The position numbers and the translations under genes were made by a program. This document shows positions 1 through 64,000 of a DNA stretch of 64,000 bases, piece after piece. How positions within the stretch are numbered: position 1 is the stretch's first letter; every line of letters starts with the position of its first letter. The notes below the pieces were generated by a model. That model was not told the origin of the DNA and did no database searches. It saw nothing but the letters and a program-made list of their open reading frames with translations. Origin of the DNA: Phycisphaera sp. Its GTDB lineage: Bacteria; Planctomycetota; Phycisphaerae; Phycisphaerales; Phycisphaeraceae. The stretch lies in the NCBI GenBank assembly GCA_016125215.1, contig WGMF01000016.1, forward strand, positions 62,001-126,000, read 5' to 3'.

Positions 1-1686
<1,686 letters not shown>

Positions 1687-1769
1687 GAGGGGTTCCTCGG
1701 GGCGGTGCGGTGTGGTTGGATGGAAAGATAGACGACGCGCGTGACAGTGGATGAAGAAAGCCCGGTTCT

Positions 1770-1829
1770 AACTTCCGGGGTTCCGGGGTTCCGGGGGACT
1801 GCTTCCGGGGTTCCGGGGTTCCCGGGGTC
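1770..1829. repeat. CCCCGGAA-type short tandem repeat cluster
   Basis: On the minus strand this stretch is built from five or six copies of CCCCGGAA (some followed by GT or GC), between the stop of the small exported protein gene and secA. The same core word recurs in 15 bp tandem form at 27497-27571 and 62658-62760 and singly at 42812-42826. It looks like a dispersed simple-repeat family rather than a hairpin terminator. Function is unknown. Confidence 0.6.
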
Positions 1830-2229
1830 AGCGCGTGGGTGGGGGGAGGTCGATGTGGGCGAAGCGGGAGGTGTGCGATTGCGATTGCAGCGCGGTGGGT
1901 GTGGCTTCAGAGGTTTGGCGGTCAACCGTCAGGGATGTCGGGCAATGGCCATTGCACTGGGTGAGGATCGCGGCAAAGGGTGTCTGTCCGACGGGTTTGA
2001 CATGACGAGAGAGCGACCTTGCCGCCTGCTCGATCTGCAATACGAGTTTGTTGAGGCTGTCACGGCGAGACTGGAACAAAGCCGCGGCCTCGGTCGAACG
2101 CATCGGTGAGGCCTGGGCCGTCGTCGTACCTGCCGTGAGCGCCACCGTGCCCGCCAACGCGACCGCGACCGCCAGATGGGCCAGCGGTGAGAGGTTCTGC
2201 GGGAGGGGGTTCGTGGCAGTGCGCTGCAT
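1828..2229 (-). CDS. Small exported protein of unknown function
   Basis: 133 residues, no family recognised. The N-terminus looks like a Sec signal peptide: a short polar start (MQRTATNPLPQNLSP), a hydrophobic stretch of about 20 residues (LAVAVALAGTVALTAG) and a plausible AQA-S cleavage near residue 41. The mature part contains a helix-prone segment (SLNKLVLQIEQAARSLSRHV), one CNGHC motif that could bind metal or form a disulphide, and a low-complexity Thr/Ser/Gln-rich tail. No clear ribosome binding site precedes the ATG. The stop touches the CCCCGGAA repeat cluster upstream of secA, so the last residues may be repeat-derived. The signal peptide and the lack of a better frame are the main support for a real gene. 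Confidence 0.55.
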   Translation of the reverse strand: MQRTATNPLPQNLSPLAHLAVAVALAGTVALTAGTTTAQASPMRSTEAAALFQSRRDSLNKLVLQIEQAARSLSRHVKPVGQTPFAAILTQCNGHCPTSLTVDRQTSEATPTALQSQSHTSRFAHIDLPPPTR

Positions 2230-2289
2230 GGACGTTTAATTATCGGCTCGATCCATGCACGGGGTCAAGCGGGGCTTATCGGTCGGCAG

Positions 2290-2318
2290 TTGGCCCGCAA
2301 GACAGAGATTGCTATCAT
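2290..2318 (+). promoter_or_regulatory. Sigma-70-type promoter of sucC
   Basis: TTGGCC (2290-2295), a 17 bp spacer, then TATCAT (2313-2318). The sucC ATG begins only 10 bp after the -10 box, so the predicted transcription start is about 3-4 bases before the start codon and the mRNA would be essentially leaderless. No Shine-Dalgarno sequence is present. Inferred from sequence alone. Confidence 0.55.
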
Positions 2319-2328
2319 CGCACCCCTT

Positions 2329-3531
2329 ATGAAAATCCACGAATATCAAGCGCGTGACCTTCTTTCGAAATTCGGCGTGGCTGTCCCGGCGGGCATCATG
2401 GTCGAAAACCCCGTCGATGCGGGCAAAGCCTTCACCGAACTGGCCAAACGCCACAACGCCAAGCTGGCAGTGGTCAAGGCCCAGGTCCACGCGGGCGGCC
2501 GGGGCAAGGGCGGTGGCGTCAAGCTTGTGAAGACCGCAGACGAAGCTCGCGAGGTCGCACGCACGATCCTGAGCAAACCCCTCGTTACCCCGCAGACAGG
2601 CCCCAAGGGCGTGCCGGTGACGAAGCTGCTCATTGCCGCGGGCGTCGATATCGAAAAGGAATACTACCTGGGCATGGCCGTCGACCGTGTGAGCGGTTGC
2701 CCGGTGCTCATTGCGTCGAGCGAGGGCGGCGTGGACATCGAAGAGGTGGCCCACACCAAACCCGATGCGATCCTGCGTGAAGCGATCTCGCCGATGATCG
2801 GCCTGCGTCCTTATCAAGCGAGAAAAGTCGCCTACCGCCTGGGCTTCCGGGGTCAGCAGGTCCGCATGGCCAGCAAGATCATGCACCAGCTATGCGACCT
2901 GTTCCTCCAGACCGACGCGTCGCTGGCCGAGATCAACCCGCTCGTCGTCACCAAGCCCACAACCGAACACCCCGACGGCGAAGTGCTGGCCATCGACGCC
3001 AAGATCAACTTCGACGACAACGCCCTGTTCCGGCACGAAGACATCGCTTCGCTGGCCGACCCGCTCGAAGAAGACAAGTCCGAGGCCCACGCCCGGCGTT
3101 TCGGGCTTTCTTACATCAAGTTAGACGGCACGATCGGCTGCCTCGTCAACGGGGCCGGTCTGGCGATGGCCACGATGGACCTCATCAAGCTCCACGGCCA
3201 GGAGCCGGCCAATTTCCTCGACGTCGGCGGCAGTGCGTCGGAAGAGGCCGTCACCGAGGCCTTCCGCATCATCCTCGACGACCCGCACGTCAAGGGTGTG
3301 CTCGTCAACATCTTCGGCGGCATTGCCAAGTGCGACACCATTGCCAAAGCGATCATCACCGCCGCGGACGAGGTGGGCTTCAAGGTCCCGCTCGTGGTCC
3401 GACTCGAGGGCACCAATGTCGACATCGCACGCAAGATGCTCGACGACGCCCGCAGCCGAATCCCGACCCTGACGCCTGCCACAGACCTGACCGACGCGGC
3501 CAAAAAGATCACGTCGGCGATCAACAACTAA
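2329..3531 (+). CDS. sucC: Succinyl-CoA synthetase (ADP-forming) beta subunit
   Basis: The beta subunit of the TCA-cycle enzyme that interconverts succinyl-CoA and succinate with substrate-level ATP or GTP formation. 400 residues, close to the usual length of about 390-400. The start MKIHEYQARDLLSKFGVAVP matches the canonical family N-terminus, which fixes ATG 2329 over an upstream in-frame ATG at 2290. Family features are the ATP-grasp lysine region VHAGGRGKGGGVKL, the metal-binding EINPLVVT, and the ligase-CoA C-terminal domain with LVNGAGLAMATMDLI and NIFGGIAKCD. The partner sucD is not adjacent: the next gene is ychF. Transcription is probably from the promoter immediately upstream, giving a leaderless message. 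Confidence 0.96.
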   Translation: MKIHEYQARDLLSKFGVAVPAGIMVENPVDAGKAFTELAKRHNAKLAVVKAQVHAGGRGKGGGVKLVKTADEAREVARTILSKPLVTPQTGPKGVPVTKLLIAAGVDIEKEYYLGMAVDRVSGCPVLIASSEGGVDIEEVAHTKPDAILREAISPMIGLRPYQARKVAYRLGFRGQQVRMASKIMHQLCDLFLQTDASLAEINPLVVTKPTTEHPDGEVLAIDAKINFDDNALFRHEDIASLADPLEEDKSEAHARRFGLSYIKLDGTIGCLVNGAGLAMATMDLIKLHGQEPANFLDVGGSASEEAVTEAFRIILDDPHVKGVLVNIFGGIAKCDTIAKAIITAADEVGFKVPLVVRLEGTNVDIARKMLDDARSRIPTLTPATDLTDAAKKITSAINN

Positions 3532-3634
3532 TCGGCGTCGCGACCGCAAAAGCCGATCGGTCCAGCCGAGCCGGCGCGAATAGTGCCTTTACCGTTCGCA
3601 GGGGAACACCCGACACGGTATCATGCCCGCCCTT

Positions 3635-4735
3635 ATGGAAGCAGGCATCGTCGGACTCCCGAACGTCGGCAAGAGCACGCTCTTTAACGCGCTGACCGCC
3701 GCCGGTGCGTTGGCGGCCAATTACCCCTTTGCCACCATCGAGCCTAATGTCGGCGTTGTGCCCGTGCCCGACGACCGCCTGGCCAGGCTCAACAAGTTCA
3801 TCCCCACTGAGAAAATCGTCCCCGCGATGCTGCGCCTGATCGACATCGCCGGCATCGTGCGTGGGGCGTCCAAGGGCGAGGGATTAGGAAACAAGTTCCT
3901 CTCACACATCCGCAACGTCGACGCGATCGTCCACATCGTCCGCTGCTTTGAGAACCCCAAGGGCAGCGACATCACGCACGTCGAAGGCTCGGTCGACCCG
4001 ATCCGCGACATCGAGATCATCGACACCGAACTCATGCTCGCGGACCTCGAGAGCGTCGAGGGGATGATCGACAAGGCTCAGCGCAACGCCAAGTCGGGTG
4101 ACAAGGAAGCCAAGGCCCGCGTCGAGGTGCTCATGCAGTGCCAGAAGCTGCTGGGCGAGGGCAAACCGGTGCGGGGGCTGACATTTGATAACCCCGACCT
4201 GGCCAGGGCGTTCAAGGGGCTGGCGCTGCTCACCGCAAAGCGGGTGTTGTATGTTGCCAACGTGGACGAGGGCGATCTGCATGGCGAGGGTCCGCACGCG
4301 GCGCGTGTGCGTGAACGCGCCAAGGCCGAGGGGGGCCAGGTCGTGCCGGTGTGTGCCAAGCTCGAGAGCGAACTGGCTGAACTCGACGAGGCCGACCGCA
4401 AAGAAATGCTCGAAAGCGTGGGGCTGAGTGAGCCGGCGCTCTCGACGCTGACGCGGTCGGCTTACAAATTGTTAGGTCTGCAGAGTTTCTTCACGGCCGG
4501 GCCCAAGGAGGTCCGTGCGTGGACGGTGCCCGTCGGTGCGACGGCCCCGCAGGCGGCGGGCGTGATCCACACCGACTTCGAGCGCGGGTTCATCCGGGCC
4601 GAGGTCTACAGCGTGAGCGACCTCGAGGCGCACAAGACCGAGACGGCGATCAAGGCCGCGGGCAAGCTGCGCGTCGAGGGCAAGTCGTATGTCATGCACG
4701 ACAGCGACGTGTGCCACTTCCTGTTTAATGTGTGA
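3635..4735 (+). CDS. ychF: Redox-regulated P-loop ATPase YchF (Obg family)
   Basis: Universally conserved Obg-family NTPase that binds ATP rather than GTP and associates with ribosomes. 366 residues from ATG 3635 ([20 protein letters not shown]). An earlier in-frame ATG at 3623 would add four residues, but it overlaps a TATCAT -10-like box (3619-3624). G1 is GLPNVGKS, G2/G3 are [10 protein letters not shown] and [17 protein letters not shown], and the G4 position reads NVDE instead of the NKxD of true GTPases, which is the YchF hallmark for ATP. The C-terminus carries the TGS domain ([12 protein letters not shown] ... [12 protein letters not shown]). The gene directly follows sucC with a gap of about 100 bp and probably has its own promoter. 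Confidence 0.96.
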
Positions 4736-4769
4736 CGGGGTGTTGGGGCGTACCCCGGTGACGTACGAT

Positions 4770-4790
4770 CCCAACCCCGGAGGGGTTGGG
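4770..4790. terminator. Stem-loop between convergent ychF and the 7TM-HD gene
   Basis: A perfect 9 bp GC-rich stem (CCCAACCCC at 4770-4778 with GGGGTTGGG at 4782-4790) closes a GGA loop. It sits in the 77 bp gap between two convergent genes, so it probably ends transcripts from both sides. There is no clear T-run on either strand. Confidence 0.5.
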
Positions 4791-4812
4791 CTTTGCAAAG
4801 ATGTTGTTGAAC

Positions 4813-7149
4813 TCACGACGCGGCGGCGGCGTCGGGGGTTTGAGTCTGTTGATCCGGGTCGGCGTCTTCCACCGGGGGGACCACGCCTTTTTGTCCCGGC
4901 GTGGTGGGGTACTTGATCCGGCTGTGGTAGATCGCGCAGAGCGTCTTGGTGATCGACTGTTCGATCAGGTGCAGTTCCTGGAGTGTGATGTTGCACTCAT
5001 CGAACTGGCCGTCGGTCAGGCGTTTGTTGGCCATGTTGTGGACGAGCTGTTCGATGCGGACGGGCGTGGGCTCGTCGAGCGACCGCGCAGCGCCCTCGAC
5101 GCCGTCGCAGATCATGAGGATGGCGGCCTCTTTGGTCTGGGGCTTGGGGCCGGGGTATCGGAACTCGAACTCGGCGGGCGCGGGGGCGGACTCGGCTTCT
5201 TTCTGCCTGCGGGCGGCGTGGTAGAAATACTCGACGAGCGTCGTGCCGTGGTGCGACTCGATGAAGTGCCGCAGCACGGAGGGCAAGCCATACTCACGCG
5301 CCATCTCGATGCCGTCTTTGACGTGTCCGACGATGATGAGCAGGCTCATCGCGGGTGAGAGCTTGGAGTGACGGTTGTGCCCGCCGCCCTGGTTCTCGAC
5401 GAAATACAGGGGTTTGTTGATCTTGCCGATGTCGTGGTACATCGCGCCGACCTTGCAGAGCAGGCCGTTGGCGCCGATGGCCTCCGCGGCGGCTTCGCTC
5501 ATGTCGGCGATGCGCAGGGAGTGTTGATACGTGCCGGGGGCTTCCTGGGCCAGACGTCGGAGCAGGGGGTGCGATGCGTCGTTGAGGTCTTTGAGCGTGA
5601 GCGAGGTGGTGATCTTGAAGAGCCACTCGACACGCGACAGGCCGCCCTGCGCGGTGACACCGGCGATCATCGCGGTGACAAAGACGATGAACATCTGTGC
5701 CAGCACGTCGGTGACGGACCACGTCGGGTCGTAACGTTGACGGGTCAGCCCGACCAACCCGACGACCAGCGCCATGGACAGCCCGGCCCACATGCCGACG
5801 GAGAGCAGCTTGGAGCGGGTGCGCACGTCGTTAAGCAGTGTGGCCACGACGCCGACGCCCGTGAGCAACACGAGCAGGAGCCCGACCGGCCGACCGAGGC
5901 TTGCGTGGACGAGGATCGACACGGCAAATCCGATCGCCAGGGCAAAGCGCTGGTCGTAAGCCACCGCGAGGATCATGACAAACAAGAGCGAGGGAAGCAC
6001 AGTGGTGGCCAGGATGAGGTCGGGTTGTGAGATCGTGGCATACACGGCGACGGCCTGGGCCGCGAGGATCAGCCCCGTCACGACCAGTCCACGCATCGGG
6101 TTGTGGAAGACCCTGCGGTTGTAGGCGGCGACATAAGACCACACGCCCACCGCGATGAGCATCACCAGCCCCATCTGCCCGAGGTTGAGCAGCACCACAC
6201 GCACCGGCCCGAGCGTGGCCTTGAAGGCGTCGCGCTCGGCGGCGATGAGCGTCATGTCCAGGTCGGTGATCTTGTGATCGGTGTGGATGAGCACGCTGTC
6301 GGCGTCGTAGGTCATCTCGACCTGCGGGGTGTTGTCGTAGGCGGCCTGACGCTTGCGTTCGGTCTCCTGTTTGTCGAATTCGTAGAAGGGTTCGGGGTGG
6401 TTCTTGACAGCGTTGAGGATGATCGGGCGCAACACGGGCGGAAAACGGTTGAGCAACTGCGAGACCCGGCTCAAAAGGGCGGAGCGGTCTTTGGCTGTGC
6501 CCAGCAGCGTGTCGTCCCCGCGACGCAGTTCGCCCAGCGAGGGGTGGCGGATGCGGATGCTCGATGAGCGGTCACGCTGGTCGCTCTCGATGCGGGCGCG
6601 TTCGTCGCTCAGGACGGGGATGCCCTCGAGCTCATCGATGAAGAGCCTGACCGTTTCGTCCCAGGCCGGCGTACGGGGGTCGGCAAAGTATTCACGCAAT
6701 GCGCTGAAGGAGTCTTCGGTGAGCTGGAGCTTCTCCCGTGTGTCTTCCTTGAGCGAGTCGAGGCTCTGGATGCGCGGGTCGGACAGGTCGGTGCCGATCT
6801 GCACAAGCTCGTCGTAGAGTTGACTGAAGAGGATGGTGTTGACGTTATAGACCGCCGGCTCCATGTCACGCGCATCGATTCGGCGTTTGTTGGTCTCGTC
6901 GGTATCGATGGCTCGGAAGGCCACACGGGTGACGATCGGCTGACGCACGACGACGCCGGGCTTGAGCAGCGGCTTGTCCGAGCCGTGCACCGCGATGATG
7001 CCGCCGGCCACGGTCAGCAGCACGACGTAAAGCGCCGCCCAGACAAACTCGCGGCTGTTGACGAACGCCCACACCCCGGCGTCGCGCGGTTTGTTGCGAC
7101 GCACTTCCAGTCGCCTCGAACGGTTCGCTTTGGGCTTGGGCTTGACCAT
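4813..7149 (-). CDS. 7TM-HD domain phosphodiesterase (PgpH-like)
   Basis: 778 residues. PgpH-family proteins are membrane-bound HD phosphohydrolases that hydrolyse cyclic di-AMP in Firmicutes; here the substrate is inferred. The order is: a basic N-terminus (MVKPKPKANRSRRLEVRR), a first membrane helix (about 38-58), a long extracytoplasmic 7TMR-HDED region (about 60-345), a bundle of six or seven hydrophobic helices (about 350-535), and a cytoplasmic HD domain with KVGAMYHDIGKINKP (about 565-580) and later ESHHGTTLVEYFYH and ILMICDGVEGAARS. A Gln/Thr/Asp-rich tail follows. Start ATG 7149 is chosen because an in-frame extension further upstream is low-complexity and non-conserved in look. The gene stands alone between convergent ychF and a divergent small gene. 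Confidence 0.88.
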   Translation of the reverse strand: MVKPKPKANRSRRLEVRRNKPRDAGVWAFVNSREFVWAALYVVLLTVAGGIIAVHGSDKPLLKPGVVVRQPIVTRVAFRAIDTDETNKRRIDARDMEPAVYNVNTILFSQLYDELVQIGTDLSDPRIQSLDSLKEDTREKLQLTEDSFSALREYFADPRTPAWDETVRLFIDELEGIPVLSDERARIESDQRDRSSSIRIRHPSLGELRRGDDTLLGTAKDRSALLSRVSQLLNRFPPVLRPIILNAVKNHPEPFYEFDKQETERKRQAAYDNTPQVEMTYDADSVLIHTDHKITDLDMTLIAAERDAFKATLGPVRVVLLNLGQMGLVMLIAVGVWSYVAAYNRRVFHNPMRGLVVTGLILAAQAVAVYATISQPDLILATTVLPSLLFVMILAVAYDQRFALAIGFAVSILVHASLGRPVGLLLVLLTGVGVVATLLNDVRTRSKLLSVGMWAGLSMALVVGLVGLTRQRYDPTWSVTDVLAQMFIVFVTAMIAGVTAQGGLSRVEWLFKITTSLTLKDLNDASHPLLRRLAQEAPGTYQHSLRIADMSEAAAEAIGANGLLCKVGAMYHDIGKINKPLYFVENQGGGHNRHSKLSPAMSLLIIVGHVKDGIEMAREYGLPSVLRHFIESHHGTTLVEYFYHAARRQKEAESAPAPAEFEFRYPGPKPQTKEAAILMICDGVEGAARSLDEPTPVRIEQLVHNMANKRLTDGQFDECNITLQELHLIEQSITKTLCAIYHSRIKYPTTPGQKGVVPPVEDADPDQQTQTPDAAAAS

Positions 7150-7418
7150 GACGCAACAGGTTTGAAAAGGGGAGGCCCGGGTGTGCGTGAGGGGGGATTG
7201 AGAAGATACCTTGTTATCGGTTTGATGCCGGTGGGCCTGAGGCAAGATTATAGCCGCGGTGGGTCGGATGTGTGCGGGTCTTATAAAGCCTTGGTGTGGC
7301 GTGTGATGGCGTCGGGGTGGCCAAGGGAATGCCATCTGGCCCACGCGGTTGGGTGCCTCCCTATAATGCCGACCTCTCAACACAGGACACACCCAATACC
7401 CTCACGGAGTTCGTATCA

Positions 7419-7616
7419 ATGAAAGCTGAACCCCTTCTTGCTGAACTCAATCGCCTGCGCAAAGACCTCGACGAAGACCCCAGCGACATCGAGTGGCTCA
7501 CGCTGCACCACGCGTTTTGTTTCATCAGCTACAAGATGGGCGAGTTCCAGAAGTACGTGCAGGAAGCCTCCGAACGCGGCGAGTTCGATGCCTACGAGCG
7601 GGAGGACAACAATTGA
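7419..7616 (+). CDS. Small acidic conserved-looking protein
   Basis: 65 residues starting MKAEPLLAELNRLRKD; family not recognised. It is strongly acidic at both ends (DLDEDPSDIEW near residue 20, EFDAYEREDNN at the end) and looks helical, with an aromatic-rich middle (LHHAFCFISYKMGEFQKYV). A GGAG about 9 bases before ATG 7419 and a TATAAT box at 7362-7367 support expression from this start; the open frame extends upstream but without a good initiation site. Neighbours (a divergent HD phosphodiesterase and downstream clpS) give no clear functional hint. Confidence 0.6.
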   Translation: MKAEPLLAELNRLRKDLDEDPSDIEWLTLHHAFCFISYKMGEFQKYVQEASERGEFDAYEREDNN

Positions 7617-7844
7617 TCCGCCATCACGGGCTTCTGTTTTGACTAACCCTCCCAGACGGACCGGTGGATCAAGTTTTGGGGTTCATGCCCTTGCGTGATC
7701 GGCCGGTAATCTTTAGTCTGACCCGTGCGTGGCCCCTTGATATTGCCCCCGGTCTTTAGCCCGGTTCATCGCATGAAGCCTCAATGATGCGCGGGCGGCA
7801 ATCCATTACATCAATCCCAACTCGACATACAACTCATCCTCAAC

Positions 7845-8222
7845 ATGCCAGACCACCCGGCCGACAACACGCAAGACGCCAGCACCCCGGACGCGCCGCA
7901 ACCCGCGCCGCCCGAGCGTGACAAGCCCACCTCCACCGCCACCGCGACGCGGCCTTCGCCGACGAAGAAGCCGCCGAAGATGCTCCCGCCGTGGAAGGTG
8001 CTCCTGCACAACGACGACGTGAACACCCCGTTGGACGTGGTCGAGACGATCGTCATGCTCACGCCGCTCAAGCAGCAGGAGGCGATCAACAAGATGTCCG
8101 AGGCCCACCGCACGGGCGTGTCGCTGTTGCTCGTGACGCACAAGGAACGGGCCGAGCTTTACAAAGACCAGTTTGCCAGCCGAAACCTCACGGTCACCAT
8201 CGAGCCTGCCGAGCAGGGGTGA
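7845..8222 (+). CDS. clpS: ATP-dependent Clp protease adaptor ClpS
   Basis: ClpS binds the N-domain of ClpA/ClpC and delivers N-degron substrates to the Clp protease. 125 residues: a disordered Pro/Thr/Asp-rich N-terminal extension (about 1-45), then the ClpS core with PPWKVLLHNDDVNTPLDVVE (about 46-65), the equivalent of the canonical VLLHNDDYTPM motif, and a helix-strand pattern ending in an Arg-rich strand. The HNDD signature contacting substrate and ClpA is intact. The methionine usually following the TP motif is replaced by leucine, which might alter N-degron specificity (inference). No clpA is adjacent. Confidence 0.88.
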   Translation: MPDHPADNTQDASTPDAPQPAPPERDKPTSTATATRPSPTKKPPKMLPPWKVLLHNDDVNTPLDVVETIVMLTPLKQQEAINKMSEAHRTGVSLLLVTHKERAELYKDQFASRNLTVTIEPAEQG

Positions 8223-8418
8223 TCGCCGCGGGCTTGAAACGGTCAAACAACATTTCTTACCGCCGACGGGTGTCTGCCCGATGCCCGACCTGCAAATAAG
8301 ACCCAACTCTCTATAATGCGACTCCCCCAACGGAGGGCGTCGCGTGGGACAACGTCCACACCGGCCCGCCGGGCCGAGCCCCCGCGCAAAACCCGCCCGC
8401 CCTTACAAGGTGTTACCC

Positions 8419-9384
8419 ATGAAGATCGTCTGTCTCGACGGCTACACGCTCAACCCCGGCGACAACCCCTGGGACGCCGTCGCGGCGCTGGGGGATTTCA
8501 CCGTCTACGACCGCACGCCGGATGACCAGATCGTCGCACGCGCCGCCGGGGCCGACATCATCCTCACCAACAAAACGCAGCTCACCGAGAAGACGCTGGC
8601 TCAGCTTCCGGGGCTCAAGTTCATCGCGGTGTTGGCGACGGGATACAACGTCGTGGACATCGCCGCGGCGCGCAAGCGGGGCATCCCGGTCTCCAACGTG
8701 CCGGTCTACGGGACCGAGACGGTGGCACAGCACATCTTCGCGGTGTTGCTCTCGCACATCCATCAGCCCGTCGGCCACGACCGCGCGATCCGCGAGGGCC
8801 AGTGGGCCCAATCGGGGGATTTCAGTTTCTGGAATTCGACTATCTTCGAGCTTTCGGGCAAGGTGTTCGGCGTCGTGGGCTTCGGTCGCATCGGCCGCCG
8901 TGTTGCGGAGCTTGCGCACGCGTTCGGCATGGAGGTCTGGGCCTACGACGTGAACCGTGCCAACCCGCCCGCTTATTCGCCCTTTGCATGGAAGACGATC
9001 GAAGAGGTCTTCGCCGGTGCGGACGTGGTTTCGCTCCACTGCCCGCAGACGGCTGACAACGCGGGCATGGTCAACAAGGCGCTGCTCTCGACGATGAAGC
9101 CCACCGCCATGTTTCTCAACGCGGCGCGGGGCGGTCTGGTCAACGAAGCCGACCTCGCTCAGGCCCTCAACGAGGGCAAGCTCGCGTTTGCCGGCCTTGA
9201 CGTGCTGAGCGTTGAACCGATCTCCGAAAACAACCCGCTGCTCAAAGCCAAAAACTGCCTGCTCACCCCGCACATCGCCTGGGCCGCGGTCGAGGCGCGC
9301 CGCCGACTCATGGCCACCGTCGCCGACAACATCAGGGCCTTTATCGCCGGCAAGCCGATCAACGTGGTAAACAAGAACGCATGA
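8419..9384 (+). CDS. D-2-hydroxyacid dehydrogenase (glycerate/hydroxypyruvate reductase type)
   Basis: NAD(P)H-dependent reduction of a 2-oxoacid such as hydroxypyruvate or glyoxylate to the D-2-hydroxyacid; the exact substrate cannot be read from sequence. 321 residues from ATG 8419 (MKIVCLDGYTLNPGDNPWD), the N-terminus typical of the D-glycerate dehydrogenase branch. An in-frame upstream GTG would add a Pro/Arg-rich, unconserved extension. The dinucleotide fold is VFGVVGFGRIGRRV (GxGxxG about 154-159). Catalytic residues are Arg237 (AARGGLV), Glu266 (SVEPI) and His285 (TPHIAWA). A TATAAT box at 8312-8317 gives a leader of about 95 bases. A large hairpin with a T-tract follows the stop. Confidence 0.92.
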   Translation: MKIVCLDGYTLNPGDNPWDAVAALGDFTVYDRTPDDQIVARAAGADIILTNKTQLTEKTLAQLPGLKFIAVLATGYNVVDIAAARKRGIPVSNVPVYGTETVAQHIFAVLLSHIHQPVGHDRAIREGQWAQSGDFSFWNSTIFELSGKVFGVVGFGRIGRRVAELAHAFGMEVWAYDVNRANPPAYSPFAWKTIEEVFAGADVVSLHCPQTADNAGMVNKALLSTMKPTAMFLNAARGGLVNEADLAQALNEGKLAFAGLDVLSVEPISENNPLLKAKNCLLTPHIAWAAVEARRRLMATVADNIRAFIAGKPINVVNKNA

Positions 9385-9394
9385 CAATCGCATC

Positions 9395-9492
9395 AACCAC
9401 CGAGACACCGAGATCACCGAGAAAGGCCGTTGTGTATCACTTTGAATCTCTTCTCGGTGTCCTCGGTGTCTCGGTGGTTCATTTGTTTTTTT
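9395..9492 (+). terminator. Long inverted repeat with T-tract (dispersed ACCGAGACACCGAGA-type palindrome)
   Basis: Arms 9395-9423 and 9451-9479 are complementary at 27 of 29 positions, enclose a 27-base loop and are followed by TTTGTTTTTTT (9482-9492). Each arm is made of short CACCGAGA-type direct repeats. The position after the dehydrogenase and the T-tract suit a Rho-independent terminator. The arm sequence resembles a palindrome widely scattered in planctomycete and other genomes, often misread as HRDTEDTE-type peptides (from general knowledge). Confidence 0.7.
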
Positions 9493-9512
9493 AACAGGTA
9501 AGGACCCCATTC

Positions 9513-10706
9513 ATGAAGTTCGCTGACCGCCTCCAACGCCTGGGTACCGAGACGGCGTTTTCCGTTTCCGCCGAGGCCGCCACCTTTGCCTCCAAAGGCC
9601 ACCATGTCTACCCGTTCCACCTCGGGGACATGAACATCAAGACGCCCCAGCACATCATCGACGCCGCGTTCGCCGCCGCCAACGCGGGCAAGACCGGGTA
9701 CTGCCCCAACTACGGCATCCCGCAACTGCGTGAAGCCCTCGCGCTCGACATCAGTCGGTCGCACAACATCCCGCTGACGATGGAGAACGTGGCTGTTCAA
9801 CCGGGTGGCAAGCCTTCGATCGGCAAGTTCGTCCTCAGCCTCATGGACAAGGGCGACGAGGTGCTCTACCCCAACCCCGGCTACCCGATCTACGAATCGC
9901 AGATCGAGTTCCACGGCGGCGTTGCGGTGCCCTACACCTTCCACGAAGGAGAAAAGAATTTCGTCCTCGACATCGACGCCATCGAATCGAAGATCACCCC
10001 ACGCACCAAGCTGCTGATCTACAACAACCTCCAGAACCCCACCGGCGCCGAGTCTTCGCCCGATGAGATGAAGGCCATTGCCGACCTGGCCGTCAAGCAC
10101 GACCTCGTGGTTCTCTCCGACGAGGCTTATTTCGATATCCGCTACTCGGGCAAGAGTTCGTCGATTGCCTCGCTGCCCGGCTTGGCTGATCGTACCGTCA
10201 TTCTCTATACCTTCAGTAAGAAATTTGCCATGACCGGCTGGCGGCTCGGTGCGACGATCGGCCCGAAGGAAATCGTCGACCGCGTGGCCAAGCTCAACGT
10301 CAACGACGAGTCCTGCTCGAACCACTTTATCCAGTACGGCGCTATCGCGGGCCTGACCGGTGACATGGCCCCCGTCCGCAAGATGCTCGACACCCTCAAA
10401 GCCCGCCGAGACGCCTGCGTCGACCGGCTCAACGCCATCCCCGGTGTGCGCTGCTACCGACCCGAAGCGACGTTCTACCTCTTCCCCAATGTCACCGAAC
10501 TGATGGCAATAAAAGGCTTCGACGATTACGAAAAATTCCGACGCGCCGTGATGAACGACACCGGCGTTTCCTTCTGCACTCGACTGCACTTCGGCAGGCC
10601 CGTGGGTCAAGAATCCCGCCGCTACATCCGACTGGCTTATTCGGGCATCGACATCCAACAGATCGAAGAGGGCATCGACAGGTTCCGCACCTGGGCCGGG
10701 GGCTGA
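9513..10706 (+). CDS. PLP-dependent class I/II aminotransferase
   Basis: 397 residues, fold-type I aminotransferase of the AspAT superfamily. Visible features are GKTGYCPNYGIPQLREAL (substrate-entry segment), YPNPGYPIY, NNLQNPTGA (the cofactor-binding NPTG motif), LSDEAYFDIRY (Asp contacting the pyridine nitrogen) and the Schiff-base lysine in YTFSKKFAMTGWRLG (Lys236), then RYIRLAYSG with the substrate-carboxylate arginine near the C-terminus. This resembles aspartate or LL-diaminopimelate-type aminotransferases, but the amino-acid specificity cannot be assigned. An AAGGA precedes ATG 9513. It follows the hydroxyacid dehydrogenase across a terminator-like hairpin; a serine/glycine link between the two is possible but unproven. 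Confidence 0.92.
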   Translation: MKFADRLQRLGTETAFSVSAEAATFASKGHHVYPFHLGDMNIKTPQHIIDAAFAAANAGKTGYCPNYGIPQLREALALDISRSHNIPLTMENVAVQPGGKPSIGKFVLSLMDKGDEVLYPNPGYPIYESQIEFHGGVAVPYTFHEGEKNFVLDIDAIESKITPRTKLLIYNNLQNPTGAESSPDEMKAIADLAVKHDLVVLSDEAYFDIRYSGKSSSIASLPGLADRTVILYTFSKKFAMTGWRLGATIGPKEIVDRVAKLNVNDESCSNHFIQYGAIAGLTGDMAPVRKMLDTLKARRDACVDRLNAIPGVRCYRPEATFYLFPNVTELMAIKGFDDYEKFRRAVMNDTGVSFCTRLHFGRPVGQESRRYIRLAYSGIDIQQIEEGIDRFRTWAGG

Positions 10707-10769
10707 CCCACCCGCACGCATCTCCTTGCCGATGGCATACAATGTCTTCACACTAATGGAGACAGCGAT

Positions 10770-11615
10770 ATGTCCCGTATATCCCGTGCAGCCCCGTGCA
10801 TCGTTTTAATCTGCCTGCTCACCGGTTGTTCCACCGTGCAGTCGCTCATGCAAGGCAACAAGCCCTCGGTGAGCCTGAGCAATGTCTCGCTGGCCAACCT
10901 CTCGCTCGACGGTGTGGACCTGGTCTTTGATGTCAAGGTGAGCAACCCTTACGATGTGCCGCTGCCGATCACCGACCTGGGCTATTCGATCTCAAGCGGG
11001 GGCACGGCTTTTCTCTCGGGCAACGCCGCTTCGTCCGGCACGGTGCCCGCGATGGGATCGAAGGTGATCCGTGTGCCGGCGGGGGTGAAGTTCACGCAGC
11101 TCATGAACGCGCTGTCGGGTGTGAAGCCCGGCTCGGTCGTGCCCTACGATGCCAAGCTCGACCTCTCCGTCAACGCACCGGCCGTGGGCAAAATCACGCT
11201 GCCCCTCTCCAAGTCCGGCTCTTTGCCCGTGCCCGCGCTGCCCAGTGTCAAAGTGGCCGGCCTCAAGTGGACCGACCTGTCCATGCAAAACGCCGCCGGC
11301 GAGGTCTCATTGAAGATTACGAGTGCAAACGACTTTCCGGTCGACCTCTCGGCGATGTCTTACAACCTGTCATTAGGCGGCACGAAAGTTGCCCAGAGCC
11401 GGGTCGAGCAAGCGGTGAAGTTCGAGAAAGACAAGCCCGCGATGCTCACCTTCCCCGTGAGTTTCTCCCCCATCCAGTTGGGCCTGGGTGTCTTCAACCT
11501 CATCCAGGGCAAGGGTGCCGCTTACCAGATTGCCGGCGACATGAACCTTGCCACCCCGTTCGGCCAACTCAACCTGCCCTACGACAGCACCGGCAAGACG
11601 GCGATGTCGAAGTGA
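10770..11615 (+). CDS. LEA14-like (WHy domain) lipoprotein
   Basis: 281 residues. The N-terminus is a lipoprotein signal peptide with lipobox LLTGC (Cys20), so the protein should be lipid-anchored. The mature part has two related beta-rich repeats (about 35-150 and 155-275). Each contains a segment such as LSLDGVDLVFDVKVSNPYDVPLP and VSLKITSANDFPVDLSAM, with the N-P/D-F/Y-P-V/D-LP signature of the LEA type 2/WHy family, known from water-stress proteins and found in bacterial envelopes. A GGAGA lies about 8 bases before ATG 10770. It is separated from the upstream aminotransferase by 63 bp and could be co-transcribed. The biochemical role is unknown; membrane or stress function is an inference. 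Confidence 0.82.
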   Translation: MSRISRAAPCIVLICLLTGCSTVQSLMQGNKPSVSLSNVSLANLSLDGVDLVFDVKVSNPYDVPLPITDLGYSISSGGTAFLSGNAASSGTVPAMGSKVIRVPAGVKFTQLMNALSGVKPGSVVPYDAKLDLSVNAPAVGKITLPLSKSGSLPVPALPSVKVAGLKWTDLSMQNAAGEVSLKITSANDFPVDLSAMSYNLSLGGTKVAQSRVEQAVKFEKDKPAMLTFPVSFSPIQLGLGVFNLIQGKGAAYQIAGDMNLATPFGQLNLPYDSTGKTAMSK

Positions 11616-11677
11616 CGGTTCGCAGGTGAAACGAACTCAAGGTTCCCGGCACCTTTCTTCATGCCTACTTCTTTGGA

Positions 11678-11763
11678 AGCCCCACCTGGAAAGGTGGGGC
11701 TGTGTGTTGGCAAGATCAAACGGGGTATCCCGTGAACGCAGCCCCACTTTGCCAAGCGGGGCT
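11678..11763. repeat. Two tandem hairpins of an AGCCCCAC...GTGGGGCT repeat
   Basis: Hairpin 1 (11678-11701): perfect 10 bp stem AGCCCCACCT / AGGTGGGGCT with GGAA loop. Hairpin 2 (11740-11763): same stem family with one mismatch (AGCCCCACTT / AAGCGGGGCT), loop TGCC. They lie 38 bp apart in the 273 bp gap after the LEA14-like gene. This looks like a dispersed palindrome inserted twice; either copy could end transcription, though no long T-run follows. The rest of 11616-11888 holds only the promoter/RBS region of the next gene. Confidence 0.65.
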
Positions 11764-11888
11764 ACCAATAACGCGCGTTTCTACTTGGCATTCATGACAC
11801 CATTCTTCAACCTTGACACCTTCCTTTAACCGGGCTTGGCAGACCGTATCCTGTGTTATCATGAGGGCACCTTTACAGGAGCCATCGC

Positions 11889-13559
11889 ATGCGCCTTCAC
11901 TTGGGGATTCGCGGGTTGTTGTTGGCTGCGCTGCTGGTCGCGTTGCCAAGTCTTGCCCCGGCTGCGCCATACAAGGAGATGGACCCGAATGACCTGACCC
12001 CCGAGCAGAAAGACCTGCTCAACCACGCCTACCTCGTCTACCGCATGGACCTGCTGCCGGCGATCAACATCACCGGTGATCAGGTGGTGGTCATCCGCAA
12101 CGCCCGTCAGGACGTGAATTACATTCTTTCGCTCCAGCGGACTAATGAGGGTGAGGCCATCATCCAATCCCGCCGCGCGACCGGTCCGGGTATGGTCAAG
12201 ATCGTGCTCGAGAAGCTGGCCCCCGTGCGTGAGGCGCTGAGCGAAGAACAACGGCAGGCGTTTAAGCAGATCATGACCGATCAGAAGCTCCAGCCCGTCA
12301 AGGTGGACGCCTCGACACGTCAGTTCCTCCTCTGTTACACCTTCGGCCCCAACGACCGCGTGGAGAAAGCCAAAGCCCCCGACGGCAGGGTTCTTGACGT
12401 GGTGATCCCCGAGAAGGAAGACCACAAGCTTTGGTACACCGAACTGAAGACCGGTGACGAATTGGTTCGGCTCATGGAAAACCCACTGCTCGACGTGCAC
12501 CCCCCGGTGGGCGACTTCCTGGTCAAACGTGGGTCCGCCAGCCTCGACGCCGTTACGAAAAAACGTCTGGCTGAACTTCTGCTCACCGGCGCGGAACAGA
12601 ACCAATCGGGCATGGACCCCGGCTACACGATGCAGGCCTACAGCACCGTAGCCCAGCCCGAACACGAGAAGCGTGTCTTTGCCTTGCTTGAGAAGTGTTC
12701 CATCCATCACCTGGCCGGCATGGTCGCCGCTTACGCCGCGGTCGCGCCTGTCAAGGCGCTGGATTACATTGCCAAGCCCCGGACCGACAAGAATTACCCG
12801 ATCCGCGCCATCCAGGGCTTGGGCATGGCACCCGACGGGCTTCGGCTGCTGCAATCGGCGCGGGCCAAGATGCCGGACATGAAGTGGATGATCGACCAGC
12901 AGGTCAAAGCCGTCACTGAATTGCAGAAGGCGCGTGCCGAGGGCCGACCGGAGAACCCCGGTGAGGCGGCGGCGATCAGGCAACTTGAGCAGGCAAAGCG
13001 TGAGGCTGATGAACGCGCCGCATCCGGCAAAAAGCCCGGGGATTACCAGGGCTTTTCCGACTGGTTCGCGGACCTCTCGAGCGATGATAAACAGAAGATC
13101 AATAAGGCGGGCGACCACTACGTCAGCAGCGTCTTTGCGGTGGACTTGTCCAAGGTGACGCCCCAGCAGCGGTCGGCGGTGTTCAAAATCGCCCTTGCGG
13201 CGTTGACGGCCCCGAAGACCACGCTCAGCCGCGACAACGCCGGCAAGCTGCTGATTTTCTCGGCTGATCGGGGCGACAGCGACGCCATCGCGGCCCTGGT
13301 CAAGCCTGACAATTGGCGGGCTCAGTATCCGCTCGCGGCGCTGATGCGTGTCAACCCCGACAAGGCGCAGGAGGTGTTGCTGGCCATTGAGGATGAGCCT
13401 AAGCCCGGGATCGGCGCGGTCAGAAAAGCCGCCGACCTCGTCCCCACCGAGGCGGTCGTGGTGTTTGAACAGACGTTGCCAAAGCTCAAGTTTGCCACAA
13501 CCCGTGAATCCTATAGGAAGTTCATCGACGAGCTCAAAGCGCAGGGCCCGAAGTCATGA
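11889..13559 (+). CDS. Exported protein of unknown function with helical repeats
   Basis: 556 residues; no family recognised. A clear signal peptide (MRLHLGIRGLLLAALLVALPSLAPAA, cleavage near residue 25) sends it out of the cytoplasm. The mature protein begins with Pro/Asp/Gln-rich sequence (EMDPNDLTPEQKDLLNHAYLVYRMD) and is mostly alpha-helical. The region from about 215 to 540 alternates short amphipathic helices with Ala/Leu spacing (LEKCSIHHLAGMVAAYAAVAP, LFSADRGDSDAIAALV), suggesting an ARM/HEAT-like solenoid. A highly charged helix (QLEQAKREADERAASGKKP, about 360-380) interrupts it. AGGAG lies 8 bases before ATG 11889. The stop overlaps the next gene by ATGA, so the two are translationally coupled and probably act together. 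Confidence 0.7.
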   Translation: MRLHLGIRGLLLAALLVALPSLAPAAPYKEMDPNDLTPEQKDLLNHAYLVYRMDLLPAINITGDQVVVIRNARQDVNYILSLQRTNEGEAIIQSRRATGPGMVKIVLEKLAPVREALSEEQRQAFKQIMTDQKLQPVKVDASTRQFLLCYTFGPNDRVEKAKAPDGRVLDVVIPEKEDHKLWYTELKTGDELVRLMENPLLDVHPPVGDFLVKRGSASLDAVTKKRLAELLLTGAEQNQSGMDPGYTMQAYSTVAQPEHEKRVFALLEKCSIHHLAGMVAAYAAVAPVKALDYIAKPRTDKNYPIRAIQGLGMAPDGLRLLQSARAKMPDMKWMIDQQVKAVTELQKARAEGRPENPGEAAAIRQLEQAKREADERAASGKKPGDYQGFSDWFADLSSDDKQKINKAGDHYVSSVFAVDLSKVTPQQRSAVFKIALAALTAPKTTLSRDNAGKLLIFSADRGDSDAIAALVKPDNWRAQYPLAALMRVNPDKAQEVLLAIEDEPKPGIGAVRKAADLVPTEAVVVFEQTLPKLKFATTRESYRKFIDELKAQGPKS

Positions 13560-14104
13560 GCATCTTCGATCCCTCCGACAGGTCGTTTGAGAACGTGCCC
13601 CACGCGCGGTTTGGTGTGCATTGTTTCACGCTGGCTCATTCGGCGGGTCAAGCCAAGGGGTTGCTTGGGTGTGCCGGGGTGTGTCTGGTCATCACCGCGT
13701 GCATCTATCTCTTCACAGCCGTGGAATGGATGAAGCTCGTCGGGATGTTGCCCGCGCTGGTTTTGATTCTGGCCGGCGTGCTGGGTGGGGTGCAACTCGT
13801 GCGGTCGCGTCATCGGTTCCACATCTACGAGCGGGGCGTCGTCCACAAAGGCCCGCGCGATGAAACGGAAATCGCCTTCGACCGCGTCACCGAAGCGGTG
13901 CTCGACCTCACCGAAAACCCCGGCACGGTCTCGATGAAGTTCCGCCTCCACAGCGGCCCGGTGAAGATCGCGTTCAACGACGGCACGTCCATGGTTGAAA
14001 GGCATAGCCGACAACGCATGTCCGCATTGGTCCACCACATCGTGAGTCGGCTCCCCGGTGACGTGCCGCTCAAGGGTCTGCACAATCTCAAGCCGGACCA
14101 TTGA
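13556..14104 (+). CDS. Two-helix membrane protein with PH-like cytoplasmic domain
   Basis: 182 residues; family not securely recognised. Two adjacent hydrophobic segments (about 36-55, GLLGCAGVCLVITACIYLF; and 60-80, KLVGMLPALVLILAGVLGG) form a membrane hairpin. It is followed by a soluble beta-rich domain (HRFHIYERGVVHKGPRDETEIAFDRVTEAV...), a pattern common in bacterial PH-like/DUF-type membrane proteins. The start ATG overlaps the stop of the exported solenoid gene (ATGA), which indicates coupling. No catalytic motif is visible. Confidence 0.7.
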   Translation: MSIFDPSDRSFENVPHARFGVHCFTLAHSAGQAKGLLGCAGVCLVITACIYLFTAVEWMKLVGMLPALVLILAGVLGGVQLVRSRHRFHIYERGVVHKGPRDETEIAFDRVTEAVLDLTENPGTVSMKFRLHSGPVKIAFNDGTSMVERHSRQRMSALVHHIVSRLPGDVPLKGLHNLKPDH

Positions 14105-14165
14105 CAGCCAAGGTGATATCCGGCATGTTCAATCCTGTTCCGAACCGTTGATTAAGAGGCTGTTC

Positions 14166-15482
14166 ATGAAAAAATACCTGTTGCTTCTATGCGTGTTACT
14201 TGTCATGTCCTGGTCCCGCTTTTTGCGAGCGGGCAACTTGAATGTGGTTTTCCTGCTAGCCGATGACCTGCGACCCGACTGCCTGGGTGTGCTGGGGCAC
14301 ACGGTGGTCAAAACGCCCAACATCGACAGGCTCTGTGCCAACGGGTTGATATTCCGCAACGCCTACGTGCTCGGTTCGAATTCCGGGGCGGTGTGTACGC
14401 CCAGCCGCACGATGATTATGACGGGCATGGATTACCTGCGGCATTCGCCCACGCCATCAACTCTGGCCCAGACAGTCAAAGCGGCTGGGTACGCTTCGAT
14501 CCGCAGCGGCAAAGCCGGCAACAACCCGAGCAAACTCGACAAAGTTTTCGATGTCCACCTCGACGGCAAAACCGCTGAGGGTAACGCCAACAACATCATC
14601 GGGTTCATCCAGGAACACGCGGGCAAGCAGCCGCTGTTTATCTATATGGCCCCGCACGAGCCACACGACCCGCAGTTCGCGCCCGACGAATATTACAGGA
14701 TGTACAAGCCCGGGGACATCCCGCTGCCGGCCGCCTTCCTGCCTTACCACCCGTTCGACAACGGTGAGATGACCGTGCGTGATGAACAGACCCTGCCCTG
14801 GCCCCGCACGAGGGAGAGCGTCACCGGGAAGCTGGCGCGGTATTACGCTTCGATCACATACTGGGACGCGCAGTGCGGCCGTGTGATTGATGCGCTCAAA
14901 GCGGCCGGGCAGTTTGAGAACACGGTCTTCGTCGTAGCGGGGGACAACGGATTGTCGCTTGGCGAACACGGCCTGCTGGGCAAGCAGAACCTCTACGAGT
15001 TCGGCGGGATGCACGTGCCGTTGATATTTGTCGGCCCAGGCATCCCCAAGGGGCAAACGCAGGCTTTTGCATACCTCCACGATGTCTACCCGACGCTGTG
15101 CGAACTCGCGGGCGTCGCCATCCCCGATGGGCTGGATGCCACGAGCCTCGTGCCGGTGATCGAGGGCAAGCAAGCGGGTGTGCATCCGGTGATGTTCACC
15201 GCGTATAAGAATTGCCAGCGAGCGATCCGTGATGAACGATGGAAGCTCATCCGTTATCCATTGATTGACAAGACGCAGTTGTTTGACTTGCAAAACGACC
15301 CGCACGAGATGAACGACCTCGCGGGTGATCCCATGTATTTGCAGACCGTCACGCAGATGACAGCGTTACTCAAGAAAGCGCAAGCAGAACACAATGACAA
15401 CTGCCCGCTTGTCGTGGAAGATCCCAGCCCCGCGGAATGGACACCCCCCAGCACCCGGAGGACTCAACCACTTGCCCGTTAG
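14166..15482 (+). CDS. Exported sulfatase (type I, formylglycine-dependent)
   Basis: 438 residues; hydrolyses sulfate esters, probably of polysaccharides. The start ATG 14166 follows AAGAGG by 6 bases and gives a signal peptide (MKKYLLLLCVLLVMSW). Metal ligands Asp33/Asp34 are in LLADDLRPD. The activation motif is CTPSR (Cys77 to Arg81), in which the cysteine must be converted to formylglycine by a maturase (FGE/SumF1 or anSME, none in the window). YMAPHEPHDPQF and VVAGDNGLSLGEHGLLGKQNLYE carry further active-site His/Asp/Lys. It resembles iduronate-2-sulfatase-like members. It converges on the XylR-type regulator gene 51 bp downstream, which suggests a link to carbohydrate-responsive control (inference). 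An upstream in-frame start at 14058 would lack a signal peptide. Confidence 0.93.
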   Translation: MKKYLLLLCVLLVMSWSRFLRAGNLNVVFLLADDLRPDCLGVLGHTVVKTPNIDRLCANGLIFRNAYVLGSNSGAVCTPSRTMIMTGMDYLRHSPTPSTLAQTVKAAGYASIRSGKAGNNPSKLDKVFDVHLDGKTAEGNANNIIGFIQEHAGKQPLFIYMAPHEPHDPQFAPDEYYRMYKPGDIPLPAAFLPYHPFDNGEMTVRDEQTLPWPRTRESVTGKLARYYASITYWDAQCGRVIDALKAAGQFENTVFVVAGDNGLSLGEHGLLGKQNLYEFGGMHVPLIFVGPGIPKGQTQAFAYLHDVYPTLCELAGVAIPDGLDATSLVPVIEGKQAGVHPVMFTAYKNCQRAIRDERWKLIRYPLIDKTQLFDLQNDPHEMNDLAGDPMYLQTVTQMTALLKKAQAEHNDNCPLVVEDPSPAEWTPPSTRRTQPLAR

Positions 15483-15533
15483 TTGATTTGTCCAATAGCC
15501 ATATTGACCACTCGAACGGTTCGCATTGCCACA

Positions 15534-16703
15534 TTACTCCTGATGAGTCGGGCTTACCCCCCTCATGCTCCGTCGGTATTCGCCGGGGGTCATGCCCGTC
15601 ACGCGTTTGAAGGCCTCGAAGAGTCGCGGCTGGTGCTCGAAACCGCAGTGGTAGGCGATCTGATCGGTGCCGGCTTCGCTGCTCAAGAGCATGCTCTTGG
15701 CCTTCTCGACACGGGCGCGGGTGATCGCGGTGTGGATGGTGTAGCCCAGTTCCTGTTTCATCTTCTTTTCCAGGGTGGAACGCGAACACCCCGAGTCCAT
15801 GAGCACCTCTTCCACACCGATGCCCCGCTCGGCGTGGTCGCGGATGAACTGAATCGCTCTACCCACCAAGGGGTCTTGCATCGGGAGGATGTCCGTGCTC
15901 CGCCGAGCGATGACTCTGAGCGGGGGGATGCGTTGCACCGGTTCCACACGCCGGCCTTGCATGAGCGCATCGAGCGTCCTGGCCGCGGTCTGACCCATCC
16001 GGCGTTCGTCGAGTTGGACGCTGGAGATCGGCACAGCCGACATGATCGACGCCCAGCGGTTGTTGTTGACGCCCAGCACGCCGACCTCGCTGGGCACGCG
16101 CAGGCCAAGATCGATCGCGGTATTGACGGTGAATCGTGAAAGGTAGTCCATCACGGTCATGATGCCGATCGGCTTGGGGAACTCTTCCAGCCAATGACGG
16201 AGCATTTTGAGAATGGCGTCCGTTTTGAAGTCTTCGATGGATCGTGTCTCGCAATTGCGCCCCGCCGCCCGAAGCGTTTCCAGGAAACCTTCCTGCTGAT
16301 GGGCGGATGGCCAGGAGTCGTTCCCGATGTAGGCAAAGTTCGTGTAGCCCCGTTCGAGAAGGTGCTCAGCTCCAAGTCGGCCCACCGCGTGGTAGTCGCT
16401 GTTGACCTGGGGCAAAGGCGACTGGCGATCCTTGGGGGTCACACTGACAATGGCCACCCCCTTGCTCTGAGCAAGGCCCTCCATGTCCGGTGTCAGTTCC
16501 AAACCCATCGCACCATCGATTTTTTCCCACGGCAACCCCACCCAATCGCTGAATGGCGATAAGCCGTGACTGCCCAGTAATTTCCAATGCCGAAGGTTCC
16601 CCGCATACTCGGACACAGCCCGGCAGAACTCGAACGTATTTTCCCCGTTGAAACTGTCGTGCAGGGTGACGTGGAAGCGATTAATCGGATTATTCTGGGG
16701 CAT
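15534..16703 (-). CDS. XylR-like transcriptional regulator (periplasmic-binding-like sensor plus AraC HTH)
   Basis: 389 residues. Residues about 1-275 resemble the LacI/PBP1-type ligand-binding fold of XylR (HVTLHDSFNG, NSDYHAVGRLGAEHLLERGYTNFAYIG, VLGVNNNRWASIMSAVPISSVQLD). Residues about 285-380 form a tandem-HTH AraC domain (VEEVLMDSGCSRSTLEKKM ... TDQIAYHCGFEHQPRLFEAFKRVTGMTPGEYRR). Such proteins sense a sugar and activate catabolic genes. There is no canonical RBS before ATG 16703. The AT-rich upstream region contains paired ATACnGTAT sites, a good candidate for autoregulation and control of the divergent PEP-CTERM gene. It converges with the sulfatase. The ligand is unknown. Confidence 0.9.
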   Translation of the reverse strand: MPQNNPINRFHVTLHDSFNGENTFEFCRAVSEYAGNLRHWKLLGSHGLSPFSDWVGLPWEKIDGAMGLELTPDMEGLAQSKGVAIVSVTPKDRQSPLPQVNSDYHAVGRLGAEHLLERGYTNFAYIGNDSWPSAHQQEGFLETLRAAGRNCETRSIEDFKTDAILKMLRHWLEEFPKPIGIMTVMDYLSRFTVNTAIDLGLRVPSEVGVLGVNNNRWASIMSAVPISSVQLDERRMGQTAARTLDALMQGRRVEPVQRIPPLRVIARRSTDILPMQDPLVGRAIQFIRDHAERGIGVEEVLMDSGCSRSTLEKKMKQELGYTIHTAITRARVEKAKSMLLSSEAGTDQIAYHCGFEHQPRLFEAFKRVTGMTPGEYRRSMRGVSPTHQE

Positions 16704-16719
16704 GGCTTAATTTTTATTA

Positions 16720-16751
16720 AATACCGTATAAATTTTACTATATACAGTATT
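16720..16751. promoter_or_regulatory. Paired ATACnGTAT operator in a divergent intergenic region
   Basis: Two palindromic nonamers, ATACCGTAT (16721-16729) and ATACAGTAT (16742-16750), have centres 21 bp apart, about two helical turns. Together they form an inverted repeat of 11 bp arms with one mismatch. They sit 17-48 bp before the regulator's ATG, in the most AT-rich part of the neighbourhood, between divergent genes. The arrangement suits cooperative binding of a dimeric AraC/XylR-type protein. Binding is inferred. Confidence 0.6.
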
Positions 16752-16899
16752 GCAAGGAACGCAATACCCATCATAATGGTCTTGTTCTCGTGTTGAGGTC
16801 ATTCATTTCATAGGTTTCATAAATATTCTGACGCAATGCTTCTCATGGTGGATTAAATCTTCAAGAACCCATAACGCAATTCAAGAGAGGAGTTGAACG

Positions 16900-17646
16900 A
16901 TGAAAAGCAAGACAGTTCTGGCTGCATTAACTTCCACCTTACTTGTGAGTTCGACGTACGCTGCGGTAATCAATCTAAGTAACAGCAGCTACACCCCGGA
17001 TGGCACAAATGGTTCATCGGTAGTCATCACGGATATCGCCACACCCAATGGGGGTAACGTTCATCCGGGTGTCGTTTCGACGTCTTACCTGATCTCAACT
17101 TTCAACTTTGGTACAGGTACATCCGCGACCCTGCGGGCCCAGTTTTTAGCAACCAATGGGGCGAATCGGGTCGGCGTGGAGATTCAGAGCAATGGTCTAG
17201 CCCAGACAACGGGCACAGCCAATCCCAACCGGTCTTCCATCGACTTGACTACAGGAACTCTCGCAGGTCAATCCATCGTGGTGCTCACCAAGTTCTACTT
17301 TGACCCAAACAACAGCGCGACCTATGGAAGTACCAACGCTGGGGACGACATGCTCATGAATGTCTGGATCAATCCGACAAGCTCATCAGTCGAGGGCTCG
17401 GGGATTAGCGCGGGTGATTTTTATGCCCTGTGGAACGCAAACACGTTCAATAATTGGAAAAACACCGTTCTTAACAACAACACGGCCGGGGGTGCCGGTG
17501 CTTCTTCTGTCACGAACTCCGTGCTCCTCACCGGCACCGACGCGACCTTTGCCAACGCTCTTGCGGCGGCGGGCGTTCCCGAGCCTGCGTCGATCGCGCT
17601 GCTGGGCCTCGGCGGACTCCTGGTCGCCGGCCGCCGTCGTGGCTAA
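16900..17646 (+). CDS. PEP-CTERM sorting-domain exported protein
   Basis: 248 residues. A signal peptide (MKSKTVLAALTSTLLVSSTYA) is followed by a Ser/Thr/Asn/Gly-rich beta-type body with no recognised enzymatic motif. The C-terminal PEP-CTERM tripartite signal is VPEPASIALLGLGGLLVAGRRRG: the PEP motif, a hydrophobic helix and terminal arginines. Such proteins are processed by exosortase-type sorting enzymes and secreted, often into extracellular matrix. A strong Shine-Dalgarno (GAGAGGAG, about 16884-16891) precedes ATG 16900. The gene is divergent from the XylR-like regulator and followed by a Rho-independent terminator. Codon use is somewhat less GC-rich than in its neighbours. Confidence 0.85.
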   Translation: MKSKTVLAALTSTLLVSSTYAAVINLSNSSYTPDGTNGSSVVITDIATPNGGNVHPGVVSTSYLISTFNFGTGTSATLRAQFLATNGANRVGVEIQSNGLAQTTGTANPNRSSIDLTTGTLAGQSIVVLTKFYFDPNNSATYGSTNAGDDMLMNVWINPTSSSVEGSGISAGDFYALWNANTFNNWKNTVLNNNTAGGAGASSVTNSVLLTGTDATFANALAAAGVPEPASIALLGLGGLLVAGRRRG

Positions 17647-17684
17647 TAGGTATGCATCCAACTCTGTATTAAGATCTCCTCCAG

Positions 17685-17719
17685 CGGCTGCGCGAGTCCT
17701 CCGACCGCGCAGCCGTTTT
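17685..17719 (+). terminator. Rho-independent terminator of the PEP-CTERM gene
   Basis: A perfect 10 bp stem CGGCTGCGCG (17685-17694) / CGCGCAGCCG (17706-17715) with an 11-base loop, directly followed by TTTT. It lies 39 bp after the stop codon of the PEP-CTERM gene. Confidence 0.85.
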
Positions 17720-17774
17720 GCGTGACCCCTCCGGCAATCATCGTGTTCCACCGCCTTGCCCCGGAGTCCACCGC

Positions 17775-18557
17775 ATGAAACACCCACCCACGAATCGCAA
17801 CGCGTTTACCCTGGTGGAACTGCTTGTGGTGGTGACGATCATCGGGCTGCTGGTGGCGATATTGCTGCCCAGCCTGCAGAAATCGCGCGAACTCGGCCGT
17901 CGTGTCGTGTGCATGGCCAACCTGAAGCAGACTTCGCTGGGCTGCTTCAACTACGTATCGGATTTCAAGGGTTGGACGCCGTGGTCGCCGCGCCGCAACA
18001 CGTTTTCACCCACTCATCTGCAGTTTGGATCACGCAACCTGGCTCATAGCGCCAACAAGAATCTCACCAATCCAGCTAATCCCGACTACTATTTCCCCGA
18101 CGAAAAGGGGCCGGATGTCGTGGGCAAGGCGATGGAGGGCGGTTATCTCCCGATCAACCCCAAGTATCTTTATTGCCCCAGCCGAACATCCCCGGATCGG
18201 TATTCGATAGGTTATTCAAGCAGTTGGAGCTGGGCGAATTGGGCGACCTATTCAACGACCGAGTTCTCATACATGTACCGCTTGCACCGCAGGATGGACG
18301 AGTATGGTAATAACGCGGTCACGCCTGATGACGTGTATGGAGCAGACCTGGCAATATGGGATACGGGGTCCAGCGGGTCGAACATCTCTTACGGTGCCCC
18401 GATGTGCCACCAGGATGGCTATTACAATGCTGTGTTTTACGACGGTTCCGTCAGAGCCGTGATCGACAAGAGCAGGATATTCGAGGTTTACAGCAGTCAG
18501 TGGTACAACCGGGAAGGCGGCGCATTAACCACGATCGACGCCTTATCCAAGCAGTGA
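17775..18557 (+). CDS. Type II secretion/pseudopilin-like protein (prepilin cleavage motif)
   Basis: 260 residues from ATG 17775. The N-terminus has the class III prepilin signal: basic leader MKHPPTNRNA, then FTLVELLVVVTIIGLLVAIL, with cleavage expected between Ala10 and Phe11 and Glu at mature position 5. The body is aromatic-rich (SSWSWANWATYSTTEFSYMY) and ends with a segment like those of planctomycete H-X9-DG-type pseudopilins (CHQDGYYNAVFYDGSVRAV), where His...Asp-Gly is a known conserved motif in this expanded family. It probably requires a prepilin peptidase and the pilus-type machinery such as that encoded at 37.4-42.8 kb. The gene follows a terminator, so it is a separate unit. Confidence 0.85.
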   Translation: MKHPPTNRNAFTLVELLVVVTIIGLLVAILLPSLQKSRELGRRVVCMANLKQTSLGCFNYVSDFKGWTPWSPRRNTFSPTHLQFGSRNLAHSANKNLTNPANPDYYFPDEKGPDVVGKAMEGGYLPINPKYLYCPSRTSPDRYSIGYSSSWSWANWATYSTTEFSYMYRLHRRMDEYGNNAVTPDDVYGADLAIWDTGSSGSNISYGAPMCHQDGYYNAVFYDGSVRAVIDKSRIFEVYSSQWYNREGGALTTIDALSKQ

Positions 18558-18566
18558 TAAGGCGTC
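18537..18566. terminator. Stem-loop overlapping the stop codon of the pseudopilin gene
   Basis: A perfect 10 bp stem GACGCCTTAT (18537-18546) / ATAAGGCGTC (18557-18566) with a 10-base loop that includes the stop codon. No T-run follows, so it may be a weak terminator or an mRNA 3'-end protector. Confidence 0.5.
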
Positions 18567-18661
18567 ATTGACCGATCCGCCCCGGGGTGTCCACGATAAG
18601 TCAGCCCCTTACAACACGGCTTTGCCACGCGGCACCTTAACCCACACCCGACCAGCACGGT

Positions 18662-18690
18662 TTGACCTTGGGCTTGCCCGGGGGTACATT
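18662..18690 (+). promoter_or_regulatory. Promoter of the rpmF-plsX-fab cluster
   Basis: TTGACC (18662-18667), an exact 17 bp spacer, then TACATT (18685-18690), close to the sigma-70 consensus. The predicted start is near 18697, leaving a leader of about 47 bases before rpmF. No other strong promoter is seen until acpP. Confidence 0.6.
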
Positions 18691-18743
18691 ATTTCGTCTG
18701 TTCCCTAACCGACCCTGAACGAATGCTTGTGGGGTAAACCGCG

Positions 18744-18926
18744 ATGCTACCATGCCAACGAAAAACCCGGTCGCAGGGCAAGATGCGCCGCTCGCACGAC
18801 GCGCTGCGGGCCGATCATGCCGTGCAATGCCCCAACTGTGGCTCAACCAAACGGCCCCACGCGGCCTGCCGTGAGTGCGGCTACGTCCGCCCCGGCCTCA
18901 AGCTTGCCCTGTCCAAGGAAGAGTAG
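18744..18926 (+). CDS. rpmF: 50S ribosomal protein L32
   Basis: 60 residues. Zinc-ribbon form of L32: KMRRSHDALRAD matches the conserved RRSHDAL core, followed by CPNCGS (Cys29, Cys32) and CRECGY (Cys42, Cys45). The N-terminus MLPCQRKTRSQGK diverges from the usual MAVPKRKTS but keeps the basic K-T-R-S stretch. The start is fixed by an in-frame stop (TAA 18735-18737) just upstream. The next gene, plsX, begins four bases after the stop, reproducing the widespread rpmF-plsX-fab arrangement that links ribosome and membrane-lipid synthesis. Confidence 0.93.
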   Translation: MLPCQRKTRSQGKMRRSHDALRADHAVQCPNCGSTKRPHAACRECGYVRPGLKLALSKEE

Positions 18927-18929
18927 CCT

Positions 18930-19988
18930 GTGCGCATCGCCGTCGACGTCATGGGGGGTGACCACGCCCCGGACGCGATCCTGACCGGCAGCCTCGATGC
19001 CATCGGGCTGCTCTCGGAGAGCGACCGGCTCGTCCTCATAGGCGACGGCGCTGTCATCCGTGAAGAACTCGAAGAGCGCGGTCTGACCCAAGACCCGCGC
19101 ATCGAGGTCGAAGCCACTACGCAGGTCATCGGCATGGACGAGTCTCCCGTCCTGGCCATCCGCAACAAGCCCGACAGTTCCATCGTCCGCATGGGCGAGC
19201 TCGGCGGCTCACGCAAGAGCGGCGAGCGTCACTGTGAGGTCGTCATCAGCGCGGGCAACACCGGCGCCTGTGTCGCCGCGGCCCAGATGGCCATGCGTCG
19301 ACTCCCCGGGGTGAACAGGCCCGGCATCGCCGTCACCATCCCGACGTTCTACGGCCCGGTCATTATCTGCGACGTCGGGGCCAATCCCGAACCCAAGCCG
19401 CACCACCTGCACCAATACGGCCACATGGCCGGCGTGTATGCGAGCAAGATCATCGGCATCGAAAAGCCCCGCATCGCGCTGCTCAACATCGGCTCGGAAG
19501 AAGCCAAGGGCAGCCCGCTGGTCAAAGAGACCGCCAAGCAGATGCGCAAAGACCCGACGATCAACTACGTCGGCTTCGTCGAGGGACGCGACCTGTTCGA
19601 TGGCAAGGCCGATGTGGTCGTCACCGAGGGCTTCACAGGCAACGTCGTGCTCAAACTTGCCGAGGGTCTGGCCGCCGGTCTGTTCAAGACCATCGCACAC
19701 GAAATCTTCGAGATCGACCCCGAACTGGCCATGAAGTTTGAGCCGGTCGTCAAGAGCATCTACGCCAAGCACGACTACCACGAATACGGCGGGGCGCCGC
19801 TGCTCGGGGCCAACGGCATCTGCGTGATCTGCCACGGTTCGAGTGAGGCCCGCACCATCAAGGCCGCCATCCGCAACGCCATCAAGTATGTCAAGCTCGG
19901 TGTGAACGACGGCATCGTGACGGCTTTGGCCAACGCGCCGGCCCCCGAAGAGCCTGTCGCTTCCAAGACCGGCGGAGACGCGGCATGA
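18930..19988 (+). CDS. plsX: Phosphate acyltransferase PlsX
   Basis: Converts acyl-ACP and phosphate to acyl-phosphate, the donor for PlsY in phospholipid synthesis; a peripheral membrane enzyme. 352 residues starting at a GTG (18930) preceded by AAGGAA. Family motifs are RIAVDVMGGDHAPDA at the N-terminus, SAGNTGACVAAAQM, the ICDVGANPEPKPHHLHQYGHM segment, EGRDLFDGKADVVVTEGFTGNV and GGAPLLGANGICVICHG. The length is typical. The stop overlaps fabH by ATGA, so the two are translationally coupled. Confidence 0.96.
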   Translation: MRIAVDVMGGDHAPDAILTGSLDAIGLLSESDRLVLIGDGAVIREELEERGLTQDPRIEVEATTQVIGMDESPVLAIRNKPDSSIVRMGELGGSRKSGERHCEVVISAGNTGACVAAAQMAMRRLPGVNRPGIAVTIPTFYGPVIICDVGANPEPKPHHLHQYGHMAGVYASKIIGIEKPRIALLNIGSEEAKGSPLVKETAKQMRKDPTINYVGFVEGRDLFDGKADVVVTEGFTGNVVLKLAEGLAAGLFKTIAHEIFEIDPELAMKFEPVVKSIYAKHDYHEYGGAPLLGANGICVICHGSSEARTIKAAIRNAIKYVKLGVNDGIVTALANAPAPEEPVASKTGGDAA

Positions 19989-21019
19989 GCAATCGCACGA
20001 TCACACCGCCGACCGTCGGCCAAGCCGACGGCAAAGCTTTTGGCGTGGCCATACTCGGCTCGGGCATGTGCCTGCCGCCCAATACGCTGACCAATCAGGA
20101 ATTGGCCAAGCGTGTCGAGACCAACGACGAGTGGATCACCCAACGCACCGGCATCAAGTCACGCTACATCGCCGACAAAGATTCCTCCGTACGCGACCTT
20201 GCGGTCACGGCTGCGAAGAACGCGCTGGCCGACGCCAAGCTCCAGCCGACCGATATTGATTTTCTGATCCTGGCCACGCTCACGCCCGAGATGGTCTGCC
20301 CCTCGACGGCGGCCCGTGTGGTGCTCGAACTCGGCGCGGTGCCGGCTGGGGCGGTGGATATTTCCGCGGCCTGCAGCGGGTTTGTCTATGGCTTGAACAT
20401 GGCCTCGGCCCTGGTACGCAGCGGGTTCTACAGGCGAATCATGGTCGTGGGTGCGGAGAAGCTTTCGGACATCACCGACTGGAGCGACCGGCGCACGTGC
20501 ATCCTCTTCGGTGACGGTGCGGGCGCCGCGGTCATCGGTCGCGTCGAAGATGCCACACGGGGTTGCCTCTTCCAGCACATGCACTCGGACGCCACGATGT
20601 GGGGCGAGCTTTACGTCCCACGTGGTGAAAAGGACCTGCCCGAGAAACACCCCGAGTTTTCGGGCAAGTTCAATACGTTGCAGATGAACGGACGCGAGGT
20701 CTACAAGTTCGCCGTCTCGACGCTCCAGAGCAACATCGACCGCACACTCGGCGCCTGTGGCCTCAAGCCCTCGGACCTGGCCATGATCGTCTCCCACCAG
20801 TCCAACGGCCGCATCCTCGAATCGGCGAGAGAAAAGCTCGGTCTGCCTGAGGACAAGATCTACATCAACATCGACCGCTTCGGCAACACGTCCGCCGCAA
20901 GCGTGGCCATCTGCCTGCACGAACTCCGCGCCGCGGGCCGCATTAAACAAAACGACCTCGTCCTCTTCACCGCCATGGGCGGGGGGATGACATGGACGAG
21001 CAGCCTTTGGAGGATGTGA
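19985..21019 (+). CDS. fabH: Beta-ketoacyl-ACP synthase III
   Basis: Starts fatty-acid chains by condensing acetyl-CoA with malonyl-ACP. 344 residues, slightly longer than usual because of an N-terminal extension of about 20 residues before FGVAILGSGMCLPP. The catalytic cysteine is in DISAACSGF (Cys130). The His is in IVSHQSNGRI (usually PHQAN, here SHQSN) and the Asn in FGNTSAAS. Substrate-loop residues ETNDEWITQRTGI are conserved. The start overlaps the plsX stop. A four-helix-bundle cassette separates it from fabD, which in most genomes follows directly. Confidence 0.96.
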   Translation: MSNRTITPPTVGQADGKAFGVAILGSGMCLPPNTLTNQELAKRVETNDEWITQRTGIKSRYIADKDSSVRDLAVTAAKNALADAKLQPTDIDFLILATLTPEMVCPSTAARVVLELGAVPAGAVDISAACSGFVYGLNMASALVRSGFYRRIMVVGAEKLSDITDWSDRRTCILFGDGAGAAVIGRVEDATRGCLFQHMHSDATMWGELYVPRGEKDLPEKHPEFSGKFNTLQMNGREVYKFAVSTLQSNIDRTLGACGLKPSDLAMIVSHQSNGRILESAREKLGLPEDKIYINIDRFGNTSAASVAICLHELRAAGRIKQNDLVLFTAMGGGMTWTSSLWRM

Positions 21020-21024
21020 AAACC

Positions 21025-21056
21025 ATTGATGATTGATGAATGATGATTGATAATCT
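21025..21056. repeat. Left inverted repeat of the four-helix-bundle cassette
   Basis: 32 bp arm made of ATTGATG-type heptamers, starting 5 bp after the fabH stop. It matches the reverse complement of 21431-21462 at 29 of 32 positions. An ATG inside it (21040) could extend the cassette gene upstream. Confidence 0.75.
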
Positions 21057-21069
21057 CAGAGGGTTGATA

Positions 21070-21423
21070 GTGAACCGTAACGAAATGCAATCCCGGATTG
21101 AAGATTTAGCGGTGCGCGTGGCTAAAGTTGCCGAGGCGCTACCAAAGCAGGTAGCCGGAAAAGTTTGGGGACAACAACTCATACGGGCGGGGTCTTCAAT
21201 CGGCGCAAACTATCACGAAGCTGTACACGCCTCGTCAAAGAAACATTTCATAACCACATTGGAGATCGCGCAGCGCGAATGCAACGAAACGATTTATTGG
21301 CTCCGTCTGATCGGTCGTGCTGAACTTTTACCCCTCAAGAGACTTCAGCCCCTTCTCGACGAGTGCAACGAGATTTACTCGATCCTCACCGCATCCATCC
21401 GAACCGCCAAAAGCCGAAAATGA
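21070..21423 (+). CDS. Four-helix-bundle protein (23S rRNA intervening-sequence family)
   Basis: About 117 residues from GTG 21070, which has AGAGGG six bases upstream; an ATG at 21040 inside the left repeat would add ten residues. The sequence (RIEDLAVRVAKVAEALPK ... GQQLIRAGSSIGANYHEA ... FITTLEIAQRECNETIYWLRL) shows the hallmarks of the small S23/IVP four-helix-bundle family, found inside 23S rRNA intervening sequences and scattered in many genomes; the molecular function is unknown. The stop overlaps the fabD start (ATGA), so fabD translation is coupled to it. It lies inside inverted repeats in the middle of a conserved fatty-acid operon, which suggests an acquired cassette. Confidence 0.85.
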   Translation: MNRNEMQSRIEDLAVRVAKVAEALPKQVAGKVWGQQLIRAGSSIGANYHEAVHASSKKHFITTLEIAQRECNETIYWLRLIGRAELLPLKRLQPLLDECNEIYSILTASIRTAKSRK

Positions 21424-22391
21424 CCCCAACAGATCATCAATCATCTATCATCAATCATCAATCTCCGATCCTTCTCTGTCCCGGGCAGGGCGCGCAACAT
21501 ATCGGTATGGGTAAAGGCTGGTACGAGAAGTCATCGGTCTCGAAGCAAGTCTTCGACGCGGCCAATGCGCTGCTGGGCTTCTCCCTGACCGACGCCTGTT
21601 TCGCCGGTCCGGAGGAGACCATCAACCGCACCGACGTGGCGCAGCCGGCACTCTATGTCGCGTCGGTGGCGTCTTACAAGGCGCTGCAGGCTGAGGGCAA
21701 GATCGACAGGATCCGCGCTGCGGCGGGGCTTTCGCTGGGCGAGTTCACCGCACTGCATTTAGCCGGTGCGTTTGATTTCGAGACCGGATTGCAACTCGTG
21801 CGATTACGTGGGCAAGCGATGCAGGACGCGGCCGAGATGAGCAGGTCCGGCATGGTCGCACTCGTCGGGGCGGATGAAGCCCAGGCCGACGCGCTGTGTG
21901 AAGAGGCCCTCAACGACCCCGAAAACCGCGGCGACGAGGTGCTGGTCCCCGCCAATTTCAACTGCCCCGGGCAGGTCGTCATAAGCGGCAGCGAGAAGGC
22001 CTGCGAACGTGCGATGTCGGTGGCCGACAAGATGGGCCTGCGTGCGACGATGCTGGCCGTGGCAGGTGCGTTCCACTCGCCGCTCATGCAGCCCGCTGCA
22101 GACCGCCTGCGCAAAGCACTCGACGAAGCGGACTTTTCGTTGCCCACCTTGCCGGTGCTGTCCAACGTCACGGGTCAGCCGCACGAGAGCGATGTCGCCT
22201 CGATCAAAGACCGCCTCGTCGAACAGCTCACCAGCCCGGTGCGTTGGGAGCAGGACGTCCGTTGGTTGCTAGCCAACACGCCGCAACTCGCGCGCTTTAT
22301 CGAATTGGCCCCCGGCAAGGTGTTGTCCGGTCTGATGCGTCGTATCGATAAACCCACCAAGGTCGAGAACCACGCGGAGCCATCGCCATGA
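21420..22391 (+). CDS. fabD: Malonyl-CoA:ACP transacylase
   Basis: Loads malonyl groups onto ACP for fatty-acid elongation. 323 residues from ATG 21420. The first 16 or so (MTPTDHQSSIINHQSP) are encoded by the right inverted repeat of the preceding cassette; the conserved protein begins at ILLCPGQGAQHIGMGK. The active-site serine is in AAGLSLGEFTAL (the GxSxGE motif), with QLVRLRGQAMQ supplying the carboxylate-binding Arg and GAFHSPLM the catalytic His. The C-terminal LPVLSNVTGQPH and ELAPGKVLSGLMRRI are typical. The start overlaps the cassette gene stop, and the fabD stop overlaps the next small membrane gene (ATGA both times). Confidence 0.94.
   Translation: MTPTDHQSSIINHQSPILLCPGQGAQHIGMGKGWYEKSSVSKQVFDAANALLGFSLTDACFAGPEETINRTDVAQPALYVASVASYKALQAEGKIDRIRAAAGLSLGEFTALHLAGAFDFETGLQLVRLRGQAMQDAAEMSRSGMVALVGADEAQADALCEEALNDPENRGDEVLVPANFNCPGQVVISGSEKACERAMSVADKMGLRATMLAVAGAFHSPLMQPAADRLRKALDEADFSLPTLPVLSNVTGQPHESDVASIKDRLVEQLTSPVRWEQDVRWLLANTPQLARFIELAPGKVLSGLMRRIDKPTKVENHAEPSP
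21431..21462. repeat. Right inverted repeat of the cassette, within the fabD coding start
   Basis: Reverse-complement copy (29/32) of 21025-21056, built from ATCATCA-type heptamers. It is translated as DHQSSIINHQS-like residues of the FabD N-terminus, so the arm has become coding sequence. Confidence 0.75.
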
Positions 22392-22738
22392 GACTCGTGC
22401 GATTCCTCTGTGTTTTTGCCTTGTTTGTCGCGCTGGGCACGGGCCTGGGCGCGGCGGCCGGCGCGCTCATCGGCGCCGCGGTGCCGCAGAAAGTCACCGT
22501 ACACGGACAGGCCACGGGCGAGGGCAACAGCGCGGTGGATCGCAACGCCACCGATACCTCCGAGGGCGCGGTGGCGATTGCTACCGAGACGGACGTGAAG
22601 CCCGAGGGCGCGGGCGCGGCGCTGGGGGCCGGCCTGGGTTTGATGACGGGAGCCGGCGCCGGTCTGGTGTTGGCGGTGCTGGACCAGTTGCTACTTGCCG
22701 TTCGTTCCAAGCGAAATCCACAGGAGAATCAGGCGTGA
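22388..22738 (+). CDS. Small glycine-rich membrane protein in the fab operon
   Basis: 116 residues, family not recognised. Two Gly/Ala-rich hydrophobic segments (FLCVFALFVALGTGLGAAAG, about 6-30; and LGAGLGLMTGAGAGLVLAVL, about 77-98) flank a polar, acidic loop, suggesting a hairpin in the inner membrane. It is overlapped by ATGA with fabD upstream and by GTGA with fabG downstream, so it is firmly part of the fatty-acid operon. This position hints at a lipid-synthesis accessory role, but nothing in the sequence proves it. Confidence 0.75.
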   Translation: MRLVRFLCVFALFVALGTGLGAAAGALIGAAVPQKVTVHGQATGEGNSAVDRNATDTSEGAVAIATETDVKPEGAGAALGAGLGLMTGAGAGLVLAVLDQLLLAVRSKRNPQENQA

Positions 22739-23484
22739 GTGAATCGACGGATCAACGTGTGGCTATCGTCACCGGCGCGTCGCGTGGCATCGGTGAGGCC
22801 ATTGCCAAAGCGCTCGCTGCGCAGGGCCGACGTGTCGTGCTCGTGGCGCGTGACGAAACCAAACTTAAAGCCGTGAGCGATACGATCAACGCCGCCGGCG
22901 GCTCTTCCAGCTTCCGGGGGTGCGACATGGGCGACAGCGCCGCGATCACGAAGTTGGTCGAGGGCGTGGCTGAAGAGTTCGGGCGCTTGGACATCCTGGT
23001 CAACAACGCGGGCATCACGCGCGACGGCTTGCTCATGCGGATGACGGACGAGCAGTTTGACGACGTGATCCGTGTGAACCTCAAGGGTGTGTTCGTGGCG
23101 TGCCGTGCCGCGTCGCGGCCGATGATGCGTGGCAAGTGGGGACGGATCGTGAACATCGGGTCGGTGTCGGGCCTCGTGGGCAACGCCGGCCAGGTGAACT
23201 ACGCGGCGGCCAAGGCGGGGCTGCTGGGCCTGACCAAGTCGCTGGCCAAGGAGTTGGCAGGTAAGAACATCACGGCTAACGTTGTCGCTCCAGGCTTCAC
23301 GGAGACGGATATGACGGCCGACCTGCCGGACGCGGTCAAGCAGGGCGCCGCCGCTATGACGCCGATGAAGCGGTTCGGGAGGGTGGACGAGATTGCCTCG
23401 GCGGTGGCGTATTTTGCGTCGGAGGGCGCGTCGTACACGACGGGTCAGGTGCTCGCGGTCGATGGCGGGATGACGATGGTTTAA
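22735..23484 (+). CDS. fabG: 3-oxoacyl-ACP reductase
   Basis: NADPH-dependent reduction of beta-ketoacyl-ACP, a short-chain dehydrogenase. 249 residues from GTG 22735, overlapping the preceding stop. The cofactor motif is TGASRGIGEAIAKAL, NNAG is at ILVNNAGITRDGLL, catalytic Ser is in VNIGSVSG and the YxxxK is in VNYAAAKAGLLG (Tyr and Lys in place). The FabG-type C-terminus VLAVDGGMTMV is complete. The length is canonical. Confidence 0.95.
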   Translation: MSESTDQRVAIVTGASRGIGEAIAKALAAQGRRVVLVARDETKLKAVSDTINAAGGSSSFRGCDMGDSAAITKLVEGVAEEFGRLDILVNNAGITRDGLLMRMTDEQFDDVIRVNLKGVFVACRAASRPMMRGKWGRIVNIGSVSGLVGNAGQVNYAAAKAGLLGLTKSLAKELAGKNITANVVAPGFTETDMTADLPDAVKQGAAAMTPMKRFGRVDEIASAVAYFASEGASYTTGQVLAVDGGMTMV

Positions 23485-23536
23485 GTTCGGGTCGGTACCG
23501 GGCCTGTGGATTACGGGTTTGACCGTGCCCCCCGGC

Positions 23537-23565
23537 TTGGCAGTTTGACCGAGTCAAGCTATATT
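23537..23565 (+). promoter_or_regulatory. Promoter of acpP
   Basis: TTGGCA (23537-23542), 17 bp spacer, TATATT (23560-23565). The predicted start is near 23572, giving a leader of about 65 bases with an AAGGAG. A private promoter fits the high ACP demand of the cell. The start is inferred. Confidence 0.6.
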
Positions 23566-23636
23566 CCTGTGCTAAGTTTGGATGAGTTTAACCCCCAACC
23601 GCCGGCCGAGAGCCGGCTCAGAAGGAGCCAGTGACT

Positions 23637-23888
23637 ATGGACGAAAACGAAATCGCAGAAAAGGTGATTTCGATCGTCGCCGAGCAGATGGGCGTCGACA
23701 AGGGCGAGATCAACCGAGATACGAACTTTGTCAACGACCTCAACGCCGACAGCCTGGACACCGTCGAGCTGGTCATGGAGTTCGAGGACGAGTTCGAGAC
23801 GTCGATCCCCGACGAGCAGGCGGAAAAGATCCAGACCGTGGGTCAGGCGATCGATTTCATCAAGGAACACGTCAACAAGAGCAAGTAA
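23637..23888 (+). CDS. acpP: Acyl carrier protein
   Basis: 83 residues, acidic, carries acyl chains on a 4'-phosphopantetheine attached to Ser39 in [10 protein letters not shown]. Start ATG 23637 is preferred because AAGGAG (23622-23627) is nine bases upstream; an in-frame GTG at 23631 lies too close. The helix pattern and C-terminal IDFIKEHVN are canonical. It sits between fabG and fabF with its own promoter. Confidence 0.96.
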
Positions 23889-24023
23889 CCCGCACCCCAT
23901 CGTCGGGTAGGCCCACGCCGGTTCGGTTCGCCCAGGTTTGTGGCGGGCGTTAGCCGGATCGGGTGGACCCCGTGCGAGCACGTGCCTGCGCCATGCGCAG
24001 CAGCCTGGTTTAGAGTGGAATCC

Positions 24024-25265
24024 ATGAACGGACGCCGTCGCGTTGCCATCACCGGACTGGGTTGGGTCACCAGCCTGGGTTCGTCGGTTGAAGAAATCTT
24101 CAAGAAGCTTGTCGATGGGGTGAGCTTCATCGGGCCGATCACTCGGTTCGATACCACCAGGTACCCGACGAAGTTCGGCGGGGAGGTGGCCAACTGGGAG
24201 GCGACCAACCTCGACAAGCGCGAGGCCCGCCGGGTTGACCGTTTTGCACTCTTTGCGCTCAACGCCGCCATCGACGCCGTCCGCGACGCGGGAATCGACT
24301 TCACCAAGGAAGACCCCTGGCGCTGCGGATCGATTGTCGGTTCGGGCGTCGGCGGGATTGAAGAGTTTGCAGACGGGCACGTCAAGCTGCTTGAGAAGGG
24401 CCCCGACCGGGTCTCCCCCTTCATGGTGCCCAAGCTCATGTGCAACGCCGCGTCGGGCAACATCAGTATCTACTACCACCTGCACGGCCCGAACGCCGCG
24501 GTGGCCTCCGCCTGTGCCTCGGCTGCGCACGCCATCGGCGACGCCGCCAACGCCATCCGCTACGGCACAGCCGACATCATGATTACAGGCGGGTCCGAGG
24601 CCGCCGTCACGCCGCTGGGGCTGGCCTGTTTCACGGCGCTGCGTGCGCTCTCCGAACGCAACGACGACCCGAAGCACGCCTCTCGCCCCTTCGATAAAGA
24701 CCGCGACGGCTTCATCCTGGCCGAGGGCTCGGGCATCATCGTACTCGAAGAGTACGAGCGGGCGGTCAAGCGAGGCGCGAAGATTTACGCCGAGCTCCTC
24801 GGGTACGGTCAGTCGGCCGACGGCTACCACATCACCGCGCCGGACGAACAGGGCCGGGGCGCCGCCCACGCGATGGATATGGCGCTGCGAGACGCCGGCG
24901 CGAGCACCGACAAGGTCGATTACATGAACGCACACGGCACGTCCACGCCATTGGGCGACGTGGCCGAGACCCGCGCCATCAAACTCACGTTCAAAGACGA
25001 CGCCAAAAAGCTAGCCATCAGCTCCACCAAGAGCATGACCGGTCACCTGCTGGGCGCGTCTGGTGGTATCGAGGCTGTGATTACCGCCAAGGCGATTGCC
25101 GATTCGGTGATCCCGCCCACGATCAACCTCGACCACCCCGACCCCGAGTGCGACCTCGATTACGTCCCGCACACCGCACGCCAGAAAGAGATCAAGCTCG
25201 CCATGAGCAACTCCTTCGGCTTCGGCGGGCACAACGTCTCCATCGTCATGGGCAAGCCGCGGTAA
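24024..25265 (+). CDS. fabF: Beta-ketoacyl-ACP synthase II
   Basis: Elongates acyl-ACP by condensation with malonyl-ACP. 413 residues from ATG 24024 (MNGRRRVAITGLGWVTSLGS), the usual start; a longer frame upstream adds non-conserved residues. The catalytic cysteine is Cys164 in VASACASAAHAIGDA and the two histidines are in MNAHGTSTPLGD and KSMTGHLLGASGG. SNSFGFGGHNVSIV forms the C-terminal signature. A 135 bp gap after acpP contains no obvious terminator, so read-through from the acpP promoter is likely. Confidence 0.96.
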   Translation: MNGRRRVAITGLGWVTSLGSSVEEIFKKLVDGVSFIGPITRFDTTRYPTKFGGEVANWEATNLDKREARRVDRFALFALNAAIDAVRDAGIDFTKEDPWRCGSIVGSGVGGIEEFADGHVKLLEKGPDRVSPFMVPKLMCNAASGNISIYYHLHGPNAAVASACASAAHAIGDAANAIRYGTADIMITGGSEAAVTPLGLACFTALRALSERNDDPKHASRPFDKDRDGFILAEGSGIIVLEEYERAVKRGAKIYAELLGYGQSADGYHITAPDEQGRGAAHAMDMALRDAGASTDKVDYMNAHGTSTPLGDVAETRAIKLTFKDDAKKLAISSTKSMTGHLLGASGGIEAVITAKAIADSVIPPTINLDHPDPECDLDYVPHTARQKEIKLAMSNSFGFGGHNVSIVMGKPR

Positions 25266-25369
25266 ACGGTCAGCGATGACACGCTCCGTGCCCGCTCACA
25301 GACACGCATGAACGTGCGTGGGGATTTGTCTAGGCTCCATCGGGTTTGCGTCCAGCCTGGGTTACGCCC

Positions 25370-25397
25370 TTGACCCGAATCGATATATCAAGACAAT
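25370..25397 (+). promoter_or_regulatory. Putative promoter of the UroD-like gene
   Basis: TTGACC (25370-25375), 16 bp spacer, GACAAT (25392-25397); the ATG at 25406 is only 8 bp further on. No Shine-Dalgarno sequence is visible, suggesting a leaderless or near-leaderless message. Confidence 0.45.
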
Positions 25398-25405
25398 AGA
25401 ATCCC

Positions 25406-26416
25406 ATGACCTCACTCGAGCGTTACCTCGCCATGCTCGGCGGGGCCAGCGTCGACCATCTCCCGCGCATCCCGATCCTGATGCGCTATGCCGCCGACCT
25501 GATCGAGGCACCCTACGACGCCTACTGCACCGACTACCGCGTCAAGTGCCGGGGCAACCTCATCGCCTGCGACCGCTTCGGCATCGACGTGGTGAGTGTG
25601 ATGTCCGACCCCTACAGTGAAACCGCGGCGCTGGGCGGTGAGATCGTTTTCCACCCCGCCGCCACGCCCGAGTGTCCATGCCCGCCCGTGGCAGGTTTGT
25701 GTGAAGTGGATCGCCTGCCGCTGCCCGACCCGCTGGCTTCGCCGCGTTTGCTCAACACCGTCCACACCGTCCGCGCTTACGCCGACGCTTTCACCGCCGG
25801 CCTGCACGAGCCGCGGTGCAACATGGGCTGGGTCGAGGGCCCCGCAGCCGAGGCCGCCGACCTGCGCGGCGTCTCGCGGTTTCTCATGGACCTTATCGAC
25901 GACCCCGAACGCACCGGGCACCTGATGGACCACTGCGTCGGTGTTGCGATCGAGTTCGCCGCGGCCCAGCGTGAAGCCGGTGCCGACACGATCGGCGTCG
26001 GCGACGCCATCTGCTCGCAGGTTTCACCCGACCTCTACGAATCGCTCATCCTCCCGCGGCAACAACGACTCTTCGAGGCCCTGGGCGGCATCGGTGCCAT
26101 CCGCAGGCTGCACATCTGTGGCAACATCAGCCACCTGCTGCCGGGCCTGGCCACGCTGCCGCTGGAAATCCTCGACGTGGACCACATGGTGGACATTGAA
26201 ACAGTCCGCAAGGCGATGCCCGCGCACATCGCTCTGGTGGCCAACCTCGACCCGGTTTCACAGGTCATGCAAAGCACGCCCAAGCGCATCCGCGATGCGG
26301 TGAAATCGTGCTACCACAAGGCGGGCAGGCCGTTCTTCGCCGGCGCGGGTTGCGAAGTGCCCCCGGGTACGCCGGAGGAAAATCTCAGGGCGCTGTGTGA
26401 ACCTGTTGCGGTGTGA
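25406..26416 (+). CDS. Uroporphyrinogen decarboxylase-fold methyltransferase-like protein
   Basis: 336 residues of the UroD/MtaA/CmuA superfamily. The zinc-site pattern of the corrinoid methyltransferase branch is present: His236 and Cys238 in RLHICGN, and Cys316 in FAGAGCEVPPGTP. This favours a methylcobamide:coenzyme or methylated-substrate transferase role over haem synthesis; the true substrate is unknown. Other family segments are ADTIGVGDAICSQVSPDLYE and LPLEILDVDHMVDI. No corrinoid protein gene is nearby. It lies alone between fabF and bioD. Confidence 0.82.
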   Translation: MTSLERYLAMLGGASVDHLPRIPILMRYAADLIEAPYDAYCTDYRVKCRGNLIACDRFGIDVVSVMSDPYSETAALGGEIVFHPAATPECPCPPVAGLCEVDRLPLPDPLASPRLLNTVHTVRAYADAFTAGLHEPRCNMGWVEGPAAEAADLRGVSRFLMDLIDDPERTGHLMDHCVGVAIEFAAAQREAGADTIGVGDAICSQVSPDLYESLILPRQQRLFEALGGIGAIRRLHICGNISHLLPGLATLPLEILDVDHMVDIETVRKAMPAHIALVANLDPVSQVMQSTPKRIRDAVKSCYHKAGRPFFAGAGCEVPPGTPEENLRALCEPVAV

Positions 26417-26490
26417 CGGGCGAGCTTTCGCAAGTGACAGAAAGTGTGTGAGAAGCCAGACTGAAATCAAGATGGTGTTTATTTGGGTGC

Positions 26491-26556
26491 CACTGGCGGC
26501 TTGTCCGCCAGTGAAAAAGCCGTACTTTTCAAGCACTGGCGGGCGAGCCGCCAGTG
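26491..26556. repeat. Inverted pair of CACTGGCGG hairpins (dispersed palindrome)
   Basis: Two hairpins with the same 9 bp stem CACTGGCGG / CCGCCAGTG: 26491-26513 (loop CTTGT) and 26534-26556 (loop GCGAG). The halves are mutually complementary, so the block could also form one long stem. Outer GTGTGAGAAGC (26446-26456) pairs with GCTTCTCACAC near 26568. It lies in the gap before bioD and is probably a dispersed palindromic repeat, possibly ending the upstream transcript. Confidence 0.65.
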
Positions 26557-26616
26557 GCACACCCAAGCTTCTCACACGCCTTCACAGACAGCCGTTCCTT
26601 GTCCCTTTGACTTGCG

Positions 26617-26622
26617 TATCAT
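26617..26622 (+). promoter_or_regulatory. -10 box of bioD at leaderless spacing
   Basis: TATCAT ends exactly six bases before ATG 26629, so transcription should start at or next to the A of the start codon. A weak TTCCTT at 26595-26600 could be the -35. No ribosome binding site is present. Confidence 0.45.
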
Positions 26623-26628
26623 GTCCGC

Positions 26629-27429
26629 ATGTTCGATGGTGGAATGAAACTTCAATCCAAAGGCCTGTTCGTCACCGGCACCGACACCGGTGTGGGGAAA
26701 ACCGTGGCGACCTGCGCGATCGCGTGGCAACTGCGCAAGCGGGGCCTGCGTGTGAACGTGTGCAAGCCGTTTGCCACCGGGTGCCGTCGGGACCGCGAGG
26801 GCCTGGTGAGCGAGGACGCCGAGGCGGTCGCGCACTTTGCCGACTGCCGCCAACCCCTGCACGTGGTCAACCCCATCCGTTACGCCCAACCCCTAGCCCC
26901 CGCGGTGGCCGCTGAAGTCGAGAAGAAGCCCGTGGACTGGGCGGGACTTACCAGGGCTATTCAAGTGTTAGATCAGACCGGTGACGCCCTGGTCGTGGAA
27001 GGGGTGGGGGGGTTGCTGGTGCCGATCGACAACGGAAAAGGCAACGACACCTTTATCGTGACGGTGCTCGACCTGGCGTGTGCGATCGGGTATCCCGTCG
27101 CCGTCGTGGCACGGGCGACACTGGGGACGCTCAACCACACCGCGATGACCGTGCGGCTGATCCAGCAGGCGGGCCTGTGTGTGGCGGGGGTGATCGTCAA
27201 CGGTTACGAGGGCGACATCGCCCGGGCGTCCGATGCGTCCATGGCGACCAACCGGGAGTGGATCACACGGATGACCGGTGTGCCCATCCTTGCCACCGTC
27301 CCACGTTGCGACCCCCAGAATGTGCAGCCGCAGCACGGCCTGTTGCCGGGCGAGGTGCTCGACGCGGTGGGTATGACCTATTGGCCGGGCGTGTTGGGTG
27401 GTAGTGAGCCTTTGGTCAAGGGGGCTTGA
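26629..27429 (+). CDS. bioD: Dethiobiotin synthetase
   Basis: ATP-dependent ring closure of 7,8-diaminononanoate with CO2 to dethiobiotin, in biotin synthesis. 266 residues, somewhat longer than the usual 225-240. The P-loop is VTGTDTGVGKTV (about 15-26), the substrate-contact Lys is in CKPFATGC, and EGVGGLLVPI holds the Mg2+/carbamate-site Glu. VARATLGTLNHT is the conserved adenine-region segment. Two starts are possible (26629, or MKLQSKG at 26644); the leaderless -10 spacing supports the first. No other bio genes are in the window. It converges on the AsmA-like gene. Confidence 0.93.
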   Translation: MFDGGMKLQSKGLFVTGTDTGVGKTVATCAIAWQLRKRGLRVNVCKPFATGCRRDREGLVSEDAEAVAHFADCRQPLHVVNPIRYAQPLAPAVAAEVEKKPVDWAGLTRAIQVLDQTGDALVVEGVGGLLVPIDNGKGNDTFIVTVLDLACAIGYPVAVVARATLGTLNHTAMTVRLIQQAGLCVAGVIVNGYEGDIARASDASMATNREWITRMTGVPILATVPRCDPQNVQPQHGLLPGEVLDAVGMTYWPGVLGGSEPLVKGA

Positions 27430-27495
27430 TTTTCACCAGCCATATCGGCCCTCGTTACCGGATGTTTTTGTTCCGGCGATTTTCTTCCGGTGGAT

Positions 27496-30400
27496 TTAAC
27501 TTCCGGGGGATTGAACTTCCTGGGGCTTAACTTCCTGGGGTTTAACTTCCGGGGTTTTAACTTCCGGGGGTGATGGGGTGGTCCCGAAAACTTTTTGCCA
27601 GCTCTCGCGGATGCCGGCAAAACTCACCGCGTGGGCTTTGGGATTGCTGATCGTGCCGGTGACCTCGACGCAGACCAGTTCGTCCTTGAAGACATTGAAG
27701 ACCTCTGCCAGACCGCCGGCGTCGGGGCCGGTGAGTTTACGGGAGTAGAGCTTGATGTCGAGTTGTTTGGTGTCGAGCGTGAGGTCGCCGTCGCCCGCGA
27801 TCTCGATGGTGGGGGTCTCGAACTTGACCTGGTCGAAGTGGAGTTTGTTGCCGTCCACGATGAAGCTCGTCGAGGCCCGGTCGAAGGCTCGGGCGCTGGG
27901 CCAGGTGAGATTAAGAACCTGCAGCACGGAGAGGGCCAGGGGTAGTTCATACATATTGGCGTCGCGCACGCTCACCGCGCCGCGTCCCTGCCAGGTGTTG
28001 CGGTCCCCCGGCACACCGCGCAGCGAGACCCTCGCAGTCACCGAACCGGGCGAGGGCTTTTGGGCATCGGCCCCGTCCACGGTTTCGACGCTGGTGGTGA
28101 TGTCGTTGAGCAGCCAGGCCAGCGAGGTGTCCTCCAGTGTGAGCTGTGCGGAGAACAGGCCGTTGGCCGCGGTGTCGATAGATCCTTCACCGATGAGCGT
28201 CCCCCCGTGACAGTTGGCGGTCATGTCCGCCAGTTCGATGACGCTGGGTTTATCGGGGTTGGACCGGGCGTGGAGCTTGAGGCTTGTGACGGCGCGGTCT
28301 GCCACGAGCAGGCGGGGGGCGTCGAGTCGGAGGTCGACCGTTGATCCGGTGTTTTCGGAGCGTGAGATGTTGAAAGCAAGATCGCCTGTGAATTGCGTTA
28401 CGGGCAGGCCGAGCGTGGCACGGGCGTTGGTGAGGGAGGCTTGGCCCTGGATTGTGGTGGTGGGCTTCGGTTGTTCGCCTGTGGGTTGAGCGCGTTCGTA
28501 TTGTGCGTGATCGATCTCGAATGTGCCTTTGAGTTGGATGCCGTCGAGGAGTTTCTTCGCGGACTCCGGCAGGGCGTCACGAAGCTCGTCGTCGGCAAAG
28601 TCGCCTTTGATATCCAGCTTGAGGTGCGCGGGGGATTGGGGGTCCAGCCCGACGACGCCGTATGCCCGGAGTTGGCATTGCCCGATACCCGCGGAGAAAT
28701 CGGTGAGCGTCACACCTTTTGAGGACAGGCCGACCGACCCGGTGATATCGTGCAGCTTGATCCGGGCGTTGTTGAGGTCGAAAGCGATATCTTTGGGCTG
28801 CGTGACCAGGTCGATGCGGGCACCATCGGGTGTGAGTTCACACTTGAGCGAGGCGTCGAAGAGGCCTGAGGGTTTGTGTTTGTCGAAGAAACCGCGAACG
28901 GTCTTGGCGTAGTCGGTCTCGGGGGGGACGAGGTCGGTCAGGGGGTCTTCAAAACGCAGGGCCTTGCCGGTGGTATCGAGGTTAAGCACGGGCTTGCCCT
29001 CGACCCACCCGAGGTCGCCCTTGATGCCCAGTTCGCTCTGGCCGTGCGTGGCGGTGAGCTGGTTGATGAAGAGCCTGCCGAGCTTGATGGTCAGATCGCC
29101 CTTGAGGTCTTGCAGGTTGTAAGACCCGTCGAACGGGCGTGCCGTGGCGTCGGCCAGGGCGATGTTGATGACGAAGTCCGCGTCGCTGTTTTCGCCGGTA
29201 AAGATGTGTGCGCGGGCGCTGAATCGGCCGTCGACATGCATGTCGCGCAGCACCTTGCCTTGTGGCCCGGGGAGCGAGGCAATGAGCACGTCATCGACCG
29301 GGACATCGTCGGCCTCGATGCGCAGGTCGGGCAGGATGTGGGCAACGTGGTTGAGGTCCTGCTGGTCGCTGTTGTGCGAGAGGCCGACCGAGCCGTTGAG
29401 ATTGCCTTTGATACCAGTGAGACCCTCGGCGACGATGTCGTGGGCTTCGACGACATCGCGTTTGATGACGATATTGCCGCTGCGTATGCGCAGGGGGTAG
29501 GGCCAGTTCTTGTAGAGCAGGCTCAATCGATCGAGGCTCAGGACGACCCTGGTGTTGTAATGCACGTCCATGCCGTAAGGTCTGTCGACGGTGATCGTGA
29601 GGTTGGCCAGGCCGCCCATCTCGAAGGGGTAGGCTTTGAGTTTGAGATCCAGTTCGCCGATGCGTCGCTGCAGCGCCGCTCGTGAGTCGTCCTGTTGATC
29701 CGGGGGCAGCGCATCGAGTTTCCACTTCACCTCGCGCAGCTCATCCGCCGCCGCGGCGCGGTCAGCCGGCGAGATGATGACACCCTCACGCACGAGGCGG
29801 TCGTATTGCTCCTTGTCCCGGAACAGGTCGATGACCGATTTTTCTTCCGGTGAAAGCGCTTCGTCGAGCGCTTCATCGATCGGGATGTCCAGCGCTTCGA
29901 TATCCATGTGCACCGCGGCCCCCTCGCCGGGCGGAGCGATTCGGCCCTGGATCACCACCTTGCCCCCCGTCTTGCCCCGGCAGTTGAGCGTCGTGACCTC
30001 GACGAGTTCATCGGTGAAGCGCAGCTCGCCTTCGACCTGCTGCAGCGCGTAGGGAAAGCCGCTGTAGACCATGCGTGCGTTCTTGACCGAGACGACGCCG
30101 TCGACCTTCACGCGCTCGCCTTGTTTCTCCCTGCTCACGTGGACCAGGGCGCTAAAGTCACCGCTTGGGTTGAAGCGCGCAAACTCCTTCACGACCTTCG
30201 GCGGCATGGCGGGGAGCTTGCCCGGGTCGTCGGGGATCGAGAGCTTGTCCACGCGCAGCACCAGCGCGAAGGGCGCGTCGCGTGTCAGTCCGATGATGCG
30301 GCCATCGATCTGGTAATCGACGCCCTCGACCGTGCCGCGGAGCTGCTCGATGCGCACCTCCTGCCCCGAGACGGTGAATCGGCCCGAGCCGTTGGTCATG

Positions 30401-31368
30401 CGGTAGGCCGCCGGGCCATAGGGCAGCGTGAGCGAAGCGTTTTCCACCTCGACGACGGCGTTGACCTCGTGCGTCTGTGCGTCGTAATCAAACCGGACGG
30501 TCGGGAGCGAGCCCTCGGGATCGAGCTGGTCCCACCACTTGCGCACCTTGCTCGGGAGCACCGCGCGCTGTGAGCCTTTGAACGTCAGGTGCTGCGCCTG
30601 TGTGACCACGGTCTGGCTCTTGAGGTTCAGCTCACCGGAGATCACCGCCTGAGTGTCGTCCTGTGCCTGTCGCGGCTTGAGGCGGAAATCGTAGACCCAC
30701 GGCGTGTCGGGCGATTGCACGAGTGTCCCGTCGAGTTCGAGCGAGCCGAGTTCCTGGTAGCCGGCTCCATCGTGTTGCCCGAAGATCACCCGCCCGTTGC
30801 GCACGAAAAGTTCGGGCAGTGTTTCCGGGAGCGACGCGGTCTGGTCCACGTCCCTGCCCTCGCGCAGCATTTCAAAGAGGAACCCACCGTTTTGCGTGTC
30901 TTCGGTCATCCAGAACGTCGGGTTCGCAAACGTCAGTGATTGAGGCTCAAACCTCCCCCGCAATAGGCTCCAGAAGCTCTGTCGAACTAGAACATTCTGC
31001 GCATCGAAGAGTCTGCCGGCTTCGCCCTCCACGCCCGGGAGACGCATCGTCACGTGATCGAGGTGGACCTGCCCGTCCAAACCGAATCGCACGCTCTCGA
31101 TGGTGACGTGCGCGCCGCTGAGCTGTTCGAGCAGCGCCGCGACCATCCTCCCGACCCGCTTGGGATACGCGAAATACGCCACGCCTACGATCAGCGCGAT
31201 CACCAGTAAAAACACCGACAGCACCGATCGGCGTCGCCACCGACCGCTGCGTGTGAACTGGCCGCGCAGGTGTCGCAAGACCGAGGCTCCTGTCCAGTCC
31301 GACCCAATCTTTCCCCGACCGCCCCCGATCCGACGTGACGCCCGCCGGGATCGTCCACCCCACATCAT
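27496..31368 (-). CDS. Very large AsmA-like envelope protein
   Basis: About 1290 residues. One N-terminal membrane helix (SVLSVFLLVIALIVGVAYFAYP, about 50-70) anchors a long extracytoplasmic chain of beta-rich repeats. The C-terminal part (ANMYELPLALSVLQVLNLTWP ... FVDGNKLHFDQVKFETPTIEIAGDGDLTLDTKQLDIKL) matches the AsmA_2/DUF-type C-terminal domain of AsmA/TamB-like proteins. In other bacteria these form bridges for phospholipid or outer-membrane protein traffic; that role here is inference. Charged stretch ADRAAAADELREVKWKLDAL (about 530) is probably coiled coil. GGAGGGG precedes ATG codons at 31368 and 31365; an earlier ATG at 31383 is possible. The last 24 or so residues (PEVKPQEVKP-type) are encoded by a 15 bp tandem repeat. 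It converges with bioD and is divergent from the MetRS-beta-like gene. Confidence 0.82.
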   Translation of the reverse strand: MMWGGRSRRASRRIGGGRGKIGSDWTGASVLRHLRGQFTRSGRWRRRSVLSVFLLVIALIVGVAYFAYPKRVGRMVAALLEQLSGAHVTIESVRFGLDGQVHLDHVTMRLPGVEGEAGRLFDAQNVLVRQSFWSLLRGRFEPQSLTFANPTFWMTEDTQNGGFLFEMLREGRDVDQTASLPETLPELFVRNGRVIFGQHDGAGYQELGSLELDGTLVQSPDTPWVYDFRLKPRQAQDDTQAVISGELNLKSQTVVTQAQHLTFKGSQRAVLPSKVRKWWDQLDPEGSLPTVRFDYDAQTHEVNAVVEVENASLTLPYGPAAYRMTNGSGRFTVSGQEVRIEQLRGTVEGVDYQIDGRIIGLTRDAPFALVLRVDKLSIPDDPGKLPAMPPKVVKEFARFNPSGDFSALVHVSREKQGERVKVDGVVSVKNARMVYSGFPYALQQVEGELRFTDELVEVTTLNCRGKTGGKVVIQGRIAPPGEGAAVHMDIEALDIPIDEALDEALSPEEKSVIDLFRDKEQYDRLVREGVIISPADRAAAADELREVKWKLDALPPDQQDDSRAALQRRIGELDLKLKAYPFEMGGLANLTITVDRPYGMDVHYNTRVVLSLDRLSLLYKNWPYPLRIRSGNIVIKRDVVEAHDIVAEGLTGIKGNLNGSVGLSHNSDQQDLNHVAHILPDLRIEADDVPVDDVLIASLPGPQGKVLRDMHVDGRFSARAHIFTGENSDADFVINIALADATARPFDGSYNLQDLKGDLTIKLGRLFINQLTATHGQSELGIKGDLGWVEGKPVLNLDTTGKALRFEDPLTDLVPPETDYAKTVRGFFDKHKPSGLFDASLKCELTPDGARIDLVTQPKDIAFDLNNARIKLHDITGSVGLSSKGVTLTDFSAGIGQCQLRAYGVVGLDPQSPAHLKLDIKGDFADDELRDALPESAKKLLDGIQLKGTFEIDHAQYERAQPTGEQPKPTTTIQGQASLTNARATLGLPVTQFTGDLAFNISRSENTGSTVDLRLDAPRLLVADRAVTSLKLHARSNPDKPSVIELADMTANCHGGTLIGEGSIDTAANGLFSAQLTLEDTSLAWLLNDITTSVETVDGADAQKPSPGSVTARVSLRGVPGDRNTWQGRGAVSVRDANMYELPLALSVLQVLNLTWPSARAFDRASTSFIVDGNKLHFDQVKFETPTIEIAGDGDLTLDTKQLDIKLYSRKLTGPDAGGLAEVFNVFKDELVCVEVTGTISNPKAHAVSFAGIRESWQKVFGTTPSPPEVKTPEVKPQEVKPQEVQSPGS
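27497..27571. repeat. 15 bp tandem repeat CCCCGGAAGTTAA(AA) at the 3' end of the AsmA-like gene
   Basis: On the minus strand about five copies of a 15 bp unit (CCCCGGAAGTTAAAA and variants CCCCAGGAAGTTAAG) are read in frame as PEVK/PQEVK repeats and end at the stop. A degenerate copy continues past the stop. The core word matches repeats at 1770-1829, 42812-42826 and 62658-62760. Confidence 0.75.
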
Positions 31369-31441
31369 ATCCCCTCCATGCACACCACTCCCGACCGCCT
31401 TAAGGTATGCTGACTATCGACCCCCGCACCCGGAGTTTGCC

Positions 31442-31795
31442 ATGATTGAGTTCAAGCCGACCGTGACGTTCGATGATTTTGCAAAAATCGACCTTCGCGT
31501 GGCCAAGGTCCTGGCCGCCGAACCGCACCCCAACGCCGACCGCCTGCTCAAGCTTCAAATCCAGATCGGCGAAGAACAACGCCAGATCTGTGCCGGCATC
31601 AAGCAGTACTACACACCCGAGGAAATGGTCGGTAAAAACATCATCGTCGTGGCCAACCTGGCGCCGCGCACCATCCGCGGCGAAGTCTCCAACGGCATGC
31701 TCCTGGCCGCAACCCACAAAGACGGCGACGAGGTGCGCGACGTGGTGCTCCTGGCCCCCGGCAGAGAAGTCCCGCCCGGTTCGACGGTGGGGTGA
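31442..31795 (+). CDS. Methionyl-tRNA synthetase beta-subunit-like tRNA-binding protein
   Basis: 117 residues, a single OB-fold tRNA-binding (EMAP-II/Trbp111/MetRS C-terminal) domain: FDDFAKIDLRVAKVLAAEPHPNADRLLKLQI, ICAGIKQYYTPEEMVGK and LAPRTIRGEVSNGMLLAA are the conserved signatures. Stand-alone copies act as the dimerising beta subunit of MetRS or as general tRNA-binding chaperones. GGAG lies upstream of ATG 31442 and a TATGCT box at 31406-31411 gives a short leader. metG itself is not in the window. The gene is divergent from the AsmA-like gene and ends before a terminator that serves the opposite strand. Confidence 0.9.
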   Translation: MIEFKPTVTFDDFAKIDLRVAKVLAAEPHPNADRLLKLQIQIGEEQRQICAGIKQYYTPEEMVGKNIIVVANLAPRTIRGEVSNGMLLAATHKDGDEVRDVVLLAPGREVPPGSTVG

Positions 31796-31846
31796 GCGTT
31801 TCTTCACCCCGGCTTCGGTGGGAATCGTCCACGCATTCAAGATGCG

Positions 31847-31877
31847 AAAAAAAGCCCCGACCATTCGGCCGGGGCTT
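31847..31877 (-). terminator. Rho-independent terminator of the PhoX-like PEP-CTERM gene
   Basis: An 8 bp AAGCCCCG-type stem extended by two further pairs past one mismatch, ATTC loop at 31863-31866, and seven A residues (31847-31853) that read as a T-run on the minus strand. It lies 33 bp beyond the minus-strand gene's stop. On the plus strand it follows the MetRS-beta gene and may also help there. Confidence 0.85.
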
Positions 31878-31909
31878 GCATTAACAACTTGTTGGATGAT
31901 CGAACGGTA

Positions 31910-33466
31910 TCAGGCACGGCGGCGGCGGTTGCCGAGGATCATCATGCCGCCGAGGGCCAGGGCAACGAGGGAGGTCGGTTCGGGGATGGCCTGGGGGATG
32001 TAGGCCGCGATGAGTTGGCCGCCTTCCTTGGTTTCGGTCACACCGGTGGAGTAGTGTGCCTGATCGACAAGGAGGAACCAGCCGAGGCCGAGCACATCAC
32101 GGGCGTCGATGATGCCCGAGGCCTCTTCGTCTTTCGTCAGAGAGCCCACGGTGCTCAGGTCGCCGAAGAGAGACACGTCGTGCTGGAGCACGAGGGTGAG
32201 CTGATCGGTCGCGGTGTCATAGAGCCACACCTTGCCGTTGTGGGCGTTGTTGCCGACGTCTTCCTGGATCAGGATGCGAGTGACGCCGTCGGCGCCCTTG
32301 ACGGTACAGATGTTGTCCATCATGTTCGGGCCGAAGCCGCCGCCGGAACCCTCGGTGCCGTCGAGCAGAGCGGTGATGGTGCCGCCTGCGGTGGGGTTGG
32401 TGATGTCGGTGAAGTCCATGGCGTAGAGTCGGCTGCGTGCGGTGGTGGCACCCACGCCGTCCTTGTCCTGGTCATAACCGTCGGTGGTGACGAAGTAGTA
32501 TCGGTTGGGATTGCTGGGGTCCCACGCGCCGTCTTCGGGTCGGCGGAAGTCGGTGGTGTCGGCATTATTGGTGCTGAGGGAGAAGCTTCCGGAGATGGGC
32601 GAACCCTGCGACTCGGTGCCGCCCGGCGTGCCCACGACGACGCCATAGAGCGATCCGTTGGTCAGGCCGGCTTTGTCGGCTTCGGTGCCGGTGTTGGTCT
32701 TGGTGCCGACGTACATGTAGACACCACGGTCGCCGCTGCCGCCGTCGGAGTTGCCGATGACAACGGTCTTGTCACCCAGGACGTTGCCGTTGTTCGGGTG
32801 AGCCAGGAGGTTTTCCCAAGCGGCCACGCCGTTGAAGGCGGGCAGTTCGTAGACGGTGCCGGTGCCTGCGCCGGAGGCGTCGACCACGTTGGCCAAGCCG
32901 CGTCCGTAGCCGGAGAATGTCGGTGAGCTTTCTTCACCGTTGAGAAAGATTCGGTTCTGAGAACCGTTGCCGCTCGAAGCGTTGTAGAAAGCGGTCACCG
33001 GGGCCAGGTCCGCCGAGCAGAGGCGGTTGAAGGTGGTCAAAGTGCCCGCGCCGACGGTGGAGGTGACGTAGGTGTCGTTGAGGTCTTTGCCGTTGTTAAC
33101 GGTCAAGGTATTGGAGTCGATGACCCAGCGGGAGACGAACGCGCCTTTGTCGCCGTGGGCGCGGGTAATGCCGTCGGTGTTGCCCAGTTCGTGGTTCATG
33201 AGCAGGGTGAAGGTGCCGTTGCCGTTGTCGTAAGCGCCAAGCCCGTCCGGGACGCCGACCATGACGTAGGGGTCGATGTTGTTGGGTTTGAGGTTGACCG
33301 AATCGCCGACCGTGAGGATCGACATCGTGGTGACCCCCGGTGCAGCCGGCAGCACGTAGGGCGCGGTGGAGGTGCTCGGTCCAGTGACCTGGGCCAGTGC
33401 CGGCGTTGCGCCGGCCGCGGCCATGGTCCCACACAGTGCGATCCGTTTGACGATTCCCTTCTTCAT
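31910..33466 (-). CDS. PhoX/DUF839-like exported protein with PEP-CTERM signal
   Basis: About 518 residues. A signal peptide (MKKGIVKRIALCGTMAAAGATPALA) precedes a beta-propeller-like body with LLMNHELGNTDG and RAHGDKGAFVSRWVID, FNRLCSADLAP, RIFLNGEE and FRRPEDGAWDPSNPNRYYFVTTDG, segments shared with DUF839/PhoX-type proteins, some of which are calcium-dependent alkaline phosphatases. Enzyme activity is not certain. The C-terminus IPEPTSLVALALGGMMILGNRRRRA is a PEP-CTERM sorting signal. AGGAG precedes ATG 33466 by nine bases; the GTG directly before it is less likely. It is followed by a strong terminator and is preceded by a 404 bp gap. Confidence 0.82.
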   Translation of the reverse strand: MKKGIVKRIALCGTMAAAGATPALAQVTGPSTSTAPYVLPAAPGVTTMSILTVGDSVNLKPNNIDPYVMVGVPDGLGAYDNGNGTFTLLMNHELGNTDGITRAHGDKGAFVSRWVIDSNTLTVNNGKDLNDTYVTSTVGAGTLTTFNRLCSADLAPVTAFYNASSGNGSQNRIFLNGEESSPTFSGYGRGLANVVDASGAGTGTVYELPAFNGVAAWENLLAHPNNGNVLGDKTVVIGNSDGGSGDRGVYMYVGTKTNTGTEADKAGLTNGSLYGVVVGTPGGTESQGSPISGSFSLSTNNADTTDFRRPEDGAWDPSNPNRYYFVTTDGYDQDKDGVGATTARSRLYAMDFTDITNPTAGGTITALLDGTEGSGGGFGPNMMDNICTVKGADGVTRILIQEDVGNNAHNGKVWLYDTATDQLTLVLQHDVSLFGDLSTVGSLTKDEEASGIIDARDVLGLGWFLLVDQAHYSTGVTETKEGGQLIAAYIPQAIPEPTSLVALALGGMMILGNRRRRA

Positions 33467-33870
33467 CACGAACTTCTCCTGTATTGAGAAATAGAGAAAG
33501 AGACAGCCTCACCGCGACACAGCGGTGCTTTTTGCAATACCGATTGGTTATGGAGCCCCTGCTCCGTTTGCATCACGATCGACAGGAGGGATTATGGCCG
33601 GCGATTGTGAGGGCAGAGCGAAAGAACGATGTGCGACGCATAAATGATCTGTGTGGGATTGTGAGCCGACCTGGAACGGCAAGTTATGGCAATCATTAAG
33701 TGATGATCTAACACGTTGTTATTATGTAAAACCACGTTCAATCCAAAACGTAACACGATTGGGTTTCGTCGGTAGCGACCAAAGGGTTTATTTGAAACAC
33801 AATGGAAACCTTGCCGATTCAAAACAAATCAGTCAACGATTCCATCGGGCATGGCGTATCAAGTGATATC
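33467..33870. other. Gene-free intergenic stretch
   Basis: 404 bases without a convincing gene, less GC-rich than the surroundings. It holds the RBS of the PhoX-like gene (33476-33480) and a small hairpin CACCGC / GCGGTG (33509-33526) followed by TTTTT on the plus strand, which would fall in the 5' leader of that minus-strand gene. Short open frames here have no RBS or coding character. No clear promoter consensus was found. Confidence 0.5.
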
Positions 33871-35538
33871 TCAGACCACGGCTTGCCACACCGAACTTAC
33901 CGTCGGCAGTCCGAGTGAACCGCTCTTGCTCGTGCCGTTCATCGTCCACACGATGGTCAGGCCGCTCGATTGGTTCCGCCAGAGCAAATCGAAATTGCCG
34001 TCCATGTTGGCATCGACCGCGCCGGCGAGAATCCAGTTGGTGTCCCCGAGCGTCGGCAGCCCCACGCTGCCGGTCTTGGCGGTGCCGTTCATGGTCCAGA
34101 TGATGTTCAAGCCGTTGGATGTGTTTCGCCAGAGCAGGTCAACCTTGTTGTCGGCGTTGAAGTCGGCAATGTCGATGAGCTTCCAGTTCGTGTCGGTCAC
34201 GGTGGGGAGGGCGCCGCTGCCGATCTTGTTCGTGCCGTCCATGTACCAGACGATATTGCCGCCGGTCGAGGTGTTTCGCCAGACCAGGTCGTTGTAGCCG
34301 TCGAGATTGAAGTCGCCCAGACCGACAAGGGTCCAATCCGTGTCGGCAACGGTGGGCAGGCCGACGGAACCCGCCTTGGTGCTGCCGTTCATGGTCCAGA
34401 CCTGGTTCAGGCCGTTGGACGTGTTCCGCCAGACGATGTCGGGGTGGGCGTCCTTGTTGATGTCGCCGACGGTGGCGATGGTCCAGTTGTTGTCCGCGAC
34501 GGTGGGCAGACCGACCGACCCGATCTTGTTTGCCCCCTGCATGAGCCAGATCACGTTTAAGCCGTTCGTGCTGTTGCGGAAGACGATGTCGTCATACCCG
34601 TCGGCGTTGAAGTCCGAACCTGTCGGGTCGGGGATGAACACCTCGACCGTGGTATCGAGCGTGAACCCGTCGCGGTCGGTGGCAAGCACGGTGATCGTCG
34701 CCGGTCCTGACCCGTTGCCGGTGGGCGTGAGTGTGAGCTGGCCGGCGTAGTCCACGGAGGCTGTGACCACCGCTTCATTGTTGTTGGAGACGACCTCGTA
34801 GATCAGCGGGCTGGGCGAGCCGACCGTGCTCACCGAGTTGAAGAGCACCAGGTTGTTTTCGTTGACGTCGGCATGGGCAAAGTAATCCGACTGCGTGTAA
34901 TTCCGCACGGGCAGTTCGGAAAAATCCCCCGCCAGGGGCGTGTCGAGCCAGGTGAAGTCGCCGTAGGCCAGGCTCTCGATGGTGTCGACCACGTCCATGC
35001 TGTTGTAGATCACGTTGCCAAAGACGGTGAAGCCGCCGTTCTGGTTGTCGAGGTTGAGCGCGTTGTTTCCGAGATTGATGAACCACCCGTTGGTGGCGCT
35101 GTTGGGCATGTTGGCACGCTTGGCCATGGCGATCGTGCCGCGCGTGTTGGAGACGTTGAACTCGTTCTGGATCTCGCTGCCCCGATAGACTTCGCCGAAC
35201 TCCGAATTGATGAAGTTGTAACTGCCGCTCTGGATCAAAAACCCCGGGTCCAGACGGTGGATGAACGAACTGTCGTAGTGGCCGGCTGTGACGTAGCTCA
35301 AAAAGTTGGCCACCGTGACGGGCGTCGTCTGGTCGAGCAGTTCGAGGTAGATGTGCCCGAGCACGCTGTCCAGATCGACCACCGTGCCCGAGATGCTCGT
35401 GGTGGTGTCGAAGTGATCGTTCAGGTCGATCTGCACCGCCGACCCCATTGGGTCGATCGTCACACTGTCGATGGGCGAAGTGAGCGACACGCTCAACAGC
35501 GTCCGCGGTTCAAGGGATTCCAGACACATGCGGTCCAT
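33871..35538 (-). CDS. Cyclophilin-type peptidyl-prolyl isomerase fused to FG-GAP repeats, LEPR-type N-terminus
   Basis: 555 residues. The start MDRMCLESLEPRTLLS carries the LEPRxLLS motif found at the N-terminus of many large planctomycete exported proteins. Residues about 45-215 are a cyclophilin domain (LGHIYLELLDQTTPVTVANFLS, DSSFIHRLDPGFLIQSG, GTIAMAKRANMPNSATNGWFI), which catalyses prolyl cis-trans isomerisation. A linker with Ig/cadherin-like sequence (about 220-310) leads to five FG-GAP/VCBS repeats of about 46 residues (DFNADGYDDIVFRN, DINKDAHPDIVWRN, DFNLDGYNDLVWRN, DFNADNKVDLLWRN, DANMDGNFDLLWRN) that probably bind calcium and form a propeller. The fusion suggests an extracellular folding or adhesion role; this is inference. 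Confidence 0.88.
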   Translation of the reverse strand: MDRMCLESLEPRTLLSVSLTSPIDSVTIDPMGSAVQIDLNDHFDTTTSISGTVVDLDSVLGHIYLELLDQTTPVTVANFLSYVTAGHYDSSFIHRLDPGFLIQSGSYNFINSEFGEVYRGSEIQNEFNVSNTRGTIAMAKRANMPNSATNGWFINLGNNALNLDNQNGGFTVFGNVIYNSMDVVDTIESLAYGDFTWLDTPLAGDFSELPVRNYTQSDYFAHADVNENNLVLFNSVSTVGSPSPLIYEVVSNNNEAVVTASVDYAGQLTLTPTGNGSGPATITVLATDRDGFTLDTTVEVFIPDPTGSDFNADGYDDIVFRNSTNGLNVIWLMQGANKIGSVGLPTVADNNWTIATVGDINKDAHPDIVWRNTSNGLNQVWTMNGSTKAGSVGLPTVADTDWTLVGLGDFNLDGYNDLVWRNTSTGGNIVWYMDGTNKIGSGALPTVTDTNWKLIDIADFNADNKVDLLWRNTSNGLNIIWTMNGTAKTGSVGLPTLGDTNWILAGAVDANMDGNFDLLWRNQSSGLTIVWTMNGTSKSGSLGLPTVSSVWQAVV

Positions 35539-35648
35539 GGCCAGTTCTCTCTACCCCTGATTGTGTTGTTGAAGTTCCCGGCCCACACACGGTGAGCAGA
35601 CACACGGGCACGCTCCGCCTCTACGGGGCACCCGCCTGAAAAGCCGGA

Positions 35649-37070
35649 TTATAACACAAACTTGCTCAGGTCCTGGTCCTTGAGGATCGGGGCGACCTGG
35701 TCGCGGACGAACCGGTCGCTGACCTCGAATTTCTTCTCGCCATTCTTCACACGCTCGGGGGCGTCGAAGTTGACTTCCTCAAAGACCTTTTCCACGACGG
35801 TCATCAGGCGGCGGGCACCGATGTTTTCGAGGCTCGCGTTGGCCTGCGCTGCGAGGTCGGCGATGGCCTCGATCGCCCCCGGGAGGAAAGTCACGGTCAG
35901 GCCTTCCACGGAGAGCAGGCTCTGTTGCTGGCGGGTCAGGGCGTTGTCGGGTTCGGTGAGGATGCGCACGAAGTCGTCGCGTGTCAGGGCGGAGAGTTCC
36001 ACACGGATCGGGAATCGGCCCTGCAACTCGGGCATCAGATCGCTCACCGCGGCGCTGTGAAATGCGCCGGCGGCGACGAAGAGGATGTGGTCCGTCTTGA
36101 CCACGCCGTGACGCGTGGAGACGGATGAGCCTTCCACAATCGGCAACAGGTCGCGCTGCACACCTTGCCGGGAGACATCCGGCCCACCCGAAGATTTACC
36201 CTCGCCCGCCGGGGCCGCGATTTTATCGATCTCGTCAAGGAAGATGATGCCCGACTCCTCGCAACGCGCGATCGCCTCGGTCGTGGTCTTGTCGCGGTCG
36301 ATGAGTTTGTCCGTCTCCTGTTCGGTAAGGATGCGTCGGGCCTCGCGCACGGTGACCCTCCGGCGCTTGGACTGTTCGGGCAGGATGCGCTCGAACATGT
36401 TGGCCATGTCCGGGTCCATCTGGTCCAGGCCCATGTTGGCAAACATCACGTGCGTTGCGGGCTTGTGCGAGATGTTCAGTTCCACCTCACGGTCGTCGAG
36501 CTTGCCGGCTACGAGCTGGTCCTTGAGGCGCTGCCGGGTGCGTTGCATGCGTTCGCGTTCGGCTTTCTCCGAGTAGACCTCGTGCGTTTGTGGAACCTCG
36601 TCTTCATCGGCATTGACCACACCCTCCGGCGGGGTTTGCGATTCATCGGCGTGGGAGCCCGGTAGCAGCAAGTCCACCAGCCGATCCGTCGCGTGTTCAC
36701 CGGCCTTTTGTTGCACAAGCTCGGCCTGCTCGGCGCGGACGATGTTGATCGACACGTCGAGCAGGTCGCGCACCATCGACTCGACATCGCGCCCGTGGTA
36801 GCCGACTTCCGTGAACTTGGACGCCTCGACTTTGATGAAGGGGGCCCCGGTGAGCGACGCCAGGCGCCGGGCGATCTCGGTCTTGCCCACGCCGGTCGGC
36901 CCGACCATGATGATGTTCTTGGGGTAGACCTCTTTGGCCATGTCCGGGGTGAGTTGGCGGCGGCGCCAGCGGTTGCGGATGGCGACGGCGACGGCCCGCT
37001 TGGCGGCGGCCTGCCCGATGATGTATTTGTCGAGTTCCGCGACGATCTGGGTGGGGGTGAGGTCTTGCAT
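35649..37070 (-). CDS. hslU: ATP-dependent protease ATPase subunit HslU
   Basis: AAA+ unfoldase that pairs with the HslV peptidase to degrade proteins. 473 residues from ATG 37070 (MQDLTPTQIVAELDKYIIGQ); upstream in-frame residues are not conserved. The Walker A is GPTGVGKT (57-64), Walker B is GIIFLDEIDKIAA, the pore loop region includes VGYHGRDVES, and the sensor/Arg region ASLENIGARRLMTVVEKVFEE is intact. The C-terminal tail DLSKFVL resembles the canonical LSRYIL tail that docks into HslV, so a partner protease is expected, yet hslV is not adjacent. The acidic insert HADESQTPPEGVVNADEDE lies in the I-domain. Confidence 0.95.
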   Translation of the reverse strand: MQDLTPTQIVAELDKYIIGQAAAKRAVAVAIRNRWRRRQLTPDMAKEVYPKNIIMVGPTGVGKTEIARRLASLTGAPFIKVEASKFTEVGYHGRDVESMVRDLLDVSINIVRAEQAELVQQKAGEHATDRLVDLLLPGSHADESQTPPEGVVNADEDEVPQTHEVYSEKAERERMQRTRQRLKDQLVAGKLDDREVELNISHKPATHVMFANMGLDQMDPDMANMFERILPEQSKRRRVTVREARRILTEQETDKLIDRDKTTTEAIARCEESGIIFLDEIDKIAAPAGEGKSSGGPDVSRQGVQRDLLPIVEGSSVSTRHGVVKTDHILFVAAGAFHSAAVSDLMPELQGRFPIRVELSALTRDDFVRILTEPDNALTRQQQSLLSVEGLTVTFLPGAIEAIADLAAQANASLENIGARRLMTVVEKVFEEVNFDAPERVKNGEKKFEVSDRFVRDQVAPILKDQDLSKFVL

Positions 37071-37206
37071 GGGCAGAGCATGGTAGCGGAGTTTGCGCGG
37101 GAAATCCGGTGGAATGGGGTCAGGCACGATATTGTGGCCGGGCCTTGATTTTGCGAATTTGACGGGAAGAATGATAGATAGACAGGGGAGTGAAATAAGC
37201 CTCTAG

Positions 37207-37281
37207 CTCGGGTTGAATACCCCCCGACTCAACCCGAGGACTCGCCCCGGGAGGTTCCCCCCGATGCCTCCCGGGGTTTTT
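37207..37281 (+). ncRNA. Two tandem perfect stem-loops ending in a T-tract: small RNA or attenuator candidate
   Basis: Hairpin 1 (37207-37238): perfect 10 bp stem CTCGGGTTGA / TCAACCCGAG, 12-base loop. Hairpin 2 (37245-37276): perfect 10 bp stem CCCCGGGAGG / CCTCCCGGGG, 12-base loop, then TTTTT (37277-37281), a textbook intrinsic terminator on the plus strand. The nearest upstream plus-strand gene ends 5.4 kb away, so whatever is terminated must start in the hslU-pilM gap. It is either a short non-coding RNA or the leader of the pil operon. The whole gap 37071-37449 has no protein gene. Confidence 0.5.
37245..37281 (+). terminator. Intrinsic terminator upstream of pilM
   Basis: Perfect 10 bp GC-rich stem with five T residues, second of the tandem hairpins. 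It lies 169 bp before the pilM start. Confidence 0.8.
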
Positions 37282-37449
37282 GTTTGCCCGCATATCCCGA
37301 CCATCCGAGTTATTCGGCCCATCGGCCGTGTAAGTCCCTAAACCGAGTGGGGCATCGGGTCGATGTTTTTTGAGCAGGCAGGTCCGTGCGTACCAAGGCG
37401 CGATCGCTGTGTTGGGGTTGCCCCTCGGGCCAGGAGGCGGTGGGAAAGC

Positions 37450-38661
37450 ATGGCTTTCGGATTTACCAAAACAAAACTCTCGCCGATCGGCATCGACTTC
37501 GGCGCCGACAGCCTCAAGGTCCTGCAGGTGGTCGAGAACAACCCCCCGCAACTCGTGGCGGCGGCCTGTGCCCCCGTGCCCGAACACGCCCGTACCGAGC
37601 CTCTGGCCCGCTCTGCGTTTTATCTCGAAGCGCTCAAGACCCTGCTCCACGCCCAGCCCTTCAAGGGCAAACGGGCTGTCTGCTCGCTGCCGGCTTACCA
37701 GACGCTGGTCCAGCACCTGCAGGTCACGCGCGTCGAGGGCAGCTCGATCGAGGACCAGGTCGGCCTGCTGCTCCGGCAGCGTTTGAACATCGACCCCTCC
37801 CGCATGGTCATGCGGAATTTTGTGCTGGATGAAGCCACCGCGCAGGGCGCTTCCCGACAGGAAGTGATCTGTGTCGCCGCCAGCCGGGACGCGATCATGC
37901 GCCACGTCGAGACCGCGCACCGTGCCAAGCTCGACGTGGTGGGGATGCACGACGAACCCTCCGCCATCGTCCGCGCATTTACGCAGGGCGCGGGCAAGGA
38001 CGATCCGGCGAGGACGACCTGTTACATCGACATCGGTGCCGCTACGACAAAGGTCGTCATCGCACACGGCAGCCAGATGGTCTTTGCCAAAACGATCCAC
38101 GCCGCGGGCGACCACCTCACACGTGAAGCCGCGGGCGAGAACAAGGTTTCATTCACCGAAGCGCGGCAGGCCCGCATCGAGATGGCCGGCTCGAATCCGG
38201 TCAACGCCCCGGCCCCGGCCCGTGGCCGTGCCACGGATGAACAGGCGGTTCCAGATGGTGACGCGGGATACGCATCCAACCCATCGGGCCACGGTTCGGG
38301 CACACTCACCACGGCCACACCGAAAACCCGGCCTGTCTTACTCAAGACCGGTGCCGTCTCAACCCACGGCAGCGCGCTGGGGTGCCTGATTGATGAACTG
38401 CAGATGTGCGTGCGATACCACCAGTCGCTCTTCAACGGGCGGGCGATCGAGAAGCTCGTCTTCCTGGGCGGTGAGGCACGACATCTGAATAACTGCCAGT
38501 CGATTGCCAGGTCGCTTCGCATCGGTGCGCAGCTGGGCGATCCGATGGCGCGTCTGGTTCAACTGACCCGGGGCAAGATCCCGACGGGGGTCGATTTTGA
38601 GCAGCCCCAACCGGGATGGGCCGTTGCGCTGGGATTGTGCCTGAGCCCGACCGGGGAATGA
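37450..38661 (+). CDS. pilM: Type IV pilus assembly protein PilM (actin-like)
   Basis: 403 residues from ATG 37450 (MAFGFTKTKLSPIGIDFG). Actin-like ATPase that sits at the inner-membrane face and binds the PilN N-terminus. IGIDFGADSLKVLQV is the phosphate-1 motif, YIDIGAATTKVVIAHG the phosphate-2 motif, and LVFLGGEARHLNNC the adenosine motif. The order of nucleotide-site motifs and the following pilN/pilO genes make the assignment firm. An insert rich in Ala/Pro/Gly/Thr (about 248-310, NAPAPARGRATDEQAVP to HGS) breaks the fold between conserved segments and is unusual for PilM. First gene of the pil operon. Confidence 0.9.
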   Translation: MAFGFTKTKLSPIGIDFGADSLKVLQVVENNPPQLVAAACAPVPEHARTEPLARSAFYLEALKTLLHAQPFKGKRAVCSLPAYQTLVQHLQVTRVEGSSIEDQVGLLLRQRLNIDPSRMVMRNFVLDEATAQGASRQEVICVAASRDAIMRHVETAHRAKLDVVGMHDEPSAIVRAFTQGAGKDDPARTTCYIDIGAATTKVVIAHGSQMVFAKTIHAAGDHLTREAAGENKVSFTEARQARIEMAGSNPVNAPAPARGRATDEQAVPDGDAGYASNPSGHGSGTLTTATPKTRPVLLKTGAVSTHGSALGCLIDELQMCVRYHQSLFNGRAIEKLVFLGGEARHLNNCQSIARSLRIGAQLGDPMARLVQLTRGKIPTGVDFEQPQPGWAVALGLCLSPTGE

Positions 38662-38712
38662 TGGTGGACCTCACAGCCGCGCAAGCGGGAGAACGTACCC
38701 ACGGAGCCTAAC

Positions 38713-39510
38713 ATGGCCGGCAAAAACGACAGCTTCCTTCCGCAGGACTATATCGAGAAGCGCATCCAGCGCCGGACGAATTTCATCAGCCTCTCGCTGT
38801 TCGTCGTGGTGATGGGCATGGTGGTCGGCGCGTTCTACTACACCGACCAGCAGCGCAGCGAGGTCATCACGCTGCAGCGACAGGTCGACAAGCAGTTTGA
38901 AGAAGCCGCCCGCCGATTGGAGCAGCTCGACGAACTGCAGAAGCGCAAGGCCCTGATGATCCACAAGGCCAAGGTCACGTCGGCGCTGCTCGAGCGCGTG
39001 CCCCGGACGCTTGTGCTGGCTGAACTCATCAACAACATGCCCCCGTCGCTGAGCCTGCTCGAACTCGAACTGACGACCAACGTGATCAAATCGCGTCCCA
39101 CACAGTCCACGATGCTCGACAAGGCCAAGGCCGACGCCAGGCTCAAGAAAGCCATCGATCAGAACCCCGCAGCCGAGCCGATCAAGCGGACCGAGGTCAC
39201 GATCCAGCTCGTGGGTGTGGCCCCGACGGACGTGCAGGTCGCCCAGTTCATGACCGCGCTGGGCAAGGCGGACCTGTTCAACAGCGTCAACCTGGCCTTC
39301 AGCGAGGAGATCACCGTCGACAAGGCCCAGATGCGAAAGTTCCGCATCGAGATGAACCTCAACCAGGACATCGACACACGTGAATACGAGCCCAAGATGG
39401 TCAAACGCGAGATCAAGACCAACCCGATGAGCGACAAACTCGAGATCGGCCCGGACGGCAAGGTCCGCAACGGTGCCAACGTCACCGTGGTCCCCGCGGC
39501 TGACCACTAA
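38713..39510 (+). CDS. pilN: Type IV pilus assembly protein PilN
   Basis: 265 residues. Inner-membrane alignment-complex subunit with a short cytoplasmic N-terminus (MAGKNDSFLPQDYIEKRIQR; the conserved PilM-binding motif is expected here, with FLPQDYI in place of NLLP), a single membrane helix (FISLSLFVVVMGMVVGAFYY, about 24-43), a coiled-coil stretch (VITLQRQVDKQFEEAARRLE) and a ferredoxin-like periplasmic domain with VTIQLVGVAPTDVQVAQFM. The tail is longer and more charged than in classical PilN. It lies 51 bp after pilM and 65 bp before pilO. Confidence 0.85.
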   Translation: MAGKNDSFLPQDYIEKRIQRRTNFISLSLFVVVMGMVVGAFYYTDQQRSEVITLQRQVDKQFEEAARRLEQLDELQKRKALMIHKAKVTSALLERVPRTLVLAELINNMPPSLSLLELELTTNVIKSRPTQSTMLDKAKADARLKKAIDQNPAAEPIKRTEVTIQLVGVAPTDVQVAQFMTALGKADLFNSVNLAFSEEITVDKAQMRKFRIEMNLNQDIDTREYEPKMVKREIKTNPMSDKLEIGPDGKVRNGANVTVVPAADH

Positions 39511-39575
39511 ACCCCATCGCCAATCAAGGCGACCCATCGGCCCGCACGCGCGGCCGACACACGAAAGGGATACTC

Positions 39576-40148
39576 ATGCGATTCGGATTCCGAGAACTGA
39601 TCTTCGTGCTGCTCCTGGTGGCCACGCCCATCGCGTCGTACATCACGCTCTTTGCCCCTCGTAACCAGATGATCGCCGAGGCCCGTGCCGAGGTCCGCCA
39701 GAAGCAGGCCAAGCTCCAGCAGCTCGAGGCCTCGACACGGTCGATCGAAGACCTGGGCGCGGAGATCGACAAGCTCAGTGAAGCGGTCGAGGTCTTCGAG
39801 CAGAAGCTGCCCGCCGAACGCGAGGTCGAGGTCATCCTCAAGCAGGTCTGGGAGATGGCGTCCAAGCACCAGCTCACACCCAAGAGCGTGCGCACCGACA
39901 AGCCCGTCCTCGAAACGGGCTACTCCGAACTGCCTATCAAGATGGTGATCCTCGGCGACTTCGACGGGTTTTATGCGTTCCTGCTCGACCTGGAAAAACT
40001 CCAGCGCATCACACGCATGCCTTCGATGAAGCTCGTCAAGCAACAGAACAAAGACGCCCAGGACGGGCAGATGCAGGCCGAGATCATCCTGAGCATCTTC
40101 TTTGAACCCCAGGATGGCAAGACCCCCGATGGAGGCAGCCGATCATGA
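39576..40148 (+). CDS. pilO: Type IV pilus assembly protein PilO
   Basis: 190 residues. N-terminal membrane helix (ELIFVLLLVATPIASYITLF, about 7-27), then a coiled coil (MIAEARAEVRQKQAKLQQLE to VFEQKLPA) and a ferredoxin-like fold ending IILSIFFEP, the standard PilO architecture. It pairs with PilN in the periplasm. The stop overlaps the next gene by ATGA. Confidence 0.87.
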   Translation: MRFGFRELIFVLLLVATPIASYITLFAPRNQMIAEARAEVRQKQAKLQQLEASTRSIEDLGAEIDKLSEAVEVFEQKLPAEREVEVILKQVWEMASKHQLTPKSVRTDKPVLETGYSELPIKMVILGDFDGFYAFLLDLEKLQRITRMPSMKLVKQQNKDAQDGQMQAEIILSIFFEPQDGKTPDGGSRS

Positions 40149-40900
40149 CGAGAATCCCCACGCAATCCCCGCAGGACGGCATCGACGGCCCGGACGACGA
40201 AAGCGATAAGTCGCTCTCGCTCATGGGTGGCGTGATGCAGTCCGAGGGCCTGCCCGAAGCGGACCTGGATATGCAATCCACTCGGGGTTCGAGCAAGCTG
40301 CTCAGTCACGGGTCGATGCTGGTGGTGCTGATCTTTGTGGTAGCGGCCGGCTCGATCTACGCCATGAAGGTCACGCAGGGCGCGATCCGTTCCGACCCCC
40401 AGACCAAGGAGGTCGAGGCACGTGTGGAGCAGGCGTTGGCCAAACTCTCAAGGCCCAGCGCCATGGCACAGGATGACCCGCTCCTTCAACAGAACCTCGG
40501 GTCGCTCTTCAAGGACACCGACGCCATTGTCTCGATGTTCAAGAGCGACATGACCGCGCACCAGGTCCCGATCGAGTACGTGCAGAAGAACCCGTTCGAG
40601 CTTTACAACGAATCGCCTGTGGCCGACGCCTCCGCCGATCCTGGCGCGGGTGCCAACAACCGTGTGCTCCAGCAACTGGAGATGGAACTAGGCGACCTCG
40701 AACTGCAGACCGTCATGCTCGGCGCTCGGCCGGTGGCGGTCATCAGCGGCGAGATCGTTCAGCCGGGGCAGAGCGTCGGGTCGTTCAAGGTCAAGACGAT
40801 CTCGCAGCTCGCGGTCGTGCTCGAAGCGTCGGGACACGACTTCACGCTCTCGCTCAAGAACGACCAGACTCCCAACAAGCCCGGCGGCAAACGCAGGTAA
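40145..40900 (+). CDS. PilP/GspC-like inner-membrane protein of the pilus operon
   Basis: 251 residues. A long acidic cytoplasmic N-terminus (about 1-55), one membrane helix (MLVVLIFVVAAGSIYAMKVT, about 59-78) and a periplasmic region ending in a small beta domain (VMLGARPVAVISGEIVQPGQSVGSFKVKTISQLAVVLEASGHDFTL-type pattern) resembling the HR domain of GspC/PilP that contacts the secretin. Unlike PilP it lacks a lipobox. Position after pilO and ATGA overlap support a PilP-like role. No pilQ secretin follows in this window. Confidence 0.72.
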   Translation: MTRIPTQSPQDGIDGPDDESDKSLSLMGGVMQSEGLPEADLDMQSTRGSSKLLSHGSMLVVLIFVVAAGSIYAMKVTQGAIRSDPQTKEVEARVEQALAKLSRPSAMAQDDPLLQQNLGSLFKDTDAIVSMFKSDMTAHQVPIEYVQKNPFELYNESPVADASADPGAGANNRVLQQLEMELGDLELQTVMLGARPVAVISGEIVQPGQSVGSFKVKTISQLAVVLEASGHDFTLSLKNDQTPNKPGGKRR

Positions 40901-40975
40901 GCACCGGACACCTTCGCTCACCGCGTCACCCGCCGATCCAGGACCACACATCAAACTTCCTCACCCGGTTGAACA

Positions 40976-42811
40976 ATGCCCAAGGACGATCTGGACAATT
41001 GGCTGAGCACCATCCACGACCAGGCACGCGGCAGCACGCCCGGGCCGATCTCGCGCGACGGGCAGGTGCTCAGCGACCTGTGGTCCCCCGACGAGGACCT
41101 GTCGGATGCTAAGCCGACCACGATCGAGGATGTGCTCACTCAGTCCGGCTCGGTCACCGCGGCGCAGGTCGGACAGGCCCGGACCGTTGTGAGCAAAAGC
41201 CCCGGTAAGTCCCTGGCCGAGGCGCTCATCGATGCGGGTGTGGACGAAATCGCTGTGCAGTCGGCGCTGGCACAGGTCAACAACCTGCCGTTTGAAGAGG
41301 TCGACTTCGAGGCGCTGGACCAGAAAAACATCCAGCGACTGGGCATCGACTTCTGCACCGCCAACGGCGTGCTCCCCCTGCGCACCGCCGCGGACCGTGT
41401 CGTGCTTGGCATCACCCGCCCCGACAATCTCTTCATCATCGATGAAGTGCGTCACAAGCTCGGCCAACCGGTCAAGCCCGTCGTGGTCGCCATGGGTCAG
41501 GTCGTCAAGGCCGCCCAGACGCTGCGCGAGGAAACCTCCGAAGAGACAGGCGATGTCGACGTCGACGAGATCATCGGCGGCGTCGAGGAAGAGGACGTCG
41601 AACTCGTCCAGACCAAGGAAGAGGAACTCGACCTCGAACGCATGGCCGGCGAATCGCCCGTCATCCGTCTGGTCAACTACCTCATCTTCAACGCGGTCAA
41701 GGAGGGCGCCTCGGATATACACATCGAGCCCTCCGAGAAGAAACTCGTCATCCGTTACCGCATCGACGGCGTGCTCTTTGAACAGATGACGCCGCCACAC
41801 CAGATGCACGCGGCCATCATCTCACGTCTGAAGGTCATGTCGAACCTCGACATCTCCGAGCGCCGCCTGCCTCAGGACGGCCGCATCCGTGCGATGGTCC
41901 ACGGTCGCAAGCTGGACCTGCGACTGTCCACGCTGCCCACCGCGTCGGGTGAAAAGGCGGTCATGCGTATCCTCGACACGCGATCCATCCAGGTCCCCCT
42001 CGACGCCCTGGGCATGAGTGAAGACAACCTCACCATGTGGAAGCACCAGATCGACCAGCCACACGGCATCATCCTCGTCACCGGGCCGACGGGTTCGGGC
42101 AAGACGACCACGCTCTACGCATCATTGGCACAGATGGACAAGGCCCGCCTGAACATCTCCACCGTTGAAGACCCGGTCGAGTACCACCTCAACGGCATCA
42201 ACCAGACACAGACCCACGAAAAAATCGGCATGTCCTTCTCCGCGGCGCTGCGGGCGCTCTTGCGTCAGGACCCCGACGTCATCATGGTTGGCGAAGTCCG
42301 CGACAGCGAGACGGCACGCATTGCCATCCAGGCCTCGCTCACCGGCCACCTCGTGCTCTCCACGCTGCACACCAACGACGCGCCCTCGTCCGTGACACGT
42401 CTGATCAACATCGGCGTCGAACCCTACCTCATCGGTGCCGCGGTCAACGCCTGCCTGGCACAACGCCTCGTGCGAAAAATCTGCGACCACTGCAAAGAGC
42501 AGGTCGAACCCAACGAAAACATCGCGGAACATCTGGCGCTGCACGGTGTGGCGTCCGACCAGGTCTGGGTCGGCAAGGGCTGCGATAAGTGCCGAAACAC
42601 CGGGTACTCCGGTCGGCTTGGCCTCTACGAACTGCTCATGCTCGACGACCACCTGCGCGACCGCATCGCAGGCAACCCCAACGTCACCGAGTTCCGACGC
42701 CTGTGTATCGAGCGCGGCATGGTGACCCTGCGTGAGGATGGATTCAAGAAAGTCCAGGCCGGCCAGACCACGGTCGAGGAAGTCCTGCGCGTCACCGAAA
42801 GCACGATCTAA
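40976..42811 (+). CDS. pilB: Type IV pilus/type II secretion assembly ATPase (PilB/GspE family)
   Basis: 611 residues; hexameric ATPase that powers pilin or pseudopilin polymerisation. The N-terminal MshEN-type domain (about 40-185: TIEDVLTQSGSVTAAQVGQ, DEIAVQSALAQVNNLPFE) is followed by the acidic linker (about 190-220) and the GspE core: ASDIHIEPSEKKLVIRYRIDG, DLRLSTLPTASGEKAVMRIL, Walker A GPTGSGKT (about 370-377), VEDPVEYHLNGINQTQ and the Walker B region DPDVIMVGEVRDSETA. The zinc module CDHC (503-506) and CDKC (536-539) distinguishes PilB/GspE from PilT. It completes the pilM-N-O-P-B operon; a 75 bp gap separates it from the pilP-like gene. Confidence 0.94.
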   Translation: MPKDDLDNWLSTIHDQARGSTPGPISRDGQVLSDLWSPDEDLSDAKPTTIEDVLTQSGSVTAAQVGQARTVVSKSPGKSLAEALIDAGVDEIAVQSALAQVNNLPFEEVDFEALDQKNIQRLGIDFCTANGVLPLRTAADRVVLGITRPDNLFIIDEVRHKLGQPVKPVVVAMGQVVKAAQTLREETSEETGDVDVDEIIGGVEEEDVELVQTKEEELDLERMAGESPVIRLVNYLIFNAVKEGASDIHIEPSEKKLVIRYRIDGVLFEQMTPPHQMHAAIISRLKVMSNLDISERRLPQDGRIRAMVHGRKLDLRLSTLPTASGEKAVMRILDTRSIQVPLDALGMSEDNLTMWKHQIDQPHGIILVTGPTGSGKTTTLYASLAQMDKARLNISTVEDPVEYHLNGINQTQTHEKIGMSFSAALRALLRQDPDVIMVGEVRDSETARIAIQASLTGHLVLSTLHTNDAPSSVTRLINIGVEPYLIGAAVNACLAQRLVRKICDHCKEQVEPNENIAEHLALHGVASDQVWVGKGCDKCRNTGYSGRLGLYELLMLDDHLRDRIAGNPNVTEFRRLCIERGMVTLREDGFKKVQAGQTTVEEVLRVTESTI

Positions 42812-42826
42812 CCCCCCGGAAGTTAA
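42812..42826. repeat. Single CCCCGGAAGTTAA unit after pilB
   Basis: CCCCCCGGAAGTTAA begins in the stop-codon context of pilB and matches the 15 bp unit repeated in tandem at 27497-27571. It lies in the 31 bp gap between convergent pilB and the DUF4340 gene. Confidence 0.55.
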
Positions 42827-42842
42827 TCGCAATTAGATTCGA

Positions 42843-45104
42843 TCACTCAACCGGATCGCTTTGAACCGCATCACCCGATTTCACCACATCACCCGAAAGC
42901 CGCTTTGATCGGCTGTCGGAGATGGTCGCGTAACGGTCATCCACATTCACCGTTGTGCCCGAGAGCGCAACTTGATGAGTCGAGCTGTCTTTCATGGTGA
43001 TGGTGAAAACTCGTGCGGGCTTGAAGTCAGCGGGGGGGCTGGACAGGTAGTGCTCCACCGTCAGACCCGACAAAGAGGAATAGATCGCGCCGCATGAAGC
43101 GCTGTCCGCATCTGCGTTTGAGACTTTATAGACCCCCTCTGCGTCTTGCGTCACGATGATGCTTTTGCCGTTTTGATCGAGCGAGATCGAAGCGATATCG
43201 GAAGGGGTGATCTTGAGGATGACCCGGTCGCGGAACTCAGCGGTCAGTGATTCGACCACGGTCTGCGAGACGGTGAAGAAACCGATGTCCTTGCCGTCCA
43301 CCGCCGCGGTCGCGTGTCGGCTGGTGGGGTCCACGGTGAGATCAATCGTTCTCCCATCGTGCTCGTGAAGGGTGACGTGGATAAAGTTGAGTGGTTGATG
43401 GACGGATTCAAGCCAACTTTCCGCACGCAGCGGCGCGATCCGAGCCAGCAGGTTGTCCAGGGCTTCGTGATCGTATGAATCCATATTCAGAAGAGACCAA
43501 TCACCCGGTTCGGTCGTGGCTTTTTCACCCTCGCCCTGGGTCTTGAATTGGCGGGTGAACGTGAACGTATCGTCTTGCATGTTCGCAATCGACACGCGGT
43601 CGATCTTTGCCCCGCCCGTGTCTACGACGGTCCGATTCCGCAGCTTGAGAACAGGCTCAAACACGCCGGCCAGGTCGGAAGCTTTGACGACATACCCGAC
43701 AGATTCATCATTGCGTAACACCGTGTAAGTGCCCCCGTCACGCGGGTAGATCCGCAGCACGTCCGCACCGGGCTTGCCGATCATGCCGAGTTTCACCACG
43801 GCGGCCTCCGGACCGGCGGGTTTGAAGTCAGGCTGATAATCTTCGGCCTTCACGTTTGTCAACGATGTGGCCAGATCGCCCACCAACCCCTGGTCGGCTG
43901 TGAAGCCCGGACCCTCTGCGTCGAAGCCCCAGCCCTCCACCGTCTTGGTCAGGCTGTAGACCGGGCCTTCGTGGACCAGCACGCCCAGTGAGTTGAGACC
44001 CCGCGGCTGCATGACCGTGATACGCGGGTCACGCCAGTCTTTGACGTTCAACGAGAGTTTGTCGAGCACACTTTTGTCAATCGAAAATACGACCTCGGGC
44101 TTGCCTCCACGGTTCCCCGTCACGAGCGAGGCAAAAACTTTGTCAGCCTTCAGGTCAGTCGGTGAGCCGATGAGCAGTCGGGTGACTTCATCAACCTTCG
44201 AGGCATCACCCTCTTTGACCGGGGTGGTCGTTTGAATCTCGACCGTCATCGACGGGTGGTCTAACCCATACAGGGCAAGGCTCGAGGGATTGTCCGCGAC
44301 AAACTCATTGACATAGAGCGAGGTCAACGCGTTGAAGGCCGCCTTGATTTTTTCATCGCTGGCACGGCCGGATTCGGGTTGATCGAGCAGCCATGCGCCG
44401 TCTGTTTTTTCGAGTGAGAGTGCTTGACCCTGATTATTCAGTGTCAGGCTCTTCGAGGCGGTTTCACCGGGGATCGGAAGCGATTTACGCCGCCAATCGT
44501 GTATGTTGTGCTCTACAACACTTGAATAAATATTCCCCAACACCACATAGATGGACGGGTCTTCGTCGATCATGGCGTAGACCCGCCCACCCAGGGATTG
44601 GCGCCCGAGCTTGACCGTGTGGGTCCAGCGGTTGCCCTTGGGGGGCTGGGCCGACTTGTCGCTCGAAGAACCGGGTGACACCTCAACTTTGATCGTTGCC
44701 AGGGGTGAATCGAGTCCGACATCCTTGGGGTACGGACCTTTGTGGCTAGGATCACTCTTGTCGCCGGTATGCGGGAACTTCTCGGAATACTGCAGGTCGC
44801 GGACGTCCCTGACAATCTGTTTGGCGCTCCAGCTCTCGAGCGGGAATTGGACGGGGGCGGTCTGCTTCCAGGTTTCGCCTGCGCCCTCGAATGTCACACT
44901 GCCTTCGGGTCGGGTAATGGTCACGGTGGCGTGATCGGTGTCCGTGAAGTCGATCCCGGTGAACGCGGCGGTGTAATCGCCATTGCTGGCGTTACGGGCT
45001 TCTTCGATCTGGCGTGTCGTGGCCCGGCCCCGTTCAAAAAAATAGAAGAAACCCGCAACGACTGCGAGCAGGACAACCAGCACGAGTGTGGTTCGGATGT
45101 TCAT
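42843..45104 (-). CDS. DUF4340-domain membrane-anchored protein of a Gld-type ABC system
   Basis: 753 residues. N-terminal helix (TTLVLVVLLAVVAGFFYFFE) anchors a long periplasmic chain with at least two DUF4340 modules (APVQFPLESWSAKQIVRDVRDLQYSEKFP ... YGLDHPSMTVEIQTTTP; and VEGWGFDAEGPGFTADQGLVGDLATSLTN). DUF4340 proteins regularly accompany GldG-type ABC components; their role is unknown. It ends the four-gene minus-strand operon (ATPase, permease, GldG-like, this), 43 bp after the GldG-like gene. Confidence 0.85.
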   Translation of the reverse strand: MNIRTTLVLVVLLAVVAGFFYFFERGRATTRQIEEARNASNGDYTAAFTGIDFTDTDHATVTITRPEGSVTFEGAGETWKQTAPVQFPLESWSAKQIVRDVRDLQYSEKFPHTGDKSDPSHKGPYPKDVGLDSPLATIKVEVSPGSSSDKSAQPPKGNRWTHTVKLGRQSLGGRVYAMIDEDPSIYVVLGNIYSSVVEHNIHDWRRKSLPIPGETASKSLTLNNQGQALSLEKTDGAWLLDQPESGRASDEKIKAAFNALTSLYVNEFVADNPSSLALYGLDHPSMTVEIQTTTPVKEGDASKVDEVTRLLIGSPTDLKADKVFASLVTGNRGGKPEVVFSIDKSVLDKLSLNVKDWRDPRITVMQPRGLNSLGVLVHEGPVYSLTKTVEGWGFDAEGPGFTADQGLVGDLATSLTNVKAEDYQPDFKPAGPEAAVVKLGMIGKPGADVLRIYPRDGGTYTVLRNDESVGYVVKASDLAGVFEPVLKLRNRTVVDTGGAKIDRVSIANMQDDTFTFTRQFKTQGEGEKATTEPGDWSLLNMDSYDHEALDNLLARIAPLRAESWLESVHQPLNFIHVTLHEHDGRTIDLTVDPTSRHATAAVDGKDIGFFTVSQTVVESLTAEFRDRVILKITPSDIASISLDQNGKSIIVTQDAEGVYKVSNADADSASCGAIYSSLSGLTVEHYLSSPPADFKPARVFTITMKDSSTHQVALSGTTVNVDDRYATISDSRSKRLSGDVVKSGDAVQSDPVE

Positions 45105-45147
45105 GTGACAACTCGATAGTAAACCCGGTATCGATAAAGTGAGCCTG

Positions 45148-47256
45148 CTAACCCCTTCTGCGCATCACCCAGACCGCCAGCCCGATCCCCATCACCAGCA
45201 AGGGCAGGCCGGCCAGCAGGAGCGTGCGGATCGTCGTGAGTGCCGCGACACTCATATCCCCGATACGGCGGATGTCCTGGGTCCTTGCACCGGCGGCGAT
45301 GAGTGAGTCTTGATGACTCAACCAATAGATACTGTTGACAAACAGCTCACTGTTGCCGGGGAATGCGGCGCCGGTGATCTCCGCCGAGCCCGGGCCGAAC
45401 GCGCCGTAACCGGTAATCAGGTCACACGCCCAGAGCGGGTCAGCCACGACAATGACACGCTGTGCGGGATGATCTTGATCGGTGGTGGATTTTTCACACG
45501 CCACGCCCACGGTGAACGAATCCGCGGCTGTGGCAGGGTTGTATTGGGGTTGCTCGTTGGACATCAGTTCCGCGTGCGCCCAGAGGCCCTGGCCCTTGAT
45601 GACCACAATCGGCGTCACCTTGACCTTGTCGTCCGCGGTGGCTGTGACGATGGGCGAGGGCGTGGGGAACATCGCGTTGAGACTGCCCAGGGCCTGCGTA
45701 ATGAGCGACTTGCTCGACCAGTCGGTGACGCTGTGCTGCGGGACAGCCTGCTTCTGGCCATCGGGGGAAGTGGTCTGTTTGAAGATGACGCGGTCGAGCT
45801 GGGGTGAAGCGCCAAACTCGCTGAGCAACGGCACGATGGGGTTGCCCCCTCCGAACGATGCCATCGGTTCGGCGACAAGGATAAAAAGCATGGAATCGCC
45901 CAGTGCGAGGCGCTGCTTAATCATCGTGGCCACCGACTCGGGGCCGACCGCCGCCATCGGGTTCATCGGGTTGATCGGCTCGGAGGGCAGCACCACCCAG
46001 ACCGCGGGTTGACCCTCTTTGGGCTGCGGCGCGGGTTCGGGGGGCATCGTCTGGCCCGACCCGGCGATCTGACGCGGCATCGGCGACCACTCACGCACAT
46101 CAAAATTCATCGCACGCAAGCGATCTGCCATGTTCGTGTAGGAGAGTTGGGGGTTGCCCCCGGGCGTCAGGACCGGCTGGGGCGAGGTGCTCACAAACAC
46201 CACCATCGGCGGGTTCTCCAGGCTCATGCTCACCAGCGAACCGGTGATCCGTTCTTCACCTAGAAAGACCTGCTCACTCTCGTTGCCGGAGCGTTGCTGT
46301 TCTTTGGTGGGGTTGCGGACCAGCTCGTTGAGCGTGAGCACGCGCTCCTGCCCCGGGCCGAACACGATCACGGTGTTGGGGTCCTGCAACATCCGTGAAC
46401 GCAACTGGTCGTATGCGTCGACACCGGGTGTCGATTGCAGACGGGTCAGCGCCTGTTGAACCTGCTTGTCGGTTTCCTGAAGGTTATCCGCGGTGGTCAG
46501 CAGGGTGTCACGCACCGATGCGGGGGATTGGGGGGACTTGCCAATGAGCCGGAATTGCTCGATCACCTGTGTCAGCACACGGGAGTGGATCGCGTCGAGC
46601 TGCCTTTCAAGGTCGTCACGGGCACCGGCGTAGTCGGGCAGCGGGCTGTCCAGGGATCGGCGGACCGTCTTGATGAACGAGTCGAGCTGGGTGTCAAAGC
46701 GTCCGAGTGTGAGGGCCACACGCCTGACAAAGTCCAGTGTCTGCGAGTCGGAGGCCAGGCCCGGATCGTCGAGGACACTCTGGATGGGCTTGGCTTCTTT
46801 GACCGCGGCCTGCCGGGCCTGTTCCACGGCTTTAAGCGAGGATTCAATCGCTTCGGACTGTGGCGTGAGTTTGTCCTTGTAACGGTCGTTGAGGGTTTTG
46901 TATAGCGATTCCACACGCCCGACGTCGAGACTCGGGTCGAGGTGCTCAACCGTGATGCGTTTGCTGTAACGCGCATATTCATCGATCAGATCGATCGCCC
47001 GCTGACGGACCTGCACCTCGTCTGAAGTCGTCTGGCCGCGGTCAAACAGGGTGACGATCCGGTAGTCGGATTTGAGGCCGGCGATAACCTTGAGCGTCTG
47101 CGGGGAGAGGCTGTATTGGCGTGTGGCGGTCCGGTCGATGCGCACAAAATGCCGATTGCCCATGTAGTTGAGCAGGACCACGATCGCCAGCGCCACCAGC
47201 ACCGCGATGGTGACATTAAGCCCGAAGATCAGACGCCGTTGGGTGTGGAGTTGCAT
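45148..47256 (-). CDS. GldG-like ABC system protein
   Basis: 702 residues. N-terminal membrane helix (FGLNVTIAVLVALAIVVLLNYMG, about 11-33), a conserved GldG opening (DRTATRQYSLSPQTLKVIAGL), an N-terminal thioredoxin/glutamine-amidotransferase-like half (RIVTLFDRGQT ... YARYSKRITVEHLDPSLDV), a coiled-coil-rich middle insert (about 95-260), the IFT52/GldG region with VFVSTSPQPVLTPGG and PAVWVVLPSEPINP, and a C-terminal helix (IRTLLLAGLPLLVMGIGLAVWVM). Such proteins couple to GldF/GldA-like transporters; in Bacteroidetes they are tied to gliding, elsewhere the function is open. Here no other gliding genes are seen. Confidence 0.87.
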   Translation of the reverse strand: MQLHTQRRLIFGLNVTIAVLVALAIVVLLNYMGNRHFVRIDRTATRQYSLSPQTLKVIAGLKSDYRIVTLFDRGQTTSDEVQVRQRAIDLIDEYARYSKRITVEHLDPSLDVGRVESLYKTLNDRYKDKLTPQSEAIESSLKAVEQARQAAVKEAKPIQSVLDDPGLASDSQTLDFVRRVALTLGRFDTQLDSFIKTVRRSLDSPLPDYAGARDDLERQLDAIHSRVLTQVIEQFRLIGKSPQSPASVRDTLLTTADNLQETDKQVQQALTRLQSTPGVDAYDQLRSRMLQDPNTVIVFGPGQERVLTLNELVRNPTKEQQRSGNESEQVFLGEERITGSLVSMSLENPPMVVFVSTSPQPVLTPGGNPQLSYTNMADRLRAMNFDVREWSPMPRQIAGSGQTMPPEPAPQPKEGQPAVWVVLPSEPINPMNPMAAVGPESVATMIKQRLALGDSMLFILVAEPMASFGGGNPIVPLLSEFGASPQLDRVIFKQTTSPDGQKQAVPQHSVTDWSSKSLITQALGSLNAMFPTPSPIVTATADDKVKVTPIVVIKGQGLWAHAELMSNEQPQYNPATAADSFTVGVACEKSTTDQDHPAQRVIVVADPLWACDLITGYGAFGPGSAEITGAAFPGNSELFVNSIYWLSHQDSLIAAGARTQDIRRIGDMSVAALTTIRTLLLAGLPLLVMGIGLAVWVMRRRG

Positions 47257-47349
47257 AGTTCAATTAAGTTGCTTGAAGATCGATTTGTCATTCATCCGTC
47301 TTTCGTGACGGGGATATTATCCATGATCGACGGGTTCACAATCACCTGT

Positions 47350-48069
47350 TTATCGCCATCTCCTGCTCTGCAGGCTCAGCCCGGCCAGGAACAGGAAGAA
47401 CGCGGTGCCCGACGAGAAGTAGATCAGCTTGCTGGTATCGATCAGCCCCTTGGCAAAATCATCGAACTGGGCGTTGATGTTCAGGTAAGTCATCGTGGCG
47501 CGTGCCCATGTGGGCAGCAGTTCATTGTCCCGGAAGAAGAACGTGGCAAAGGTGAGCAGGCAGATGACAAAAACCGTCAGCAGGAACGCGATGATCTGGT
47601 TCTGTGTGACGGTCGAAGCGAAAAGACCGATGGAAAGATAAAAGCCCCCGACGAGCAGTAAACCGATCAGCCCCGTCATAATCGGGCCGAAATCAGGCTT
47701 AGACGTGCAGGCCAGCACGATGATGAACGCCACGATCGGCAGCAACAGCGCCAGGTAAAAGCCCATCGCGCCCAGCCACTTGCCGATGACGACCTGCGCA
47801 TCGCTGACCGGCGCGGTCATGAGCATCTCGATCGTGCCCGCGCGAAACTCCTCGCTCATCAGCCTCATGCTGATCGCCGGGACAAGGAAGATCATCAGCC
47901 AGACGACCCAGAAGAGGGTGTTGCGCAGCGTGGCAGGCTGGCCTGGGTAGTAGAAGAGGATGAAGATCAACGACGTCCCCAGGCAGAACAAACCGAGCAC
48001 CACGTACGCGATGGGTGAGAAAAACAGGCTCGTGAGTTCCCGGCGGGCGATGGAGAGTGTGACTTTCAT
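47350..48069 (-). CDS. ABC transporter permease (GldF/ABC-2 type)
   Basis: 239 residues, six predicted membrane helices (SIARRELTSLFFSPIAYVVLG is the conserved start; then FWVVWLMIFLVPAISMRLMS, YLALLLPIVAFIIVLAC, GLIGLLLVGGFYLSIGLF, IIAFLLTVFVICLLTFATFF, and the C-terminal helix LIYFSSGTAFFLFLAGLSL). EEFRAGTIEMLMTAPVSD is the typical ABC-2/GldF coupling segment. It lies between the ATPase and GldG-like genes with gaps of 64 and 93 bp, so it is part of the same unit. Confidence 0.88.
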   Translation of the reverse strand: MKVTLSIARRELTSLFFSPIAYVVLGLFCLGTSLIFILFYYPGQPATLRNTLFWVVWLMIFLVPAISMRLMSEEFRAGTIEMLMTAPVSDAQVVIGKWLGAMGFYLALLLPIVAFIIVLACTSKPDFGPIMTGLIGLLLVGGFYLSIGLFASTVTQNQIIAFLLTVFVICLLTFATFFFRDNELLPTWARATMTYLNINAQFDDFAKGLIDTSKLIYFSSGTAFFLFLAGLSLQSRRWR

Positions 48070-48133
48070 AAGCAGAAGTTACGGTTTAGATAAACCATCA
48101 GTGATTCGTTTGGACCCACAGTAAAGGTGATGG

Positions 48134-49090
48134 TTACGCGGAGATTTTATGGGTATTGTTATCCAGGTCCTTGAACGCCTGGAGATAGAAATCTTCGAGT
48201 GTCGCGGTGGGACGGCGCAATTCACGTAAGGCCCAATTATTGCGTGATACCACGCTGATAACCGCTTCCCGGAGGTCTTGGCTTCCTTTGGGCGTGACGA
48301 CGGCCATCGCGTAGTCGCCCTGCGGGTGTGATTCGACGTGACCGACGCCTTCGATACCTTCCAATGCGCGTTTGAGGGATTGCGGTTGGGTCTTGACTTC
48401 GACAATCACTCTCGATGCCCCGGAAACCTTTGCAACAAGCGTCTCGGGGTGTCCGTCGGCAATCAGCCTGCCGCGGCCGATGACCATCACCCGGTCGGCG
48501 ATGCGTTCGATCTCGGTGAGGATGTGGCTTGACAGGAGGATCGTGTGCTCGCTGCGCAGCTCGCTGAGCAACTGACGGATGTGGACGATCTGGATTGGGT
48601 CGAGCCCGGCGGTGGGCTCGTCGAGGATGAGCACGGGGGGGTTGTGGAGCAGGGCCTGTGCCAGCCCGACGCGCTGCTTGTTGCCCCGTGAGAGGTGGCC
48701 GATCACACGCCTGCGGACCAGCGACAATCCGCAGCGTTCGGTTACGACGCCGATGCGTTGTGAGATTTCACCCGGACCCATCCCCATGAGCGTGCCACGG
48801 TAGCGCAGGTATTCCTCGACGCGCATCTCGGGATAAAGCGGTGTGTTTTCCGGGAGATAGCCGATGCACTTGCGGGCGGTGTCGAGATGGTCCGCGACGT
48901 TGTGCCCGGCGATCATGGCCTGCCCCTCGGTGGGCGGCAGGTAGCCGGTGAGCATCCTGAGGGTGGTCGTCTTGCCGGCCCCGTTAGGACCGAGAAAACC
49001 AACGATCTGGCCCCTGGGAATCTCGAAAGAGAGGCTGTCCACCGCGAGGGTCGGGCCATACCATTTGGTGAGGGATTGGGCTTGAATCAT
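48134..49090 (-). CDS. ABC transporter ATP-binding protein (GldA/NatA type)
   Basis: 318 residues; powers the Gld-type ABC system. Walker A LGPNGAGKT (33-41), signature LSRGNKQRVGLA (about 133-144), Walker B VLILDEPTAGLDP (about 154-166) and switch His in LLSSHILTEIE are all intact. The C-terminal extension (about 220-318, VIVEVKTQPQSLKRALEGIEGV) is the DUF4162-like regulatory tail of this subfamily. It is the first gene of the minus-strand operon; the divergent PTS-like gene starts 310 bp away. Confidence 0.92.
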   Translation of the reverse strand: MIQAQSLTKWYGPTLAVDSLSFEIPRGQIVGFLGPNGAGKTTTLRMLTGYLPPTEGQAMIAGHNVADHLDTARKCIGYLPENTPLYPEMRVEEYLRYRGTLMGMGPGEISQRIGVVTERCGLSLVRRRVIGHLSRGNKQRVGLAQALLHNPPVLILDEPTAGLDPIQIVHIRQLLSELRSEHTILLSSHILTEIERIADRVMVIGRGRLIADGHPETLVAKVSGASRVIVEVKTQPQSLKRALEGIEGVGHVESHPQGDYAMAVVTPKGSQDLREAVISVVSRNNWALRELRRPTATLEDFYLQAFKDLDNNTHKISA

Positions 49091-49293
49091 GGCGATGCGG
49101 TGATCGTTGTTCGGGTGTGAGTGTGGATGATTTTGTTGAATACGTCACCGACCGTGGGTGGGTTCGCAAAGAAGAGTGACGATCATCGCTTGTATGGGTT
49201 TCGGTGACAAGTCGGATCGACCGATAGAGGGTATAGAGCCGGTCCAGACCCGTGGATATTGCGGGGCAAAGGCCGGGGCGACGTGTGACGGGG

Positions 49294-49322
49294 TTGAAGC
49301 GTGGCGGTCTGTGTTCTATGCT
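49294..49322 (+). promoter_or_regulatory. Promoter of the PTS EIIA-like gene
   Basis: TTGAAG (49294-49299), 17 bp spacer, TATGCT (49317-49322), about 78 bases before ATG 49401. It lies in the 310 bp divergent region 49091-49400, which otherwise contains only the unmarked start region of the ABC operon. Confidence 0.5.
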
Positions 49323-49400
49323 GTGACGCTTTCCCCACGGGGTCGATCTGTAGCCGACCCACGCCATTACCCGCGACAACGTCCGCGCAGAGTGCTTGCG

Positions 49401-49871
49401 ATGAGATTGACCGATATCCTCCAGAGTGATTGCGTGAAGGTGCCTCTGTCCGCAACGGACAAGCACGAGGCGATCGACGAGCTCGTGGAGGTCCTTGCTG
49501 CGGGGACGGGGATCAAGGACGCATCCGACCTCAAGAAAGCCGTCTGGCAGCGCGAGCAGGTCCGCACGACGGGCATCGGCTGCGGCGTGGCGATCCCCCA
49601 CGGCAAGAGTGCCGGCTGTCGCTCGCTGCGCATGGCCATCGGCAAACTCGCGCAGCCCATCGAGTTCGGTGCCATCGATGGACGACCGGTGCAGTTGATC
49701 CTCCTTCTGGCAAGCCCGCCCGACCAGACCGGCCCGCACATCCAGGCCCTGGCGTCCATCAGTCGGCTGCTCACTGACGAAGACTTCCGCAGCGCACTGA
49801 AAAAGGCCGCCAGTGGTGATGAGCTTTACCGCCTCATCGTCGAGCAGGAAGCCAAAGCCGTCACCGCTTGA
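49401..49871 (+). CDS. PTS EIIA-Ntr/fructose-type domain protein
   Basis: 156 residues, a stand-alone EIIA type-2 domain: MRLTDILQSDCVKVPLSATDKHEAIDELVEVL at the start, active-site His67 in TGIGCGVAIPHGKS, and PVQLILLLASPPDQTGPHIQALASISRLL, all typical of PtsN-like proteins. It can accept a phosphoryl group on His67 from HPr/NPr; such regulators link nitrogen, potassium or envelope status to metabolism. ATG 49401 gives the conserved N-terminus; the upstream open frame is not conserved-looking. No EI, HPr or transporter subunit is nearby, so a regulatory role is more likely. The stop abuts the next gene region. Confidence 0.88.
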   Translation: MRLTDILQSDCVKVPLSATDKHEAIDELVEVLAAGTGIKDASDLKKAVWQREQVRTTGIGCGVAIPHGKSAGCRSLRMAIGKLAQPIEFGAIDGRPVQLILLLASPPDQTGPHIQALASISRLLTDEDFRSALKKAASGDELYRLIVEQEAKAVTA

Positions 49872-49933
49872 GCTTCGCGGCACCCTTTCTTAGCATCTTT
49901 CCGTCTGGACTTTCCCACGCATCGGGGATCGAT

Positions 49934-51127
49934 ATGACTATGGGTTTAGCTCTATCCATCTACTCGCTTGCCCAGCAAGGCCCGACCACGGTCGTGGCTC
50001 CCCCCGCGCCGTGGTGGCAATCGTTCATCACCAGCGCCCTGGGGCTGACGATCCTGTTCATCTTTCTCACGACGATCATCACCGTGATCGTCCAGCAACG
50101 ACGCAAGGACAAGTGCCTCAAGCTCTTCAACGACCACCACGTGACGTTCCTCTCGACGGTCGGCAGGGCGTTGTGGGGCGACCTGCGTGTCCACAGCAAG
50201 GGGCTGGAGTTTGAATATGACGCGCCCTACCGGACCAGGCGTGGGCTATTGAAGACCGGCCAACTTCTCTATGAACAGGACCTTGCCGCCTGCCAGGTGC
50301 TCTGCCGAACCGTCCACGCGCTCTCCGACAAAGAGAAACAATCGCGTGAGGCGCAGATTCGTCGCACGTTCAAACCCGGTTTGTTGCGTCGGTTCGCCCG
50401 ACGGGTACGCAACGTTTTCAACATGTTGCGTGATGCGTTCAGCAAATCGTTGTCCGTTTTGATCGGGCAGTTTGCCAAGGTCCGCGCGGACACGGCGGTG
50501 GCGTCGCACCAGGGCGATGTCAACACGATCGGTCAGACCCTGCTCGGCGCCGCAGCCAACGCCTACGAGCCGATGCTCGAACGGCACATCGGCCAGGACG
50601 TGATCGTTCAACTGTCCTGCCCAGCCGACCCCGCCAGGCAGTCCATCGAACTGCCCGGCTACCTGGTCGATTACACCGACCGCTTCGTCGCGATTTTCAG
50701 CAAGGACCAGACGCCGCTTTATGAGGGCAAGCTCGAGGTCGGGGACGAGGTGATCGAGCAGCCCTGGTGCAAGGTGACCCCGACGGATGACCACGTGACG
50801 GTGCTCTGCCGGGGGCAGGAGTTGCTTGTGGTTCACGATTTTGTCTCGGGCGACAATACCAATCGGCTCGATGTTGTGCTGGCCAACGGTGCCGCGTTGT
50901 CGTTGCCCCGCGAGAAGGGCAAGGTTGTCACGCTGCGTTATTCGATCACGCGCCAGGTGGACATTGTCGCGCCGCGGTCGCAGGCCGTGGTGTATTACAC
51001 CTCAAGACCAAGCCCATCCACGGTTACCGAGGACAGGTCAACCGGCATCGCGCCCGAGTGCGAGGAGCCCGAGGGCAGCCAACTCGTCAGTCGGGCCAAG
51101 GGCCTGTTTACGTTGTGGAAGTCGTGA
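49934..51127 (+). CDS. Membrane-anchored protein of unknown function
   Basis: 397 residues from ATG 49934; family not recognised. One membrane helix (ITSALGLTILFIFLTTIITVIV, about 31-52) is followed by a basic stretch (QQRRKDKCLKLF) and a cytoplasmic part with a basic helical segment (RTFKPGLLRRFARRVRNVFNML, about 155-180) and a beta-rich C-terminal half (PGYLVDYTDRFVAIFSKDQTPLYEGK ... LYEG-type strands) ending in a disordered tail. An alternative TTG start at 49868 would overlap the PTS gene stop and add 22 residues. It probably shares a transcript with the EIIA-like gene. It converges with the next gene after 15 bp. Confidence 0.7.
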   Translation: MTMGLALSIYSLAQQGPTTVVAPPAPWWQSFITSALGLTILFIFLTTIITVIVQQRRKDKCLKLFNDHHVTFLSTVGRALWGDLRVHSKGLEFEYDAPYRTRRGLLKTGQLLYEQDLAACQVLCRTVHALSDKEKQSREAQIRRTFKPGLLRRFARRVRNVFNMLRDAFSKSLSVLIGQFAKVRADTAVASHQGDVNTIGQTLLGAAANAYEPMLERHIGQDVIVQLSCPADPARQSIELPGYLVDYTDRFVAIFSKDQTPLYEGKLEVGDEVIEQPWCKVTPTDDHVTVLCRGQELLVVHDFVSGDNTNRLDVVLANGAALSLPREKGKVVTLRYSITRQVDIVAPRSQAVVYYTSRPSPSTVTEDRSTGIAPECEEPEGSQLVSRAKGLFTLWKS

Positions 51128-51142
51128 TTCTTGATGTGTGGT

Positions 51143-51910
51143 TCACGCCGGCTTGGGCGCGGGCTTGGCACCGCCACCGGGTTTGTCCGGCGCGGCGTGT
51201 TGCAGGATCAAACCGATCAACGCCGGCACCACGACCAGGAGCGGGATCACCACCGCGTGGCCGGAAAGCGTGTCCGTCACACTCGTGCCGATGCCGGGCA
51301 CTTGAAGCAGCAGCGCCAGCCCGCCGAGCACCGCGACGGTGGAACCCGACATCGACGTGAAGATCACGACCGCAAACTTGAACAGGATGAAGGCCAACAT
51401 CCCACAGAGCATCAGCCCGACCAGCGCACCGATGAAGTTGAGCTGCGCCGCTTCCTGGATGCGGCCGGCGTCGCCTTTGTAGACCACGCTCACCATCGCG
51501 GTCCAGACGTTGGCACCGATGAACGCCCCGGTCAACCCGCCGAGCACCGCGACGGCATACTTCATCAAAGGGAAGCAGACCACCGCCATGAGCAGCCCAA
51601 GGCAGGCCGAGACGATGTAAGCGGGGGCCTGCATCCTGGATGAAAGCGCGTAGCCGGCGAAGATGCCAATGAGCAGCGCCAGCGTCACCACGACGGGCTT
51701 GTAAAACTTGTAACCGTTGAGCAGGCAGACGAGGCCGGCAATGAAGAAGATCGTCGCCCAGACAACGCCCATGGTCTGCAGGGCATCGAGCAGTTCGCGC
51801 GGGTGCGCAAGCGTGTCGGGCTTGGTGAAGATGGAGAGCACCGGCTCAAAGAGCGTGCGGTCGGCCGAGTTCTCGGAGGCTTGTGCGAGCAGCAAAGGGA
51901 ACGGGATCAT
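51143..51910 (-). CDS. Polytopic membrane protein (DUF4203/TMEM198-like), copy 1
   Basis: 255 residues with about seven hydrophobic helices, including TMGVVWATIFFIAGLVCLLNGYKFYKPVV, LALLIGIFAGYAL, IVSACLGLLMAVVCFPLMKYAVAVLGGLTGAFIG and a Pro/Gly/Lys tail. The pattern of a helix ending GYKFYKPVVVTLALLIG resembles the TMEM198/DUF4203 family, whose function is unclear. A Gln-Ala-Ser-rich N-terminal loop precedes the first helix. The next gene upstream on the same strand encodes a similar protein, so the pair may form a complex. Confidence 0.7.
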   Translation of the reverse strand: MIPFPLLLAQASENSADRTLFEPVLSIFTKPDTLAHPRELLDALQTMGVVWATIFFIAGLVCLLNGYKFYKPVVVTLALLIGIFAGYALSSRMQAPAYIVSACLGLLMAVVCFPLMKYAVAVLGGLTGAFIGANVWTAMVSVVYKGDAGRIQEAAQLNFIGALVGLMLCGMLAFILFKFAVVIFTSMSGSTVAVLGGLALLLQVPGIGTSVTDTLSGHAVVIPLLVVVPALIGLILQHAAPDKPGGGAKPAPKPA

Positions 51911-52013
51911 GGCGGGTCTCCTGTCGGTGAGCGATTCGTGTCCGCCCCGTGTCGTGCCCGTGCGTCGTGTTTGTTAACACGGTTCGAGCGAGGCAACACA
52001 CGTGGGGGAGGCA

Positions 52014-52775
52014 CTAATCGCTATCGGTCCGCCGCCGCCAAAGTGTCCATTGAATGACGATCCCCGACAGGGTTATCAGACCCAGCGCAATGACGGATTG
52101 CCTCGGCGTGCTTGGGAGATAGCCCGAAGCGGAGGGGAGCAGCGACCTGGTCAGACCCGGCAAACCCCAGAGGATCATCCACGCCCCAAGCAGCGACGAT
52201 ATCAGCGCCGACCCCGTCATCGGCATGAGCAATCCCACCAGCAACCCACCCACAGCCGCGACACCCGTGGCCACCACCACCGTGCGCTTAAGCCCGCCGG
52301 GCAGGTCGTTCCACCACGACTCGGTGGCCAGCTTCTGGTCATCCACAAACGCACGGACCGCCTGCCACAGCTCTTTGGATTGCGTGGGCGGCGGTTGCGA
52401 GAGGTCGAGCCGAGGGTCTTCTGGCGGGGGTGTGCCTGTCCACGCCAGCACCAATGCCGGGGCTGCCAGCGCAAGCACCAGCGTGCAACTCAGGCTCATC
52501 CAGATGCGAAACAGCAGCATCGCCACCACGCACGAAACCACCGACGCCGCCAGCACAACCACAAACAACAACTGCCCCAGCCCCAAAAGGTCCGAGATCG
52601 CCAGCCCCATCAGCCCGCCGAACACCAAGCCTGAAAGCCCGACGACCGGCTTGGAAATTTTTCGGCCAAACAGCACGAGCAGCACGCCGCCCACTACGAG
52701 CAATCCAAAGGCAATCGGCGACCATTGCGACGCGGTGTCCATCGTTGAAAAAATATCCGTGTGTTCCATATCCAC
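52014..52775 (-). CDS. Polytopic membrane protein (DUF4203/TMEM198-like), copy 2
   Basis: 253 residues, about seven hydrophobic helices (WSPIAFGLLVVGGVLLVLFGRKISKPVVGLSGLVFGGLMGL at the start, then FVVVLAASVVSCVVAMLLFRIWMSLSCTLVLALAAPALVLAW, TVVVATGVAAVGGLLVGLLMP and others), with a polar loop (about 120-165) in the middle. The start helix plus GRKISKPVVGLSGLVFGG matches the same pattern as the downstream gene, suggesting paralogues. Gap to copy 1 is 103 bp. Role unknown. Confidence 0.7.
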   Translation of the reverse strand: MDMEHTDIFSTMDTASQWSPIAFGLLVVGGVLLVLFGRKISKPVVGLSGLVFGGLMGLAISDLLGLGQLLFVVVLAASVVSCVVAMLLFRIWMSLSCTLVLALAAPALVLAWTGTPPPEDPRLDLSQPPPTQSKELWQAVRAFVDDQKLATESWWNDLPGGLKRTVVVATGVAAVGGLLVGLLMPMTGSALISSLLGAWMILWGLPGLTRSLLPSASGYLPSTPRQSVIALGLITLSGIVIQWTLWRRRTDSD

Positions 52776-52866
52776 TACCCCCGTGGCCCGGGTTGCTTGC
52801 GATCAAGTCAGCCTGTCTGGAATACTATCGCCCATCCCACCCGCCGGGCGTTACAATGGCCCCCTC

Positions 52867-53979
52867 ATGACAGACCCCATTCCGACAAACCCTAACGACG
52901 CGGCCCTCGACCCGCTCCGACTCAAGATCGACCAGCTCGACAAACAGATCGTCGACCTGCTCAACGAACGCGCCAAGGTCGTCGTCGAGATTGGCAAGGT
53001 CAAGCTCCGCAGCAACGGCTCGCCAATCTACGCCCCCGACCGCGAGCAGAAAGTCCTCCAGCAGGTCCGGTCCTACAACAAGGGGCCACTGCCCGATCCC
53101 TGCCTCGAAGCGATCTGGCGTGAACTCATGTCCGGATCGTTCGCGCTCGAACGGCCGCTCCGCATCGGGTATCTCGGACCGCCCGGCAGCTTCAGCCACC
53201 TCGCAGCCCGGAGAAAGTTCGGTGCCAGTGTCGAGTACGACGCGCTCGAAGACATCGCCGCGGTGTTCGACGAGGTCGGCAGGGGTCACACCGACCTGGG
53301 CCTGGTCCCCATCGAAAACTCCGCGATCGGCGGCATCGGTGAGACGCTTGATTCGTTCCTCGCTTCCCAGTGCCAGGTCTGCGCCGAGGTGCTCATCACG
53401 ATCCACCACAACGTCCTGGCCAACTGCCCCCCGGAAAAGATCACGAAGATTTATTCCAAACCGGAGGTGTTCGCGCAGTGTCGGCGGTGGTTGAGCATGC
53501 AACTGCGCGAAGCCCAGCGCGTGCCCGTCGCGTCGAGCTCCAAGGCCGCCGAGATGGCTTCCAAAGAGGCCTCGACAGGCGCCGCCGCCATCGGTTCCAC
53601 GCTTGCCGCCGAGATCTACGGCCTGCACACGCTCTTTGCCAACATCGAAGACGACCCGCAGAACACGACGCGATTCTTCGTCATCGGCAAGCAGACCCCC
53701 GCGCCGACCGGCGACGACAAGACCGCCATCATGTTCACCACCGCCCACAAGGCCGGCGCCCTGGCCGAGGTCCTCGACGTGCTGCGAGACCACGGCTTGA
53801 ACCTCACCCACATCGACAAACGCCCCAGCAAGCGCGTCAACTGGGAGTATTACTTCTTCATCGACTTCATGGGCCACCACAAAGACGCCGCGGTGCAAAA
53901 AGCCATCGAGGCCACCTCGAAACACTGCCTGCAGCTCACCGTCCTCGGTTCGTTCCCACGGGCACGCGACGTGCTCTGA
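52867..53979 (+). CDS. pheA: Bifunctional chorismate mutase/prephenate dehydratase
   Basis: Two steps of phenylalanine synthesis: chorismate to prephenate to phenylpyruvate. 370 residues from ATG 52867. Chorismate mutase (AroQ type) spans about 15-95 (LRLKIDQLDKQIVDLLNERAKVVVEIGKVK, PDREQKVL). Prephenate dehydratase spans about 97-280 with RIGYLGPPGSFSHLAA, LGLVPIENSAIGGIGETLD and the catalytic NTTRFFVIG. A C-terminal ACT domain (about 288-365, HKAGALAEVLDVLRDHGLNLTHIDKRPS) provides feedback control; the usual ESRP is DKRP here. TACAAT (52852-52857) lies nine bases before the ATG with no RBS, so the mRNA may be leaderless. Confidence 0.95.
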   Translation: MTDPIPTNPNDAALDPLRLKIDQLDKQIVDLLNERAKVVVEIGKVKLRSNGSPIYAPDREQKVLQQVRSYNKGPLPDPCLEAIWRELMSGSFALERPLRIGYLGPPGSFSHLAARRKFGASVEYDALEDIAAVFDEVGRGHTDLGLVPIENSAIGGIGETLDSFLASQCQVCAEVLITIHHNVLANCPPEKITKIYSKPEVFAQCRRWLSMQLREAQRVPVASSSKAAEMASKEASTGAAAIGSTLAAEIYGLHTLFANIEDDPQNTTRFFVIGKQTPAPTGDDKTAIMFTTAHKAGALAEVLDVLRDHGLNLTHIDKRPSKRVNWEYYFFIDFMGHHKDAAVQKAIEATSKHCLQLTVLGSFPRARDVL

Positions 53980-54009
53980 CATTTGATTAGGCTGTGTGGT
54001 TCTGGACCA

Positions 54010-54468
54010 TCAAGCCTCGTAAACCCACGCCTCGACGCTCTTCTGGTACCTGACCAGCTCCGATTCCTTGAACCACAGCGCCAGTTCGCGCTGGGCGGAT
54101 TCGGGGCCGTCCGAGCCATGCACGAGATTCATGCCGCCGGAGAGGCCCAGGTCGCCGCGGATCGTGCCCGCCTCGGCCTTCTTGCCGTTGGTCGCGCCGA
54201 TGAGCTTTCGGCAGACCGTGATCGCCTCGTCGCCCTCGATTGCCAGCACGAGCACGGGTGAACTGGTCACGAACTTGATCAGCCCATCGAAGAACGGCTT
54301 GCCCTTGTGCTCACCGTAGTGACGTTCAGCCAAATCGCGAGGGACCATCATGAGCTTGGCACCGGCGATCCGCAGGCCCTTGTCCTCGAAGCGCGTGATG
54401 ACTTTGCCCATCAGCCCACGCTGCACCGCGTCGGGCTTGAGGATGATGAGTGTGGTTTCCATCTGCAT
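54010..54468 (-). CDS. ndk: Nucleoside diphosphate kinase
   Basis: Transfers the gamma phosphate between nucleoside tri- and diphosphates through a phosphohistidine. 152 residues, TTLIILKPDAVQRGLMGKVI at the N-terminus, active-site His117 in GGMNLVHGSDGPESAQREL, where the canonical motif is NxxHGSD. The length is slightly above the usual 140-150 through a short tail. Two ATGs are possible (54468 and 54462). It converges with pheA and lies downstream of a palindromic repeat that fills the gap to the preceding gene. Confidence 0.95.
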   Translation of the reverse strand: MQMETTLIILKPDAVQRGLMGKVITRFEDKGLRIAGAKLMMVPRDLAERHYGEHKGKPFFDGLIKFVTSSPVLVLAIEGDEAITVCRKLIGATNGKKAEAGTIRGDLGLSGGMNLVHGSDGPESAQRELALWFKESELVRYQKSVEAWVYEA

Positions 54469-54537
54469 GGTGTGGCTCCATCGGGTGAAAGTTCGGGGCG
54501 AGTGTTATCCCCGATCCCGCGTGGCAATGCAAATGTA

Positions 54538-54645
54538 TAGCCGCAGATGAACGCGGATAAACGCAGATGAAATCATTGATCGATACAAGAAACATATCTT
54601 TTTTATATGGCTCTATCAGCGTTTATCTGCGTACATCGGCGGCTA
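54538..54645. repeat. Imperfect inverted repeat of the GCCGCAGATGAACGCGGATAA type
   Basis: Arms near 54538-54565 and 54618-54645 match at about 24 of 28 positions in inverted orientation, separated by an AT-rich loop of about 50 bases. The outer right arm reaches the stop codon of the upstream minus-strand gene. The sequence resembles a palindrome dispersed in many bacterial genomes. It is probably a terminator or mRNA-stabilising element before ndk. Confidence 0.65.
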
Positions 54646-55632
54646 CACCGGCTTGTAAACCGGCAAGAGGTACGTTGCCTCGAAGTCGACGCCCGGGGTG
54701 TCGGCGTGGATGAGCAGTTCCCAGTAGGTCGGTTCATCGACGGAGAGGTTGGTCGCTCGCCCGTCCGAGGGGAGCAGGAAGGTGATCGGCACGCCCTGCG
54801 TCACGTCGCTCGCGGGGGCCACGGGATTCGCGGTCGGGCCAAGCTCCCCGGGCTGGTCGATCTCGTAGAGGTCCTGGTAGATGCGGTAGGGGATATAGCT
54901 TGTCGAACGGTTCTTGCCCGAACCCGAAACTTGTTTTTCGACTTCGATGCAGCGCAGCTCGAACTTAAGTTTCGTGTAGGACCCGATGCCTCGCGGGGAG
55001 ATGAAGTTCACGTCGAGCGTCTGACCGAGAAAGAAAGGAAAGCCCGTGAAGACCAGGCGCGTCTGGCCGTATTTCTGCCAACGCATGAATCGGTAGACCG
55101 TCATGCCGACCATCCCCACGAGGAATAGATCGAAAAACCCGATGATGGCTTTGGCAAAGAACGGGGCGTCGCCGAGCACAAAGATATAGTTGAACGGCGT
55201 GAGAAAGACCGCAATGAAGAGCGTGACGAGCAGCGCGCTAAAGACCTCCCGGCCGGCGTTGGACGTGGTGCCCTCTGGATCCCAAAGATGGTCGGCCATC
55301 CACGGCTCGTTGGGGTGGAGGGCGGCGCGTTGCTTGAGTTTCCCGGCTGTGCGCAGGGCCTTGAGGCCACCGGTAAACACCCCCGCGCCCGCCATGAAGA
55401 AGATCAACCCGACCAGACTGATGACCCACATCGGCGCGTGGATGCTCGAGGGTTTCACGTGGACGACGCCCAGGCCGATGAGCGTGATAAAGACGCCCAT
55501 CCCAACAAAAAACAACGAGGCCACCATCGCCACCGTCCCCCCCGCGACGCCGGCGTGTCCCTTGCGCGCGGTGACGCCTGTGAGTCGTTTGCGTTCGCGG
55601 TTGATGTTGGAGGGTTCATCCGTTTCAGGCAT
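54643..55632 (-). CDS. Four-helix membrane protein of unknown function
   Basis: About 329 residues from ATG 55632; family not recognised (some resemblance to DUF3592-type proteins). Membrane helices at about 32-52 (GTVAMVASLFFVGMGVFITL), 65-88 (VISLVGLIFFMAGAGVFTG), 130-152 (FSALLVTLFIAVFLTPFNYI) and 160-178 (AKAIIGFFDLFLVGMVGMTV) precede a beta-rich cytoplasmic domain with a short Gly/Lys/Arg loop (VSGSGKNRSTSYIPYRIYQDLY). The start fits a -10 box at 55639-55644 exactly six bases upstream, with no RBS. It is downstream of the MFS gene on the opposite reading order and separated by 35 bp. Confidence 0.68.
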   Translation of the reverse strand: MPETDEPSNINRERKRLTGVTARKGHAGVAGGTVAMVASLFFVGMGVFITLIGLGVVHVKPSSIHAPMWVISLVGLIFFMAGAGVFTGGLKALRTAGKLKQRAALHPNEPWMADHLWDPEGTTSNAGREVFSALLVTLFIAVFLTPFNYIFVLGDAPFFAKAIIGFFDLFLVGMVGMTVYRFMRWQKYGQTRLVFTGFPFFLGQTLDVNFISPRGIGSYTKLKFELRCIEVEKQVSGSGKNRSTSYIPYRIYQDLYEIDQPGELGPTANPVAPASDVTQGVPITFLLPSDGRATNLSVDEPTYWELLIHADTPGVDFEATYLLPVYKPV

Positions 55633-55638
55633 GTCCCG

Positions 55639-55644
55639 ATTGTA
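55639..55644 (-). promoter_or_regulatory. -10 box at leaderless spacing before the four-helix membrane gene
   Basis: TACAAT on the minus strand, followed by exactly six bases and the ATG at 55632. No convincing -35 at 17 bp. Same geometry as bioD (26617-26622) and ribF (59244-59249). Confidence 0.4.
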
Positions 55645-55667
55645 ACCCACCACGGTATGGCCAACAT

Positions 55668-57926
55668 CTACCCCTGCGTGGGTTTGACGCCGACGTGCAG
55701 CGCGTGGACGAGCAGGAGCAGGTACTCCATGCGTTCGTGACCGGCGGCGCGGAGTTGCTCCGTACTGCGGGTGATGACGGTCTGCGCGGTGTCGGTGAAG
55801 GCGTGGAGTTTCAAGCCCAGGACCAGTTCGATAAGGTGTTCGGTGCCGTGTTGCAGGTCGTCGTGGCCCAGTGCTTTGACGGCTTTGTTCAGGAGGAGTT
55901 CAGTGTCATGGCTCGGCAGGTTTGACACGTCGGGTTGCGTGACATGGCGTTTCACACTGAGCATGACGCCGGCGAGGGTGTCGCCGGGCTGGGCTTCCAT
56001 CCGTCGCCACAGGCGCAGGGCCTGCGCGTTCTTGCCCATGAGCGTGGCAATCGCCAGCGACAGTTCCCTGCGGATGTTCGTGTCCTGTTCGCTTGCGAGG
56101 AAATTCAACATCGGCGCACACAGGGGCGTGTGGTCCAGCGCCGCCAGCGCCGCGGCGTAGGCCACGCGCACACCGGGGTCGGTCTCGGCATTGAACAGGC
56201 CCACAAGCTCATTCACGCACCCCCGGTCGCCGAGCATCCCCAGCGCCCTGGCCGACCGCGCACGCAGGATCGAGTAGGGCGAAGCCAGCGCCTCACGTAG
56301 CGCGGGTAACGCCTGCGCATCGCCCATGCGGCCCAGCGCCCACGCCGCCGCGACGCGCAGGTCCACGTCTCCCTCGCGCAGCACGCTGACCATCGCTGTT
56401 GTGAGGCGGTCGTCCTGACGCATCCGTGCGATGGAGACCACCGCTTCGTACCGCACGTTGAAAGAGGGGTCGTTGAGTGACGCGACGAGTTCGTCGATGC
56501 TCAGCGGGCTTTGCGTCTGACCGAGACGCTCGATGGTGCCGATGCGCTGGTGCTCGAACCCGGCAAACTGGAACGCGACAAGCGCACGCAGCGCGGCAAA
56601 GGGATCGCCCTGCACGAACATCGCCGCAAAGCGTCGCACCGGCATCCCGCCCCCGGCGTGCAGCCCCGAGAGCACGCCCACCGCGATCAGTGCCATCGTC
56701 GGCCCGACGACCAATAGCGGCGTGTAGGGGTCTAGGTGGAAGTAACCGAAACTGCCGTTGAGGTGGCGTGTCCGGTCGAGCACTTCACCGGCGATGATCG
56801 GGCAGGTGCCTGCCACCAGTCCAACCCACGCCGAGTGCAGCGTGATGTAGCGGGTCCGTTTGTCCTGTGGGATCAGGTTGATGAACAGGTACCGCGTGTA
56901 ACCGATGCCCCAGCCCGGCCCGACAAGCCCGACCAGAAACGCCAGGCCCGCCACGATGTGAAAACTCACCGAGGTCTGCCTGGGCACGAAGAGCAGGCTC
57001 ACGGGGTAGAGCGTCATCAGGCACAGATTGAACAACATGACCGGCCTGCCCCCGTAACGGTCGGCTGCCCAGCCCCAGAAGAAGCTGCTCATCAATCCCG
57101 CCACCATCGCGCAACCATCGAGGAGCACGACCTGGTCCGTTCTCAGGCCGACCTGCTCTTTCATGAAAAGGGGCAGGAACGCCGCCATGACGCCCCAGCC
57201 GAGGTTGAAGATCGCGCTGCCCAGGAGCAGGCGCCTGAACTGCCCGTCACGCAGGGGTGAGAAGATGCTGTCGCCGCCGTTGCCGCTGCTCGAAGGGGGC
57301 ACGAACATCGGCCCGCCACCGAGGATTCGGCTGTAGAACACCATCGTCAACAGTGCAAACATCACGGACGCCCCTTGCAGGATCATGAACCGCTCGATCG
57401 GCGGGTTCTGACCAAGCACACGGCTGACGATAAAGACCGTGACCGCACCACACGACAGCGCGACAAGAACCTGCAGCGAGGTGTAGCGCCCGCGGATAGT
57501 GACAGGGACGAACTCCATGTTCCATAGCGTGCCGGCGTTCTCGGCGGTCGATCGCAACAGCGCAAAGACCACCATGATCCCGATGGCCAGCAGGTACGCT
57601 GAATCGAGACCGTAGTTCGCCGCCAGCCACGGTGCCAGCAGGAAGACCGCAAAGACCAAAGCCCTCGTCCCCATCGAGAACATGAACATCCGTTTCACAC
57701 CGATGCGTGCGACAAGCGGGCCGAGGATCGGCGCGGTCAGCCCCGCAAATGCGATGAGCGAAAGCAGCGTGCCGATCTGGGATTTATCCAGCCCGAGCTT
57801 GTCGAGGTAGAGCAAAAAGACCGGCATGCCGAAGGTGAACGAACAGTAGATGACGTTGGCCACGTCACCACACAGGCCCCACTTGAGCCTGCGGATTTTC
57901 TCGGCATTGGTCAGGTCGGAGGACAC
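55668..57926 (-). CDS. MFS transporter fused to C-terminal HEAT repeats
   Basis: 752 residues. Residues about 1-440 form a 12-helix major facilitator (VANVIYCSFTFGMPVFLLYLDKLGLDKSQIGTLLSLIAFAGL, GPLVARIGVKRMFMFSMG which fits the loop 2-3 signature, and WGWAADRYGGRPVMLFNLC as the second half's counterpart). Residues about 495-640 carry PBS-lyase/HEAT-type repeats of about 30 residues (VRYEAVVSIARMRQDDRL, LRVAAAWALGRMGDAQALPALREAL, LRARSARALGMLGDRGCVNELVGL, VRVAYAAALAALDHTPLC), followed by a helical tail. A HEAT solenoid on an MFS transporter suggests a regulatory or scaffold platform in the cytoplasm. The substrate is unknown. Pattern is read directly from the sequence. Confidence 0.85.
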   Translation of the reverse strand: MSSDLTNAEKIRRLKWGLCGDVANVIYCSFTFGMPVFLLYLDKLGLDKSQIGTLLSLIAFAGLTAPILGPLVARIGVKRMFMFSMGTRALVFAVFLLAPWLAANYGLDSAYLLAIGIMVVFALLRSTAENAGTLWNMEFVPVTIRGRYTSLQVLVALSCGAVTVFIVSRVLGQNPPIERFMILQGASVMFALLTMVFYSRILGGGPMFVPPSSSGNGGDSIFSPLRDGQFRRLLLGSAIFNLGWGVMAAFLPLFMKEQVGLRTDQVVLLDGCAMVAGLMSSFFWGWAADRYGGRPVMLFNLCLMTLYPVSLLFVPRQTSVSFHIVAGLAFLVGLVGPGWGIGYTRYLFINLIPQDKRTRYITLHSAWVGLVAGTCPIIAGEVLDRTRHLNGSFGYFHLDPYTPLLVVGPTMALIAVGVLSGLHAGGGMPVRRFAAMFVQGDPFAALRALVAFQFAGFEHQRIGTIERLGQTQSPLSIDELVASLNDPSFNVRYEAVVSIARMRQDDRLTTAMVSVLREGDVDLRVAAAWALGRMGDAQALPALREALASPYSILRARSARALGMLGDRGCVNELVGLFNAETDPGVRVAYAAALAALDHTPLCAPMLNFLASEQDTNIRRELSLAIATLMGKNAQALRLWRRMEAQPGDTLAGVMLSVKRHVTQPDVSNLPSHDTELLLNKAVKALGHDDLQHGTEHLIELVLGLKLHAFTDTAQTVITRSTEQLRAAGHERMEYLLLLVHALHVGVKPTQG

Positions 57927-57995
57927 GGATCACCCGATTGAGGAACGGCGTGCGCCAGCATAGCGACGCATCAAGCTGGGGCAAGCTTTGGATAC

Positions 57996-58232
57996 TTATC
58001 CCCCAAGCGAGATCATCGCTTTGCTGACTTCATCCTCGCTCGGCCTGCCTTCGAGGATGATTCGGCCGTTGTGGGTTACCACGGGGATGCGTTCGCGGTA
58101 GAGCGTCAGCCACTCGGGGTTGTCACGGATGTCGCGTTTGATGATGTGAACGGTCGGGTGGTATCGGCGGATCATCGACTCGAGCCTGTCGCACAGGCTG
58201 CACTCGATGTGGCCGAAGAGTTCGAGCGTCAT
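57996..58232 (-). CDS. Glutaredoxin-like protein
   Basis: 78 residues: a thioredoxin fold beginning MTLELFGHIECSLCDRLESMI with a CSLC redox pair (Cys11, Cys14) and cis-Pro at RIPVVTHNGRIIL. The size and motif fit the small glutaredoxin/DUF836 family, which may reduce or deglutathionylate target proteins. It lies between the MFS-HEAT gene and folE2 on the same strand, with gaps of about 65 bp on each side, so an operon is possible. Confidence 0.82.
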   Translation of the reverse strand: MTLELFGHIECSLCDRLESMIRRYHPTVHIIKRDIRDNPEWLTLYRERIPVVTHNGRIILEGRPSEDEVSKAMISLGG

Positions 58233-58299
58233 GGGCTGGGAATGGGGGCGTGTGTGACGTGCGATGTGGCATGGGCACTGAAGTGCCCAAGCCGGGGGG

Positions 58300-59157
58300 C
58301 TAGCGCGTGGTCTTGGTATTACGCTTGTCTTTTTCGATGAACGCGTAGGCGTTGTGGTTGTGGATCGACTCGAAGTTTTCGCTCATGACCTGGTACCACA
58401 CGATGCGGTCCTCGGCGTCGAGGGCGCTGGCCAGGTCGCGGACGATGTCCTCGACGAACTTGGGGTTGTCGTAGGCGGCTTCCGTGACCCACTTCTCGTC
58501 CGGGCGTTTGAGCACGGCAAAGACCTGCGTGCTGGCGCACCTTTCGACCACGGCAAAGAGGTCTTCGATCCACATGAACTTGCCGGGGGCAAAGCGGACC
58601 TTGACCTCCATCTCGCAGCGCTGGTTGTGCGCGCCGTAGGCGGAGATCTCTTTGGAGCAGGGGCAGAGGCTCGTCGCGGGGACCTTGATGCTCATCACAA
58701 AATCGTTGCTCTTGGGTTTGGCAGAGGCGGACGCCTCGAACGTGACGACGATGTCGAGCATCCCGGGCGAACCGGTGACGGGGGCCTTCTTGTGGATGAA
58801 GTAGGGGAAGGTCAGTTCGAGGTGGGCGTCCTCGGCTTCGAGGCGCTCGCGCATGTCGTGGCAGACCTCCATAATCATGTTCGACCGCAGCTCGGTGTGG
58901 TGCTTGTTGAGCACCTCGAGGAAGCGGGACATGTGCGTGCCTTTTTGATAATGGGGCAGGCCGACGTACATGTTGACCTGCGCGACGGTGTGCTGGACGC
59001 CGCCGGTCGCGGGGCACTGGAGCGTGATGGGGTAGGTGATGTTCTTGACGCCGACCTTGTCGATGGCCTGGTTGCGGGTGTCTATGGAAGCCTGCACGTC
59101 GGGCATGGCGCTCGAGGGCGTGCTGACCAGGGCACTTCCGGGGGTGGTTTTGTTCAT
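58300..59157 (-). CDS. folE2: GTP cyclohydrolase FolE2 (type IB)
   Basis: First step of tetrahydrofolate and, in many bacteria, queuosine synthesis: GTP to dihydroneopterin triphosphate. 285 residues from ATG 59157 (MNKTTPGSALVS). The zinc/manganese cysteine is in TSLCPCSKEIS, with the Glu and His metal ligands in the YGAHNQRCEMEVKV region. Other family segments are GTHMSRFLEVL and NPKFVEDIVRDLA. The short N-terminus contains CCCCGGAAGTG, a copy of the dispersed repeat core, read as TPGSA. Type IB enzymes can replace the zinc-dependent FolE when zinc is scarce. Confidence 0.93.
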   Translation of the reverse strand: MNKTTPGSALVSTPSSAMPDVQASIDTRNQAIDKVGVKNITYPITLQCPATGGVQHTVAQVNMYVGLPHYQKGTHMSRFLEVLNKHHTELRSNMIMEVCHDMRERLEAEDAHLELTFPYFIHKKAPVTGSPGMLDIVVTFEASASAKPKSNDFVMSIKVPATSLCPCSKEISAYGAHNQRCEMEVKVRFAPGKFMWIEDLFAVVERCASTQVFAVLKRPDEKWVTEAAYDNPKFVEDIVRDLASALDAEDRIVWYQVMSENFESIHNHNAYAFIEKDKRNTKTTR

Positions 59158-59243
59158 GGTCGTACTCTTTGGGGTGTCAGAGATGTTAGGCGGGCATGTG
59201 GGTGATGGCAAAACAGGGCTATGCGAGCGTCACGACAGGGCGT

Positions 59244-59249
59244 TATGCT
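59244..59249 (+). promoter_or_regulatory. -10 box of ribF at leaderless spacing
   Basis: TATGCT ends six bases before the ATG at 59256. No ribosome binding site is present between them. A -35 element is not clear. Confidence 0.4.
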
Positions 59250-59255
59250 TGAGCG

Positions 59256-60185
59256 ATGGTCGAACCCTGCGTGCTGGCGATTGGCAACTTCGACGGCGTC
59301 CACCTCGGGCACCGCTCGATCCTGCACCGTGCGCACGAGCTGGCCGAAACCGGCCCGTGGCCCGTGCGTGTCATGACCTTCGACCCGCACCCGTACCGTT
59401 TTCTTCGGCCGAGCCTCGAACCCTTGCGTATCACCACGATCGCACAGCGGGTTCGATACCTGCGTGAAGCGGGGGCTGACGATGTGACCGCGGTCAAGAC
59501 CACGCCCGAATTTCTCAGCACGTCGGCTCACGAATTTGTTGCCGATTTGATCGCACGTTACGCGCCGCGGGCGATCGTGGAAGGGCCTGACTTTCGATTC
59601 GGCAAGGGTCGTGTGGGGGACGCGGCGTTGCTCAGGCAGATGGGTGGGAAGAATGGTTTTGAAGTTCACGTGGTGGATCGATGCGAGGTTTCACTCCACG
59701 ACCTGCTGAGGGTGACGGTGAGCAGTTCGCTGGTTCGATACCTCGTGACGCACGGCCGTGTGGCCGATGCACAGAAGTGTCTGGGCAGGCCGTTCGAGAT
59801 CGAGGGCAAGGTGGTGACAGGCGAGCGTCGTGGCAGGACCATCGGGTTCCCCACGGTGAACCTTCAACTGGAAGACGCCGACCGGACGCTTGTTCCTACC
59901 AACGGGGTCTACGCGGGCCTTGCGGTGATCGAGGGGTCGGTCGATCCACTGGCCGCCGCGATCAGCATCGGCTCAAAACCGACGTTCGGCGGGGTGGTGT
60001 CGGCCATCGAGGCGCACCTCGTCGGCTACCGGGGCGAGCTCTACGGTCAGAGGGTGACACTGCGATTCACGCGATACCTCCGTGACCAGCAACCCTTCCC
60101 CAGCGTCGATACACTCAAATCCCAACTGGCCCGGGACGTGGCGCGGGCAGCAAGAGAGTCCGGGTCGCACTGGGCCCGGTTGTGA
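59256..60185 (+). CDS. ribF: Bifunctional riboflavin kinase/FAD synthetase
   Basis: Converts riboflavin to FMN and then FAD. 309 residues. The N-terminal FAD synthetase half has the HxGH nucleotidyl-transferase motif in IGNFDGVHLGH (10-19), and VMTFDPHPYRFL, GPDFRFGKGRVGD and VSSSLVRYL. The C-terminal kinase half has RTIGFPTVNL and NGVYAG, then IGSKPTFGG and AHLVGYRGELYG, all characteristic. The length is typical. The spacing of a TATGCT box to the ATG suggests a leaderless mRNA. It stands divergent from folE2 and leads the ribF-nrnA-TIM-barrel gene run. Confidence 0.95.
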   Translation: MVEPCVLAIGNFDGVHLGHRSILHRAHELAETGPWPVRVMTFDPHPYRFLRPSLEPLRITTIAQRVRYLREAGADDVTAVKTTPEFLSTSAHEFVADLIARYAPRAIVEGPDFRFGKGRVGDAALLRQMGGKNGFEVHVVDRCEVSLHDLLRVTVSSSLVRYLVTHGRVADAQKCLGRPFEIEGKVVTGERRGRTIGFPTVNLQLEDADRTLVPTNGVYAGLAVIEGSVDPLAAAISIGSKPTFGGVVSAIEAHLVGYRGELYGQRVTLRFTRYLRDQQPFPSVDTLKSQLARDVARAARESGSHWARL

Positions 60186-60230
60186 TATCGTGTGGTTGCC
60201 GACAGTTGATTAGAAGGGGCTGGAGCGGGC

Positions 60231-61310
60231 ATGGTTGAATACACCTCCAACACGGACCTTGCGGGCGTTGCGGGTTTGATCCGGTCGGCGGACGAACTGA
60301 CGCTCACGACGCACGCCAAGCCCGACGCCGACGCGCTGGGTTCGGTGATCGCGATGGGGCGGGCGCTGGTGCAACTGGGCAAGAGCGTGCGCTGCGTGGT
60401 CATGCCGCCCGTGCCCATGGGCCTGTCCACCCTCAAGGGGTACGACCTGGTCGAGGTTTACGGTGACCCGACCCGCCTCAACGACCACGGCCTGCTGGTG
60501 ATCCTCGACACCGGCGCCTACGGGCAGGTCTCGCCGATCAAGCGGTATGTCGAGTCACGCATCCATCACACGGTGATCGTCGACCACCACCTCTCCGGCG
60601 ACATCCCGGCGGAGCACCGCTACATCGACGGCAAGGCCGCGGCCTGTTGCGAGATCGTGGCGGGCATCGTTGACCATTGGTGCGACGGCGAACGTGCCCG
60701 TCTGTTCGACGACACGGTGCGCGACGCGCTCTTTGTGGGCATCGCGGCCGATACGGGGTGGTTCCGTTTTTCCAACACGCAGCCGAGCACGCACCAGTGG
60801 GCCGCGGACCTGCTCAAGATGGGCGTGGACCACTCCGAGCTTTACCGCCAACTCGAACAGACGGAGCGACCGGAGAAGTTGTCGCTGTTGATTAGAGCGC
60901 TCGACAGCCTCAAACTCCTGTGCGACGGTCGCGTGGCGTTGATGACTTTGCGGGCTTCGGACTTCGCCGACACGGGGGCGCTGCTCGAAGAGACCGAGCG
61001 TTTCGTGGATGTACCGCAGTCGGTGGCCACCGTGCAGACGGTCATCCTCGTCACCCAACCGCCCCCACCCCCGCCCCCGGAAGGGGGAAGCGCTCTGAGC
61101 CCCGGCAGACGCAGCGAAGACAAGGTGCCCGGCGCGGTGCGACTGAGCTTCCGTTCCAAGCCCGGGCCGGATGCGATCAACGTGGCGGAACTGGCGCAGC
61201 AATTCGGCGGCGGGGGGCACGCCAGGGCCGCCGGTGCCAAGGTCGATGCGCCTTTCGAAGTGGTCGTCAGAAAGGTGACGATGGCCGTAACCAAGGCCAC
61301 CCACCCCTGA
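60231..61310 (+). CDS. DHH/DHHA1 phosphoesterase (NrnA-like)
   Basis: 359 residues; degrades short oligoribonucleotides and may dephosphorylate 3'-phosphoadenosine 5'-phosphate. DHH domain: LTTHAKPDADALGS (about 25-38), VILDTGAYGQ, VIVDHHLSGD (DHH near 118-120), FVGIAADTGWFRFSNT. DHHA1 domain: QFGGGGHARAAGA (about 323-335). GGAG lies about seven bases before ATG 60231. A Pro-run followed by GGSALSPGRRSEDK (about 280-302) interrupts the DHHA1 region; it is encoded by a CCCCCGGAAGGGGG-type repeat and looks like an in-frame repeat insertion. 45 bp after ribF, probably co-transcribed. Confidence 0.9.
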   Translation: MVEYTSNTDLAGVAGLIRSADELTLTTHAKPDADALGSVIAMGRALVQLGKSVRCVVMPPVPMGLSTLKGYDLVEVYGDPTRLNDHGLLVILDTGAYGQVSPIKRYVESRIHHTVIVDHHLSGDIPAEHRYIDGKAAACCEIVAGIVDHWCDGERARLFDDTVRDALFVGIAADTGWFRFSNTQPSTHQWAADLLKMGVDHSELYRQLEQTERPEKLSLLIRALDSLKLLCDGRVALMTLRASDFADTGALLEETERFVDVPQSVATVQTVILVTQPPPPPPPEGGSALSPGRRSEDKVPGAVRLSFRSKPGPDAINVAELAQQFGGGGHARAAGAKVDAPFEVVVRKVTMAVTKATHP

Positions 61311-61367
61311 CACGCATCCTCCCGTCGTTCGTACGGCGTGCCTCCCAATCCGGGACATACACTTGCC

Positions 61368-62150
61368 ATGAGCCTGATCGACCCGTTAACCCAAGATGCG
61401 TTGTCCGTGACGCTTGAACCGCTAGTCCGTGCGACCGACGGGACCGTGCGTGGCGCGGTCGCAGCGGTTGTCGATGCGGGCATGCGATGTCTTCAACTCG
61501 ACGCCACCCTCCCGGGGGTTCGACCGCGAGAGCTTTCCAAACGTGCAAGGCAGGACCTTGCGGCTCTGTTCACGCGGTCGGGTGTCCGTCTGACCGGCGT
61601 GGACCTGTTCATCCCGCAGCGGCACTTTGTGGAGGCGGCGCACCTGGACAGGGCGATGGCGGCGCTGGTGGGTGCCATGGAACTGTGTGTGGACCTTGGG
61701 CGTGTGCCGTTATCCCTGGCCCTGCCCGTGAGCGAGATGGAGGTCGGTTCCCTGAAGTTTGTCGTGGAGTCGGCGGACGGCCTGGGCGTGAAGCTGGCGG
61801 TCCACGACGAACGCCACGTCGATCCGCTCGTTTCGTGGTTGGCCGGGGTGGACCTGCGGGGTATCGGGATGGGGATCGACCCGGCTGCGCTGATCGCCGC
61901 AGGCCTGGATGCTAATCAAGTGTTGCACAAGCACGGCAATCGCGTGACGGTGGCACGGTTGTCGGATTACGCGGCGGGCAACCGGACGCCGATCGGCCGG
62001 GGCGAGTTGGATGTCACGGGCTACCGCATCGCGCTGGACATCGCCGGCAAGTCGTGTGTCGGACCGGTGGTGCTGGACCTGCGTGGGCTGAGCGATCCCA
62101 CGGGCGCGATGGCATCGGGGATCAAGATGTGGGATACCGCGGGGGTGTAG
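61368..62150 (+). CDS. TIM-barrel sugar-phosphate isomerase/epimerase-like protein
   Basis: 260 residues from ATG 61368 (MSLIDPLTQDALS). The alternation of strands and helices (GAVAAVVDAGMRCLQLDATLPG, VRLTGVDLFIPQRHFV, RIGLGV-type LGVKLAVHDERHVD, LRGIGMGIDPAALIAAG) matches the xylose isomerase-like AP-endonuclease-2 family of TIM barrels. Typical metal-binding Glu/Asp/His positions are only partly visible (LQLDATLP, HDERHVD), so catalytic activity is doubtful. Follows nrnA with a 57 bp gap. Substrate unknown. Confidence 0.65.
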   Translation: MSLIDPLTQDALSVTLEPLVRATDGTVRGAVAAVVDAGMRCLQLDATLPGVRPRELSKRARQDLAALFTRSGVRLTGVDLFIPQRHFVEAAHLDRAMAALVGAMELCVDLGRVPLSLALPVSEMEVGSLKFVVESADGLGVKLAVHDERHVDPLVSWLAGVDLRGIGMGIDPAALIAAGLDANQVLHKHGNRVTVARLSDYAAGNRTPIGRGELDVTGYRIALDIAGKSCVGPVVLDLRGLSDPTGAMASGIKMWDTAGV

Positions 62151-62192
62151 GCCACCGGCCGCAAGCGACAATGCTCAACGGGGAAAGGTTCA

Positions 62193-63035
62193 TCATTCCG
62201 CCGGCGGGATGACGAGTTTCATCCCCGCGGAGAGTCGGTCGGGGTTGGACCCGATCTGGCTCCGGTTGGCCTGGTAGATTCGGCTCCACTCGGCCGTGTT
62301 GCCGTAGTACTGTTTGGCAATGGTCGAGAGTGTGTCGCCGGAGCGGACGGAGTAGATCACGACCTGGTCATCACTGGTGGGTGGCGTGTTTTCGCTGGCC
62401 TGGGGCTGGATGGTCGGGAGCTTGATGACCTGCCCGATCTTAAGTCGCGTGGGGTCGACAAGCGGGTTGGCCTGGGCGATGTCGACCATGTAACGTTCGG
62501 AGCCGTAGCGTTTGAGCGCGATGGAAGTGAGGGTATCGCCCTGTTGAATGGTGTAAGTGGAGGCGGTCGTGGGGGGCGCTGCTGTGTTGGAAACCGTGGT
62601 GTTGGATGGCGTGGCTTGGGTGGCGTTGTTCCCGGGCGCTTGTGCTGCAAGGCCGGTACTTGCAGGGCTGACATTTCCGGGGCCGGCACTTCCGGGGTTC
62701 CCGCTTCCGGTGTTCTCACTTCCGGGGCTTCCACTTCCGGGGCTTCCACTTCCGGGGGCGGGGGTGCCGAGGGTGATGGTGGGGGGGGATTGGGTTTGGG
62801 TAGGTGGGTTGGTGTTATCGTGACGAGGAGTGGGGGTGATATTGTTGAGAGTGCGTGTGTTGTTTGATGTTGAGTTGGAGTTTGTGGTGGTGGTGACCAC
62901 GTCGTGGCTGTTTGGGCCGGGCGCGTCGGTAATGGGGGGTTTGTCGGGGTGATTTGTGTTTCGCAGGTGATAGACCACAGCGACGCCCAGCACCGCCACG
63001 GTCACCCCCAGCGCGAGTTTGTAAGATGCGTTCAT
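62193..63035 (-). CDS. LysM-repeat membrane-anchored protein
   Basis: 280 residues from ATG 63035, which has a strong GGAGGT about five bases upstream. An N-terminal helix (KLALGVTVAVLGVAVVYHL, about 6-24) anchors or exports it. A long Asn/Thr/Pro/Gly linker (about 25-160) includes PGSGS-type repeats (94-123) made from the 15 bp CCCCGGAAGTGGAAG unit. Two LysM domains follow: 161-208 (YTIQQGDTLTSIALKRYGSE) and 228-277 (YSVRSGDTLSTIAKQYYGN), which bind peptidoglycan or other N-acetylglucosamine polymers. No catalytic domain is present. It converges with the TIM-barrel gene. Confidence 0.88.
   Translation of the reverse strand: MNASYKLALGVTVAVLGVAVVYHLRNTNHPDKPPITDAPGPNSHDVVTTTTNSNSTSNNTRTLNNITPTPRHDNTNPPTQTQSPPTITLGTPAPGSGSPGSGSPGSENTGSGNPGSAGPGNVSPASTGLAAQAPGNNATQATPSNTTVSNTAAPPTTASTYTIQQGDTLTSIALKRYGSERYMVDIAQANPLVDPTRLKIGQVIKLPTIQPQASENTPPTSDDQVVIYSVRSGDTLSTIAKQYYGNTAEWSRIYQANRSQIGSNPDRLSAGMKLVIPPAE
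62658..62760. repeat. 15 bp tandem repeat CCCCGGAAGTGGAAG inside the LysM gene
   Basis: On the minus strand about six copies of a 15 bp unit, some degenerate (for example ACACCGGAAGCGGGAA), encode PGSGS/PGSEN/SGNPGS linker repeats. The core word CCCCGGAAGT matches the repeats near 1770, 27497 and 42812. Confidence 0.75.
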
Positions 63036-63210
63036 GGGTGACCTCCGTGTCGCGGTTTGGCGCACGAGCAAGAGTGGTCAAGCTTCCTCCGTGAAGCCTC
63101 CCCAAACAGTCTAACCGAAGTGGGCCTGGACAACCATCGTATCTTGGATGAAATGCCGTCGGACTTACGCTATCATCGGTGTATCTCAAGCCTCCGGGCA
63201 AGGAGTCCCC

Positions 63211-63681
63211 ATGGGTCTGCGACAGGACATCATCTTGCAGCCGATCTCGGAACTGAGTATCCGTGAGGCGATCACGCTCGGTCCTGAGGCCACGGTCCGG
63301 GAGTGTGCGGACCAGATGCGCAGGCACAAGCTGGGGTGTGTGGTGGTGGTGGACTCTGAGGGCAAGCCCGTCGGCAAGTTCACCGAGCGGTTGCTCATGA
63401 AGTTTCTCGTGGACCACTCGCACAGCCTCGACGAGCCGGTCAAGGGCTTCATGTACCAGGAATCCAACAGCATGAAAGAGAGCGACACGATCGCCCGTCT
63501 GCTCGCGCGCATGCGGACCAAGATGCTGCGTTTTGTGCCGGTGGTGGACGACGCGGGCAAGGTCATCGGTCTGACGGGACAGAAGGGCCTGATCGAATAC
63601 ATCGCTGAGCACTTTCCCCGCCAGGTGAAGACCCGTGAACTCAAGAGCAAGCTCTTCATGGACCAGAGGGAGGGTGCATAA
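63211..63681 (+). CDS. CBS-pair domain protein (first of two)
   Basis: 156 residues from ATG 63211, with AAGGAG (63200-63205) upstream. Two CBS motifs (about 10-75: LSIREAITLGPEATVRECADQM ... LGCVVVVDSEGKPVGKFTERLL; about 80-140: NSMKESDTIARLLARM ... LRFVPVVDDAGKVIGLTGQKGL). CBS pairs usually bind adenosyl nucleotides (AMP, ATP, S-adenosylmethionine) and regulate partners. No catalytic domain is attached. A TATCAT box at 63171-63176 lies upstream. The next CBS gene begins 3 bp after this stop, so the two are co-expressed. Confidence 0.87.
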   Translation: MGLRQDIILQPISELSIREAITLGPEATVRECADQMRRHKLGCVVVVDSEGKPVGKFTERLLMKFLVDHSHSLDEPVKGFMYQESNSMKESDTIARLLARMRTKMLRFVPVVDDAGKVIGLTGQKGLIEYIAEHFPRQVKTRELKSKLFMDQREGA

Positions 63682-63683
63682 AC

Positions 63684-64000
63684 ATGAAACGCAAACGACG
63701 CGACGCCCCGCCCGGTGATTTCCAGGACCCGCTGAGCAACTACGACCCGCCGATCTACGCGGACGACATGGAAAAGTCGCTCTGTGAAGACAGCATCCTC
63801 GATCTCAAGACCACTCCGTTCCGGACCGTTTCGCCGGACATGAAGGTCTGCGATGCGATCAAGCTCATGGTCGAGATCGACGTGGCCTGCCTGCTCGTGA
63901 CCGAGGGCGACAAGCTGCTGGGTATTTTTTCCGAGCGCGACGTGCTCAACAAGGTCACGCAGGACTTCGACATCGCCTCGCAAAAGCCGATCGGCCAGGT
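63684..64000 (+). CDS. CBS domain protein (second of two, truncated by window edge)
   Basis: About 105 residues present, 3' end outside the window. It begins MKRKRRDAPPGDFQDPLSNYD, with an acidic/Pro-rich lead, then a CBS motif with TVSPDMKVCDAIKLMVEIDVACLLV and LLGIFSERDVLNKVTQDF. It is read with GAGGGAGG just upstream. Close coupling to the preceding CBS gene suggests they form a hetero-oligomeric nucleotide sensor; this is inference. Confidence 0.85.
   Translation, partial: MKRKRRDAPPGDFQDPLSNYDPPIYADDMEKSLCEDSILDLKTTPFRTVSPDMKVCDAIKLMVEIDVACLLVTEGDKLLGIFSERDVLNKVTQDFDIASQKPIGQ

Follow-up and report, generated by a model that had tools for sequence, protein, structure and literature searches.

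The closest described relatives of the element analysed here are the intervening sequences (IVS) that lie inside 23S rRNA genes. According to the accessible part of the published description (PMC4990558), the 23S IVS of Coxiella burnetii is 428 nt long, has a 28-bp terminal stem and an S23p ORF, and carries beside the ORF a tandem array of GACAGAT heptamers that differs in copy number from strain to strain. The rRNA insertions of CPR bacteria are described, in the available portion of PMC11270868, as having 23S_rRNA_IVP ORFs in both 16S and 23S. Genes of this name were also found in cas loci, e.g. between cmr3 and cmr2 in Pleurocapsa, and were there seen as CRISPR-linked (PMC3936711, accessible text). 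TAACTGA heptamer repeats were reported from Beggiatoaceae, Cyanobacteria and Bacteroidetes, and translational regulation was proposed for them in the part of PMC4679880 available to us; the words S23, intervening and four helix are absent from the main text of that paper, as is S23 from the main text of PMC4853749. A further point of comparison is the REPIN-RAYT system (cf. PMC3116915). In the open PMC literature we found no description of S23 genes that lie in operons between inverted heptamer arms.

The window, i.e. the whole stretch of 64,000 nucleotides of Phycisphaera sp. DNA that was analysed, contains such an arrangement between fabH and fabD (Table 1). An earlier note on this DNA had described there a gene of the S23/IVP family, unaccompanied by a transposase, between inverted 32-nt arms built from ATTGATG heptamers, and the present analysis bore this out: the inserted protein is S23/IVP, and the arms, 32 nt each, match at 29 of 32 positions (91% complementary) with 374 nt between them. 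The borders had also been read correctly. The fabH stop codon lies at 21017-21019, 5 bp ahead of the left arm, the TGA of the cassette (21421-21423) overlaps the ATG of fabD (21420-21422) as ATGA, and the right arm is translated as the N-terminus of FabD, with no other in-frame ATG, GTG or TTG between the fabD ATG and the conserved LLCPGQGAQ. Of the two candidate starts of the cassette ORF, ATG 21040 is inside the left arm and GTG 21070 has AGAGGG, a Shine-Dalgarno-like sequence, 6 nt upstream; judged from these letters, the ORF may start at the GTG. With the Coxiella IVS, as far as the available text of PMC4990558 goes, the cassette shares the S23/IVP ORF, the inverted terminal repeats (32 nt here, a 28-bp stem there) and the tandem heptamers, which speaks for the link to IVS suggested in the note. 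It differs from it in lying in a protein operon, between fabH and fabD, and not inside a 23S rRNA gene, in having a coding right arm, and in having relatives without the gene scattered through the genome. Six exact rRNA motifs matched none of the loci examined.

Table 1. Parts of the fabH-cassette-fabD locus, with positions in the window.
Feature	Position	Strand	Remarks
fabH, upstream operon gene	19985..21019	+	NF006829 395 bits, TIGR00747 353 bits
Left arm, tandem heptamers of ATTGATG type	21025..21056	+	5 nt past the fabH stop
S23/IVP four-helix-bundle gene	21040..21423	+	TIGR02436/PF05635; start 21040 or 21070
Right arm, repeating the left arm in inverted orientation	21431..21462	-	on the + strand, FabD N-terminal codons
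fabD	21420..22391	+	TIGR00128 278 bits; first codons in and around the right arm of the cassette

By sequence and predicted fold the cassette protein (127 aa) is a member of the S23/IVP four-helix-bundle family. It matches PF05635 (3.9e-20; 72.5 bits, curated cut-off 33.8) and TIGR02436 (87.6 bits, cut-off 24), and its AlphaFold2 model (pLDDT 92.9, alignment of 17 rows) has four long helices (13-33, 42-62, 67-93 and 99-125), with 2rld and 2gsc as the top PDB matches (TM 0.79/0.89 for 2rld_B). The fold is also like that of Avd of diversity-generating retroelements (4dwl, 8ub7, 8ub8; TM-score 0.69-0.73 by query length), and a family link with Avd is stated in the accessible part of PMC10053308. 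The Foldseek E-values for Avd (0.06-0.16, identity 13-14%) were, however, no better than those for unrelated bundles such as 1x90, and a diversity-generating retroelement has a reverse transcriptase, whereas the genome to which the window belongs (G000, assembly 98% complete) has no RVT_1 match. A reverse transcriptase as the driver in G000 was discarded on this ground; the related genomes G009, G014, G023 and G040 have one or two RVT_1 matches. PF05635 has only three matches in the 4.04 Mb of G000.

The fab cassette is no isolated case: a related gene with inverted arms is present at the fab site in five other genera, and the cassette is one case of an architecture general among PF05635 loci. 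As the arm score we used the best ungapped inverted match between the 250-nt flanks of a gene, and a locus was called armed at a score of at least 14; the cassette in the window scores 23. The main set of 147 PF05635 loci was drawn from 68 genomes that belong to the order of G000, which itself supplied three loci (the contig-edge matches G042:C148, G149:C6, G087:C3 and G042:C99 and unlisted PF05635 matches were left out), and 105 of the 147 were armed. The same score was reached by 23 of 1470 mismatched left/right flank pairs between genomes, by 10 of 316 flank pairs from different loci of one genome, and by none of 781 random positions in 61 loci; on account of the 10/316, the idea that all cassettes of a genome draw on one shared repeat was rejected. 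A multi-phylum set, which consisted of the best 80 of 588 confirmed loci (more exist) and was therefore biased toward high scorers, had 53 of 80 armed, including 10/10 in Acidobacteria and 14/31 in Bacteroidota, against 13 of 800 mismatched pairs. An S23-type gene with heptamer arms close to the threshold (score 13, TAGGGAATAGCCAATAGGG) was seen on a contig of a Methanophagales archaeon (L230).

The arms consist of tandem 7- or 8-mers, whose unit differs between cassettes and matches within one cassette. In the 105 arms the best self-match lag was 7 or 14 in 69, 8 in 30, 15 in three, 6 in two and 9 in one, and the mean self-match at lag 7 was 0.59, compared with 0.24 for sequence taken 400 nt upstream. 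G exceeds C in the left arm of 93 of the 105 armed loci, and C exceeds G in seven. The idea that 7/8-mer arms serve to place stop codons in every frame was considered and rejected, as there was no clear signal in comparison with unit-shuffled arms: stops in all three frames were present in 21% of left arms (15% after shuffling) and 15% of right arms (7.5%), and 41% of left arms had no stop at all (33%).

The cassettes typically lie in sense inside operons. The strands of their neighbours were assigned by an amino-acid composition score devised here and validated on fab and atp examples only (strand calls from the longest open frame picked antisense frames and were set aside); 97 of the 105 armed loci could be scored, the other eight being without two scored neighbours. 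The cassette was in sense between two co-directional genes in 82 of the 97, opposed to both in five and in a mixed context in ten, and among the multi-phylum armed loci (53 among the best 80 of 588) it was in sense between two genes in 25 of 33 scored. Since eight of the ten scored loci among the 30 with arm scores below 11 were also in sense between two genes, this placement characterises the gene family as a whole, armed or not. The left arm begins at a median distance of 1 nt from the upstream stop (n=82, with the middle half between -6 and +6), the end of the right arm and the first in-frame start of the downstream gene are a median of 6 nt apart (n=81), and the downstream frame is already open within the right arm in 69 of 82. 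From sequence resemblance we take the junctions hosting cassettes to include groES/groEL, atpH/atpA and pdhA/pdhB, and gltB/gltD, ispF and hemB to be among the neighbours.

FabD was located in 60 of 61 genomes, and the fabH-fabD comparison covered 30 loci, our own and 29 of relatives. Uninterrupted junctions, which the earlier note had proposed to look for, are frequent: 24 of the 29 relative loci are gene-less, in three (L074, L076, L081) a related gene, 41-51% identical, separates fabH from fabD, and in two (L085, L091) the stretch examined contained no FabH. The PF05635 family search added two more filled fab sites (L186, L192). Inverted arms are present at all six filled sites, which belong to six genera of two families. 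The arm units of these sites mostly differ (ATTGATG in the window, then TTTCGGA, TTTGTGA/TTTCTGA, ATTGCAA and ATTTATG); the GATGATT-like unit of L192 is close to ATTGATG. In L076 the right arm is likewise FabD coding sequence, with a GTGA overlap. In one genus (g9) the site is filled in G041 and empty in G008 and G035: in this one same-genus comparison, the cassette occupies the place of the 48-49-nt native spacer seen in the latter two, and the end of the right arm supplies the ATG of FabD. As the native spacer is replaced, a target-site duplication is not demonstrable. Among the 24 gene-less junctions, four (L071, L077, L092, L093) have an inverted pair with a score of at least 16, 19 score at most 8, and L088 was too short for scoring. 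The pairs of L092 and L093 (fabH-fabD of G030 and G036) and of L077 consist either of units of the CGAAGG or CACAGAGG type or of a G+C-rich stem that is not tandem, and the CACAGAGG-type unit also adjoins arrays in G000. A weak four-helix tblastn match at L073 (E=0.009) falls inside fabD and was dismissed as noise.

A tree of the 147 proteins, built on 105 columns, left many forks unresolved, and its bootstrap had not settled; in it the protein of the window belongs to a clade with 18 members (100/100; 14 armed), which unites all six fab-site copies with twelve copies at other places. The fab-site copy of G059 groups with a copy of G063 located between other genes (100/98), and at the fab junction of G063 itself there is an inverted pair that encloses no gene. 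The groES/groEL copies are spread over three parts of the tree. Several other sites form clades, which indicates that insertions are often old, and this clustering of same-site cassettes suggests that cassettes may largely be inherited vertically, with losses. Arms are nearly absent from two clades (0/10 and 1/12); the members of the first (L181, L182, L183, L184, L188, L189, L191, L193, L195, L200) share their neighbours in part, and such unarmed PF05635 clades are possibly settled host genes.

One point calls for correction: the arm sequence is not confined to the cassette, and the heptamer array is dispersed through its own genome. A 15-mer of the arm, with at most one mismatch, gave 177 overlapping matches in the 4.04 Mb, and the reversed-pattern control gave none. 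The dispersed copies often stand in the context CC-array-ATCTCAGA, which is also that of the left arm, and the way the left arm runs on into CAGAGGG is similar to that of dispersed copies running on into CTCAGA. Arms thus do occur singly without an S23-type gene, an outcome that in part agrees with what the note had listed as counting against it; against this objection, unit counts are higher in genomes with a cassette of the same unit. Five units were counted in 16 genomes (20-mers, at most two mismatches; overlapping matches, cassette arms included). In their home genomes the counts were 139 (G023), 119 (G000), 61 (G014), 35 (G040) and 25 (G009), each with a reversed control of 0; elsewhere the reversed-pattern controls reached 18 in G059, 7 in G040 and 3 in G011. 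Across the 80 genome-unit cells the median was 24 in the 13 for which a PF05635 locus carries the unit (on one side or the other, with at most three mismatches, among the PF05635 loci examined) and 0 in the other 67 (P=2e-7). The 13 cells include the five home cells that supplied the units; the other eight had 0, 4, 7, 11, 17, 18, 24 and 104. High counts without a cognate locus among those examined were found in G063 (152), G009 (75), G038 (37), G026 (34) and G095 (19), genomes whose PF05635 loci were sampled in part.

Some of the dispersed arrays form pairs. In G040, G014 and G009, with 18, 21 and 22 arrays listed, all 18 pairs of opposed neighbouring arrays at most 600 nt apart face inward, and one further pair has the same direction; two of the 18, with arms 379 and 408 nt apart, are gene cassettes, and 16 enclose 21-148 nt. 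Likewise, nine of 20 dispersed loci (15 from G040, five picked from G023) have an inverted pair of the unit, with a score of at least 13 and no room for a gene. Such pairs are few in G000 (L206, L207 and, by coordinates, one at C50), where none of 20 non-cassette arrays inspected had an opposed partner of the ATTGATG unit within the stretches examined. The dispersal of the unit, partly as gene-less inward pairs, in the five home genomes is a REPIN-like pattern. In the REPIN-RAYT system gene-less inverted pairs are reportedly dispersed in a genome together with a gene flanked by the same repeats. The likeness consists in dispersed inward-facing gene-less pairs in genomes with a cognate gene (few in G000); the differences are that the protein here is an S23 four-helix bundle and not a Y1 transposase, that the arms are tandem 7/8-mers, and that cassettes with different units coexist in one genome. 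By analogy, the cassette system may work like a REPIN-RAYT pair minus the transposase. The arrays also resemble the TAACTGA repeats, which in the available part of PMC4679880 are dispersed tandem heptamers, mostly intergenic and sometimes within ORFs.

The explanation that we prefer, and to which we give a probability of about 0.7, is that the insert belongs to a widespread family of selfish, transposase-less S23/IVP cassettes with matched inverted arms of 7/8-mers, located in sense at operon junctions, accompanied by REPIN-like repeats and akin to IVS; it would probably be a mobile, IVS-type cassette family outside rRNA. A cassette would be about 450-500 nt long, with the S23/IVP gene between inverted arms of tandem 7- or 8-mers, and would be expressed probably by operon read-through and translational coupling at the stop/start junctions. 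We infer that cassettes move, and that the S23-like protein is translated from the operon mRNA and works together with its own arms; this action would spread cassettes as well as gene-less derivatives. Host genes would tolerate a cassette at their stop/start junctions and could even take an arm into their coding region; arms, both with the gene and by themselves, would recur through the same genome, as REPINs do with a RAYT gene, and the intervening sequences of 23S rRNA look like the rRNA-resident form of the cassette. A more far-reaching version, which we put forward tentatively and at somewhat less than even odds, is that these cassettes constitute a class of transposase-less elements, in which the S23 protein and its own arms spread by themselves across phyla, insert at operon stop/start junctions, shed REPIN-like satellites and gave rise to the 23S IVS. 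If this is true, many genes annotated as 'four helix bundle protein' are the cargo of such an element.

The matching of the arms was compared at 14 shared sites with 47 armed cassettes and 72 between-genome pairs, the groups sharing at least one neighbour (by clustering or reading) and not always both. The left and right arms of the same cassette had a median score of 22 (the cassettes having been selected at 14 or above); for left arms compared between genomes at one site the median was 7, with 8 of 72 pairs reaching at least 14, and 12 of 72 pairs of right arms reached 14. Within a cassette, complementarity might be kept by selection on an RNA stem if the insert were an mRNA intervening sequence, whose arms pair over the S23 gene and which RNase III excises or processes. 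The arms in the window do pair in predicted RNA (z -2.76, 0/100 shuffles as low), as the earlier note had supposed, and the sense placement within operons would suit such processing. The arm mismatches of the 105 cassettes, however, do not prefer G-U over A-C (54 vs 63 at a penalty of -2, 90 vs 106 at -1; the comparison, made on the sense strand, presumes roughly strand-symmetric mutation). As there is no G-U excess, RNA pairing seems not to be what keeps the arms matched, and on this point the note's suggestion that the arms matter through RNA pairing is not supported in the form given there. We think an mRNA intervening sequence unlikely; the mismatch pattern argues for arms kept matched at the DNA level, by copying or conversion.

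Selfish cassettes also have to be weighed against a mover encoded elsewhere. A Y1 (HUH) transposase could move the arrays as REP/RAYT-like satellites, with the S23 gene as a passenger; Y1_Tnp matches were found in all five genomes searched (seven in G000), and the gene-less inverted pairs resemble REPINs. This appears improbable to us, as the five tested units were present at none of 8 Y1_Tnp loci (8 of 19 matches listed, one of them located too close to the end of its contig for the arm test) and arms accompany the S23 gene across phyla. No better are the prospects of an old and useful fab-operon regulator, inherited vertically and lost many times, with the arms as binding sites or attenuator: its presence at the fab site in six genera of two families, all in the clade of 18, would be expected, but the same clade is also found at unrelated operon junctions (resembling gltB-gltD, ispF and hemB neighbours), and 24 relative junctions lack the gene. 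That a host gene simply happened to sit between two copies of a dispersed intergenic repeat is very improbable. The repeat is common in G000, and an inverted pair about 960 bp apart encloses another gene, yet with 105 of 147 family members armed and 0 of 781 random positions, chance capture is unlikely as a general account. As a separate observation, the Y1_Tnp loci L315, L316, L320 and L321 of related genomes are flanked by inverted sequences of another kind (scores 16-31, by eye not heptamer arrays), and perhaps are separate REP/RAYT-like systems in the same genomes.

The selfish-cassette explanation would give a common 'unknown' protein family a function class, would suggest an origin for the intervening sequences of 23S rRNA, and would account for the dispersed heptamer repeats of many genomes. 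Because each cassette can be matched to its own repeat, the old question of IVS origin becomes testable. It also carries a warning, that S23 genes within cas or other operons may be passengers and not parts of the system. The 23S_rRNA_IVP genes of cas loci, which in the accessible text of PMC3936711 belong to the same family and lie between operon genes, could be armed cassettes of the same sort.

Some features of the dispersed arrays in G000 deserve separate mention. Several ATTGATG arrays, for example those at L017, L025, L028, L030 and L031, are followed by CTCAGA or GTCAGA and then by a hairpin like CCGGTCGCAAGCGACCGGGCTAAAT. Upstream of them there is often a second array, of GGATGAT or TGATGTC, which makes a composite intergenic repeat. 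At L018 (G000:C7, array 1501-1537) and L020 (G000:C8, array 1500-1530) the ATTGATG arrays are in frame inside long open frames, so that the repeats are protein-coding inside conserved enzymes; these we take to be GuaA for L018, which the frame resembles (HRFIEVFKQTADHLQSSIINHQSSISFLAQGTLYPDVIESG), and perhaps Mfd for L020. Contigs C1, C5, C7, C12, C22 and C36 of the same genome end about 115-210 nt from an ATTGATG array, and because of this closeness it is possible that the assembly breaks in larger repeats joined to the arrays.
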